Part shown: positions 1 to 40,022 of the stretch, piece after piece
How the letters are laid out: every line of letters starts with the position of its first letter
How positions within the stretch are numbered: the first letter of the stretch is position 1
Assembly (NCBI GenBank): GCA_014802105.1
Contig: JAAVCX010000003.1
Location: 40,774 to 80,795, forward strand
Reading direction: 5' to 3'
Source: Bacteroides sp.
Lineage (GTDB): Bacteria > Bacteroidota > Bacteroidia > Bacteroidales > Muribaculaceae
Length of the DNA stretch: 40,022 bases
Program-made: the position numbers and the translations under genes
Notes under the pieces: generated by a model
What the model saw: only the letters and a program-made list of their open reading frames with translations
The model's database searches: none
Told to the model about the DNA's origin: nothing

Positions 1-211
1 AGGTGAAGGTACGTCACAGGGGAACATCGTATCAGCCGAAGTAGAGTCGGATGAGCAGGGTGCAGGTCTCGTTCAGTTAGAGTTTGCGAGCAACGACGAA
101 GCCAAGGATTATCTCGAGCAGAAATTTGGTCTGGTAAGGAGTAAGCTCCGTAACCGCGACGATATTCGCAATGCGGGTAGAGCCAACGGTGTAGAAATTA
201 TCTTTATTTAA
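1..211 (+). CDS. C-terminal end of a phage late (structural) protein, 5' truncated
   Basis: An open frame runs from the window edge to a TAA at 209-211 and encodes about 69 residues ending VEIIFI. No start is visible, so the gene begins outside the window. The piece is acidic in its first half, then basic (KLRNRDDIRNAGRANG). It lies 3 nt before the next gene and in the same direction, so it belongs to the late virion-assembly operon. I do not recognise the family from this fragment; a head or connector protein is plausible from position only. Confidence 0.75.
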   Translation, partial: GEGTSQGNIVSAEVESDEQGAGLVQLEFASNDEAKDYLEQKFGLVRSKLRNRDDIRNAGRANGVEIIFI

Positions 212-214
212 GCC

Positions 215-859
215 ATGATCTATAGTGTCGAGCAGATAAAGAGGGACGTGAGAGTGGCACTCGATGAGAATAGGGTGAGCACGCAGCTCTTGGAAACGGA
301 TGATATAGATACCTTGTCGCTTGATGAGCTCATCACCTCGAAGATAGTTGATGCCGCCCGTATCGTCGAGGGTAATGCACCCGTGGAGATGCTCGATGCC
401 GGGAAAGCCCTGAGCGGCAGTATCACTTTTGCATCAAACGTTGGCGTAGGCAGAGGGCGCATGCAGTTGCCTGACGACTTCATGCGCCTTCTGACCTTTA
501 AGATGAGTGACTGGGAGCGAGCCGTCACCGAGCCTATCAGCGAACGGGATCCCCTATACAGGAGGCAAAGCTCAAAATTTAGTGGAGTGCGAGGTAATCC
601 CGAGCGTCCCGTAGTGGCAATAGTTAGAGAGCCGACAGGCCTTGTACTTGAATTTTGGTCTTGTGAAGGTGGCTCTACTGTCGTGCTTCAGCGAGGACGC
701 TATCTACCTTATCCGAAAATAGTATCAAATAATATCGAGTTATGCGAGAAGCTCTATGCCGCCATAGTGATGTATACGGCTTATTTAGTGGCTATGAGTA
801 CCGACAACGATAGAGCCGAGTCATTGCGCGTCATAGCCGAAAAGCTTGCCAGCGTATAA
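215..859 (+). CDS. Putative head-tail adaptor/ring-like virion protein
   Basis: 214 residues, no signal peptide or membrane helix. The N-terminal third is helical (DELITSKIVDAARIVEGNAPVEML). It is followed by a mainly beta region with a P-x-D-F-x-R-L segment and a proline/aromatic-rich stretch (GRYLPYP), and then a C-terminal helical part (ELCEKLYAAIVMYTAYLVA). That helix-beta-helix layout, the size, and the place just before the tail-fibre gene fit the adaptor or ring proteins that join portal to tail in short-tailed phages, including crAss-like phages. This is a judgement by layout, not a firm homology. The ATG lies 3 nt after the previous stop, consistent with translational coupling. Confidence 0.5.
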   Translation: MIYSVEQIKRDVRVALDENRVSTQLLETDDIDTLSLDELITSKIVDAARIVEGNAPVEMLDAGKALSGSITFASNVGVGRGRMQLPDDFMRLLTFKMSDWERAVTEPISERDPLYRRQSSKFSGVRGNPERPVVAIVREPTGLVLEFWSCEGGSTVVLQRGRYLPYPKIVSNNIELCEKLYAAIVMYTAYLVAMSTDNDRAESLRVIAEKLASV

Positions 860-879
860 TATTATCATAGAAAACGTCA

Positions 880-3800
880 ATGAGTGTAGAGTATAATATC
901 AGCGGCGAAGAACTCGAAGAGGGAGTCTCTCTGAATGTGACCAGTGAGAGCGGCGAACAGGATTCAGCCGCTCTCACCGTTGACAATGAGATCAGTGCTG
1001 AGCACGGGTATGAGATGGAGGTTCTTGGTGATGAAGATGTGACCGAGGATCTCAATGAGCCGCGTGATAACTATACTCATTGGGCCGACCACACCTTTGA
1101 GAACGATGTCACTATCGCGGGAACGTTGCGCACTAAAAGATGGATACATCCTCATGGGGCAATGTTCATGGATAAAGCCGAACTGCTGGAAGAGATCCCC
1201 CATCCAGTATCAGGTATGTGGGCATTCGTGGGTGGTCGCTTTCCGGCCGACATCTATTGGTGCATCGATAACGGTAAGTGGGAATTACTGAAACAGTTCA
1301 ATTTCGAGTCATATCTCGAAGCGAACCATTACGTTACTTCTGATTGGATAGAACGACAGGGATTCCTCAAAAGGACAGAGGCTGATGAGCTATATTCTCT
1401 CATAGGCCATACACATGACAATCTTACACAGCAGGCCGGATCATTTGTAAAGAAAGCCGGTGATGAGATGACCGGCTTGCTAACCGCCGGAGGAGGTGTC
1501 TATATACCTTCGGGGGAGAGTCTACGAATCGGAGATGCCTACCTCTCATGGGACCCTGAGTCAGAGTCATTGCGAATTACAAGCGGATTATATTCAGAGA
1601 AATGGGTATCTGCTCGCGGGAAGAGTGACGACAGTGGAAGCGCCAGCGGTGTCGGGGCGACGTTGCTGGGTATGCTTGAAGATGTATCTCTGGGGAGCCT
1701 CGAGGACAGGCAGACGCTGATGTATGACGCTGTTACGGGGATGTGGGTAAACCGCTCCCTGCAACAGGGATTGAACACGTCGGAGCTTGCCGAGTATCTT
1801 TCATCTAATGGTTATGCTACGGAGAGCTGGGTGCTTGGCAGGGGCTATGTTCATGTTTCTGACCTTACTGCGCATACCTCTAACTCTACGATACATATCA
1901 CGGCTGACGAGCGGAGTAAGTGGAACAATGCTGCCAACAACCTCGCGTTAATACTCGGAGCTAACTCTGACCAGGTGATCAATAAGTGGGAGGAGATAGT
2001 GGCTTTCCTCGATACTTATACGGAGGCTGATACGCTTGCAGGGCTCTTGGGAAATAAAGCTGACAAGGCTATTTCTATTCTCGCGGGGACGGGTCTGACG
2101 GGTGGCGGTACGCTTGCTGCTGACCGCACGCTGTCGCTGGCTACCTCGGGGGTGGTTGCGGGAACATACACGAAGCTGACAGTGGATGCCTACGGGCGTG
2201 CCACTGCCGGAGCTACGCTTTCACCTGTCGACATACCTGCTCTCGCCATCTCGAAGATTACCGGGCTACAGAGCGCGCTGGACTCTAAACTGGAGGCTGC
2301 TACTTTCAATGAGCTTTTCGAGAAGGTGAATATCGGAACGGTTGCTGCACCTGTCTATGCGATTAGGGCTAAATATGGGTTCTATTCGAATGAGTGGATC
2401 AGCACCAGGGGGATCGGTGACAGTTCAGGCGGCGGTGGCGGTATTGACGAGGCTTTTCTTGCGCAGTGGCTTGTGGATAATAACTATGCAAAAAAGTCTG
2501 ACATACCGTCGCTGGCTGGTTATGCTACGCAGATATGGGTGCAAGGTCAGGGCTATCTGACTTCGGCCTCTCTGTCGTCGTATCTGACCAAAACGGAGGC
2601 GAGCAGTTTCTATCAGCCCAAAGGCAATTACCTCGTGGCTTCGGCTCTCAACGGTTACGCAACTGAGGCGTGGGTCAACTCGCAGGGCTTTTTGAAAGGC
2701 CATCAGAGCCTCGCTAATTATGTGACTCTCGACACGGCGCAGGAGATTACGGGGGCTAAAACGTTTGATGTCGGCAGTTGGGTGCTGAAAGCGACCGAAA
2801 AGAATGAGATTAAGGATGTTGCATTTGGTAACGGAACAGTCGGGCAAGGTTCTACAAGCAGTTTTTCTGCTATACGCAGGGGCATTGACTTCCGCTGGTA
2901 TGATACACATTGGATAATAGGTAACTTTCGCGGCGGCTCGGTGGACTCGAATGGTTTCGGTATCGGTTTGCTCAACTCAGATAATAAGATAGACCTTGGA
3001 CTGCGTGTGACTAAGGATAAGGTATATTCTGCGGGATATGCCACTTTCAACGGCACCTCCTCGCAGTTTCTGAAAGCGGACGGAAGTGTGGATGAGAGTC
3101 ATTATATCAAGACAGACCGGAAACAGACATTCAATTGGGTTTGGAAATATAATCCTACTCACATCGTAGGCTTTGACTCGGCGGACTCTTCAAATATGTA
3201 TGTTTTTGATGGTGCAACCGTGCGAGCATTTGCCAATGCTGTCAATAAGTCGGGCGACACGATGACGGGAGGGCTGACATTGCCGACCATCAACATAAAA
3301 GGTACCGCAAGCTCTAATGCTTATATCACGGCAGACAACTCTACCAATGTGTTCGTAAATTCAGCCGGGAAATCGTTGATGGTGTGGGATGGTAACGAGA
3401 ACACCGTGCGTTCGGCTCGTGCCCTCGCAGGGAGTGTCCCTCTTGGCACAGCCGATGTGCGTTGGAGCAACCTCTATGCCACGACCATCAACGTCAGCTC
3501 AACGGCTCTTGTCAGCAACCTCAATGCAGATCTGCTGGATGGGTTGAACAGTACCGACTTCGCAAGATCTTTAGTGGGTGCCGGATATGTCTGGAACAAT
3601 AATGAGACTGTCGCTGAATGGTCAAAACGTATAGCCTCTAAGCCCGGGCTTATCATGCCCTCGGGTTGGGGATGGTCTCTCAGCACCTCTCTTGTGCTTG
3701 GCTCTCACACCATCGACAGCCAAAGATATACTGCAATAGACTTCCGCAATGGTAATCTCAATTACTCGTGGAACCAGAAGGCTTACATGTTTCTGCCGGC

Positions 3801-5010
3801 TCATTCGGATGTGTCAATGATCTACATTGCTCAGATGATTTGCGAGAACACCGCAGGCCAGATCGCCACATCGGTAAAGAGATATGCAGATTATGACACG
3901 GTTCTCGCCTCAAACGTCGCCTCGGCCACGAAGCTCGCGAATATCCGCACCATCTGGGGGCAGAACTTTAACGGCGAGGAGAATGTCAGCGGAAGTTTAA
4001 GCGGAGTTAACCACATATCACCATCAGCAAACAACACCTACGATATTGGGTCACCCTCGGTAGGTTTCCGATATGGATATTTCCATTGGTTGGGCGCACC
4101 CACAGGAGCGACCTTGACTTTTGGAGCAAACAACGCCACCCACATGGCATTTCTGACCAATGGCAACGTCGGTATCGGCACTACCTCGCCTGCCTATAAG
4201 GCGCATATAATCGGAACCGTGGCGGCAAGTGGTGATTTCAGGTGTTTGTCGCAAGGTGGCGGTATATGGTTTAATCGCACGGGTGAGAGCAATTATATCA
4301 AGAGTGGCGACGCGGACAACTTCGCTATGTTCTGGGACTCGGAACCTGAGTCTACCCGACATAGTGCCAACCTGGAGATCTACTCCCATTGCGGTATTGC
4401 GTTCAAAACCTCATGCGGCGGTCAGGCTCGCTCGGGCAAAATCGCCGTGGGTATCGACACCCGTAACGGCAACCTCAAAGCGGCCGGATGGATAAGAAGT
4501 AATTCTCTGATCTCAGACGATTGGCTACTTGTCGGTGGCGGATATATCTATTGGGACGATAAAAACAGTGCGCTCTATACGCCGACCGGGTTCTACAGCA
4601 ATTCGTTCATCTCGGCGCGAGGGACGGCTGACACTTCGGATATGCGTCTGAAACGGGTGGTAGCACCTGTGGAGCTGACCTTGGAGCAGATAGCAGCGGC
4701 TCCGTTGTTCCTATTCGAATGGCGTGATGGAGTTCCGGGCGTATTTGTCGGCACTTCAGCACAGTATTGGGAGAAGGTGTTGCCGCAGTTGGTAATAAGG
4801 CTCGGAGGCAACCTTCAGCTATTCTACAAAGACCTCGGAGTTGCCGCCGGCATTATCAACAGCCGAGCTATCGAGCATCTCGCCAAACGCCATGACCGTT
4901 GGCTGGACAGCCACGAGACAAGGCTTCAAAAAGTGGAACGTGAGAACCGAGAGCTACGCAAGGAGGTAGAGACACTGAAACATAAACTTGAACAATTTAA
5001 CGCAGCATAA
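880..5010 (+). CDS. Phage tail fibre / receptor-binding protein, 1376 aa
   Basis: A very long repetitive virion protein. Four copies of a Y-[AV]-T-x-x-W-[VI]-x-x-[QR]-G-[YF] module lie near residues 151, 311, 547 and 592. Three copies of a G-[FL]-Y-S-x-x-x-[VI]-S-x-R-G-x-x-D-x-S module lie near 236, 501 and 1239. A TGLTGGGTLAADRTLSL segment near 405-422 and a NADLLDGLNS segment near 882 are both common in tail fibres. The C-terminus has SDMRLKR (about 1252-1258), the signature start of intramolecular chaperone (endosialidase/peptidase S74-like) domains, and ends in a charged coiled coil. The family normally trimerises, and the chaperone part may be cleaved off; whether it is here cannot be seen. 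Host receptor binding at the outer surface is the expected role. Confidence 0.88.
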   Translation: MSVEYNISGEELEEGVSLNVTSESGEQDSAALTVDNEISAEHGYEMEVLGDEDVTEDLNEPRDNYTHWADHTFENDVTIAGTLRTKRWIHPHGAMFMDKAELLEEIPHPVSGMWAFVGGRFPADIYWCIDNGKWELLKQFNFESYLEANHYVTSDWIERQGFLKRTEADELYSLIGHTHDNLTQQAGSFVKKAGDEMTGLLTAGGGVYIPSGESLRIGDAYLSWDPESESLRITSGLYSEKWVSARGKSDDSGSASGVGATLLGMLEDVSLGSLEDRQTLMYDAVTGMWVNRSLQQGLNTSELAEYLSSNGYATESWVLGRGYVHVSDLTAHTSNSTIHITADERSKWNNAANNLALILGANSDQVINKWEEIVAFLDTYTEADTLAGLLGNKADKAISILAGTGLTGGGTLAADRTLSLATSGVVAGTYTKLTVDAYGRATAGATLSPVDIPALAISKITGLQSALDSKLEAATFNELFEKVNIGTVAAPVYAIRAKYGFYSNEWISTRGIGDSSGGGGGIDEAFLAQWLVDNNYAKKSDIPSLAGYATQIWVQGQGYLTSASLSSYLTKTEASSFYQPKGNYLVASALNGYATEAWVNSQGFLKGHQSLANYVTLDTAQEITGAKTFDVGSWVLKATEKNEIKDVAFGNGTVGQGSTSSFSAIRRGIDFRWYDTHWIIGNFRGGSVDSNGFGIGLLNSDNKIDLGLRVTKDKVYSAGYATFNGTSSQFLKADGSVDESHYIKTDRKQTFNWVWKYNPTHIVGFDSADSSNMYVFDGATVRAFANAVNKSGDTMTGGLTLPTINIKGTASSNAYITADNSTNVFVNSAGKSLMVWDGNENTVRSARALAGSVPLGTADVRWSNLYATTINVSSTALVSNLNADLLDGLNSTDFARSLVGAGYVWNNNETVAEWSKRIASKPGLIMPSGWGWSLSTSLVLGSHTIDSQRYTAIDFRNGNLNYSWNQKAYMFLPAHSDVSMIYIAQMICENTAGQIATSVKRYADYDTVLASNVASATKLANIRTIWGQNFNGEENVSGSLSGVNHISPSANNTYDIGSPSVGFRYGYFHWLGAPTGATLTFGANNATHMAFLTNGNVGIGTTSPAYKAHIIGTVAASGDFRCLSQGGGIWFNRTGESNYIKSGDADNFAMFWDSEPESTRHSANLEIYSHCGIAFKTSCGGQARSGKIAVGIDTRNGNLKAAGWIRSNSLISDDWLLVGGGYIYWDDKNSALYTPTGFYSNSFISARGTADTSDMRLKRVVAPVELTLEQIAAAPLFLFEWRDGVPGVFVGTSAQYWEKVLPQLVIRLGGNLQLFYKDLGVAAGIINSRAIEHLAKRHDRWLDSHETRLQKVERENRELRKEVETLKHKLEQFNAA

Positions 5011-5014
5011 GATT

Positions 5015-6631
5015 ATGCCTTATCAGAACGGGAAAGTATATACAACGACAAGAAACGGTGTAAGATATGGGGTCACGCTCTACGATGTGGCGCGTGCGTT
5101 GAGCACTACAAGTCGAGACGAGGGGACGCTGTGTACCCACCCTAATATAAATATATGGGCTATGTTCAAGCCTATACAGCGTACAGCTCCGGGTGTTTTC
5201 ACTAATGCCCAGCGCAAACGTATGTCGTGGGGGCTGAACTTTGATCGGGCGGTGAACTCTATTAACGCCAAATTGCCTATGCTTCCGCTCATGTGGGGCT
5301 ATAATAGACCTACGGATTTCTATACAAGTATTGACTTTGCCGGAGAGAATGACAATGAGGGTTATGTCCACTCGGCACCCGAGATGGTGACAGTGGGTAT
5401 ATCCAAAAACGGCAATGCGGCAAAAGTCGTGTTTACTTTCAACGGTACGGATGACAATGGAGGCATCAAACCCTCGGATCTCCAGATTGTCAACTTTGTG
5501 GGCGACGGCGAGTCAATGGCTGACCTCTATCCCGGAGTTATCGTCTACCAGTTTTCCTCGTCAAGCGGTTACTATGAGCCTAAGACTATTTACACAACCA
5601 ATAGTAAGATCGGCACCAACAGGACTCTCACTATCGAGATACCGCTGTCGTTTGGCGGAGCCAACGGCACTGAGTCGGTTGTGGTTCCGATTTACAGTAA
5701 GACCCAATATATAGGCGGCCTCTCGGCCACGGCTCTGACCTCCAAGGTGCTTTTCGCTCATAACACATGGATGCTATTCACCTCCGACGATCCCAACGCC
5801 GGTCTCTGGCTTTTTACTCGCCGGGACACAACCTCGGGAGAATATTTTAAGCCTAATCGGGCGTTCACCACCGCTGAGGTGAACGGGCTGAATGAAGATT
5901 ATATCACATTCCCGGCCAACTCCTCATCGTCGTTTCTCAGGCTTAGTCCGACGGCTGATTACGGTATTCTCGTTGATAAAGACAAACGCCTCGCTATCAC
6001 AATGACCCTCAAAGCCGGATGGAATGGTTCTTACGGTATCGGTGATTACTGTCCCCTGGACTACGGCGGCGGAGAACTGTCGGAGGAAGACTTTGAGAGA
6101 CAATATCACGACTACGACTATCCGCTATGCTCATGGTACGATGTTGACGGAGACCCGGTTTATCTCATGCTGAGGTATAAGGCCCATAGCGGTGCGTGGT
6201 ATTCTTCAAGCCGCTGGACTATGAAATTTCTGCGCGAGCTTGTGTTTGCCGACGCTGACGGTAAAGCCCTGAATGATCCGACTATCAATCCCGAGGGCTG
6301 GCTGGCTATGACTGTGAACAATCCCGGCAATAACAATGTCACTGTCGAAGCCGTCGGGCTCAGGGGGTTCAGGGTGTGCAACAAAGTGACGAGTTACGGT
6401 TCGGAAAATGGGGCCAACGGAGTAGTAGCGCAGATCTTCGGAGACGGAGGAAATATAGCCGGCGGAGGTTCGGACTGGAGTTGCGGTTTATGGATCAATG
6501 CCCAGTATAACCCCATCTCGTTTAACTCGCCTCTGATAGGAGGGTCGGCCCTCCCGGTCGAGACCTCCATGTATATCGATCTGACAGTTGACACAATCGA
6601 CACCGTGCAAAACAATGAATTATTTAACTAA
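5015..6631 (+). CDS. Tail-associated virion protein, unknown fold, 538 aa
   Basis: The ATG at 5015 is chosen because it is 4 nt after the fibre stop and begins MPYQNGKVYTTTRNGVRYG. A longer in-frame reading would overlap the fibre gene. The sequence is rich in beta-type residues, Gly, Asn and Tyr, with no signal peptide or membrane helix, as in many tail-tip or fibre-accessory proteins. The order fibre, this gene, then lysis genes suggests a fibre-associated or baseplate-like structural protein. No catalytic motif is recognised. Confidence 0.6.
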   Translation: MPYQNGKVYTTTRNGVRYGVTLYDVARALSTTSRDEGTLCTHPNINIWAMFKPIQRTAPGVFTNAQRKRMSWGLNFDRAVNSINAKLPMLPLMWGYNRPTDFYTSIDFAGENDNEGYVHSAPEMVTVGISKNGNAAKVVFTFNGTDDNGGIKPSDLQIVNFVGDGESMADLYPGVIVYQFSSSSGYYEPKTIYTTNSKIGTNRTLTIEIPLSFGGANGTESVVVPIYSKTQYIGGLSATALTSKVLFAHNTWMLFTSDDPNAGLWLFTRRDTTSGEYFKPNRAFTTAEVNGLNEDYITFPANSSSSFLRLSPTADYGILVDKDKRLAITMTLKAGWNGSYGIGDYCPLDYGGGELSEEDFERQYHDYDYPLCSWYDVDGDPVYLMLRYKAHSGAWYSSSRWTMKFLRELVFADADGKALNDPTINPEGWLAMTVNNPGNNNVTVEAVGLRGFRVCNKVTSYGSENGANGVVAQIFGDGGNIAGGGSDWSCGLWINAQYNPISFNSPLIGGSALPVETSMYIDLTVDTIDTVQNNELFN

Positions 6632-6652
6632 CCATATAATCAACCCAACACT

Positions 6653-6886
6653 ATGAAACTCGTAAAGACAAATGAATCGTGGAGCCGTAGCTTTGACTCC
6701 AACGGAGAGGAAGCCAACAACCGCCTTGACCTCGTTCAGTTCAACATCGTAGATGACAACGGCACCACCGTCGGCAACGCAAGCGTGTGGCAAGGAAATG
6801 CCAGTGTCAACATCAATCTTTCCGGCTTCTCCACTATCGAGGAAGGTGAGGCAAAACTGAAAGAGCTCTTCGGAATCATCGACTGA
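6653..6886 (+). CDS. Small acidic late protein, 77 aa, unknown
   Basis: 77 residues beginning MKLVKTNESWSRSFDSNG, with a predicted beta-rich first half and a short C-terminal helix (IEEGEAKLKELFGII). It follows the tail protein by 21 nt in the same direction. No family is recognised; its size and place would suit a minor virion or chaperone protein. Confidence 0.6.
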   Translation: MKLVKTNESWSRSFDSNGEEANNRLDLVQFNIVDDNGTTVGNASVWQGNASVNINLSGFSTIEEGEAKLKELFGIID

Positions 6887-6971
6887 CGCGCCGTGGCAGT
6901 GGGGCAACGGGTTTCACTGCCACCCACTCTCAACACAAGCTATCAACATTAACTCTCAACATTACACAACT

Positions 6972-7406
6972 ATGGCAAAAAAGACTTTCAAAAAGGAGCA
7001 GATCATTATCGCATACACCATCCTCAAAGACGCAAAGCTCAGTAAACTCGATACTGTCTCGGACAAACTTAAAGTGGTTGACGCACTACGCATGATGCGC
7101 CCGGTGGCCAAGGCCCATGACGAGGATCTGGAAACCGCCCGAGAGACCCTTCGTCCCGAGGCCCTCACCGAAACACAGCGCAAGATCAAGGAGGACAACG
7201 AGATTTCGCAACTGGATATGGTACGCTCCACCATCCTTAACAACGAATATGGCGAGGCATTGAACCGCTATGTGCGTGAGCGACTCGCTGAGGAGGTGGA
7301 GATCGATCTCGTGGCGTTTGGCAAACCCTGTCTCGACAAGCTCATAGAAGCCAACACCGACTGGACTCCCGAACAGCTTATGGTGGTAATTGACGTGCTC
7401 GGATAA
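6972..7406 (+). CDS. Helical late protein of unknown function, 144 aa
   Basis: 144 residues, almost wholly alpha-helical by composition, starting [23 protein letters not shown] and rich in Glu, Arg, Lys and Leu. There is no membrane segment. The stop is 2 nt before the endolysin ATG, so it is probably translated together with the lysis genes. The function is not evident; it could be a small tail or assembly protein. Confidence 0.65.
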
Positions 7407-7408
7407 CC

Positions 7409-7981
7409 ATGGCAGACATCAAGATACTTGCGCCGTTCATACTCAGCTACGAGGGAGGGTTTGTCAATGACCCTCTCGACCGTGGCGGAGCTACGAATAT
7501 GGGCGTGACCATCAGCACATGGAAGCGCGTGGGCTATGACAAGGACGGTGACGGCGATATAGACGTGGATGACTTGCGACGGCTCACTCGCGAGGACGTG
7601 GTGGAGCGAGTGCTCCGGCCTCACTATTGGAACCGCTGGCAGGCTAATTTGATAGTGTCGCAGAGCATAGCCAACACGCTTGTAGATTGGGTGTGGGCCA
7701 GCGGCATCAACGGTATCAAAATACCTCAGCGACTCCTCGGTGTGACGGCCGACGGTATTGTCGGGCCCAAGACATTGCAGGCTCTCAATAGCCGGGACTC
7801 GCGCAAGTTTTTTGAGCAGATACAGAGCGAGCGTCGCGCCTTTGTGGAGAATATCGTAAAGCGCGACCAATCACAACGACGCTTCCTCGGCGGATGGCTC
7901 AGACGTATCGATGCCATACGCTTCGGGTCGTTGGTGCTGAACACTGTCCCGGCAAAAACTATAACCTTTGACGACAAGTGA
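7409..7981 (+). CDS. Endolysin: GH108-type N-acetylmuramidase with peptidoglycan-binding domain
   Basis: 190 residues. The N-terminus has the GH108 signature F-I-L-S-Y-E-G-G-F with Glu15 as the expected catalytic acid, followed by D[13 protein letters not shown]. The C-terminal half carries [17 protein letters not shown], the motif of the peptidoglycan-binding domain that follows the GH108 domain in this family. An acidic [12 protein letters not shown] stretch (about 48-59) resembles a calcium-binding loop, which is unusual within the lysozyme core. It cleaves the glycan backbone of peptidoglycan at lysis. No signal peptide is seen, so it should need a holin. It directly precedes a spanin-like gene. 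Confidence 0.9.
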
Positions 7982-7983
7982 TC

Positions 7984-8529
7984 ATGAAATGTGAAATAAG
8001 AGAGTCGCTCGAGTTACTATCTGGCTCAGCAATAGTGATTATGGCTGTTGTGGTGATCTCTCTGCTTTGTGGCTGTACTCGCACAGTGTATGAACCCGTG
8101 GAGAGAGTATATATAGAATACCGTGAGGCAGATACAACAGCCATCCACAACCGACTGCTGAAACTCTTTGAGTCAAGGCGCGAAAAGGAAACGCGCTCGG
8201 ACTCACTCGTTGACCGCACTAAGGAAACCGTGGTGCTCCGAGAGAACGGCGACACGGCTCGACACGACCGTGAGCGAATAGTCTATGTGTCCTCCAAGCA
8301 TGAGCGAGAACTGGAGCATAAGGTCAAGGAGCTGGACAGCATAAATAGTGCCTTGCGCACTCAACTATCATCGGTCAAGGTAGACTCCATCCCCGTACCC
8401 TACCCGGTGGAAAAGAAACTGACCCGCTGGGAGCAGACCAAGATAGACTATGGCGGCACGGCTCTCGGCGCATGGCTCGCCGTGATCGCCATCGCCGTAA
8501 TTTGGCTAATCAAGAAATTCAGGAAATGA
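7984..8529 (+). CDS. Probable unimolecular spanin (lipobox plus C-terminal membrane helix)
   Basis: 181 residues from the ATG at 7984, which is 2 nt after the endolysin stop. The N-terminus has a hydrophobic stretch ending VVISLLCGC, so Cys31 would be the lipidated residue. A charged, mostly helical periplasmic part follows, with coiled-coil character around residues 95-125. The C-terminus is a single membrane helix (GAWLAVIAIAVIWLI) ending in KKFRK. This outer-membrane lipoprotein plus inner-membrane anchor is the architecture of phage T1 gp11-type u-spanins, which fuse the two membranes as the last step of lysis. The residue before the lipobox Gly is Cys, which is atypical. The alternative is an ordinary two-pass membrane protein; the position next to the endolysin favours the spanin. 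Confidence 0.75.
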   Translation: MKCEIRESLELLSGSAIVIMAVVVISLLCGCTRTVYEPVERVYIEYREADTTAIHNRLLKLFESRREKETRSDSLVDRTKETVVLRENGDTARHDRERIVYVSSKHERELEHKVKELDSINSALRTQLSSVKVDSIPVPYPVEKKLTRWEQTKIDYGGTALGAWLAVIAIAVIWLIKKFRK

Positions 8530-9044
8530 CTATGGATCCATTATATCAAATACTGACTTATATTTTCAGCGGAACCACTTTTGTGGGAATGATAGGCTCA
8601 GTCGCATATTACAGGCAGACACGCAGAGCCAAAGAGGCCGAGGCCTTACAGAAAGAAGCGGATGCGGAGCTTCGCAAGGTTGAAGTTGAAAAGGCTCGTA
8701 TCGATGCACGCAAAACCGAAGTTGATATGCTGCATGAGGAACTGGAGCGAGAATATGCAAACTGCGAAAAGAAAGACCAGCGTATCGAGGAACTCAACAA
8801 GAGATGGGACGAGGAACGAGAGCGCAGCCGGGTGCTTTCCGACCGGGCTAACGCCGCCGAGCAGACCGTCAACAGGGTCAGCCGTGAGTTAGTCGAAGCC
8901 AAGGATGAGATTATCAAACTCACCGAGGAGAAAAATCACTACTACCGTTGGCACTGCCGGCGCCCCGACTGCATGGATCCTCGCGGCCCCGAGCCCCCTC
9001 GCGAAGAGCTTGAAGGAAACACCAGTACATTAACCAATAATTAA
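8526..9044 (+). CDS. Membrane-anchored coiled-coil protein of the lysis cassette (holin candidate)
   Basis: 172 residues if started at the ATG at 8526, which overlaps the spanin stop (ATGA); a second ATG lies at 8532. One N-terminal hydrophobic segment (ILTYIFSGTTFVGMIGSVAYY) is followed by about 110 residues of heptad-like, Glu/Lys/Arg-rich coiled coil. The tail has the pattern W-H-C-x4-C-x4-R-G-P-E-P-P. Position beside the endolysin and spanin makes it the best visible candidate for a holin or lysis regulator, but single-pass proteins with such long coiled coils are not standard holins. Confidence 0.6.
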   Translation: MTMDPLYQILTYIFSGTTFVGMIGSVAYYRQTRRAKEAEALQKEADAELRKVEVEKARIDARKTEVDMLHEELEREYANCEKKDQRIEELNKRWDEERERSRVLSDRANAAEQTVNRVSRELVEAKDEIIKLTEEKNHYYRWHCRRPDCMDPRGPEPPREELEGNTSTLTNN

Positions 9045-9050
9045 ACGAAT

Positions 9051-9515
9051 ATGACAACAATCATTCATATCTCCAAAGAAGAGGTCTATGATAAAGCCAT
9101 GCGTCTTGCCGACTACACAGGCTCCAAGGTGCCCGAAGAGCAGAGTCAAAACGGTGATGTGTATGATCGCATCGCTATCACTGATCACGACAAAGAGTTG
9201 CTTGACGGCTATTGGGATAGTGGAGTAACCATAATGCAAGAGCACTTGAAGAATCATCTGGGCCCTGAGAGCAGTGCCTCAGCATACTATGAACAGGTAG
9301 TTAACCTGAGTAAAGGATTCGATACGGCCAAGACCAGTAGTGTAGCACAGAATATGAGAGACTTTATGACAAATTATGTGCTCGGGCAATGGTTTACCGT
9401 GACCAACAAGGAGGGTAGTACCGATCTTTTCGCCACGGCAGTAGAAAATCTGAAAAGTGCTGACCGCATACTTTATAGCCGTATGAAACCTCAGTTACCC
9501 TCAAAGAAATCATAA
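9051..9515 (+). CDS. Tandem paralogue 1 of 3, unknown late protein, 154 aa
   Basis: 154 residues, alpha-helical by composition. It shares a layout with the next two genes: an N-terminal segment, a long acidic helical middle, and a C-terminal motif W-[FY]-T-V-T-N-K followed by a final helix with a basic end. Here the motif is QWFTVTNKEGSTDLFATAVENL. It is the most divergent copy at the N-terminus. It sits 6 nt after the previous gene. The function is unknown; place in the late operon suggests a small virion or assembly protein. Confidence 0.6.
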   Translation: MTTIIHISKEEVYDKAMRLADYTGSKVPEEQSQNGDVYDRIAITDHDKELLDGYWDSGVTIMQEHLKNHLGPESSASAYYEQVVNLSKGFDTAKTSSVAQNMRDFMTNYVLGQWFTVTNKEGSTDLFATAVENLKSADRILYSRMKPQLPSKKS

Positions 9516-9540
9516 ATTTACACACTAAACATTTAAGAAA

Positions 9541-10068
9541 ATGGCAGAAGAAACTAAATCACTCGGAGCCAAGAAGTCCGTTACCGTAACCATTCTCATC
9601 GACTGGCTACTTTACGACATCATGAATGAGACTTTCCTTCGCGGACGTACTCTTCAGAACAAGGATAATCACAAGGAGGTGGCGAGTATGTTTGCCTCGG
9701 AAGACGAGGAGAACCGGGAGAAGATCCTCCGCTCCATCAAGCGTGGCTTTGCTGAGGTGCAGACGGAGCTTGGCGAGTATCTTGATGAGGACGGCACTGT
9801 CACTGACAACAGTCACTACGACGGATCGGAGGACCTTAAGCTTCCACTTGTGATGCCCAGCAACTTCAATGAGGCTGCTACCAAGGGTGTAGGGGAAGCC
9901 GTGCATGCCTATCTGGCTAACACCGCCATTGCAGACTGGTACACTGTAACCAACAAGCCCGATGCCGAGCAGTATTCAGTCATCGCGTCGAGGAACATGG
10001 AGATGATCCGGCAGACAGTGAGCAAGCGAAAGCGTCCTGTGCGTCCCGTTGATAAACCTAAGGAGTAA
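9541..10068 (+). CDS. Tandem paralogue 2 of 3, unknown late protein, 175 aa
   Basis: 175 residues. The start MAEETKSLGAKKSVTVTILI runs into D-W-L-L-Y-D-I-M-N-E. The corresponding stretch in the next gene is RDQLLYDIKNYAYIEGS. The C-terminal half carries AIADWYTVTNKPDAEQYSV and a basic tail (SKRKRPVRPVDKPKE). The shared LLYDI-x-N and W-x-x-x-T-N motifs show common descent with its neighbours. No catalytic motif or membrane segment is seen. Confidence 0.62.
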   Translation: MAEETKSLGAKKSVTVTILIDWLLYDIMNETFLRGRTLQNKDNHKEVASMFASEDEENREKILRSIKRGFAEVQTELGEYLDEDGTVTDNSHYDGSEDLKLPLVMPSNFNEAATKGVGEAVHAYLANTAIADWYTVTNKPDAEQYSVIASRNMEMIRQTVSKRKRPVRPVDKPKE

Positions 10069-10071
10069 GCT

Positions 10072-10596
10072 ATGAGTTGCTTTCTGGAGGAGAAAGAAGG
10101 CACGCTGATTGTCGTGCTGACTTTCAATCGTGACCAGCTCTTATATGACATAAAGAATTATGCCTATATAGAGGGTAGTGTCATGGAGACGGAGAATGAC
10201 CATAATCACCACATGACTCAGGATGTCGGCGAGGAGGGCAACGTAGATCGCATAACTCGAGTGCTTGACTTATCCATGGCCAAATGTAGAGAGCTCCTCT
10301 ATCCATACACAAAGCATGAGGTGATACGCCCAGTGCTTGATAATAGGCTGAGGGAGCGTAAGGTCTATGGCATTGTGATGTCAGTTCCTAAAGATTTTTC
10401 ACAAACCTCGCTGATGCTCCTCGAGAGGCTTATTCATGAATACCTGGTATGTAAGGCCGTGGAAGAATGGATGAGTTTCACTAATCCGAGCAAGACGCAC
10501 ACGTGGGCTGAGAAAGCTGCTGATGCCATGCGCGAGATACGAAGCAATCTCAATGCGAGAATAGGACGAGTGCGCCGGAAATTACATCCGTTCTAA
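10072..10596 (+). CDS. Tandem paralogue 3 of 3, unknown late protein, 174 aa
   Basis: 174 residues, with its ATG 3 nt after the previous stop. It has D-Q-L-L-Y-D-I-K-N at residues 22-30 and AVEEWMSFTNPSKTHTWAEKA near the C-terminus, aligning with the two upstream genes. A His-rich patch (NDHNHHM) near residue 45 is specific to this copy. The basic tail ends RRKLHPF. It is the last gene before the convergent terminator. Confidence 0.62.
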   Translation: MSCFLEEKEGTLIVVLTFNRDQLLYDIKNYAYIEGSVMETENDHNHHMTQDVGEEGNVDRITRVLDLSMAKCRELLYPYTKHEVIRPVLDNRLRERKVYGIVMSVPKDFSQTSLMLLERLIHEYLVCKAVEEWMSFTNPSKTHTWAEKAADAMREIRSNLNARIGRVRRKLHPF

Positions 10597-10603
10597 AGAC
10601 AAA

Positions 10604-10646
10604 AAAAGAGGAGCCGCTGCGCAATTAACACAGCGGCTCCTCTTTT
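10604..10646. terminator. Bidirectional rho-independent terminator between convergent operons
   Basis: Perfect 16-bp inverted repeat (AAAAGAGGAGCCGCTG at 10604-10619 and its complement at 10631-10646) with an 11-nt loop. It has an A-run on the left and a T-run on the right, so it can end transcription from both the late (+) and the early (-) operon. Confidence 0.93.
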
Positions 10647-10693
10647 CTTTGAACGGTATTTACATCGGTCTACGACCGACAAACCTTTTACTT

Positions 10694-13441
10694 CTATCGA
10701 GGGGTGTTGGTAAGACGAGGAGAGAATTGAATAGAGGCAGAGTAGATGCTTTCGCTTGGGGCGAGATTGCAAAGTAGAGCTATGCGGAAATATTTATAAG
10801 GGGAGCCGCTGAAACCTCTGAGATAGTGATCGGTGCTGGACCATATTAGATGCCAGGATAAAAGATCTCGTGAGCCGTAAAGGACCGACTTGACATGGCC
10901 TTTAGTAAAGTTGCCACGCTGAATGACATTGTCAACGGTCTTGTAGATATTAGCAGCATCAAGTTTGAGAGGTCGTGTAACGAGCAGGCCGGGGTATGGG
11001 TTAGAGTCTTGATCGTCGGTGCAGAAATCAACAATCTTACGAATCGAGTCTCCATTACTATCAGTGGCTTTTACGGTAGCTAAGGCTTCTGGATAAGAAT
11101 TGAGCCCGTCGATGATATTAGAAAACATCATACCCCATAGTTTAGATCTAAGAGAGAATATATAGGCATAAGTGACATCAGGATTGTAGACTATTACACG
11201 TTGGTGGACATAGTCGTAAATCATGCGGCATTGTTTAAGGAATGACGAGAAGGGGAGTATTGACAAGCAGGAGCAATCGTTATGTTCAAGAAGGGCGTGA
11301 AGTTTATCAATTGCCGGAAGATCGAAAAGGTTGAACGGCGTTTCGGTATTTATTGTGTCAGAGATACAGGTTGTTTGAGAACCTGAAATAAGCATGATGC
11401 CTCTGTCGGTAGGAAAAAGTACGGCATTATCGAGCTGCGTGATACCCTCGGCGTTGATACAGACATCACGAGTGATTGGCTGTTTGGCTGAATAGGTGCC
11501 GTTGGCCGATACTTCAAGAGCCCAGACACCTTCATTGGTAAATGCGTAAAGGGGGAATTGACCGAACTGACCCTGAGAGAGAGCTTTGGCGGCAGATGCT
11601 ATTGAAAGTATTTTACCGGTGCCTACGGTGTTAATTCCGCTGACGGGGAACAGGAAGGGATTGTTGACTTCCGATGTGTAAATCTTATTGGGTATATCTA
11701 TGGTGCGATAAGCATCGGTTGATATATTAGGAGTAGTCGTAACCGTTGTTTTCCCATCGGAGTTAATACCTTCCCAATCTCCGAAATAGTATGCTCCGTT
11801 GAGAGTGGGGTGTGGTTCAAGATTAACCTCGTAAAGAGTTGAGCCGACATATTGACTGATACTGACGACAGCTTTATATGCGTTAGTGTTTGGATAGAAT
11901 AACCAAAGGAACGGTGTCTCATATCCAAACGATGCGCCTCCGCCGTTGACGACTATTTCTTTTCCATCTTGCTTTATAAAGAAATAGACAGAAACGCGAT
12001 TTGTCATGTCTAAAATTGTCGGAGATGCACTACTCCAAAGATTGATATAGCCGTCAGTATATGAGAATAAACAGGAGGCATTATGCCCTCCAAAAAGACG
12101 TTGTCTCAAGTCGGTGATGTTGAGACGAGAATTGTAGCCAACCGAACATTTAGGTATCAGAAGATCATGACTATTGTAGTCGTCGGACATTACTTCACGC
12201 GTAACAAGCGATTGAAGATATTCTTTATTGACGGGGATAACAGTGCGCGTTGTTTGTAAATCGTCTATATTTATTGACTTTAACAGGTAAAATAGCGCGT
12301 TATCTGTAACATCGGCCTTAATAGCTTCCTCGTCGCGTTGAGGAAGCATGAGCCTCCACGTTGGAGCTGTTAAGCCTGATGGATCAAATGTCAATGCCCA
12401 GAGCTTTGAAAACTTTGATTTTTGATAGCGTAGAGGATACTTATCTGTGTCGGCAGCCTGGTTGGTGTGCTTGCAGATTGCATAACAGTCGGAATAGTTC
12501 GTGTTTATGAATTTTTTACACTCTCCGTTCTGGTCGTAGGTGTATATTGGTTTAGATACAAATACGTCTACTGATTTTACAATGTCGCCCCAATTATTTT
12601 TCAGGGTTTGCAGAGCATTATTATCAACGGCATAGTCGAGTTTATGGAACATGGCTGCCAGTCTTAACTTTGCAGAGTTGATGCTCGTTGCGGTATTATA
12701 ACCATGAAGATTGGTGCAGAAACATTGGGGAGCGAGGTCAGAGGAACAAACCATCAGGATGGGGGCGGAGTGCATTGTCAGGGTACCGTCGTAAAGGCGA
12801 TAAGCATAGCGCACAAAGAATGGGAACATAAATTTGCCCACATTCGTAGAATTTTCAGCGATGAATTTATTAACCTTTGCAAGCACTTGGTCTGTAATTT
12901 TAGTACGATTGCTTTCGGAAAATTCATTCCATAAATCACTGCTAAAAAATGAGATGTTATCAAAAGAAATCTGGAACTCGTCGCCGCGTATCATTTCACC
13001 CTGTAATCCGAAAGATATTGGTAATTCAGGAATATGCGTGCCGAGATTTAAGTATGATCCATCTTTCCAAAGAGTATAATACATGCCCTCAGATGTCAAG
13101 ATGATTAAAGTATTACCGACAGCATTGTAACCATAAATTTCATAGTCTGAGAGATTGACAATAGGCGTCATTTCTTCAGAGTCAGAGAGACCGTTGAGCC
13201 ATTTTACATGATTGTCCTCCTGAAATATATAGTGCTTAAAACTTGACGACTCGTGTATGAATACAATCTTTACTGGAGTATCAGTATAAGACGGCATTTC
13301 TTTTTCATCTAACGGTTGTGAAATGGCCTTAATATTGCCGTCCTCGTTGATGAGATTGAGTGAGAGGGCGAGGTCGCCGTCGGTACATTCGTAGTCGGAT
13401 GGGACTGCGGTATAGCCGTTGTATTTGATGTCTTGGTTCAT
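10694..13441 (-). CDS. Putative virion stabilization / tail-hub beta-propeller protein, 915 aa
   Basis: 915 residues, no signal or membrane segment, rich in aromatic and beta-type residues. The region around residues 620-690 (ALSQGQFGQFPLYAFTNEG, VWALEVSANGTYS, AVLFPTDRGIMLISG) is characteristic of the large protein called stabilization protein in crAss-like and other Bacteroidales short-tailed phages. Those are compared with the P22 gp10 packaged-DNA stabilization/tail-hub family. This match rests on recalled motifs, so it is moderately sure. The oddity is its orientation: it is the last gene of the leftward early transcript rather than part of the rightward late operon. Confidence 0.65.
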   Translation of the reverse strand: MNQDIKYNGYTAVPSDYECTDGDLALSLNLINEDGNIKAISQPLDEKEMPSYTDTPVKIVFIHESSSFKHYIFQEDNHVKWLNGLSDSEEMTPIVNLSDYEIYGYNAVGNTLIILTSEGMYYTLWKDGSYLNLGTHIPELPISFGLQGEMIRGDEFQISFDNISFFSSDLWNEFSESNRTKITDQVLAKVNKFIAENSTNVGKFMFPFFVRYAYRLYDGTLTMHSAPILMVCSSDLAPQCFCTNLHGYNTATSINSAKLRLAAMFHKLDYAVDNNALQTLKNNWGDIVKSVDVFVSKPIYTYDQNGECKKFINTNYSDCYAICKHTNQAADTDKYPLRYQKSKFSKLWALTFDPSGLTAPTWRLMLPQRDEEAIKADVTDNALFYLLKSINIDDLQTTRTVIPVNKEYLQSLVTREVMSDDYNSHDLLIPKCSVGYNSRLNITDLRQRLFGGHNASCLFSYTDGYINLWSSASPTILDMTNRVSVYFFIKQDGKEIVVNGGGASFGYETPFLWLFYPNTNAYKAVVSISQYVGSTLYEVNLEPHPTLNGAYYFGDWEGINSDGKTTVTTTPNISTDAYRTIDIPNKIYTSEVNNPFLFPVSGINTVGTGKILSIASAAKALSQGQFGQFPLYAFTNEGVWALEVSANGTYSAKQPITRDVCINAEGITQLDNAVLFPTDRGIMLISGSQTTCISDTINTETPFNLFDLPAIDKLHALLEHNDCSCLSILPFSSFLKQCRMIYDYVHQRVIVYNPDVTYAYIFSLRSKLWGMMFSNIIDGLNSYPEALATVKATDSNGDSIRKIVDFCTDDQDSNPYPGLLVTRPLKLDAANIYKTVDNVIQRGNFTKGHVKSVLYGSRDLLSWHLIWSSTDHYLRGFSGSPYKYFRIALLCNLAPSESIYSASIQFSPRLTNTPR

Positions 13442-13451
13442 GGCCTAAAGG

Positions 13452-13817
13452 TTATAAAGGGCGTTGAGTGATTATCGGGACATAGGTTATATTGTCGCGG
13501 ATGAAAGCCAGTCCAACCATATATGAAACTTTATCGCCTGAGACTCCGGTTGAGGCTAAAATAGCGCGGCAAAGATGTACGGAATTGGCGCAATAATTCC
13601 GATATCCTTTTTTAGATGGATAACATTGTGCTTCATGTCGTCCGATGTTATCCGTGTTCCGGATAGCATAAAGTAAATATTCTCCATTGACTACATCAAT
13701 GTTTATAGAATCTCCGGGCTTGAGAGAAAGGGAGGTAACGAGACGGGCTGTGAGTCGAATGATACCTCTGCAACTGAATGAAATGTCAGGTCGGCGAGTA
13801 TGTGTTAATAATTTCAT
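13452..13817 (-). CDS. Conserved phage protein next to the stabilization protein, 121 aa
   Basis: 121 residues, starting MKLLTHTRRPDISFSCRGIIRL. The middle has L-S-L-K-P-G-D-S-I-N-I-D, resembling the turn of a SpoVT/AbrB-like swapped-hairpin, and a conserved-looking segment GRHEAQCYPSKKGYRNYCANS. It is 10 nt upstream of the stabilization-protein gene in transcription order and probably cotranscribed. Its function is unknown; a DNA-binding or virion accessory role are both possible. The 70 nt upstream (13818-13887) hold no canonical promoter that I can see. Confidence 0.65.
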   Translation of the reverse strand: MKLLTHTRRPDISFSCRGIIRLTARLVTSLSLKPGDSINIDVVNGEYLLYAIRNTDNIGRHEAQCYPSKKGYRNYCANSVHLCRAILASTGVSGDKVSYMVGLAFIRDNITYVPIITQRPL

Positions 13818-13887
13818 AACTCTAAGATGAGAATGGTTATATGTAAAATTACAGGATTGTGAAAGATTGGCGCCTATATGTTTTGAT

Positions 13888-14502
13888 TCAGAACCAGCCT
13901 ATTTTCGTCTCGTCTCGGCAGCCTTTCTGAAAGATCAGCCACATATAGCCCTGGGCCGAGGAGGAGATGTGTTCAAAATCTCCATTCATGGCGCAGGGTA
14001 TTCGCTTGGAGGAGATCCATACTTGCTGGGGCGGGTATTCTTCAAAGAGCTGTTTGCGCTCGAGGCTTTCGAGATAGAGGATGCGAAGCCACATGGCTAC
14101 ACGGTTACCCTCGGTTACTACCTCCATAGCTCTACGGATAATGGAGGTAGCTATTTTATATGGAGGGTTAGTGATTATGTCGCCGTCGAAGTGCTCGTCA
14201 CACAAGAGAAAATCGAGCTTTTGAATGTTTCGGCCGCGGGTGAGTATATCGCTCTCGCGGACTTTATAGCCTCGGCTTCGCAGGACTTGGGATATGTGAC
14301 CGAGTCCGGCGCAAGGTTCCCAAATGGTTGGAGAGAATGTTTCCAGGTCACACAATGCCTCTACTGCGCTTGGATGAGTGCAATAGAGGTCATTGGCTTC
14401 GCGGTCATAGTCGCAATGATTGCTTGCTCCGAGAGTCTTATAAATGGACGAGTAGCCTTTAGCCTTGGGTGGGTCTATATTGTCGCCGAATAGGTTGGTC
14501 AT
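13888..14502 (-). CDS. Phage DNA N6-adenine methyltransferase-like protein, 204 aa
   Basis: 204 residues. The SAM-binding motif I is W61-E-P-C-A-G-L-G-H-I and the catalytic motif IV is N112-P-P-Y115, the pattern of adenine-N6 methyltransferases. At about 200 residues it lacks room for a large target-recognition domain, as usual for orphan phage enzymes. A likely role is protecting phage DNA from host restriction or another marking function. It overlaps the upstream membrane-protein gene by 4 nt (ATGA). A long open frame on the opposite strand here is a shadow. Confidence 0.82.
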   Translation of the reverse strand: MTNLFGDNIDPPKAKGYSSIYKTLGASNHCDYDREANDLYCTHPSAVEALCDLETFSPTIWEPCAGLGHISQVLRSRGYKVRESDILTRGRNIQKLDFLLCDEHFDGDIITNPPYKIATSIIRRAMEVVTEGNRVAMWLRILYLESLERKQLFEEYPPQQVWISSKRIPCAMNGDFEHISSSAQGYMWLIFQKGCRDETKIGWF

Positions 14503-14783
14503 TGGTCTAATTTATTTTTTCGTTCAAAATATTCTCGTTCCTTTTTCCTCTCATCTCTATCGGCTATCTTGCCAACTATCCACGCGAGAAAATCCCACGC
14601 TTTCACATTGGCTACGAATAGAACTACATAGCTAAAAATATCTTTACCTATACCTATCCACTTGCCAATAACGTCAATTAAGATAGCCGCACTTGTACCG
14701 AGGATTGCGACTAAGGAAATAAACACGGCGACCGCAAAAGCAAAGAGCAGTCGCTCACCAACGTATTTCAGTATAGTGATCAT
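14499..14783 (-). CDS. Small two-helix membrane protein, 94 aa
   Basis: 94 residues with two hydrophobic segments (about residues 11-38, LLFAFAVAVFISLVAILGTSAAILI, and 47-60, IFSYVVLFVANVKA). A strongly charged tail follows (DRDERKKEREYFERKNK). Size and layout resemble class II holins, but it is encoded in the early transcript between a methyltransferase and small unknown proteins. A membrane role in superinfection exclusion or anti-defence is as likely as a holin. Confidence 0.6.
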   Translation of the reverse strand: MITILKYVGERLLFAFAVAVFISLVAILGTSAAILIDVIGKWIGIGKDIFSYVVLFVANVKAWDFLAWIVGKIADRDERKKEREYFERKNKLDQ

Positions 14784-14801
14784 TCTCCCGATATATTACT
14801 A

Positions 14802-15074
14802 TTACAATTCATCGATTCTGTTGTTAATGCTTGCAAGTGTACGTTCTGCAGCTCTCTCTAAGATGGCGGTCATTGCATCTTTCAATGCGCTCATACTCAT
14901 TTCATCCTCTGGTGTAAGCGTAATTTCACTCAAATATTTCAGATTGAGTGCTGCCGGGATCCAATCCCATTTAGTTGAAAAATCGGATTTATCGTTGATG
15001 CGTTGAAGTATATACTCAATCTGTGAGGCTTTCTCAATAAGAGATTGAGCCTGTTCTAAGTTTTCTCGTTTCAT
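14802..15074 (-). CDS. Small helical phage protein, 90 aa, unknown
   Basis: 90 residues starting MKRENLEQAQSLIEKASQIE, helical at both ends, with no recognisable motif. The start overlaps the stop of the upstream PP-loop gene (ATGA), which supports it as a real coupled gene. Confidence 0.62.
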   Translation of the reverse strand: MKRENLEQAQSLIEKASQIEYILQRINDKSDFSTKWDWIPAALNLKYLSEITLTPEDEMSMSALKDAMTAILERAAERTLASINNRIDEL

Positions 15075-16060
15075 TCGTTTGCTTTTATCATCTCTGTCGG
15101 TTGGTTGGGGATTAGTTCTATATCAGTAAATAAATTTCTCGGTTCTTCATCGGGCAGATAGAGTCTGTTCACGGCAAGCACCTTACGCAATGCCTCGCGG
15201 AACGTTACGCCATTGTTGGTGTAGTTCATTACCATTTCGTAGCACTTGGGATAGTGAGTGAGCAATGTGCGGAAACGTGTATCATCGGCAAACTGCGCTC
15301 CGAAACCGCAACCCATACAACCCGTGCGTGTCGCTCCTTTGTGGTAGATGTCGGCTATCGGTAAATTGCATTTGGATATATAGTCCCAAATGTCTTGCTC
15401 CAGCCAAATAGAAATGGGTTGAGATTTTGGAGATTTCCCATTAAAATAATTACACCCTCCGTTTTTAAGATAATCCTTTTCTCTGCGTTGGCTCTCACTT
15501 GCCATTACTCCGATTATCGGATAGCGACCAGTCTCTTTGCAAAAGCGGTGCATCGGCTCTTTTTTGAGTTTTGCGCAACAGATATTGTGAACGGAATAAG
15601 GCTCAGACACTAAGTATTTCCATTTCTCACTTATTCCAAACTGAGTATCTTTGCTTATTCTTAATTGAGCGGTTTTGCAATTTGGATTTGAACGGACGAT
15701 ATGAATGTATTGTGATTGCTCTTTACTTACTAAAGGAAAGCCATATTTCGCCCACACTTGCCGAGGCGAGAACTTCGGACGGATAATCTTAATATTCGCC
15801 CCGTCTGCTTGCATCTTCTTGACAAAGCGGATAATGTCTGGGTATTCGTTGCCTGTGTTGCAGAACACACCGAGAATGTCAGGGTAGAGTATTCTTACCA
15901 AATGAAACAACACCGTAGAGTCCTTGCCACCGCTGAATGACACATAGGCCTTATCAACGCCACCCATACGGCTGACGAAAGCCTCAATAGTGCCAAGTGA
16001 GTGGTCAATCTTTTGTTCAAGCGACCACGATTGCCGTTCTTGTAATTCCTTTAGCGTCAT
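15071..16060 (-). CDS. PP-loop ATPase of the PAPS/APS-reductase (DndC-like) superfamily, 329 aa
   Basis: 329 residues. The PP-loop S-F-S-G-G-K-D-S lies at residues 41-48. A C161-C162-x-x-L-K-x-x-P motif and a T-G-C248-x-x-C251 motif together give the CC...CxxC pattern that holds a 4Fe-4S cluster in APS reductases and in DndC. The C-terminal E-C-G-L/I-H motif that supplies the catalytic cysteine of true sulfonucleotide reductases is absent. So it probably adenylates a substrate or transfers sulfur rather than reducing APS/PAPS. DndC makes phosphorothioate DNA, but no dndB, dndD or dndE neighbour is seen. It overlaps both neighbours by 4 nt in a tightly packed operon. Confidence 0.82.
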   Translation of the reverse strand: MTLKELQERQSWSLEQKIDHSLGTIEAFVSRMGGVDKAYVSFSGGKDSTVLFHLVRILYPDILGVFCNTGNEYPDIIRFVKKMQADGANIKIIRPKFSPRQVWAKYGFPLVSKEQSQYIHIVRSNPNCKTAQLRISKDTQFGISEKWKYLVSEPYSVHNICCAKLKKEPMHRFCKETGRYPIIGVMASESQRREKDYLKNGGCNYFNGKSPKSQPISIWLEQDIWDYISKCNLPIADIYHKGATRTGCMGCGFGAQFADDTRFRTLLTHYPKCYEMVMNYTNNGVTFREALRKVLAVNRLYLPDEEPRNLFTDIELIPNQPTEMIKANE

Positions 16061-16320
16061 TTCTCGTTAAATAGTCCTTTGCCGAACAACCACTCCAATA
16101 TCGCGGTATCATCAGCAAACATCTCATTAGTTATTGAGTTTAGGCTTTTAAGCTCGTTGTATTTCGCTTTTATCTTCTCTTTCTCATCCTCGGTCAGCCT
16201 CTCGGATAAAGGCTGCTGCATAATCCAGTCGGCGCCTTGACGAAATGTATAACTGCGGTGCTGATGAGGATATTTCCTCACATTTTCTCGCGCCGCTTCG
16301 TTCAGTTTCTCTTTATCCAT
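16057..16320 (-). CDS. Small phage protein, 87 aa, unknown
   Basis: 87 residues starting MDKEKLNEAARENVRKYPHQ, with a central R-Q-G-A-D-W-I-M segment and a C-terminal W-L-F-G-K-G-L-F. Its stop overlaps the start of the PP-loop gene (ATGA). Small proteins with this A-F-x-x-G-A-x-W layout are common in Bacteroidales phages; no function is known to me. Confidence 0.65.
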   Translation of the reverse strand: MDKEKLNEAARENVRKYPHQHRSYTFRQGADWIMQQPLSERLTEDEKEKIKAKYNELKSLNSITNEMFADDTAILEWLFGKGLFNEK

Positions 16321-16324
16321 AGCG

Positions 16325-16804
16325 TTAGTCTTTGTTGAGGGTATATCCGTTAGCGTGGAGTAACTCTATTGCGAGGACAACCGCTTCAATGGGATTTTCG
16401 GACTGAGGAAGCGTTCCAGAAAAGCCCTCCCAATCATAATCCACAATCCAATTTGTGCCATTGGAGTACAGCTTGACATCGCCATTGAGGACATTTGGAA
16501 TATCCATTTCCCATATCTCATCTTCAATGAATGGTGGGTACCATTTTGTAAGTGGGAAATCGTCAAAGTGTTTAGGCAGCAGTTCAAGCAATGCGGACAG
16601 AGACCACGCAGGTTCGTAATCTATTGAACGCAGTATCTCAGGCAGAGTTAATAAGTCTTCGCCGAGAACACGCGTGCTATATTTGCCGTAGTTCTCTCCT
16701 GGGCATATATTGATGGATAAATACATATCTGCCGTGTTCGGGTCAACGCCACAAGCAAGCAGACGCTTGGATTGTAATGGGTCGGTGGCTATTTGAGGTT
16801 TCAT
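16325..16804 (-). CDS. Conserved phage protein, 159 aa, unknown
   Basis: 159 residues. The segment P-A-W-S-L-S-A-L-L-E-L-L-P near residues 64-76 and the end ENPIEAVVLAIELLHANGY are typical of a small family found repeatedly in Bacteroides-type prophages, where it seems to track classification-number-style arguments of unknown biochemical meaning. There is no membrane segment or nucleic-acid motif. It lies 4 nt upstream of the previous small gene in transcription order. Confidence 0.65.
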   Translation of the reverse strand: MKPQIATDPLQSKRLLACGVDPNTADMYLSINICPGENYGKYSTRVLGEDLLTLPEILRSIDYEPAWSLSALLELLPKHFDDFPLTKWYPPFIEDEIWEMDIPNVLNGDVKLYSNGTNWIVDYDWEGFSGTLPQSENPIEAVVLAIELLHANGYTLNKD

Positions 16805-16809
16805 TGTTA

Positions 16810-17136
16810 TTACGTGTTAGAAGTTTCGTAATCCTCGTCAGTTGTACGCTCGTAGATGAGATCGTAGGCTACTTTACCAAGAGCGGCATCAACGTTTTCT
16901 ACCATATCGCAAGAGTTTTGGTAATTGGCTATATCTTCAAGCACCTCGCGGAGTGCTATACGGCATCTGTCAAGAGCATCGTTGTTTTCCTTGATACCTA
17001 TCTGCATAAGTTCAACAACCGTTTCGCTTGACTGAAGATTGATAGCCATTGAACACTCTGCTGTAACGTCAGCAACGCATTGTGCAGAGCGTCTAATTTC
17101 GTTAAGAGTGAGATTGATTAGTTCTATAGTCTTCAT
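16810..17136 (-). CDS. Small helical phage protein, 108 aa, unknown
   Basis: 108 residues starting MKTIELINLTLNEIRRSAQC, almost entirely helical, with an acidic tail (TTDEDYETSNT). It is the first gene of the minus-strand block downstream of the 17.14-17.27 kb divergent regulatory region, so it may have its own promoter there. Confidence 0.6.
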   Translation of the reverse strand: MKTIELINLTLNEIRRSAQCVADVTAECSMAINLQSSETVVELMQIGIKENNDALDRCRIALREVLEDIANYQNSCDMVENVDAALGKVAYDLIYERTTDEDYETSNT

Positions 17137-17149
17137 GATCGTAAAGAAT

Positions 17150-17221
17150 GACCGGAAGCCAAGTCGCCAAACTTTTAAATCTTATCATGAAACTTGAGGA
17201 TATGATTTGTGGCTTCCGGTC
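17150..17221. repeat. 12-bp inverted repeat, 60 bp apart, in a divergent intergenic region
   Basis: GACCGGAAGCCA at 17150-17161 is exactly complementary to TGGCTTCCGGTC at 17210-17221, centre to centre 60 bp. The right arm falls in the spacer between the -33 and -7 boxes of a plus-strand promoter. It could be a pair of operator half-sites or a long-looped RNA stem. A looser direct similarity also exists: GCCAAACTTTTAAATC and GCCAAATTTTTAAATC. Confidence 0.75.
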
Positions 17222-17237
17222 TTTTATGTTATTTTTG
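17206..17237 (+). promoter_or_regulatory. Bacteroidales-type promoter for the internal plus-strand gene
   Basis: TTTG at 17206-17209, a 20-nt spacer, then TATTTTTG at 17230-17237, matching TTTG-N19-21-TAnnTTTG. The expected start is around 17244, about 22 nt before the ATG of the 67-residue gene. Confidence 0.7.
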
Positions 17238-17265
17238 TATTGCCAAATTTTTAAATCAAGTTATT

Positions 17266-17469
17266 ATGAATATTATTTTCAATAAGTTCATTGAAGTTGA
17301 GGATACGCACTTCAAGAAAATGATTATCAGGATCGATTCAATCTCAGTGATCCATGAAGTTGAAATTTCAAAGACTGAGATTTATTGTATCGGAATAGAG
17401 AAACCATTTATATCACGTCATTCGTATCGTGAAATAAAATCACTCCTCGACAAAGCCTTTAAGGAATAA
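17266..17469 (+). CDS. Small plus-strand protein inside the leftward operon, 67 aa
   Basis: 67 residues from the ATG at 17266 (MNIIFNKFIEVEDTHFKKM). The pattern F-I-E-V ... I-R-I-D-S-I-S-V-I ... T-E-I-Y-C ... Y-R-E-I-K-S-L-L resembles the short beta-sheet proteins with a FlbD-like layout found in many Bacteroidetes elements. It has its own good promoter and runs against the surrounding transcript, overlapping the 3' end of the convergent neighbour by 30 bp. A regulatory role is possible from context only. Confidence 0.62.
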   Translation: MNIIFNKFIEVEDTHFKKMIIRIDSISVIHEVEISKTEIYCIGIEKPFISRHSYREIKSLLDKAFKE

Positions 17470-18162
17470 GTAAACCTTTTTTACCTTTACCAGTGGCTTT
17501 CCCTCCTGCACCTCAAGTGTCCTCATTCTGAGTTCCAGATCTTGATGATCTGATGAATCTTTTAAGAACGAGACATAACCAGTTGCGAGAGATATATCTT
17601 TTTGCGCTCTTTCGTAGGCAAACAATCTGATTTCAAAATCTGTCAGATCTTCTTTTTCTTCAATAGGATAATTTTGACAAGGAGAGTTGGCGCATTGTCC
17701 TGCAGTTGCTCCACATTTCTCACATCGGTTCATTTTTTCTATTTCGCCTGAAGACAAACCGCTTGCAGAGTTGGTCTCGGACGGGTCGGACGGGTGGGAC
17801 TTTGCGGACTTTTCGTCGGTATGGTCCTTGGGGTTTGGGTCGGGCAGGCACTTGTCGCCGAAAAGAAAATCAAAGTTCTTTTTGAGAAGAATAGCGCCTT
17901 GATGTGTTGGATCTAATTCTAATATACTTTCATTGTAAGCATATTTATTTTGTATCATTGAACGCGAAACAATCAGCATCTCCTCCGGCTCGGTGTCTGA
18001 GGTGAGGTTGTGGCCAAAGAGATTTTCAAATGCGGTTAAAAATACTGAATCATATTTATCCAAGCGTGGATTGTGTAATACTGTATTATAGTCACTCTTT
18101 ATATTATCTCTCGCCTCTTTAGGCAAGCAAGCCCAAGTGAGGTCTTGAATTTCTGTTGTCAT
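17440..18162 (-). CDS. Conserved Bacteroidales phage protein with Cys-rich motif, 240 aa
   Basis: 240 residues. The N-terminal part (LPKEARDNIKSDYNTVL, LFGHNLTSDTEPEEML, LDPTHQGAILLKK) recurs in Bacteroides-type prophages as a protein of unknown function. A Ser/Asp/Pro-rich linker (about 110-140) leads to C-E-K-C-G-x6-C-x4-C, a possible zinc site, then a helical C-terminus. The last 30 bp overlap the oppositely directed gene at 17266. Confidence 0.68.
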   Translation of the reverse strand: MTTEIQDLTWACLPKEARDNIKSDYNTVLHNPRLDKYDSVFLTAFENLFGHNLTSDTEPEEMLIVSRSMIQNKYAYNESILELDPTHQGAILLKKNFDFLFGDKCLPDPNPKDHTDEKSAKSHPSDPSETNSASGLSSGEIEKMNRCEKCGATAGQCANSPCQNYPIEEKEDLTDFEIRLFAYERAQKDISLATGYVSFLKDSSDHQDLELRMRTLEVQEGKPLVKVKKVYLFLKGFVEE

Positions 18163-18175
18163 GAGTTAATTGGAT

Positions 18176-18265
18176 TTAGAGTGTTGTATTGGATTGGCGA
18201 GGGTAGAGGAGCAAGAGGCCGTCGGCGCCGGCGAAGTCGAGTAAGGTTGTGTAATCTGTTTCCAT
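18176..18265 (-). CDS. Possible 29-residue small protein
   Basis: A minus-strand frame from ATG (18265) to TAA (18176) reads METDYTTLLDFAGADGLLLL then YPRQSNTTL. It begins 12 nt after the methyltransferase stop and fills the otherwise empty gap to the next gene. Same-strand packing is the only support; the pattern LLDFAGADGLLLLYP looks protein-like. Confidence 0.4.
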   Translation of the reverse strand: METDYTTLLDFAGADGLLLLYPRQSNTTL

Positions 18266-18276
18266 GACAGTGAAAT

Positions 18277-19983
18277 TTAAGCGATAGATTTTTGATATTT
18301 AGTTATGTCGAAGTTGCATAGTGCAGCACATAAGGTTTCACACCACGCGCGGGCGATGGTGACCTCTACAGCGTTTCCAATGAATTTCTTTTGGTCGGCC
18401 TGTGTTCCGATGAGTACATAGTCTTTAGGGAAGCCCATTATCAGTTTGAGTTCATCAATCATCAGCATACGCATCTTTATATCAATGATGCTATAGAGAG
18501 CCATGAATTCCTTGATCTTAACCATCATGGGCGAGTCGTTCTTAAAGATCTGAATAGCCACGTCGCCTGCTTCGGTCATGATGAGGTAAGGAGGACGTTT
18601 ATCCATCTTTGCTATCAAGGTGAAACAAGGCTTATCAATAGATGATCCGGCAGATGCAAACTGAGGATTCATCAAGTAGTGATGCTTTCTGTTTGCAGTG
18701 ATTACCCGTGAAGGATTATCTAAAGAGCTGCCTATATTTCCGAAGTTAGTGTCCATAATCCACGGCTTGACGGTCACGAGCTTCTGCTTGGGATTCGTCA
18801 GTACTGCCGGATTAGGCCGCTCGATACTTGATATCTGACCGCCGCCGGAATATTCGTTTGCGAGGAATTGAGGTTGCACAAGGGCAAGTCGATCCTTAGT
18901 AGTGAGTGTAGCAGCCGGGACCTCACACGAGTGATTATATCCGTGACCGTAGTGAACAGAGATAAATGCGTGGTGGTCCACTGTTGTAATAGAGCCAGCC
19001 GGTTTCTCGACCGAGATATTCTTATCGTAGGGGTTACCGCTGAATTGCTTTGATAGAAACACGACTTGTGCCAATCCAAGGCGGTTCTGAGTTGCTACTG
19101 TAGGGCACGGATCATCGAGAGATGGGGGCACATATTTTCCACGTTGGCTCATAGAGTTGTATTTCACCATAAAAGCCTCTTTGCCACCTGCGACAAACTT
19201 GATCAGACCGGCATATATGCGTTCAAGGGTTTTCTCTGACAGAGGTTTTTTACGGCCGAAAATACTCTCACCCTCGTTGGATAGATCAAGCACTTCACGC
19301 ACAGGACGCCACCGAGGCATTGACCCGAACAGGCCCATCGCACCGTTTCTGCAGTGAGTCTGTTCAGGGAATGTGATAGGCAGGGACTTTTTAGCAAAGA
19401 TGCCGAAAAAACGTTTGCGAGATGTATAGGCTCCGAAGTCAGCTGCGTTCATAATACGATAGTCAAAATTATAACCGTATCTTTTCACTTTGTTAACCCA
19501 ACGTAGATATGAGCATCCGCGATCCTTGGAAACAGGGCGCCCGTTTTCATCGACTTTACCCCAAGACATGAACTCTTCAACATTTTCAATCTGAATATAG
19601 TCGGGATCAATAGCTTCTATGTATCGAAAAAGATGCTCGGCGAGAGTGCGGCTATCAGGATCGCGGGGCTGGCCGCCCTTGGCCTTCGAGAAGTTTGTAC
19701 ATTCAAGGGATGCCCATAGAGCTGTCAGGGCCCCGGGGTTCTTCGCCCTACACTTTTGTAGGTGATCGATCAGAGGGGAGAGCTCGAGAGTGCGGATATC
19801 CTCTGTGAAGTGTAGCGCTTCAGGGTGATTACTCGCATGGGATGCGATAGCTTTTGCATTATGGTTGACACAAGCTATAACCTCAGCGCATGGCTCTCCA
19901 TTGAGACGGGCCGTGTTAACTCCTGTGGATGTGCCACCGGCACCGCAGAATAGGTCTATATAGAGGAGTTTTTTTGAGGTCAT
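18277..19983 (-). CDS. DNA (cytosine-5) methyltransferase with internal repeats, 568 aa
   Basis: 568 residues. Motif I is D-L-F-C-G-A-G-G-T-S (residues 10-19). The catalytic loop is L-E-C95-T-N-F-S, with Glu in place of the usual Pro of P-C-Q. Motif VI is E133-N-V; motif VIII is T-S-R-K-R (187-191); motif X is G-N-A-V (536-539). Residues about 285-465 hold six imperfect repeats of 25-37 residues with the core [S/C]-[LIV]-[DE]-x-P-x-x-[TV]-[ILV]-[TA], in the target-recognition region. It should methylate phage DNA for protection from restriction. It overlaps the upstream small gene by 4 nt. Confidence 0.9.
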   Translation of the reverse strand: MTSKKLLYIDLFCGAGGTSTGVNTARLNGEPCAEVIACVNHNAKAIASHASNHPEALHFTEDIRTLELSPLIDHLQKCRAKNPGALTALWASLECTNFSKAKGGQPRDPDSRTLAEHLFRYIEAIDPDYIQIENVEEFMSWGKVDENGRPVSKDRGCSYLRWVNKVKRYGYNFDYRIMNAADFGAYTSRKRFFGIFAKKSLPITFPEQTHCRNGAMGLFGSMPRWRPVREVLDLSNEGESIFGRKKPLSEKTLERIYAGLIKFVAGGKEAFMVKYNSMSQRGKYVPPSLDDPCPTVATQNRLGLAQVVFLSKQFSGNPYDKNISVEKPAGSITTVDHHAFISVHYGHGYNHSCEVPAATLTTKDRLALVQPQFLANEYSGGGQISSIERPNPAVLTNPKQKLVTVKPWIMDTNFGNIGSSLDNPSRVITANRKHHYLMNPQFASAGSSIDKPCFTLIAKMDKRPPYLIMTEAGDVAIQIFKNDSPMMVKIKEFMALYSIIDIKMRMLMIDELKLIMGFPKDYVLIGTQADQKKFIGNAVEVTIARAWCETLCAALCNFDITKYQKSIA

Positions 19984-20198
19984 GTGATTGGAGATTGAAT
20001 CGATATTTCGTAAGCTGGATAACGATTAACCGAGGCATTGTGAAGAATCAGGGTGCCATCTTCGACCAATTGATCAAGAGCATGGCCGACCAACGCATAC
20101 ACTTCGCTGCGCAGTGCGTAATCGGGGACGAGATGACGTTGACGCTTGTCAGCGATAATCTCTTTGACGAGAGAGTAGGCAAGTTGTGTGGCGCTCAT
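19980..20198 (-). CDS. Small protein with winged-helix-like pattern, 72 aa
   Basis: 72 residues: helices (QLAYSLVKEIIADK, EVYALVGHALDQLVEDG) followed by a short beta wing (TLILHNASVNRYPAYEIS). This is a compact winged-helix-like layout. It lies between the replication ATPase and the methyltransferase and overlaps the latter by 4 nt. It might bind DNA at replication or act as a regulator; the family is not identified. Confidence 0.6.
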   Translation of the reverse strand: MSATQLAYSLVKEIIADKRQRHLVPDYALRSEVYALVGHALDQLVEDGTLILHNASVNRYPAYEISIQSPIT

Positions 20199-20242
20199 TG
20201 GATAAGGGCTAAGATGGATGAAGTATTCATAACAGAGAAGAT

Positions 20243-21070
20243 TTATCTCCGGCTGGAGCCGGAAAGGGTGATAATGTTGTAGGATTTGAAGCGGTCGACG
20301 GTGCGTCCGTATTTGTCAGGGAACTCCTTGTTCAGATCATTGACCGAAAGATTGGTGGTCAGATGACCACGACGCCCCCATTGAGTCCAGATTTCATAGC
20401 GAGCGTGGAGGAACTCGGTAACAAGCTGCTTTCCATTCTGACCGAAGAACGATTGAGTCTGCAGGCCTACGTCATTGAGGCAAACATTGGAGGGACGACA
20501 AGCGTCAAAGGTGTTATCTTCCTTGACGCCGGAGCGATCATTGTAGGTGTATCGGTTGAGATTGTTGTTTATGGTGTAGTAGTTGATCATCTCGGTCACC
20601 GACACATTGAAGAAGAAATTGGGATTGTCTGTGCGGCGCAGGTATTCGGAAAAAAGTTGCATGAGAAAGGTCTTGCCAACGCCTTTATCGCCATGCAGGA
20701 GAAGCGGTTTGGCGAGTTTATAGCGTCGCTCGGGAAAAACTTTCTCAGCAAGCGGGCTATTGTTGAAATAGTAGAAGAGGAAGGTAATAACCTGTTTATT
20801 ATTGTCGTCGATCACAAACTTACGACGTTGGGGAGCGAGAACGATATCTTCGGCTATACGACATAGAAGGTTCCAGTGCATCCGGCAGACCTCTGGAATT
20901 GAGAGATCGGGAAAAGGCTGAGCGGTTCTTCTCATATCGGATTGAAGCCGGTTGAAAATCTTGTCAATCTTCAGTTCCTCGTCTCGGATAGCATCACGAC
21001 GTCGTTTTTCCAAGACCTTTTCGATAGTCTCGGCGGGGAGGCCATCAGGATTTTCAGTGGAGTAATTCAT
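20243..21070 (-). CDS. DnaC-like AAA+ helicase loader, 275 aa
   Basis: 275 residues. Walker A is G127-D-K-G-V-G-K-T134. The Walker B region reads N-V-C-L-N-D-V-G, with Asn in place of the first acidic residue usual in D-D-x-G. The sensor-1-like segment is H-L-T-T-N-L-S, followed by Y-G-R-T-V-D-R-F with a likely arginine finger. This is the layout of phage DnaC/IstB-type loaders, which place the replicative helicase at the origin. It overlaps the DUF6291-type gene by 4 nt, forming a replication pair. Confidence 0.8.
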   Translation of the reverse strand: MNYSTENPDGLPAETIEKVLEKRRRDAIRDEELKIDKIFNRLQSDMRRTAQPFPDLSIPEVCRMHWNLLCRIAEDIVLAPQRRKFVIDDNNKQVITFLFYYFNNSPLAEKVFPERRYKLAKPLLLHGDKGVGKTFLMQLFSEYLRRTDNPNFFFNVSVTEMINYYTINNNLNRYTYNDRSGVKEDNTFDACRPSNVCLNDVGLQTQSFFGQNGKQLVTEFLHARYEIWTQWGRRGHLTTNLSVNDLNKEFPDKYGRTVDRFKSYNIITLSGSSRR

Positions 21071-21660
21071 AATACGGTTTGTTCATCGTAGTCCATACCA
21101 CCGAAATCGGTGGACGCATCAGGGATATAGGTCGACTCATTGTCAAGAGGCGGTTGCATAGATGCTTGAGCAGGGTAGGCTTTGGACATCCAGTAGCGAA
21201 AATGGCTTTTGCAATCCTCATAACTATCGTGACGATCCTTGCCTTTACGTAGCTTGTCATCATTACAGCGATCAAGGAAGCGATCAAGGCGTCGATCATA
21301 CTCCCGGGCAGAGATATTAAAATCCTCACAGAGAGCGTTACGCCATTGTTCATCAGATTTCATCTGCACAATTTCCTCCTCGAAAGATAGGGTGTAAGCG
21401 ATCTGTGTCGCAGGTGCCTGAGTTTTGACAGACTTCTTGCGGCCACCTTTCTTGCCATTCTCAAATCGAGTGTTGTTAACATCGATATTAGGCTTCATCA
21501 GCGTGAACATACCTTTTGCAATCGGTTTCAGATTATCAGGTTGTCTTCCATACAGCGCATACTCGATTACGGCTGTCAAGACTTCCAGTCTTACATCGGA
21601 GGGTAGATCAGCTAATGCTTCATAAAAACTTTTGTAGAAAATAAATGAGTCTCTTTCCAT
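21067..21660 (-). CDS. DUF6291-type phage replication-associated protein, 197 aa
   Basis: 197 residues. The N-terminus SFIFYKSFYEALADLPSDVR followed by Y-A-L-Y-G-x-x-P and M-K-P-N-I-D-x-N is the DUF6291 pattern. A basic G-K-K-G-G-R-K-K linker follows and then a helical C-terminal domain ending in an acidic tail. In this family the N-terminal domain sits before replication ATPases and is thought to act in replisome assembly. The gene overlaps the DnaC-like gene, in keeping with that. Confidence 0.72.
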   Translation of the reverse strand: MERDSFIFYKSFYEALADLPSDVRLEVLTAVIEYALYGRQPDNLKPIAKGMFTLMKPNIDVNNTRFENGKKGGRKKSVKTQAPATQIAYTLSFEEEIVQMKSDEQWRNALCEDFNISAREYDRRLDRFLDRCNDDKLRKGKDRHDSYEDCKSHFRYWMSKAYPAQASMQPPLDNESTYIPDASTDFGGMDYDEQTVL

Positions 21661-21743
21661 GACTTAACCTTCTTAAGCGTATCTTCTCACTGCCCTGCGA
21701 CCCATTCCAAGAGCCACAACCCACAAAGAGAACGACACAGTGT

Positions 21744-22139
21744 TCAGACTTCCTTTATAGTTATGTGATGTACCAAAAGCATCAGCTTGCGTTTAATGAT
21801 ATACTCAGATGTGCGCACTCCTTTAGTGTCCTCGACCACGGTCTCACCTGTGGCATTGTCGATATACACGAAGTCGGCTATATACCTTACCGGTCTCTCC
21901 TTTATCCCCTTGTCATTAGTCTGGGAGGGGATAAGGAGATAGGAGACCTGCTCACGGAGATCGGAGATAAGACCGAGCTTAAGTTTAAGTTTGAGCTGTT
22001 GGGCACGGTGATATTCCTTTCTGGAATCATAGCCACCGACCTTTACAGCGTGATACTTGTTTTTTCGTTTGATACAAGCCCCACCGGAGGACTTACCTCC
22101 GGTGAGCTTGAGCAGTTGGTCAACGGTCATTCTCTCCAT
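21744..22139 (-). CDS. DUF1064 nuclease (PD-(D/E)xK fold), 131 aa
   Basis: 131 residues. K-Y-H-A-V-K-V-x-G-x-x-x-S-R-K-E at 28-42 and Y-I-A-D89-F-V-Y with V-V-E103-D-T-K106-G are the DUF1064 hallmarks and supply PD-(D/E)xK-like catalytic residues. Family members are small phage endonucleases, probably for recombination or branched-DNA processing. The start overlaps the previous gene's end by 20 bp. A stretch of 83 nt without a gene (21661-21743) follows it. Confidence 0.8.
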   Translation of the reverse strand: MERMTVDQLLKLTGGKSSGGACIKRKNKYHAVKVGGYDSRKEYHRAQQLKLKLKLGLISDLREQVSYLLIPSQTNDKGIKERPVRYIADFVYIDNATGETVVEDTKGVRTSEYIIKRKLMLLVHHITIKEV

Positions 22140-23067
22140 TGTATACCTCAGAGAAAGGGACCGGAATAAAACAGCCGATCGGGATTATCTTTGATGTCTC
22201 GATGTTGGAGCGAATATCATATTTGATAAATGTTCTTTCAGGATGTTGGAGAGATTCGATATATTCCTCCTCCTGTGCATCCCGGAGATATTTTTCAATG
22301 AGCATATTCGCACGAACGGCCGAAACAGTCTGAACGATGAATGTATGATCAGATTCTATATTTCCTTCCTTTTCATGAGAGCGGACGATGTGTGCCCCAA
22401 TCTCGTAGAACTTCATGCCCTCCTTTTCGTCTTTGGCATTTTCCTCAACATCGGGATTGCCTCTCTGAATCTTGTCAATAGTGCCCTCGACAAACGTCTC
22501 CATTGATATATCGCCTTTAAGATAGGCCGCATCAAGTTCGAGTTTGCGAGCTTCGGCAGGTTTAAGGCGGTCGATTATGACTACACAGTAGTCCATTTCT
22601 TCAACCTTAGTTATTTCAAACCTCCCACGAAAGTTCAATTCGATAAAGTCTATCAATATGACAAGAGCGTTTGCTACTGATGAGGCGTAAAGAAGAAAGG
22701 TCTTTTTCTTATCGTCTATCTTGGCAACAGCCTTGAATGGGGAAAGAAAGGATCCGGTGAGTAATATTCCTTGACGGTTTTGATTGGATACCTCCACTTC
22801 TGCCAGAGAACCTTCCTGAAGCATGAAGTTGATTGAGGCCAGTTGGTCTTTATCAATATATGTGCCACGCTCAAGGAGCAGCTCATTTCGTTCAATCTGA
22901 ACAATGTCTCCGGTTTTGTCGTCTTTCATTTCCTCAATCCATGTCCGATATGCACGGCGGGCAACGAATTTGCCGAGCATCTTTTGGGGATCGCTCGTTG
23001 TGTACCTAATTTCTGTCTTGCGAGATTCGACAGAGAACGGTGATTTGTTTTTATTTTTGCGAGCCAT
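22120..23067 (-). CDS. Conserved phage protein, 315 aa, unknown
   Basis: 315 residues from the ATG at 23067, which overlaps the upstream gene's TGA; an upstream in-frame start is less likely. It starts MARKNKNKSPFSVESRKTEI and continues with E-I-R-Y-T-T-x-D-P-x-x-M-L-G, R-T-W-I-E-E-M and V-E-V-S-N-Q-N-R. The middle is beta-rich, then helical and acidic. It has no known catalytic motif. Its place between the nuclease and the Acb2/Tad1-like gene in the recombination block suggests a DNA-metabolism role, by context only. Confidence 0.62.
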   Translation of the reverse strand: MARKNKNKSPFSVESRKTEIRYTTSDPQKMLGKFVARRAYRTWIEEMKDDKTGDIVQIERNELLLERGTYIDKDQLASINFMLQEGSLAEVEVSNQNRQGILLTGSFLSPFKAVAKIDDKKKTFLLYASSVANALVILIDFIELNFRGRFEITKVEEMDYCVVIIDRLKPAEARKLELDAAYLKGDISMETFVEGTIDKIQRGNPDVEENAKDEKEGMKFYEIGAHIVRSHEKEGNIESDHTFIVQTVSAVRANMLIEKYLRDAQEEEYIESLQHPERTFIKYDIRSNIETSKIIPIGCFIPVPFSEVYNGENDR

Positions 23068-23516
23068 CAGATACCTCCTTTCTTTGTTTTGGATTGAGAT
23101 GTGACGGCGGCCACACAATCTCTTAAAGTATCAGCATTACGGATGCGATCATAGAGGATTGAGGCATACTCACGCATTGCTTTCACCTGCCGACAAACCA
23201 TGTCGCGATCATGCGAGGAGGGTATAGCGTCAATTGTATAGATAGCTTTGGTTGCTTTACAGATCCGCTCATTGAGCTCATAAAGCTCGATTTTCATGCG
23301 ATCAATGTGTGTCTCTGAAATCATATAGGCTTCTTCAAAAACCTTTTTGGGAGACCATGAGCGATAACCGTCAGGGTACTCGACGAGATAGCCATCGTTG
23401 CCGATGTTATTTAAGACAGTATTCTCAGTGATTTGCGCGCCAGCCCTCAGAGCCTCACCGGCTCCCATACGTGTAGCCTTGACTGTTTTGGCGCCTGTGT
23501 ATTGTTTAAAGCCCAT
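23067..23516 (-). CDS. Phage protein with Acb2/Tad1-type hairpin domain (anti-CBASS/anti-Thoeris candidate)
   Basis: 149 residues in two parts. Residues 1-67 (YTGAKTVKATRM ... GYLVEYPDGYRSWSPKKVFE) form a domain I know from many phage proteins fused to anti-defence modules. Residues about 70-135 form a two-helix hairpin: R-M-K-I-E-L-Y-E-L-N-E-R-I, a short loop, then M-V-C-R-Q-V-K-A-M-R-E-Y-A-S-I-L-Y-D-R-I. The Q-x-x-A-M-x-x-Y-x-x-I-L-x-x-R-I pattern is that of the crAss001_48-related/Acb2-Tad1 hairpin. Acb2 and Tad1 form oligomers that soak up cyclic-nucleotide signals. Family placement is by recalled motif. Confidence 0.65.
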   Translation of the reverse strand: MGFKQYTGAKTVKATRMGAGEALRAGAQITENTVLNNIGNDGYLVEYPDGYRSWSPKKVFEEAYMISETHIDRMKIELYELNERICKATKAIYTIDAIPSSHDRDMVCRQVKAMREYASILYDRIRNADTLRDCVAAVTSQSKTKKGGI

Positions 23517-23521
23517 GATAA

Positions 23522-23797
23522 TCAGGAATTAAGTTTGTTTTTGAGTTCGTTGGAGGGGACAAGCTTCACAGTTTTATGAGCCGGGATTGTTACGGGAGTT
23601 TTGGCGGTAATGTTTCGCCCGATCTTTTGGGCGATGTTCACTACTTTAATAGTAGCGAAACCGCGGAGTGTCACAGCTTCTCCCCGAGCGAGAGAGTCGG
23701 AGATGGCATTGAAGATACCTTCGACGGCAGAAATGGCCGATGAACGATGCAGACCACATTTGTAGGTCAGATGCTCAATGATGTCTTGTTTTGTCAT
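23522..23797 (-). CDS. HU/IHF-family DNA-binding protein, 91 aa
   Basis: 91 residues. MTKQDIIEHLTYKCGL is a typical HU start; R-G-F-A-T-I-K-V and the arm with G-R-N-I-T-A-K-T-P-V-T-I-P-A-H-K-T-V-K match the family, though the usual R-N-P-x-T-G tip is altered to R-N-I-T-A-K. It bends DNA and may assist recombination or packaging. It overlaps the small upstream gene's end. Confidence 0.85.
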   Translation of the reverse strand: MTKQDIIEHLTYKCGLHRSSAISAVEGIFNAISDSLARGEAVTLRGFATIKVVNIAQKIGRNITAKTPVTIPAHKTVKLVPSNELKNKLNS

Positions 23798-23954
23798 GAG
23801 ATAATTTGTTTTTGAGTTTGGAAATGAGTTGTCGGATCATGTGGGCGCGACAGGTAGCTTTCTGCATGGGCAGAGCGGCCAGAGCGTCGTAGAGAGGGAG
23901 AGCATCTTCGAGATACCTGATGACGTTAGTTGCATCTGTTTTAGTTATTTCCAT
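23775..23954 (-). CDS. Small phage protein, 59 aa, unknown
   Basis: 59 residues from the ATG at 23954 (MEITKTDATNVIRYLEDALP), helical, with a basic C-terminus (RQLISKLKNKLSHDKTRHH). It overlaps the SNF2 gene's 3' end by 14 bp and the HU gene's start by 23 bp. Bacteroidales phages often carry a protein of this pattern beside a helicase gene. Confidence 0.62.
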   Translation of the reverse strand: MEITKTDATNVIRYLEDALPLYDALAALPMQKATCRAHMIRQLISKLKNKLSHDKTRHH

Positions 23955-25353
23955 CGGCCAGGAATGTATTGACCAGCTCATCGAAATAGAGCTGATTGGT
24001 TGGAATATCGTCGTCGGTGCCCATAATCTGATTGGCTATGGACTTCTTTTCGTGGATGATCTGATAGAGCTTATGATCAATTGTATTCTCACCGAGGAGA
24101 TAGTAACAGGTCACATTCTCTTTTTGACCGATGCGGTGGGCACGGTCCTCGCATTGGCAGCAGTCGGCATAAGTCCAAGGAAACTCAATGAAGGCCACTG
24201 AGGACGAGGCTGTAAGCGTCAGCCCAACGCCGGCAGCTTTGATGGAACATATCGCAAGTTTGGAATGACCTCCTTGAAAGCTGTCCACAGCTGCCTGTTT
24301 CTCTATGAGACTTTCCCTGCCGGTAATAGAGACAGCATCTGGAAATTGATGCTTCAGGGCATCGACTATTTCGTGATAGGAACAGAACACAATTAGAGGA
24401 CGATCATTGGCAAGATGAGTCTTGATGAAGTCCACGGCTTGTTTTACCTTACCTTTGGCAGATAAGGAACGTAGTGTCATGAACTTGACCAGAGCTTTCA
24501 TGCGTAATTTACGGCGGATCTCCACATCAGTACATTCGGTATATTCCTCGAGATAACGACGCAGGTCGTTCTCAGCCACGTTATATTCCTCGCGATTAGA
24601 AATCTCAACGTAGAGATCGACGCGGGTTTTGTCGGGGAGGTCAGTGAGTACTGTTTTCTTTTCCCGGCGTATCATGCACTTCTCATAGAGTAGACGTGAT
24701 AAATGGGAAAGGTCACTGTCTTTGTCGTCGAAATCGGAGAGGAACTTGCTGCGACCGCCAAACTCCTGCAGGCGTCCCATTATTGAAAGTTGCGCTACCA
24801 GATCATGAGGGCGATTGACCACAGGAGTACCGGAGAGAAGAATGATGTATGGCTTGCCGGAGGTGATACCCTTGGCGAAGATGGATTGTTGAGTGGACGG
24901 GTCCTTTACGCGGTGGCTCTCGTCGATGATAACGGAGCGGAAGCGTTTGATTTCAGGACAGAATACCACATCCTTCAGGCGGAAAGATCCGTTGGCTTTA
25001 ATGTCCCATACGAAGTATTTGCGGAGGCTCTCGTAATTGACTATTACAACCTGATACATGCCCATCTGGAGAAGGTAGGGCCAAGTGGTGCGGGTAGAGT
25101 TGTCAAGTACCAATGCTTTTTTGTCGGTGAACTTCTCAAACTCGCGCTGCCAATTGATTTTCAGAGAAGCCGGGCATATAACCAGGCAGGGGTAGGCATC
25201 AGCACAATCGGTAATACCTATACTCTGGAGAGTTTTCCCGAGACCAGGTTCATCTCCTATAATAAGACGCTTTTTCTCCAAGCCAAAGAGAATACCATCT
25301 TTCTGGTAGGGGTAGGGTTCGACGCGTAGATTATGGGAAAGATGGTTGCTCAT
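23941..25353 (-). CDS. SNF2-family DNA helicase/translocase, 470 aa
   Basis: 470 residues. Motif I is G33-D-E-P-G-L-G-K-T41; motif Ia is C-P-A-S-L-K-x-N-W; motif II is D144-E-S-H147; motif III is L-S-G-T-P (173-177). The C-terminal helicase half has I-C-S-I-K-A-A-G-V-G-L-T-L-T and motif VI D-R-A-H-R-I-G-Q. Compact SNF2 enzymes of this SMARCAL1/HepA-like type serve phage replication or annealing. It is downstream of the RecT/exonuclease module in the same transcript. Confidence 0.92.
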   Translation of the reverse strand: MSNHLSHNLRVEPYPYQKDGILFGLEKKRLIIGDEPGLGKTLQSIGITDCADAYPCLVICPASLKINWQREFEKFTDKKALVLDNSTRTTWPYLLQMGMYQVVIVNYESLRKYFVWDIKANGSFRLKDVVFCPEIKRFRSVIIDESHRVKDPSTQQSIFAKGITSGKPYIILLSGTPVVNRPHDLVAQLSIMGRLQEFGGRSKFLSDFDDKDSDLSHLSRLLYEKCMIRREKKTVLTDLPDKTRVDLYVEISNREEYNVAENDLRRYLEEYTECTDVEIRRKLRMKALVKFMTLRSLSAKGKVKQAVDFIKTHLANDRPLIVFCSYHEIVDALKHQFPDAVSITGRESLIEKQAAVDSFQGGHSKLAICSIKAAGVGLTLTASSSVAFIEFPWTYADCCQCEDRAHRIGQKENVTCYYLLGENTIDHKLYQIIHEKKSIANQIMGTDDDIPTNQLYFDELVNTFLADGNN

Positions 25354-25535
25354 TGTCGATAGTTCCAGCCGTTGAGTTGATATACTCGGCGACGAGCCGA
25401 CTCCCGATCAAAAAACTCAGGTTCCTCAATAACGGAAGAAGATGTCGTGCCGGATCCAGAGGAAGTGATACACTTGAAGATGCGGTATACTTTGCCTCGT
25501 AGAACGTAGTGATATTGTCCCGGTTTGAGTTTCAT
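25350..25535 (-). CDS. Small phage protein, 61 aa, unknown
   Basis: 61 residues from the ATG at 25535 (MKLKPGQYHYVLRGKVYRIF), a beta-type N-terminus, a Ser/Thr/Gly linker and a basic helical end. Its stop overlaps the helicase ATG by 4 nt, and its start is 2 nt after the exonuclease stop, so it is embedded in the recombination operon. Confidence 0.6.
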   Translation of the reverse strand: MKLKPGQYHYVLRGKVYRIFKCITSSGSGTTSSSVIEEPEFFDRESARRRVYQLNGWNYRQ

Positions 25536-25537
25536 AG

Positions 25538-26200
25538 TTAATAGAGATTGAAACACCAATACTGAAAAGCAAGCTCCTCATACTTCTCACGGCCACGAGT
25601 ATATATCGGGTCGTTGCGTTCGATAAATAGTTTGAAGATATTGCAGTTCTTTTTACTGATCGCATATATGAAATCGCGGTTGGAGCGAGCAATGTCCATA
25701 TACCATGCTCGGGAGCGATCCCAATCGAAGTAGTCAACGGCATCATTAAATTCAGCCTGAGAAGTTGCAAAGGTGGTTTTGAGGTCGCCACCGAAGCCGA
25801 AGGTCGGCATCCACCAGTCCCACTTGCAACGAGTGTCAAGAGTGAAAGGATAGCCACCATACTCAAATTGCTGACCGGGATTGACCATAAAGCACTGAGT
25901 CTCGGCTGATGTGAGCACCTTGGCGAGAAACGGATCCCGACGAGCCTCAGCGCGGAGAGCATTGTGCATCTCCTTAGCGTGACGGAACTCATCTTCGGAA
26001 TACTGAACGTCATCGACTGTAAACCGGAAGTAATTTACTCTCGATGGCTCAGTGATGATGGCGTCAACGAGATTACCGAACCGAAAAGCAGACTCCTTGT
26101 CGCCAAATTGCATTTTGGGGTGGAGGATGTTTTTCAGTTCGGTAAGATCGGAATTGCTGATCTCGGAGCGGTTGTAATAAGTGTCGGGGTTGTGGTTCAT
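25538..26200 (-). CDS. PD-(D/E)xK exonuclease, RecE/ExoVIII-like, 220 aa
   Basis: 220 residues. R-F-G-N-L-V-D-A-I-I-T-E-P (residues 40-52) takes the place of the G-x-x-x-H-x-x-I-L-x-P motif. T-L-D122-T-R-x-K-x-D-W and G-G-D139-L-K141-T-T give the D...DxK metal site. A-W-Y-M-D-I-A-R follows as in RecE/YqaJ/DUF3799 exonucleases, which resect duplex ends for the annealing protein. It forms a recombination module with the RecT gene, separated by one coiled-coil gene. Confidence 0.82.
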   Translation of the reverse strand: MNHNPDTYYNRSEISNSDLTELKNILHPKMQFGDKESAFRFGNLVDAIITEPSRVNYFRFTVDDVQYSEDEFRHAKEMHNALRAEARRDPFLAKVLTSAETQCFMVNPGQQFEYGGYPFTLDTRCKWDWWMPTFGFGGDLKTTFATSQAEFNDAVDYFDWDRSRAWYMDIARSNRDFIYAISKKNCNIFKLFIERNDPIYTRGREKYEELAFQYWCFNLY

Positions 26201-26201
26201 A

Positions 26202-27407
26202 TTACTGAGCCTTTACTTCGTCGATATATTCAAGGCCTGGGCTTTCGACAAATACGTTTTCCTTGTTTGCGAGTTTCTCGCAGAAAGTGATCTGTTTTTT
26301 TAAGGTCTTGCTCAGTTCCTCGACAGTCATCTTGCATCCCTCACGCTGCCACCACATAGAGACGATCGCGAGAAATGCCTGAGGATCGTTGATGTGGAGT
26401 CTTTTGGCAACCTTGGTCTTGGGTGTGTAGGCCAGCTCGGTCTTTGCCATACTGAACAGGCCTGCCATTTCGGCGTTAGCTTTGTCAAGCTCGGCTTTCT
26501 GTCGGGCTTCGGCTTCGGCTTTCAGTCGATCGCGCTCTTTGGCGGCAGCAGCTTCAGCTTCGCGGGCGGCTATCTGAGCGGCCAGGCGCTCTTTTTCGGC
26601 GATGTCGGCCTGAGCCATACGTTCAAGCTCAATCTTCTTGGATGGTAGGCGGTCAAGTATTTCATTGCGGTAGCCTTCGATCTCGAAGCGGAAACGCTCC
26701 TCACATTTGGGACGAAGTTCTGCAAGTTCCTCAGTGAGAATCGCCTTTACTTCATCGGGGGAGAGGTTGTAGGGACGACGTACATTGGAGATCGGTTGCC
26801 ATTCGGGAGGGAGGGTTACGCAGTAGCCTATTAAAGTGTCGGAAACGGCCGCGTAGTTTTCGAGCGTTACGGAGGCGTTAAGATCGGAGAGAAGATTAAT
26901 CTCCCGGGTGATAAGCTCATTGGCCTGTCGCCAAAAGTCTTCGCTTACCGATGCCCGGAAAGTCTCTTTGGCCTTGAGATGTTCCTGCTCGGCGAGTTCG
27001 GCCTGGCGGCGGCGTTCTTCCTCCTGACGTTTGCGGGCGGCGTATTCGTTACGGTATTGTTGTAGCTCGTAGGGGATTGTACCTTTGGTGGTGGGATTGA
27101 TGTTGTTTTCGAGTGCGGTGTATTCGGCGCGCACCATGTCGAATAGTTTGGTGACAGGAGCTCTGCGTTCGTTCATGACTTTAACAGTCTTGCGGGCCCT
27201 TTCGATATGGACGGCTATGCGTTGATCGAGCTCGTCACTCATACCGTGTTTCTTGATTTCATCGAGGAGTCTCTGACCTGCTTCGGTACACTTCTGGCAA
27301 GATTGGACGTTTTCGGTATAGGACTTGGGGCCTTCCTGAGCGATTGTAGTTATGTTTTGTTGGCTGACGATAACGGCGTCAGCTACCGGGACTATTTGAT
27401 TGCTCAT
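26202..27407 (-). CDS. Coiled-coil protein between exonuclease and RecT, 401 aa
   Basis: 401 residues. An N-terminal helical domain (residues 30-100) is followed by a highly charged coiled coil (YAARKRQEEERRRQAELAEQ), a mixed middle, and a second Ala/Glu/Lys/Arg-rich coiled coil (about 255-320). A small globular C-terminus includes W-W-Q-R-E-G-C-K-M-T-V-E-E-L. It lies 1 nt from the exonuclease gene, so it is likely a partner in recombination, for example a scaffold for nuclease and RecT. No enzymatic motif is found. Confidence 0.7.
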   Translation of the reverse strand: MSNQIVPVADAVIVSQQNITTIAQEGPKSYTENVQSCQKCTEAGQRLLDEIKKHGMSDELDQRIAVHIERARKTVKVMNERRAPVTKLFDMVRAEYTALENNINPTTKGTIPYELQQYRNEYAARKRQEEERRRQAELAEQEHLKAKETFRASVSEDFWRQANELITREINLLSDLNASVTLENYAAVSDTLIGYCVTLPPEWQPISNVRRPYNLSPDEVKAILTEELAELRPKCEERFRFEIEGYRNEILDRLPSKKIELERMAQADIAEKERLAAQIAAREAEAAAAKERDRLKAEAEARQKAELDKANAEMAGLFSMAKTELAYTPKTKVAKRLHINDPQAFLAIVSMWWQREGCKMTVEELSKTLKKQITFCEKLANKENVFVESPGLEYIDEVKAQ

Positions 27408-27460
27408 GTTGGTTGGTGATTTGTCCGAGCCTACTCGGGGAAGTAGGCTCGGATGATTAT

Positions 27461-28483
27461 TTAATAGGCATCGTCATCGTCAGATTGGGAGGGGTCCACT
27501 GTCACGCCGGCAGAGGTGTCGGGAGCTGGGGCGTAGCTGTCGGTTGTAACTCCTGACGTCAAACCGGCTGACCGCTCTGCCTCTGCGAGTCCCTGTGAGG
27601 CACCTTCAGCTGCTTGGCGGGAGTATTCAGACGTTGTGGAGCCTAAGCCGTAGAGATCGTTATCGTCCTGGCGTGGGGCTTCGTCGGCTTCGTAGGTGGT
27701 GCCTCGACCTATACGTAGCTTGGGATAGGTCTTGAACGCGTGTTTGATACACTTGGCCATGAGGAAGCCGCTGTCAATACGGTTGCCTTCTCCGGCGGTG
27801 TAGAGGGCGTTGGGGTTCTCGATATATTTTTTCTGATTGTCGTCCCAATATTTGTTTGCTTTGCCGGAATAGTCGGCGAGGCGGCGCCAGTCTTCTTCGA
27901 GAAGGACGGCATAGTCGATGGAGCCGTCGGCGCGGGTGATGCGCATGAAGCAGGCGACGGGCCTATGGGAGTTGTGGCTGATGTTGAGAGTATATTCAAC
28001 CGATTTAGATCCGTTATGATCGGTAAAGCTGAATCCGTCGCCCTCGTAGACAATGACGGGATTGTCGGCGTGGCGTATCTGGCCGGCGCGGGTGCGTTGA
28101 ATGAGCTCACCATAACCTGAAATGGTGAGAGTGCATCGCGTTTCATACTCGTCTTTGCCGTTTTCAAGTTTGCGGCCGGTCTTATAGTTGCGGGGCTGGA
28201 GATAGGCAAGGGCCCGGACGCCCGGCTCAACCGAGAGGCCGCAGACCGCGAGATCGATAAATGAGAAGAAGATCGAGACTGAGGTGCAGCTTTTGAGTCG
28301 CGGACTATCTGCGAGGAGGCGGTTGAAGTGGATAGACTCGCGCTCGTAGGCGGCCTCGGCCCCGGATTCGCCCCAGAGATCACTCCATAGTTGGATGAAG
28401 CGCTGACGCACGAGATCGTCCTTGACAATCTCCATAGGCTTGAGGTTGGTGATGTGTTGTGCTGAAACTGTAACTTTGCTCAT
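27461..28483 (-). CDS. recT: RecT-family single-strand annealing protein, 340 aa
   Basis: 340 residues. L-A-V-C-G-L-S-V-E-P-x-x-x-x-A-Y-L-Q-P-R and L-T-I-S-G-Y-G-E-L-I-Q-R-T are diagnostic of the RecT family. The C-terminal 80 residues are low-complexity and end in an acidic run (SDDDDAY), as in many single-strand annealing and SSB-like proteins. It anneals resected strands during phage recombination, with the downstream RecE-like nuclease. It is the first protein gene after the tRNA cluster; a hairpin lies 55 nt upstream. Confidence 0.88.
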   Translation of the reverse strand: MSKVTVSAQHITNLKPMEIVKDDLVRQRFIQLWSDLWGESGAEAAYERESIHFNRLLADSPRLKSCTSVSIFFSFIDLAVCGLSVEPGVRALAYLQPRNYKTGRKLENGKDEYETRCTLTISGYGELIQRTRAGQIRHADNPVIVYEGDGFSFTDHNGSKSVEYTLNISHNSHRPVACFMRITRADGSIDYAVLLEEDWRRLADYSGKANKYWDDNQKKYIENPNALYTAGEGNRIDSGFLMAKCIKHAFKTYPKLRIGRGTTYEADEAPRQDDNDLYGLGSTTSEYSRQAAEGASQGLAEAERSAGLTSGVTTDSYAPAPDTSAGVTVDPSQSDDDDAY

Positions 28484-28537
28484 AGTGTGAGAGTTTTTAG
28501 ATGAGAGTTGACTTCATTTGGGCCAGTTTAGAAAAGC

Positions 28538-28558
28538 CGGTCCCAACGAGTGGGACCG
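28538..28558 (-). terminator. Hairpin between tRNA cluster and recT, weak terminator or attenuator
   Basis: Perfect 8-bp stem (CGGTCCCA / TGGGACCG) with a 5-nt loop. On the minus strand it is followed by GCTTTTC, a short T-run. It could release or process the tRNA transcript while letting part of transcription reach recT. Confidence 0.6.
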
Positions 28559-28596
28559 ACGAACCTAAACATGAACAGAATCAAGACGATCCTATC

Positions 28597-28675
28597 TGGT
28601 GGGCGATGCAGGAGTCGAACCTGCTTTTCTGTCGGTGCACTTCGACAGCGTTTTGGCCAGTTAAACTAATCGTCC
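28597..28675 (-). tRNA. tRNA-like gene with enlarged anticodon loop (Cys-like GCA?), CCA encoded
   Basis: Read on the minus strand: acceptor GGACGAT / ATCGCCC with one A-C mismatch; D-stem GTTT / AAAC with GG in the loop; T-arm GCAGG-TTCGACT-CCTGC; ACCA encoded at the 3' end. The span is 79 nt, 3 more than usual. The excess is in the anticodon arm, which folds as CTGTCG / CGACAG around an 8-nt loop AAGTGCAC (or a 5-bp stem with a 10-nt loop). T followed by GCA in the loop and a TTCGACT T-loop fit tRNA-Cys, but identity is uncertain and it may be non-decoding. Confidence 0.6.
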
Positions 28676-28756
28676 GGATGAAGAAACCCGCCCACGCTTC
28701 ACAGCGGAGACGGGGAAAGATAATGGATATATGATAGCTTAGATATTGTTAATTAG

Positions 28757-28955
28757 GACAACAGGCGGGACTCGAACCCGCGACCACACAAACTAATCCT
28801 ATGAGGTTTTACACTGCTAATACGTATATCACGTTCTCCGATTGTAATTAATGTGGAGTGAAGCACCTCTCCCGCCCGGGAAACCACATATTTGTGTTCC
28901 TTCCTCAAACCTTATAGTACCAGCTTGTCGCTCTATCCGACTGAGCTACTGTTGC
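28757..28955 (-). tRNA. Interrupted tRNA-Thr(GGU)-like gene, about 124-nt insert in the anticodon loop
   Basis: On the minus strand the 5' half reads GCAACAG, TA, GCTC-AGTCGGATA-GAGC, G, ACAAG, then CTGGTA. The 3' half reads G, TTTGT, GTGGTC, GCGGG-TTCGAGT-CCCGC, CTGTTGT. Acceptor (6 Watson-Crick pairs plus one G-T), D, anticodon (ACAAG / TTTGT) and T stems all pair across the gap. Removing 28794-28917 leaves 75 nt with a 7-nt loop C-T-GGT-A-G, anticodon GGU. The insert's ends pair in an imperfect 9-bp helix (ATAAGGTTT with AAACCTCAT). No group I core is evident. It may be an intron or a broken gene. Confidence 0.62.
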
Positions 28956-29167
28956 CGGAGTCAATATGTAGGGCAGCGACTTAACGCTGCATTAAAAGTC
29001 ATACTTGCTACGGCGGTCCATCGCGTCCGTTCATGTGATACTGTGGTTGGTTACACAGCCGCGTCGAGGCTTTTATCTCCCGATTAGCTACCGTCTTGCT
29101 ATGTATGGGTTTAGGTACACGTACCTTGCAAGGTCAGGCCACTCACGATGGAGCGTTCTTATTGAGG
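28956..29167 (-). other. Gene-free stretch between tRNAs with several short hairpins
   Basis: No convincing coding frame and no T-arm consensus is found. It holds GCAGCG-N6-CGCTGC (28973-28990), a CTGTG / CACAG hairpin with an 8-nt loop, and a D-arm-like stretch TAGCTAATCGGGAGATAAAAGC on the minus strand. It could be tRNA decay, a structured RNA or processing spacer. Confidence 0.35.
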
Positions 29168-29238
29168 TTGCCGGAGTGGGATTCGAACCCGCGATACCAG
29201 AACCAAGGGCTGGTGTGTTTCCGCTACACTATCCGGCA
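29168..29238 (-). tRNA. tRNA-Gln(UUG)-like gene with C33
   Basis: On the minus strand: acceptor TGCCGGA / TCCGGCA (7 perfect pairs, with the U1-A72 pair typical of bacterial tRNA-Gln); D-stem GTGT / ACAC; anticodon stem CCAGC / TCTGG with a mismatch at the loop-closing pair; loop CCTTGGT with TTG at 34-36; T-arm GCGGG-TTCGAAT-CCCAC with one mismatch; A73 then CC. It is 71 nt long. Position 33 is C rather than the near-universal U. Confidence 0.72.
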
Positions 29239-29244
29239 GTGTGG

Positions 29245-29265
29245 AGGACTATCTTAAGTAGTCCT
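29245..29265. repeat. 7-bp hairpin upstream of the tRNA-Gln-like gene
   Basis: AGGACTA at 29245-29251 pairs with TAGTCCT at 29259-29265 around a 7-nt loop. It lies between the stop of the 100-residue gene and the first tRNA, where a processing site or attenuator could sit. There is no T-run. Confidence 0.45.
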
Positions 29266-29278
29266 GTCGTGTGGTTTG

Positions 29279-29581
29279 TTACCGACTGAGATCGGCCCAG
29301 GGGCGGACGGGATCATCGGTGAAGAGCTTGCGCTCGCCGGTCCAGAGGGTGCAGGTGCCGTCGGGATGGTAGATGCCGAGGAAATCCCAGCGGCGTAGAG
29401 GATCGTTATAGACTTCGTGGCGCACGTCGCAGTCACGGTCACGCGCAATGTTGCAGGCTATCTTTTGCCCCTCGAACATCGGTGTTATCTCCTGGGCACG
29501 ATCATCTATGAGGGCGAGTTTGCCACCATTGGCTGTGGACCGCAGGGGCGTATACATATGGCGGTAGGGCTTGCGGTTCAT
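29279..29581 (-). CDS. Small phage protein, 100 aa, unknown
   Basis: 100 residues starting MNRKPYRHMYTPLRSTANGG. It has an Asp/Arg-rich middle and a C-terminal stretch WDFLGIYHPDGTCTLWTGERK. It overlaps the stop of the preceding gene by 4 nt (ATGA), which supports translation. No motif is recognised. It ends just before the tRNA cluster. Confidence 0.6.
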   Translation of the reverse strand: MNRKPYRHMYTPLRSTANGGKLALIDDRAQEITPMFEGQKIACNIARDRDCDVRHEVYNDPLRRWDFLGIYHPDGTCTLWTGERKLFTDDPVRPWADLSR

Positions 29582-29844
29582 ACGGCTATGGCTTTGTTGC
29601 GTGAGTAAATCAACGGTGTTCCGGCTATGCGGATCGTGTAGCTTTCGATGTCGCTCTGATCGAGACCATAGAGGCCGATGATGAATCGCTTGTCGCGCTG
29701 CTGAGAGTCGTGGTGGTCGATGCGCGCCGTCCGGCCGTGGCGGTCGGTGGCGGTGATGATGTAGTGGGTGCGGGTTGTGCTCATGATTGTGAGATAGTTA
29801 TTGAGGTGGTGTTTAGTAATGTCGATGTTGATTATTTCAGCCAT
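29578..29844 (-). CDS. Small phage protein, 88 aa, unknown
   Basis: 88 residues if started at 29844, whose ATG lies inside the last codons of the HTH gene (ATGGCTGA). An ATG at 29784 (MSTTRTHYIITATDRHGRTA) would give 68 residues and avoids the overlap. Beta-type pattern, with R-F-I-I-G-L-Y-G-L-D. Function unknown; early position suggests a regulatory or host-takeover role, by context only. Confidence 0.55.
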   Translation of the reverse strand: MAEIINIDITKHHLNNYLTIMSTTRTHYIITATDRHGRTARIDHHDSQQRDKRFIIGLYGLDQSDIESYTIRIAGTPLIYSRNKAIAV

Positions 29845-30196
29845 TGGCGTGTGGTATTCTGCCGGTTACTAATCGTGTTGTAGCCATACTGCTGATTTCA
29901 TCATTGGAGGCTGAGCGGTTGCGCAGAAGCCAGCGGTCGATCTCACTTTTCTTGAAGAATAGTGTGCCACCCGTGGGCTTGTAGTAAGGGATTTCGCCTT
30001 TGGATGTGAGCTGGTAGATATAAGGCTTGGTCCAGCCTGTATACTCCACCAGGTCGCTAATGGTGAGCACTTCTTTTTGCGTGGAGGTTGTGGCCTGAGG
30101 GGAGGTACTCATCCGTTCCATCATGAGCTCCTCGATGCGGTCAAGCCTGGAGATGATCTCGTTGTGTTCTTCTTCGGTCACACTATAGAGTTTCAT
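29837..30196 (-). CDS. HTH_17 / excisionase-family DNA-binding protein, 119 aa
   Basis: 119 residues from the ATG at 30196 (MKLYSVTEEEHNEIISRLDR). The N-terminus is a short helix like that in many Bacteroidetes proteins of this kind. V-L-T-I-S-D-L-V-E-Y-T-G-W-T-K-P-Y-I-Y-Q-L-T-S-K-G-E-I-P-Y-Y-K then F-F-K-K-S-E-I-D-R-W-L is a winged-helix MerR-like HTH_17 domain, as in excisionases and early regulators. It is the second gene of the early operon, so an excisionase or early activator are both likely. A longer reading from 30235 exists. Confidence 0.75.
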   Translation of the reverse strand: MKLYSVTEEEHNEIISRLDRIEELMMERMSTSPQATTSTQKEVLTISDLVEYTGWTKPYIYQLTSKGEIPYYKPTGGTLFFKKSEIDRWLLRNRSASNDEISSMATTRLVTGRIPHANG

Positions 30197-30273
30197 TGTT
30201 GTTGTCGTTAAGGTGTTGTTGGATGATAAAGGCATTTATTGACCGGGGCCTTGTGCTCTTTTTGTTGGGGTGA

Positions 30274-30489
30274 TTACTTAAGGGGGAACAGCTCGGAGGG
30301 TGTGCATCCGAAGTGACGGGCGAGTACGTCCTGAGTGAGGGCGTCGGGCTCGGTGTCACCGGCGAGCCATCTACGTACTGCAAGCTCGCTTTTCTTGGTG
30401 ACTTCTGCGATCTCACGCACAAAGGCGGTGCCGGGAGCTACGGGACGAGCCTGATTTTTAGCTTGCTGATACCGTTCTAAGAGTGTCAT
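30274..30489 (-). CDS. Cro-like HTH regulator, first gene of the early operon, 71 aa
   Basis: 71 residues. The segment FVREIAEVTKKSELAVRRWL followed by G-D-T-E-P-D-A-L-T-Q-D-V-L-A-R-H-F-G is a lambda-repressor-like helix-turn-helix. It is divergent from the S24 repressor and directly behind the early promoter, the position of Cro in lambdoid switches. Role as the lytic-side repressor is inferred from place. Confidence 0.72.
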   Translation of the reverse strand: MTLLERYQQAKNQARPVAPGTAFVREIAEVTKKSELAVRRWLAGDTEPDALTQDVLARHFGCTPSELFPLK

Positions 30490-30495
30490 ATATTA

Positions 30496-30527
30496 TTTGT
30501 CTGATTAATATTATTTCTTTATCTTTG
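30496..30527 (+). promoter_or_regulatory. Promoter for the repressor gene
   Basis: TTTG at 30496-30499, a 20-nt spacer, and TATCTTTG at 30520-30527 match the Bacteroidales consensus exactly. It would give a leader of about 90 nt that covers the operators, allowing autoregulation. Confidence 0.78.
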
Positions 30528-30551
30528 CGATATAAGTTTATTATCACGATG

Positions 30552-30583
30552 CAAAGTTATATCAAAACGATATAATAAGCAAT
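30552..30583 (-). promoter_or_regulatory. Early (lytic) promoter for the leftward operon
   Basis: On the minus strand ATTG (30583-30580), a 20-nt spacer, then TAACTTTG (30559-30552). Spacing and -7 box fit the consensus; the -33 box is one base off. It faces the Cro-like gene and contains an operator palindrome in its spacer. Confidence 0.75.
30557..30575. promoter_or_regulatory. Operator palindrome 1
   Basis: TTATATC-N5-GATATAA, a perfect 7-bp inverted repeat lying between the -33 and -7 boxes of the leftward promoter. A degenerate copy of the same half-sites (GATATAA ... TTATCAC, 5-nt spacer) is at about 30529-30547, over the start region of the rightward promoter. Confidence 0.72.
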
Positions 30584-30599
30584 ATTGTATATCAATATT
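30581..30599. promoter_or_regulatory. Operator palindrome 2
   Basis: AATATTG-N5-CAATATT, a second perfect 7-bp inverted repeat with the same spacer length, overlapping the -33 box of the leftward promoter. A partial repetition (AATATTA) follows at 30607. Confidence 0.65.
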
Positions 30600-30623
30600 A
30601 ACAAATATTAATATCATAAAGGT

Positions 30624-31340
30624 ATGGATACTGCTAATTCTCGTCTTACGCTGCTTCTAAAACATAAGGGTTTGACGGGAACAGAATTGGCTGAGCAAAT
30701 AGGCACTTCTCAGCCAACTATAAGCGCGATATTGAATGGTAAGCGGAACCTTTCCAGAGGTATGATTGCGCGCATTAACGACTTATTTCCTGATCTCAAC
30801 ACTGGTTGGCTTCTGACCGGCGAAGGAAATATGCTCAGGCAGTCCAAGGACGATGAGATAGAAATCCCTGAAGAAGAGGATAAGCAAACTCAACTAATAC
30901 CTTTTTACGATGCAGAGACCACTGGCGGTTATCACGGTTTAGTGTCTTCGTCTGATACAGAGGCGGAATTAAAAGGTTATATTCAGGCTGGAGGGTGGTT
31001 TGGCGGTAAGGAAACAGCTGCCATCCGCCATGTCGGAGATTCGATGATAGAATATCCCAACGGATGTATACTTGCTGTGCGTGAGGTGACCGAACGAAGA
31101 TTGCTTGTGCCCGGGCGGAACTATGTGATCGAGACGGATGAGTACCGCGTAACCAAACGAGTGCAACGTGGATCATCTCCAACGACTATAGCCCTTTATT
31201 CCTCCAACGAGGAAAAATATGAAGATGGCCGATTGATACACGAGCCTTTTGAGATTGAGTTTGAGGATATACGCCGCATATTCAGTGTGCTGGGGTATAT
31301 TGTAAATCAATCAGGAGAGTATCGACTGATAAAACCATAA
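30624..31340 (+). CDS. S24-type (CI/LexA-like) phage repressor, 238 aa
   Basis: 238 residues. The N-terminal helix-turn-helix (TGTELAEQIGTSQPTISAIL) is followed by the Bacteroidetes-type N-T-G-W-L-L-T-G-E-G-N-M segment, an acidic linker, and an S24 peptidase-like domain. The catalytic pair is Ser140 in H-V-G-D-S-M and Lys178 in R-V-T-K-R-V. The usual Ala-Gly cleavage site is replaced by T-T-G-G-Y around residue 101. It should hold the prophage silent by binding the operators just upstream. Confidence 0.9.
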   Translation: MDTANSRLTLLLKHKGLTGTELAEQIGTSQPTISAILNGKRNLSRGMIARINDLFPDLNTGWLLTGEGNMLRQSKDDEIEIPEEEDKQTQLIPFYDAETTGGYHGLVSSSDTEAELKGYIQAGGWFGGKETAAIRHVGDSMIEYPNGCILAVREVTERRLLVPGRNYVIETDEYRVTKRVQRGSSPTTIALYSSNEEKYEDGRLIHEPFEIEFEDIRRIFSVLGYIVNQSGEYRLIKP

Positions 31341-31389
31341 TAGAGAGTAGTCTACATCAATAATTTGTTTGATGATTAAGCATATATCC

Positions 31390-31521
31390 ATGGAAAATGA
31401 AAATACTCCAGATATTGGAACTGTAACAGTTGAAACTGTTCTATCGGTATTCAAGAACTATTCAGAAAAGAAAAGTTTGAAAGAAATAAAGTCAGAAGTA
31501 TGTAACCTAAATAAAAAATGA
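31390..31521 (+). CDS. Small protein of the lysogenic cassette, 43 aa
   Basis: An ATG at 31390 reads MENENTPDIGTVTVETVLSV and ends NLNKK with a TGA that overlaps the next ATG (ATGA). It is cytoplasmic by composition, with a Lys/Glu-rich end. Coupling to the membrane-protein gene is the main evidence that it is real. Confidence 0.55.
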   Translation: MENENTPDIGTVTVETVLSVFKNYSEKKSLKEIKSEVCNLNKK

Positions 31522-31715
31522 TTTTAGGATTCTTCTTCGTGCTACTAATTGTACTGTGGTCTATTTCCCCTTTGTTTGAGTGGATTAACGCAATGCAGAT
31601 GCCCAGATGGATTACTGGTATAATGTATATTGTAGCTTTCGTGTGTTGGATTTGTGCCATTACTTTTCTTTATCATGCAGAAAAGGCAGTTTTTAGTAAA
31701 AAAAGTAATATGTGA
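31518..31715 (+). CDS. Two-helix membrane protein of the lysogenic cassette, 65 aa
   Basis: 65 residues with two hydrophobic helices (ILGFFFVLLIVLWSI and ITGIMYIVAFVCWICAITFL) and a short basic tail. It is downstream of the repressor in the same direction, so it is probably made in the lysogen. Small membrane proteins at this place commonly act in superinfection exclusion; that is inference. Confidence 0.62.
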   Translation: MILGFFFVLLIVLWSISPLFEWINAMQMPRWITGIMYIVAFVCWICAITFLYHAEKAVFSKKSNM

Positions 31716-31717
31716 GT

Positions 31718-32101
31718 ATGAATATTGAACTCGACAAACTCCGCATGCTTCTCGATGCAGTCAAAGCTGTGGATGAAGAAGCGACGGATCCATTCGCCGA
31801 TCTTAAAGATGCTGCATGGAACGTTCTGCATGACAATCCCGGTTACGACTTTGATGAATGGAGTAGCACCCTCGTGGAACAGTATCCGACGGAGGTTGTA
31901 GATGTTTTCGGGACAAACCCCGTGGAGGTCTATGCCGCTCTTGCCGAGATGTGGGACTCGACAGATTACGAAGATCTCGAAACCGGGGAGTGTCACACAT
32001 TTCAGGAGTGGGCCGGGTATTTCGCGACAGACGAGTCAGTAGAGCTCTATGATAAACTCGTTGAAGTGAAGCGTGAGCTCAAAATCGAACAACTTAAATA
32101 A
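31718..32101 (+). CDS. Acidic protein, last phage gene before the host, 127 aa
   Basis: 127 residues from the ATG at 31718; a GTG at 31712 is an alternative. Very acidic, with many Asp/Glu and Trp residues (EEATDPFADLKDAAWNVLHD, TFQEWAGYFATDESVELYD). Strongly acidic small proteins of phages can mimic DNA or bind host enzymes, but no family is recognised. It is the third gene of the cassette behind the repressor. Confidence 0.65.
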   Translation: MNIELDKLRMLLDAVKAVDEEATDPFADLKDAAWNVLHDNPGYDFDEWSSTLVEQYPTEVVDVFGTNPVEVYAALAEMWDSTDYEDLETGECHTFQEWAGYFATDESVELYDKLVEVKRELKIEQLK

Positions 32102-32455
32102 ATGCCCTCTAGCAGTCTGTTTTATGTCGAATGGTACACTTCCACATGAAAGGCGCAAAAGTTGATAGAAAAAGCTAAAACGTACCAAAATGGGTGTTCT
32201 GCTTACGGTCTATGAGAGTGAATGCCAAATCTATCCTAAAACCAAATTAGCCTTAAACAAACATCATTCATGACAAGATCCGCCTATCTTTTAACGGCCA
32301 GTATGACAACACAAAAGAAACGTCTCGGAGTTCCCGGGACGTTTCTTTTACAAAAGTGTTGTAAATTTGTTGCACATTAATAGAAATAATCAGAACATTA
32401 TCGCATATAATATGCTATTTATATGCTGATTATGTCTATTAATCATTAGTGTTAT
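32102..32455. other. Gene-free phage-host junction region
   Basis: 354 nt without a convincing gene. It contains a TAAATTTG box at 32362-32369 without a good -33 partner and a strong terminator. The prophage attachment site should lie here or at the end of the previous gene, but only one end of the element is visible, so the repeated core cannot be defined. Confidence 0.5.
32313..32349. terminator. Strong bidirectional terminator between the phage cassette and der
   Basis: A 16-bp stem, AAAAGAAACGTCTCGG (32313-32328) with CCGGGACGTTTCTTTT (32334-32349, one G-T pair) and a 5-nt loop, flanked by A and T runs. It can stop both the rightward cassette and the leftward der transcript. Confidence 0.9.
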
Positions 32456-33775
32456 TTATTTTTCGCGCATGAAAATGCTGATGGGAGTGCCGTGGAAATC
32501 CCAGGTTTCGCGTATCTTGTTCTCAAGATAGCGACGATAGGGTTCCTTGACCCACTGGGGTAGATTGCAGAAGAATATAAAAGTAGGTATGGGGGCTCCC
32601 TTGAGCATGGTCACATACTTTATCTTAACGAATTTACCCTTGTTGGCAGGAGGGGGATAAGCTCCGATAGCCTCAAGCATTACAGTATTGAGCTGAGAGG
32701 TGGGGATGACACGCTGGCGGTTCTTGCAAACGTCGAGAGCGGTCTCGAGCACTTTGAAGATACGCTGCTTGGTCAAGGCTGAAGCAAAGATGATGGGGAA
32801 GTCGGTGAAGGGAGCGAAACGGGAGCGGATCGCTTCCTCGTAATGACGTATCGCCTCCTTGCTCTTATCCTGCACCAGATCCCACTTGTTGACCACTACT
32901 ACAAGACCCTTCTTGTTGCGCTGTATCAGTGAGAAAATGCTCACATCCTGAGCCTCAATGCCACGTGTAGCGTCAATCATGAGCACACACACGTCGCTGG
33001 CCTCGATGGCGCGGATCGAACGTATTACCGAGTAATATTCAATATCCTCGTTGACCTTGGTTTTCTTACGGATACCGGCGGTATCGACGAGATAGAAGTC
33101 AAAGCCAAACTTGTTGTAGCGAGTGTATATCGAGTCGCGCGTAGTACCGGCTATGTCGGTGACTATGTGGCGTTCCTGTTCCATGAAGGCATTGACCAGT
33201 GAGGATTTACCTGCATTAGGGCGTCCGACAATACAGATTTTAGGTATATCCTCGAGGCCCTCGTCGTCGTTTTCGTCTTTCTCGGGCATCTTGGCTACCA
33301 CTTCGTCCAGAAGGTCGCCGGTGCCGTAACCGCTCACTGCCGACACACCGATCGGGTCGCCAAGACCGAGCGAGTAAAATTCGGCGATATTGTAACGCGA
33401 ATCACCGGCGTCGACTTTGTTGGCAACGAGAATTACAGGCTTGGATGAACGGCGGAGTATCTCGGCCACGTCATCGTCAAGGTCGGTCACACCGTTGGTG
33501 GCGTCCACTACAAAGAGGATTTCATCGGCTTGCTCAATGGCGAGATGAACCTGCTTGTTGATTTCACTTTCGAAGACATCCTCGCTACCTACTACCCAAC
33601 CGCCTGTGTCGACGATGGAGAACTCTTTGCCGTTCCAATCCACCTTGCCATACTGGCGGTCACGGGTTGTGCCGGCCTCGTCGTTGGTGATGGCTGTGCG
33701 AGTCTGGGTCAGGCGGTTGAAGAGGGTTGATTTGCCCACATTCGGCCTGCCGACTATTGCTATTAATTGTGACAT
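32456..33775 (-). CDS. der: Ribosome-biogenesis GTPase Der (EngA), 439 aa
   Basis: 439 residues, full length for the family. Two tandem G domains: G-R-P-N-V-G-K-S (9-16) with N-K-V-D (119-122), and G-R-P-N-A-G-K-S (184-191) with N-K-W-D. A C-terminal KH-like domain ends [13 protein letters not shown]. It acts in maturation of the 50S ribosomal subunit. It is a host gene, transcribed toward the prophage from a promoter near 33880. The start at 33775 follows the usual [17 protein letters not shown]. Confidence 0.97.
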
Positions 33776-33876
33776 ATATACCTGAGTTTTAGAATTTCGT
33801 GATTAAACTACTTATATAAAACGCCCGAAGCGAGACAATGGTTCTGGTCAAGGCTGTCGCAACATCCGGCTGTCGC

Positions 33877-33884
33877 AAAGGTAC
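33877..33884 (-). promoter_or_regulatory. Probable -7 box of the der promoter
   Basis: On the minus strand TACCTTTG (TAnnTTTG). The element 20 nt upstream is TTTC rather than TTTG. A direct repeat GGCTGTCGCAA lies beside it in the leader (about 33852-33862 and 33869-33879). Confidence 0.5.
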
Positions 33885-34048
33885 AAATTTAATTCCACAT
33901 ACCGAAATCGGATCTCTTACACTGAAATTGTAATCACTCCTTCAGATATTCAATTGCTCTATGCTGCGATCAGTGGGTGTGAACAGAACCTGATCAGATA
34001 TTAACATTTGTTAAGTGACAGAGTGGGGTGTGGGGAGGAAATTGTTGG

Positions 34049-34056
34049 TATCTTTG
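34049..34056 (+). promoter_or_regulatory. Probable -7 box of the maf promoter
   Basis: TATCTTTG matches TAnnTTTG, 73 nt before the maf ATG. No clear TTTG lies 19-21 nt upstream. Confidence 0.5.
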
Positions 34057-34128
34057 TGAGTAAACATAAATTGTCAATGCTCACGACCGGTGAGGATTGA
34101 CAGAACTTAAAATAAGCACTTCATAGAT

Positions 34129-34719
34129 ATGTTTCATCCTCTAAGTAATCTTGATAAATATCGGGTAATACTCGCGAGCGGGTCGCCGCGCCGTCGGGAA
34201 TTGCTTGCACTTCTTGACCATCCTTTTACGGTAGACACTTCCTATCCTGTCGACGAGACTGTGTCACCTGATATGGCTCCTGACAAGGTGCCTGCCTATC
34301 TGTCGCGGCTCAAGGCCTACGCTTATCCAATTAACGAGGACGACGATCGACTCTTGATCACGGCCGACACCGTGGTGATACTCGATGGCGATGTGCTCGG
34401 TAAACCTGCCGATAAGGATGAGGCTGTAGCGATGCTCCATCGTCTGGCCGAGAGAGATCAGTCGGTAGTGACAGGCGTGACTGTGAGGACAGCCTCGCGT
34501 TGCGAGACCTTTACCGCGGTTTCGAGAGTGGAGTTTGCTCATCTCTCTGATCGTGAGATACGCTATTATGTCGATACTTACTCGCCTCTTGACAAGGCCG
34601 GTGCTTATGGCATACAGGAATGGATCGGAGCTGCGGCGATCAAGAGTATCTCGGGCAGTTTCTATAATGTCATGGGTCTTCCTGTACATAAACTTTATGA
34701 AAAGTTAAAGGAATTTTGA
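34129..34719 (+). CDS. maf: Maf-family nucleoside triphosphate pyrophosphatase, 196 aa
   Basis: 196 residues. L-A-S-G-S-P-R-R-R-E-L-L (15-26) is the nucleotide-binding signature; T-A-D-T-V-V, L-G-K-P and the C-terminal Y-G-I-Q-x-x-x-G-A-A-A-I-K-x-I-x-G-S-F-Y-N-V-M-G-L-P are classic Maf/YhdE motifs. It hydrolyses modified or non-canonical nucleotides (dTTP/UTP type) to the monophosphate. Host gene, upstream of clpC. Confidence 0.95.
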   Translation: MFHPLSNLDKYRVILASGSPRRRELLALLDHPFTVDTSYPVDETVSPDMAPDKVPAYLSRLKAYAYPINEDDDRLLITADTVVILDGDVLGKPADKDEAVAMLHRLAERDQSVVTGVTVRTASRCETFTAVSRVEFAHLSDREIRYYVDTYSPLDKAGAYGIQEWIGAAAIKSISGSFYNVMGLPVHKLYEKLKEF

Positions 34720-34730
34720 CCTGCGGCCGA

Positions 34731-34738
34731 TACATTTG
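34731..34738 (+). promoter_or_regulatory. Probable -7 box for clpC
   Basis: TACATTTG fits TAnnTTTG and lies 107 nt before the clpC ATG. The -33 region is not canonical, which would suit an activated or stress-controlled promoter. Confidence 0.45.
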
Positions 34739-34760
34739 GCACGATGTTTGTTATATAAGT

Positions 34761-34791
34761 TGAGAGATGACACACGAGTGTGTCATTCTCA
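34761..34791 (+). promoter_or_regulatory. Long inverted repeat in the clpC leader
   Basis: TGAGAGATGACACAC pairs with GTGTGTCATTCTCA through 14 bp with one bulged G and a 2-nt centre. It starts about 23 nt after the -7 box. It could be a protein operator or a 5'-leader RNA hairpin. It does not match CIRCE. Confidence 0.62.
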
Positions 34792-34837
34792 GAAAGATCA
34801 ACGACAAACATTTGAAACCCATTTATCAGATATATTA

Positions 34838-37399
34838 ATGGAGACAGTATATACTCAGAAATTCAAGGATGCGGTCAATGGATCACCTCGCGAGGCTGTG
34901 CGCTACAACTCGCGTTATGTGATGCCCGAGCATCTGCTTCTCTCTCTGCTCAACGACTCTGAGGGGGAGGTTGCGGCTCTTATCAGCCGCCTGGCGAAGA
35001 ATGGCGATGCCGCTTCTCTGCGTGAGGAGCTTAACAATATGCTGCTCAATGCTTCGGCCGAGAGTGGTTTCTCCGGACGCGTGGCTTTGGGCGATGTCTC
35101 GATGAGCGACCTGGGATCCCGCATTATCAAACTCAGTGTGCTTGAGGCCCGTATGCTCAAGACCAATGAGGTAGATGCCAAACATCTTCTGCTGGCACTT
35201 TTCCACAATTCTGACGCACAGAGCCGTGACGTGATGGAGGTATTCCGTCGTGCCGGTATTTCCTACGAGGGGCTCTATCGGCTTCTCTCGGCAGGCTCCG
35301 AGCAACCTCTCAGCGCCATACGCGATGATGAGGAAGAGGAGGATGACGACGAGACCCCCTCGGCACCCTCGTCGGGAAGCGCCCGTCAGCGCCCGTCTCA
35401 GTCCTCGCAGTCTAAGACCGGCAATACCGACACTCCTATGCTCGATAAGTTTGGCAACGATATGACACGTGCGGCTATGGATGGTCGTCTCGATCCTGTA
35501 GTCGGTCGTGAGGTTGAGATCGAGCGATTGGCTCAGATACTTAGCCGCCGCAAGAAGAACAATCCTGTGCTCATCGGTGAGCCCGGTGTAGGTAAATCGG
35601 CGATAGTCGAGGGACTTGCGTTGCGTATTGTCAACCGCAAGGTCTCACGTATACTCTTCGATAAGCGTGTCGTGTCGCTCGACATGGCTTCGCTCGTTGC
35701 CGGTACCAAATATCGCGGACAGTTTGAGGAGAGAGTCAAGGGTGTGCTCGACGAGCTCGCCAAAAACAAAAATATTATCCTCTTCATTGACGAGCTCCAC
35801 ACTATTGTCGGGGCCGGCAATGCAGCAGGGTCGATGGATGCAGCCAATCTTCTGAAACCGGCTTTGGCACGAGGTGAGATACAATGTATCGGAGCCACCA
35901 CTCTCGACGAGTACCGTAAGAATATCGAGAACGACGGTGCGCTCGAGCGTCGTTTCCAGAAGGTCATGGTGGAGCCTACCACGGCCGAGGAGACCCGTAT
36001 AATTCTCGATAATATACGCGAGAAGTATGAGGCACATCATAATGTGATCTATACTCCCGAGGCTCTTGATGCCTGTGTGTCGCTTACCGAGCGTTATATC
36101 TCTGACCGCAATTTCCCCGACAAGGCTATCGATGCCATGGATGAGGCCGGCAGTCGTGTCCATGTGACAAATATCGCCGTCCCTTCGGCTATCGAGGAGC
36201 TTGAGAAAGAGATCGCCGAGGCTTCGGCCGAGAAACTTCGTGCTGCTCAGGCCCAGAACTTTGAGAAGGCTGCCTCCTATCGTGACCGGGAGCAGAAGCT
36301 CAAGTCTCAGCTCGAACAGGCCAATGCCGAGTGGCAGGAGAAACTTGCTACTATGCGCGAGACTGTCGACGAGGAGAAGGTGGCTGAGGTCGTCGCTATG
36401 ATGACCGGTGTCCCCGTCCAGAGAGTTGCTCAGGCCGAGGGTAAGCGTCTCAAGGAGATGTCACCCGTCATCAAGGGACAGATCATCGGTCAGGACGGAG
36501 CTATCGACAAAGTGGTCAAGGCTATCCAGCGCAACCGCATCGGTCTGAAAGATCCCAATAAACCGATCGGAACATTCCTGTTCCTCGGCCCGACAGGTGT
36601 CGGCAAGACCCATCTGGCAAAGAAACTTGCCGAATATATGTTTGACTCGAGCGATGCTCTCATACGCATCGACATGAGCGAATACATGGAGAAGTTTACA
36701 GTCTCGCGCCTCGTCGGAGCGCCTCCGGGTTATGTAGGTTACGAAGAGGGCGGACAGCTCACGGAGAAAGTGCGCCGTCATCCCTACTCGATAGTGCTCC
36801 TCGATGAGATCGAGAAGGCCCATCCCGATGTGTTCAATCTGCTGTTGCAGGTGATGGACGAAGGCCGCCTCACCGACTCCCTTGGCCGTCGCGTCGACTT
36901 TAAGAACACGATCATCATCATGACCTCCAACATTGGCTCGCGTCAGCTCAAGGACTTTGGCGGTGGCATCGGCTTCAACTCCCGTCCGGCCGAAGACAAG
37001 GAGGTGAGTCAGAGTGTGATACGCAAGGCTCTTAATAAGGCGTTCGCTCCCGAGTTCCTCAACCGTATCGACGATATCGTAATGTTTGATCCTCTGAGCC
37101 GTGAAGCCATCTTCCGCATCATCGACATCGAACTTGCCGGATTTTACAAGCGTGTGGCCCAGCTCGGCTATAAGCTCACCCTCACCGACGAGGCCCGTGA
37201 TTTTGTTGCTGACAAGGGCTACGATTCACAGTTTGGAGCCCGTCCGCTCAAGCGAGCTATCCAGAAGTATCTCGAGGATACTCTTGCCGAACTCATTATA
37301 GATGATTCGGTCAAGGCCGGCGACGAGATCTATGTCTCATATAAACCCGGCGATGACAAACTCTCTACCGAGATACGCCATCCCGAGTCACAGCAATAA
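34838..37399 (+). CDS. clpC: ClpC-type AAA+ unfoldase of the Clp protease, 853 aa
   Basis: 853 residues from the ATG at 34838 ([20 protein letters not shown]); earlier in-frame codons lack a family match. Clp-N domain, then a Glu/Asp/Ser-rich linker. D1 Walker A is G-E-P-G-V-G-K-S near 247 with [14 protein letters not shown]-like coiled segment (A-Q-N-F-E-K-A-A-x-x-R-D) lies near 471-490. D2 Walker A is G-P-T-G-V-G-K-T near 583. The I-G-F tripeptide near 711 is the ClpP-docking loop, which separates it from ClpB. It unfolds proteins for ClpP degradation in the cytoplasm. Confidence 0.93.
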
Positions 37400-37408
37400 A
37401 CCGTCATT

Positions 37409-37462
37409 CAGTCACGGAGACTCTTCCTGTCAGGCAGGAACGGTCGCCGTGACTGTTTTTTT
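37409..37462 (+). terminator. Rho-independent terminator after clpC
   Basis: CAGTCACGG (37409-37417) pairs with CCGTGACTG (37447-37455), with a second inner stem TTCCTG / CAGGAA, followed by seven T residues. Confidence 0.9.
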
Positions 37463-37491
37463 ATGTCCATTTCCTGCAAGTCAGGCCTACC

Positions 37492-38442
37492 ATGAAACAT
37501 CCTCTTAATACCGATATGAGACTTCTTGTCAGTGTCAGGGACTATTTCTTCATAGTTCTTGGCATGATTATTTATTCCATTGGCTTCACTGTATTCATTC
37601 TGCCCCATCAGGTTGTCATCGGAGGCATGTCGGGCTTTGGTACTCTGATCTATTACTTTTCGGGTCAGCGCATACCTGTGGCCGTTGCCATGTATGGAGC
37701 CAATATACTTTTGCTTGTATGCGCCTATCGTTTTCTGGGCAAGAGATTTGTGATCAATACAGTCTTTGGCGCCACTCTGCTCTCTCTGCTCATCGGGGCC
37801 ATCAATCCCTATTTTCAATCACGTCCGCCGCTGGTGACCGATATGACCTTCAGCGTGACCATGGGTTCAGTGTTGCTTGGAATTGGCATCGGTGTCTACT
37901 TCGCCCACCACGGGACAGCGGGAGGCACCGACATTATAGCGGCTGTCATGGAGAAGGTCAGCAATGTAAGTATCGGACGCACCATGATGATCTTCGACAT
38001 GACACTGGTCGGTATCTCGTTCTTTCTGCCGTTTGACGGAGACATGGAGGCACGGGTACAGGCGAGGGTGCAGACCATTATTTATGGTCTCGTGTCGATT
38101 TTTATCTATTCCTATATAGCCGACCGTTTCATCCGCGCCGGCCGTCAGACCATGCAGATATTCATCCTCTCCGACAAATGGCGCTTGATAGCCGACCGTA
38201 TCACCAAGGAGACAGGTCGCGGTGTCACCACCATTGATGTCAAGGGCTTTTGGACCGATACGCCACGTACACTCCTGCTCGTGTGGTGTCGCTTCAGCAA
38301 CACTCTTGAAATCTTTCATATAGTCCATGAGGTGGATCCGGGTGCATATATCACCGACTGCTATGTGCGCGATGTGTGGGGCAACGGATTTGATACTCTC
38401 AGACTGAAACCTCGCTCATCGGGAGCGAAATTTAAGTCGTGA
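37492..38442 (+). CDS. YitT-family membrane protein with DUF2179 domain, 316 aa
   Basis: 316 residues. About five membrane helices fill residues 18-205 (for example FFIVLGMIIYSIGFTVFILP). H-Q-V-V-I-G-G-M-S-G and G-T-A-G-G-T-D-I-I-A are the YitT/DUF161 signatures. The cytoplasmic C-terminus (T-K-E-T-G-R-G-V-T-T-I-D-V-K-G-F-W) is the DUF2179 domain. The family is an inner-membrane protein of uncertain substrate. It has its own position after the clpC terminator. Confidence 0.9.
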   Translation: MKHPLNTDMRLLVSVRDYFFIVLGMIIYSIGFTVFILPHQVVIGGMSGFGTLIYYFSGQRIPVAVAMYGANILLLVCAYRFLGKRFVINTVFGATLLSLLIGAINPYFQSRPPLVTDMTFSVTMGSVLLGIGIGVYFAHHGTAGGTDIIAAVMEKVSNVSIGRTMMIFDMTLVGISFFLPFDGDMEARVQARVQTIIYGLVSIFIYSYIADRFIRAGRQTMQIFILSDKWRLIADRITKETGRGVTTIDVKGFWTDTPRTLLLVWCRFSNTLEIFHIVHEVDPGAYITDCYVRDVWGNGFDTLRLKPRSSGAKFKS

Positions 38443-38479
38443 CCTCAGTGGTTGTTTAATAACAATTAAATCTTTATAC

Positions 38480-39310
38480 ATGAAACTAAAGACATTATCA
38501 GCGCTTTTGTGTTTCGCTGTCCTCTCGCTTCAGGCTCAGGAAAAGCTTGAACTGCCTCTTGGCGATGCTCCTGCCGAAGGTTTCAAAATCGATATGACCG
38601 ATCTGACTAACTCTCCCGGAGTAACGGTCTACCGCCCTAAACGTCCCAACGGCACTGCGATAATCATGTGTCCCGGAGGTGGTTATTCCCATCAGGCTGC
38701 TTCTCACGAGGGACACGATATGGCCCAGTGGATGAATGCCCAGGGGATCACTTACGTCGTGCTTAAATATCGTCTCCCTAAGGGGGATCCCTCTCGGCCT
38801 CTCGACGATGCCCTTGAAGCTGTGAAACTCGTGCGCACCCATGCTAAGGACTGGAAGCTCAATCCCCGTAAGATAGGTATTATGGGAGCTTCGGCCGGTG
38901 GACATCTTGCATCTATGGCAGCGACTCATTGGACAGATTCCCTGTCGCGTCCCGACTTCCAGGTGCTTTTCTACCCGGTGATCACCATGGACTCCACTCT
39001 GACCCACAAAGGCTCGCGACAGAACCTTCTTGGCGAAAATCCTTCAGACGATCTTGTCAATGCTTACAGCAACGAACTTTGTGTCAAACCCACCACTCCA
39101 CAGGCATTCATCATGCTGTCGGGCGATGACAGGGGGGTGCCTCCGGCCAATTCTGTGAAATACTATATGTCGCTTCTTGACAACAAAGTTCCTGCCACGC
39201 TCCACATCTATCCCTCGGGAGGTCACGGATGGGGCTTTCGCGATTCATTCCCCTATAAACGCCAGTGGACAGGGGAGCTTGAGCACTGGCTCCGCTCCCG
39301 AGTCTTCTGA
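38480..39310 (+). CDS. Secreted alpha/beta-hydrolase (esterase of the acetylxylan-esterase-like group), 276 aa
   Basis: 276 residues. A signal peptide ends at L-Q-A-Q (residue 20). The oxyanion-hole motif is C-P-G-G-G-Y-S (64-70). The nucleophile Ser138 is in G-A-S-A-G-G, with Asp216/217 in S-G-D-D and His249 in G-G-H-G-W-G as the rest of the triad. Periplasmic or outer-surface enzymes of this BD-FAE/GH-accessory group remove acyl groups from plant or host glycans. Substrate is not deducible. Confidence 0.87.
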   Translation: MKLKTLSALLCFAVLSLQAQEKLELPLGDAPAEGFKIDMTDLTNSPGVTVYRPKRPNGTAIIMCPGGGYSHQAASHEGHDMAQWMNAQGITYVVLKYRLPKGDPSRPLDDALEAVKLVRTHAKDWKLNPRKIGIMGASAGGHLASMAATHWTDSLSRPDFQVLFYPVITMDSTLTHKGSRQNLLGENPSDDLVNAYSNELCVKPTTPQAFIMLSGDDRGVPPANSVKYYMSLLDNKVPATLHIYPSGGHGWGFRDSFPYKRQWTGELEHWLRSRVF

Positions 39311-39361
39311 TAGCCCCTTCAGTCAGCCGGTATAAATATCCGCCTCGCTCTTGAATGAACT

Positions 39362-39403
39362 GCACCCCAAAAGTTGGACAAAAAACTTTTGGGGTGCTTT
39401 TTT
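39362..39403 (+). terminator. 14-bp hairpin with T-run at an insertion-sequence remnant
   Basis: GCACCCCAAAAGTT (39362-39375) pairs perfectly with AACTTTTGGGGTGC (39384-39397) around an 8-nt loop, followed by TTTTTT. It can terminate the hydrolase transcript. Its sequence, directly before a transposase-like start, matches the terminal region of Bacteroidales IS3-type elements. Confidence 0.8.
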
Positions 39404-39598
39404 ATGAAGTATAGTTATGAACAACGACTCGTTAAAGTTCAACGAGTAAAACAAGGAGAAGGCAGAAACATCTACAGGATGAAGACGATTTCAAAACGGC
39501 AAATCTTCTGCAACATGCGGAAATTTGTTTGTCGAGATATGCTCTATCCCTTGGGGTCATCAGCGCAGAATTATAGACAAGCGCAAAGACGATGCTAA
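39404..39598 (+). pseudogene. Remnant of an IS transposase N-terminus
   Basis: The frame starts MKYSYEQRLVKVQRVKQGEG, which resembles the helix-turn-helix start of IS3-family OrfA proteins (MKYSYE-x-R-L-x-V-V-x-x-V-x-x-G). The similarity is lost after about 20 residues, and the frame ends at 39598 with no transposase core. It is a decayed insertion, not an active element. The rest of the gap up to 39864 shows no gene. Confidence 0.6.
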
Positions 39599-39864
39599 AA
39601 AGGCTCTTCCGCCATCACGCTTCCGAATGTAGTGTAAAAACATGAGATTGAGAAGCGTAATGTATTTGCCTTAGACATGATCTGTGATGAGTATACCATG
39701 TCAGCGGATAGCTGGTCGATGTGATGTGTTTTTAAGATGCGTCAGCCTAAGTCATTTTATCTTATATTCGATTTACCATCAAACAGACGTCATTCACCAT
39801 TGAAAATAAACTTTTGTCTTCAAAAAGGTCTTATTAATATAAATAGAAACAAAAACTGGAAAAT

Positions 39865-40022
39865 ATGAACTTCAAGTATTTATTTAGCGGCATTACCGTT
39901 GGGTTATGTCTTGTCACGGTAAGCATTCCGTTGGCTGGTTGCGCCCAGAAATCTGATAAACAATCAACGGAAAACACTATGAGCAACGATGCACGCATGA
40001 AGCGTGGTGGAGGACGCCCCGG
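39865..40022 (+). CDS. Lipoprotein gene, 3' truncated by the window
   Basis: The ATG at 39865 reads MNFKYLFSGITVGLCLVTVS, then I-P-L-A-G-C with Cys26 as the expected lipidated residue, followed by a polar stretch. It runs off the window in frame. The mature function is not visible. Confidence 0.75.
   Translation, partial: MNFKYLFSGITVGLCLVTVSIPLAGCAQKSDKQSTENTMSNDARMKRGGGRP

Follow-up and report, generated by a model that had tools for sequence, protein, structure and literature searches.

The minus strand of the window (the whole stretch of 40,022 nucleotides that was analysed) carries at 28757-28956 a single tRNA body, recognised by its Rfam match, by shuffles and by its homologues, whose anticodon stem is extended in register by inserted sequence. 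Among the homologues the pairing of the acceptor and T stems has been kept and the anticodon arms are very different, and the gene directly adjoins a conserved structured noncoding RNA (ncRNA). We hypothesize, with a probability of about one half, that this is a tRNA-derived RNA which is neither spliced nor used for decoding, and whose acceptor/T domain marks processing beside the ncRNA. That the RNA would be transcribed and cut, and that it would escape both splicing and decoding, is what we infer from its sequence.

The window is part of contig C3 in a genome of 2.08 Mb that is 77% complete. Genes of phage type (tail-like, helicase, methyltransferases, RecT, exonuclease VIII-like) occur in it together with host genes (EngA-like GTPase, Maf, Clp ATPase), which places the RNA array inside a prophage. 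Read along the minus strand, the array consists of tRNA-Gln(TTG) (29238-29166), the ncRNA (29171-28957), the tRNA-like RNA (28956-28757), a further tRNA-like RNA (28675-28600) and a recT-like gene (28483-27461; Pfam RecT, E 9.7e-8; PHROG 148, E 1e-6).

A tRNA body with an extended anticodon arm

When cmscan is run with permissive filters on 801 bases, the Rfam tRNA model RF00005 matches 28757-28955 of the minus strand with 36.7 bits against a gathering score of 29. The match spans model positions 1-71 and places a local insert of 127 nt in the anticodon loop; overall, the insert in the anticodon arm measures about 124-127 nt. An earlier note on this DNA had marked the same interval as one tRNA body interrupted in its anticodon arm. 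The Rfam score and the shuffle counts agree with it, except that its 5' end falls short: the G-1 of an eighth acceptor pair (28956) lies just outside, opposite C73 (28757). The gene was missed by ARAGORN and by cmscan in gathering mode at default settings, and is absent among the 41 matches of a whole-genome tRNA search. Because standard tRNA finders miss it, similar genes may be overlooked.

The 5' strand of the acceptor, GGCAACAG (28949-28956, G-1 and positions 1-7), pairs with 28764-28757, where CTGTTGT is followed by C73 and no CCA is encoded, as read from the sequence and the alignment of homologues; the stem includes a G1-U72 wobble. The D arm (GCTC...GAGC, 28930-28946) is supported by the permissive Rfam match, the homologues and an unconstrained fold, and the T arm (GCGGG TTCGAGT CCCGC) occupies 28765-28781. 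Holding the T arm fixed and shuffling the upstream 330 nt with dinucleotides kept, we found that the real acceptor and D-arm score was reached by 28 of 20,000 shuffles, and by 1 of 20,000 once the 5-bp anticodon stem was included. The cloverleaf appears with its eighth pair, G-1:C73, in an unconstrained fold. The stability of the whole 203-nt RNA is unexceptional (z -1.69; 13 of 200 shuffles fold equally well or better). It had been claimed that the stems pair only after the insert is removed; this must be given up for the D stem, which pairs with or without it.

The insert continues the anticodon stem in register, so that 28928-28907 and 28809-28788 form a helix with 20 of 22 positions paired and no gap. 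Leaving out the 5-bp stem, 15 of the other 17 positions are paired, compared with a shuffle mean of 7.17, and at least 15 pairs were reached in 1 of 20,000 shuffles; the same helix is recovered in minimum-free-energy folds. Its 5' strand holds ACAAG, the anticodon stem, and CTGGTA, which would begin the loop if the insert were an intron, and its 3' strand ends in TTTGT (positions 39-43). Around the junction the helix is ungapped, with two single 1x1 mismatches. The imperfect 9-bp helix that the earlier note had seen at the insert's ends is therefore real as part of this 22-position helix, and the normal 7-nt loop that it had drawn does not survive, since the supposed loop CTGGT pairs with ATTAG in the extension.

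By the junction of that note the inserted stretch is 28794-28917, and no relative of it was found elsewhere. It matches nothing in 50,697 phage records, and among 198 family genomes only its own genome matches at E <= 0.001, which rules out a mobile element with relatives in these collections. A group I or II intron is likewise ruled out, as had been supposed, because neither gathering nor permissive Rfam scans (E up to 10) gave a match to an intron model of either kind. By eye, the insert includes a 13-codon ATG frame; none was noticed in the corresponding arm of the viral locus L078.

Homologous slots in related phages

Used as a query, the array DNA matched 18 of 297 family genomes, its own included. 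Many of these matches were to the T arm alone, and the strongest fell between the two tRNAs, not within them. In a plain homologue search of phage records recT alone matched; a second such search returned 74 records, and the 20 listed lay mostly under the tRNAs; one of them, weak at E 0.04, fell within the ncRNA. Relatives of recT in viral contigs provided 76 loci. The exact T-arm/acceptor pattern had no match in the viral contigs. Matches to the acceptor/D-arm pattern at L154 and L155 were set aside as resembling coding DNA without a tRNA, and a third, L101, is the contig of L001.

Eight homologous slots, counting that of the window, share one acceptor family. The stretch from D to T arm, usually about 22 nt, is 148 nt in the window, 29 in L001, 67 in L002, 71 in L078, 66 in L079, 70 in L080, 36 in L081 and 24 in L082, where the 66-70 nt of L002, L079 and L080 are not strictly comparable because the D arm is doubtful there; a clear D arm is missing in these 3 of the 8 homologues. 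In other words, the anticodon arms of this slot in other related Bacteroidales phages range from nearly normal up to roughly 50 nt of extra length. The arm of L078 folds, unconstrained, as a 15-bp stem extension with one bulge. In L001 and L082 the anticodon arm is of ordinary size, and a single contiguous tRNA lies between the same ends. Since relatives have this slot with an uninterrupted arm, the additional sequence was gained by insertion or expansion, which bears out that much of an earlier proposal of an intron, other insertion or broken gene. Three of the slots (L079 1819-1936, L080 1736-1857, L002 230-348) were seen to combine the kept acceptor/T end with a different interior and a common leader, AACCAATATGGTGTG.

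Over the eight homologues the acceptor has 62 of 64 standard pairs, with changes on both sides at 2 of its 8 pairs, and the T stem has 40 of 40, with such changes at 2 of its 5 pairs. Acceptor position 4-69, whose partners lie on opposite sides of the insert, is changed on both sides in 3 of the 8. These paired changes support the view, already taken from the sequence of the window, that the gene is not in random decay.

All eight homologues have G-1:C73. The host tRNA-His has the same end, and C73 occurs in 1 of 16 aligned host tRNAs (16 of 41 were taken into the alignment), which is tRNA-His. ARAGORN calls the slot of L001, the nearest relative, tRNA-Thr(ggt); its uninterrupted loop CAGGTAA has GGTA in common with the window and no U33. 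Among the five homologues that bear a D arm, U33 and purine 37 are, by reading, both present only in the window, which fits a 7-nt loop only with the insert removed; U33 is absent in L001, L078 and L081, and L082 has C37. The identity tRNA-Thr(GGU) given earlier is thus doubtful: the loop is indeed like that of Thr(GGU), but G-1:C73 is a mark of tRNA-His and the loops of the other D-arm-bearing homologues are non-canonical.

The adjoining ncRNA and the recT-upstream array

The ncRNA at 28957-29171 (minus strand) is bounded by a closing helix, 29165-28961, and is recognised by its match to model R1 and by predicted pairs with both-side changes. Across eight aligned loci, both partners have changed and still pair at 16 of the 51 predicted pairs. 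Besides near copies and one cut locus, R1 finds further viral loci in L028 (94.8 bits), L009 (38.1) and L006 (25.8), and it matches 8 of 397 family genomes. A second version, R3, matches 9 of 397 family genomes and, with strict filters, only its own among 393 order genomes. The ncRNA had no Rfam match at the gathering score, the best below threshold being asX2 (E 1.6).

The spacing of the ncRNA was counted at 11 loci, omitting L002 (contig end), L030, L090/L149 (the L006 region again) and L116 (82 nt). A tRNA-like RNA precedes the ncRNA in 11 of 11, and 7 of these are firm, that is, with a scanner score of at least 20 or an R2 E value <= 0.001 (window, L001, L078, L079, L081, L082, L006). The weak ones are L028 (E 0.0016), L083 (E 0.013), L009 (E 0.15) and L080 (E 1.7), the last two by the T arm only. 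Between the upstream tRNA-like RNA and the start of the closing helix lie 0-7 nt in 10 of the 11 loci and 35 nt in L080. The helix ends 4-10 nt before the next tRNA-like RNA in 7 of the 11, 31 nt before it in L079 and 48 nt before it in L080, and in L083 and L009 no downstream tRNA-like RNA was found.

In the window the upstream neighbour, tRNA-Gln(TTG) (29166-29238; ARAGORN, Rfam 49.7 bits), has its discriminator at 29168; by eye its anticodon stem is poor, with a 9-nt loop or a C-U mismatch at 31-39. The downstream tRNA-like RNA at 28600-28675 (ARAGORN, as tRNA-???, and Rfam) has an 8-nt anticodon loop, and its relatives in L001, L002, L078 and L079 have a common CTGC...GCAG arm whose loop is large and odd. 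A terminator-like hairpin lies at 28691-28708, 3' of the tRNA-like RNA with the long arm, in a scan that found three against a shuffle mean of 1.0. Another was observed at 28560-28536, within a larger GTTTAG/CTAAAC helix before recT, and similar ones occur in L001, L002, L078 and L079. All of these are on the minus strand.

Odd tRNA-like RNAs recur upstream of recT. In a scan of 64 of the 76 loci (12 with recT near a contig end, or near-copy loci, were omitted), 18 tRNA-like RNAs scoring at least 20, from 16 loci, lay in the 73,408 bases up to 1200 nt upstream of recT, compared with 3 elsewhere, in 725,502 strand-bases; duplicates were collapsed into one upstream but not elsewhere, and the near copies L028 and L030 were both counted. 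The three elsewhere represent one place in the near-identical contigs L064-L066. The D-to-T stretch is outside 22-24 nt in 10 of the 18, some of which may be ordinary long variable arms. L006 has a 4-nt anticodon loop, L028 has a 76-nt D-to-T stretch, and the anticodon arm of a second tRNA-like RNA in L080 (1976-2097) has a loop of some 54 nt. Ordinary tRNAs stand beside odd ones in the arrays, for instance Gln in L079 and Leu in L078. We also observed tRNA-like RNAs with very short palindromic anticodon arms that end about 43 nt before recT in L019 and L031 (about 2873-2960), and in L156 (about 370-445) an 8-bp acceptor, GACAGCAG/CTGCTGTC, with a T arm, no D arm evident by eye and no ARAGORN call.

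Processing, splicing or mimicry

The acceptor/T domain is what RNase P and the 3' maturation enzymes chiefly recognise, and the simplest reading of the array is that its tRNA-shaped units release the ncRNA. Hypothetically, tRNA, ncRNA and tRNA-like RNA would be transcribed together, RNase P would cut at the 5' end of the tRNA-like RNA, and 3' processing would cut after the preceding tRNA. The tRNA-shaped units would in this way release the ncRNA (about 200 nt), set both of its termini and detach it from the transcript of recT. What is kept would be a working tRNA end, made up of acceptor stem, G-1:C73 and T arm, and the sequence does present the geometry of an RNase P substrate (acceptor and T-arm helix, with G-1). 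If this domain alone is enough for RNase P, the rest of the molecule could drift, and an anticodon arm free of the decoding constraint might have expanded into the long stem with its internal hairpins. This reading needs no splicing. Counting against it, the loop of the window, C-U-GGU-A, carries the U33 and A37 that a genuine Thr(GGU) tRNA would have, and the GGTA shared with L001 looks as if the insert had entered at 37/38. The gaps from ncRNA to tRNA-like RNA are irregular in some loci, a downstream tRNA-like RNA is missing from two, four of the 11 upstream ones are weak, and the stability of the complete RNA is unremarkable.

A true small intron at 37/38, which an unknown bacterial or phage endonuclease would cut out and the host's RtcB would seal to give a 75-nt tRNA-Thr(GGU), is in our view somewhat unlikely. 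The place is the usual one of archaeal and eukaryotic tRNA introns (excerpts of PMC4090602), Prevotella-infecting Lak phages are reported to have tRNA introns of an enigmatic kind (excerpts of PMC6784885), the spliced loop C-U-GGU-A-G would be plausible beside TTGGTAA in the host tRNA-Thr(GGT), and the ARAGORN call at L001 points the same way. RtcB is encoded in the genome itself (G000:C23, E 2e-55) and in 20 of 41 genomes searched, whereas tRNA_int_endo was found in 0 of 21, this 77% complete genome included, with four archaeal controls positive. Pairing between anticodon and intron also occurs in spliced pre-tRNAs, with which the pairing of anticodon and insert is compatible. A bulge-helix-bulge (BHB) substrate, however, consists of two 3-nt bulges around a 4-bp helix, and the junction here has single 1x1 mismatches and no such bulges. 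Nor is G-1:C73 a mark of Thr, and removal of the extra sequence would leave non-canonical loops in other homologues, with no U33 in L078, L081 and L001. Splitting the gene instead into two tRNAs, one per half, would be most surprising, and we reject it. With the host tRNA model, filters off and the model unable to span 199 nt, the 3' half (28757-28820) scores 21.9 bits (E 2e-5) and the 5' half (28882-28955) 14.2 bits (E 0.014), both below the joint Rfam score, which comes from a different model; the both-side changes at acceptor position 4-69 reach across the insert, and in L001 and L082 the same ends enclose one contiguous tRNA.

That an insertion broke a tRNA gene which is now decaying strikes us as quite improbable. 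It would suit the uniqueness of the insert, the wildly varying arms of the relatives and the G1-U72 wobble, but the insert's ends extend the stem in register, which is not expected of an arbitrary insertion; the both-side changes in acceptor and T stem and the repeated expansions in other tRNA-like RNAs of the same phages also count against it. We consider it distinctly unlikely that the RNA is a functional tRNA mimic, a histidine-acceptor tRNA-like molecule with a variable head, acting like tmRNA or as a decoy for host anticodon nucleases. HisRS depends on G-1:C73, and the 8-bp acceptor with this pair ends in all eight homologues as host tRNA-His does. In tmRNA a long helix replaces the anticodon stem, as one does here, but neither ARAGORN nor Rfam calls a tmRNA, and 3 of the 8 homologues are without a clear D arm. 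Phage tRNAs with altered anticodon loops have been proposed to evade anticodon nucleases (excerpts of PMC10264068). Rather unlikely, too, is the broader notion of a phage RNA family with a histidine-type tRNA end and a hypervariable head, made together with the ncRNA of about 200 nt and serving a tmRNA-like or decoy role unrelated to decoding. Because the arm varies in length and the acceptor/T end is kept, the readings of splicing, processing and mimicry predict different things. Irrespective of the choice between them, the locus reveals a conserved phage ncRNA without a match in Rfam.

Like tmRNA, the RNA of the window joins an acceptor and T arm to a long helix where a tRNA has its anticodon stem; unlike tmRNA it keeps a D arm, has G-1:C73 and receives no tmRNA call. 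With the 37/38 introns of archaea and eukaryotes it shares the position and the pairing of anticodon region and insert, and it differs in having no BHB bulges and in that no tRNA_int_endo gene was found. Bacterial group I introns also sit in tRNA anticodon loops (excerpts of Hausner et al. 2014, PMC3984707), whereas the insert here is about 124 nt and has no Rfam group I match; the phage group I introns known by 2014 lay, according to the same excerpts, in protein genes. ROOL and GOLLD are structured phage ncRNAs beside tRNAs (excerpts of PMC12286853), as is the ncRNA of the window, which unlike them is about 200 nt long, has no Rfam match and is directly flanked by tRNA-like RNAs.

Among the literature matches listed, the Lak megaphage report alone described phage tRNA introns, which is no claim that others are absent from print. 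These introns are unexplained and some occur in only part of the genomes (excerpts of Devoto et al. 2019, PMC6784885). Like the gene of the window, they lengthen tRNA genes of phages with Bacteroidales hosts outside the known intron classes and are patchy among relatives, so that lengthened tRNAs in such phages are not new as such. According to those excerpts, recurring Lak introns are typically identical across cohorts and one may encode a tRNA, whereas in the window the insert is unique, no tRNA is called in it, the anticodon stem is extended, and both arm size and D arm differ from homologue to homologue. To the Lak cases this locus adds a stem extended in register, homologues that vary, a G-1:C73 end and an ncRNA next to it. 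The very different arm sizes of the gene in related phages suggest a tRNA-derived RNA that does not read codons, rather than a simple intron-bearing tRNA.
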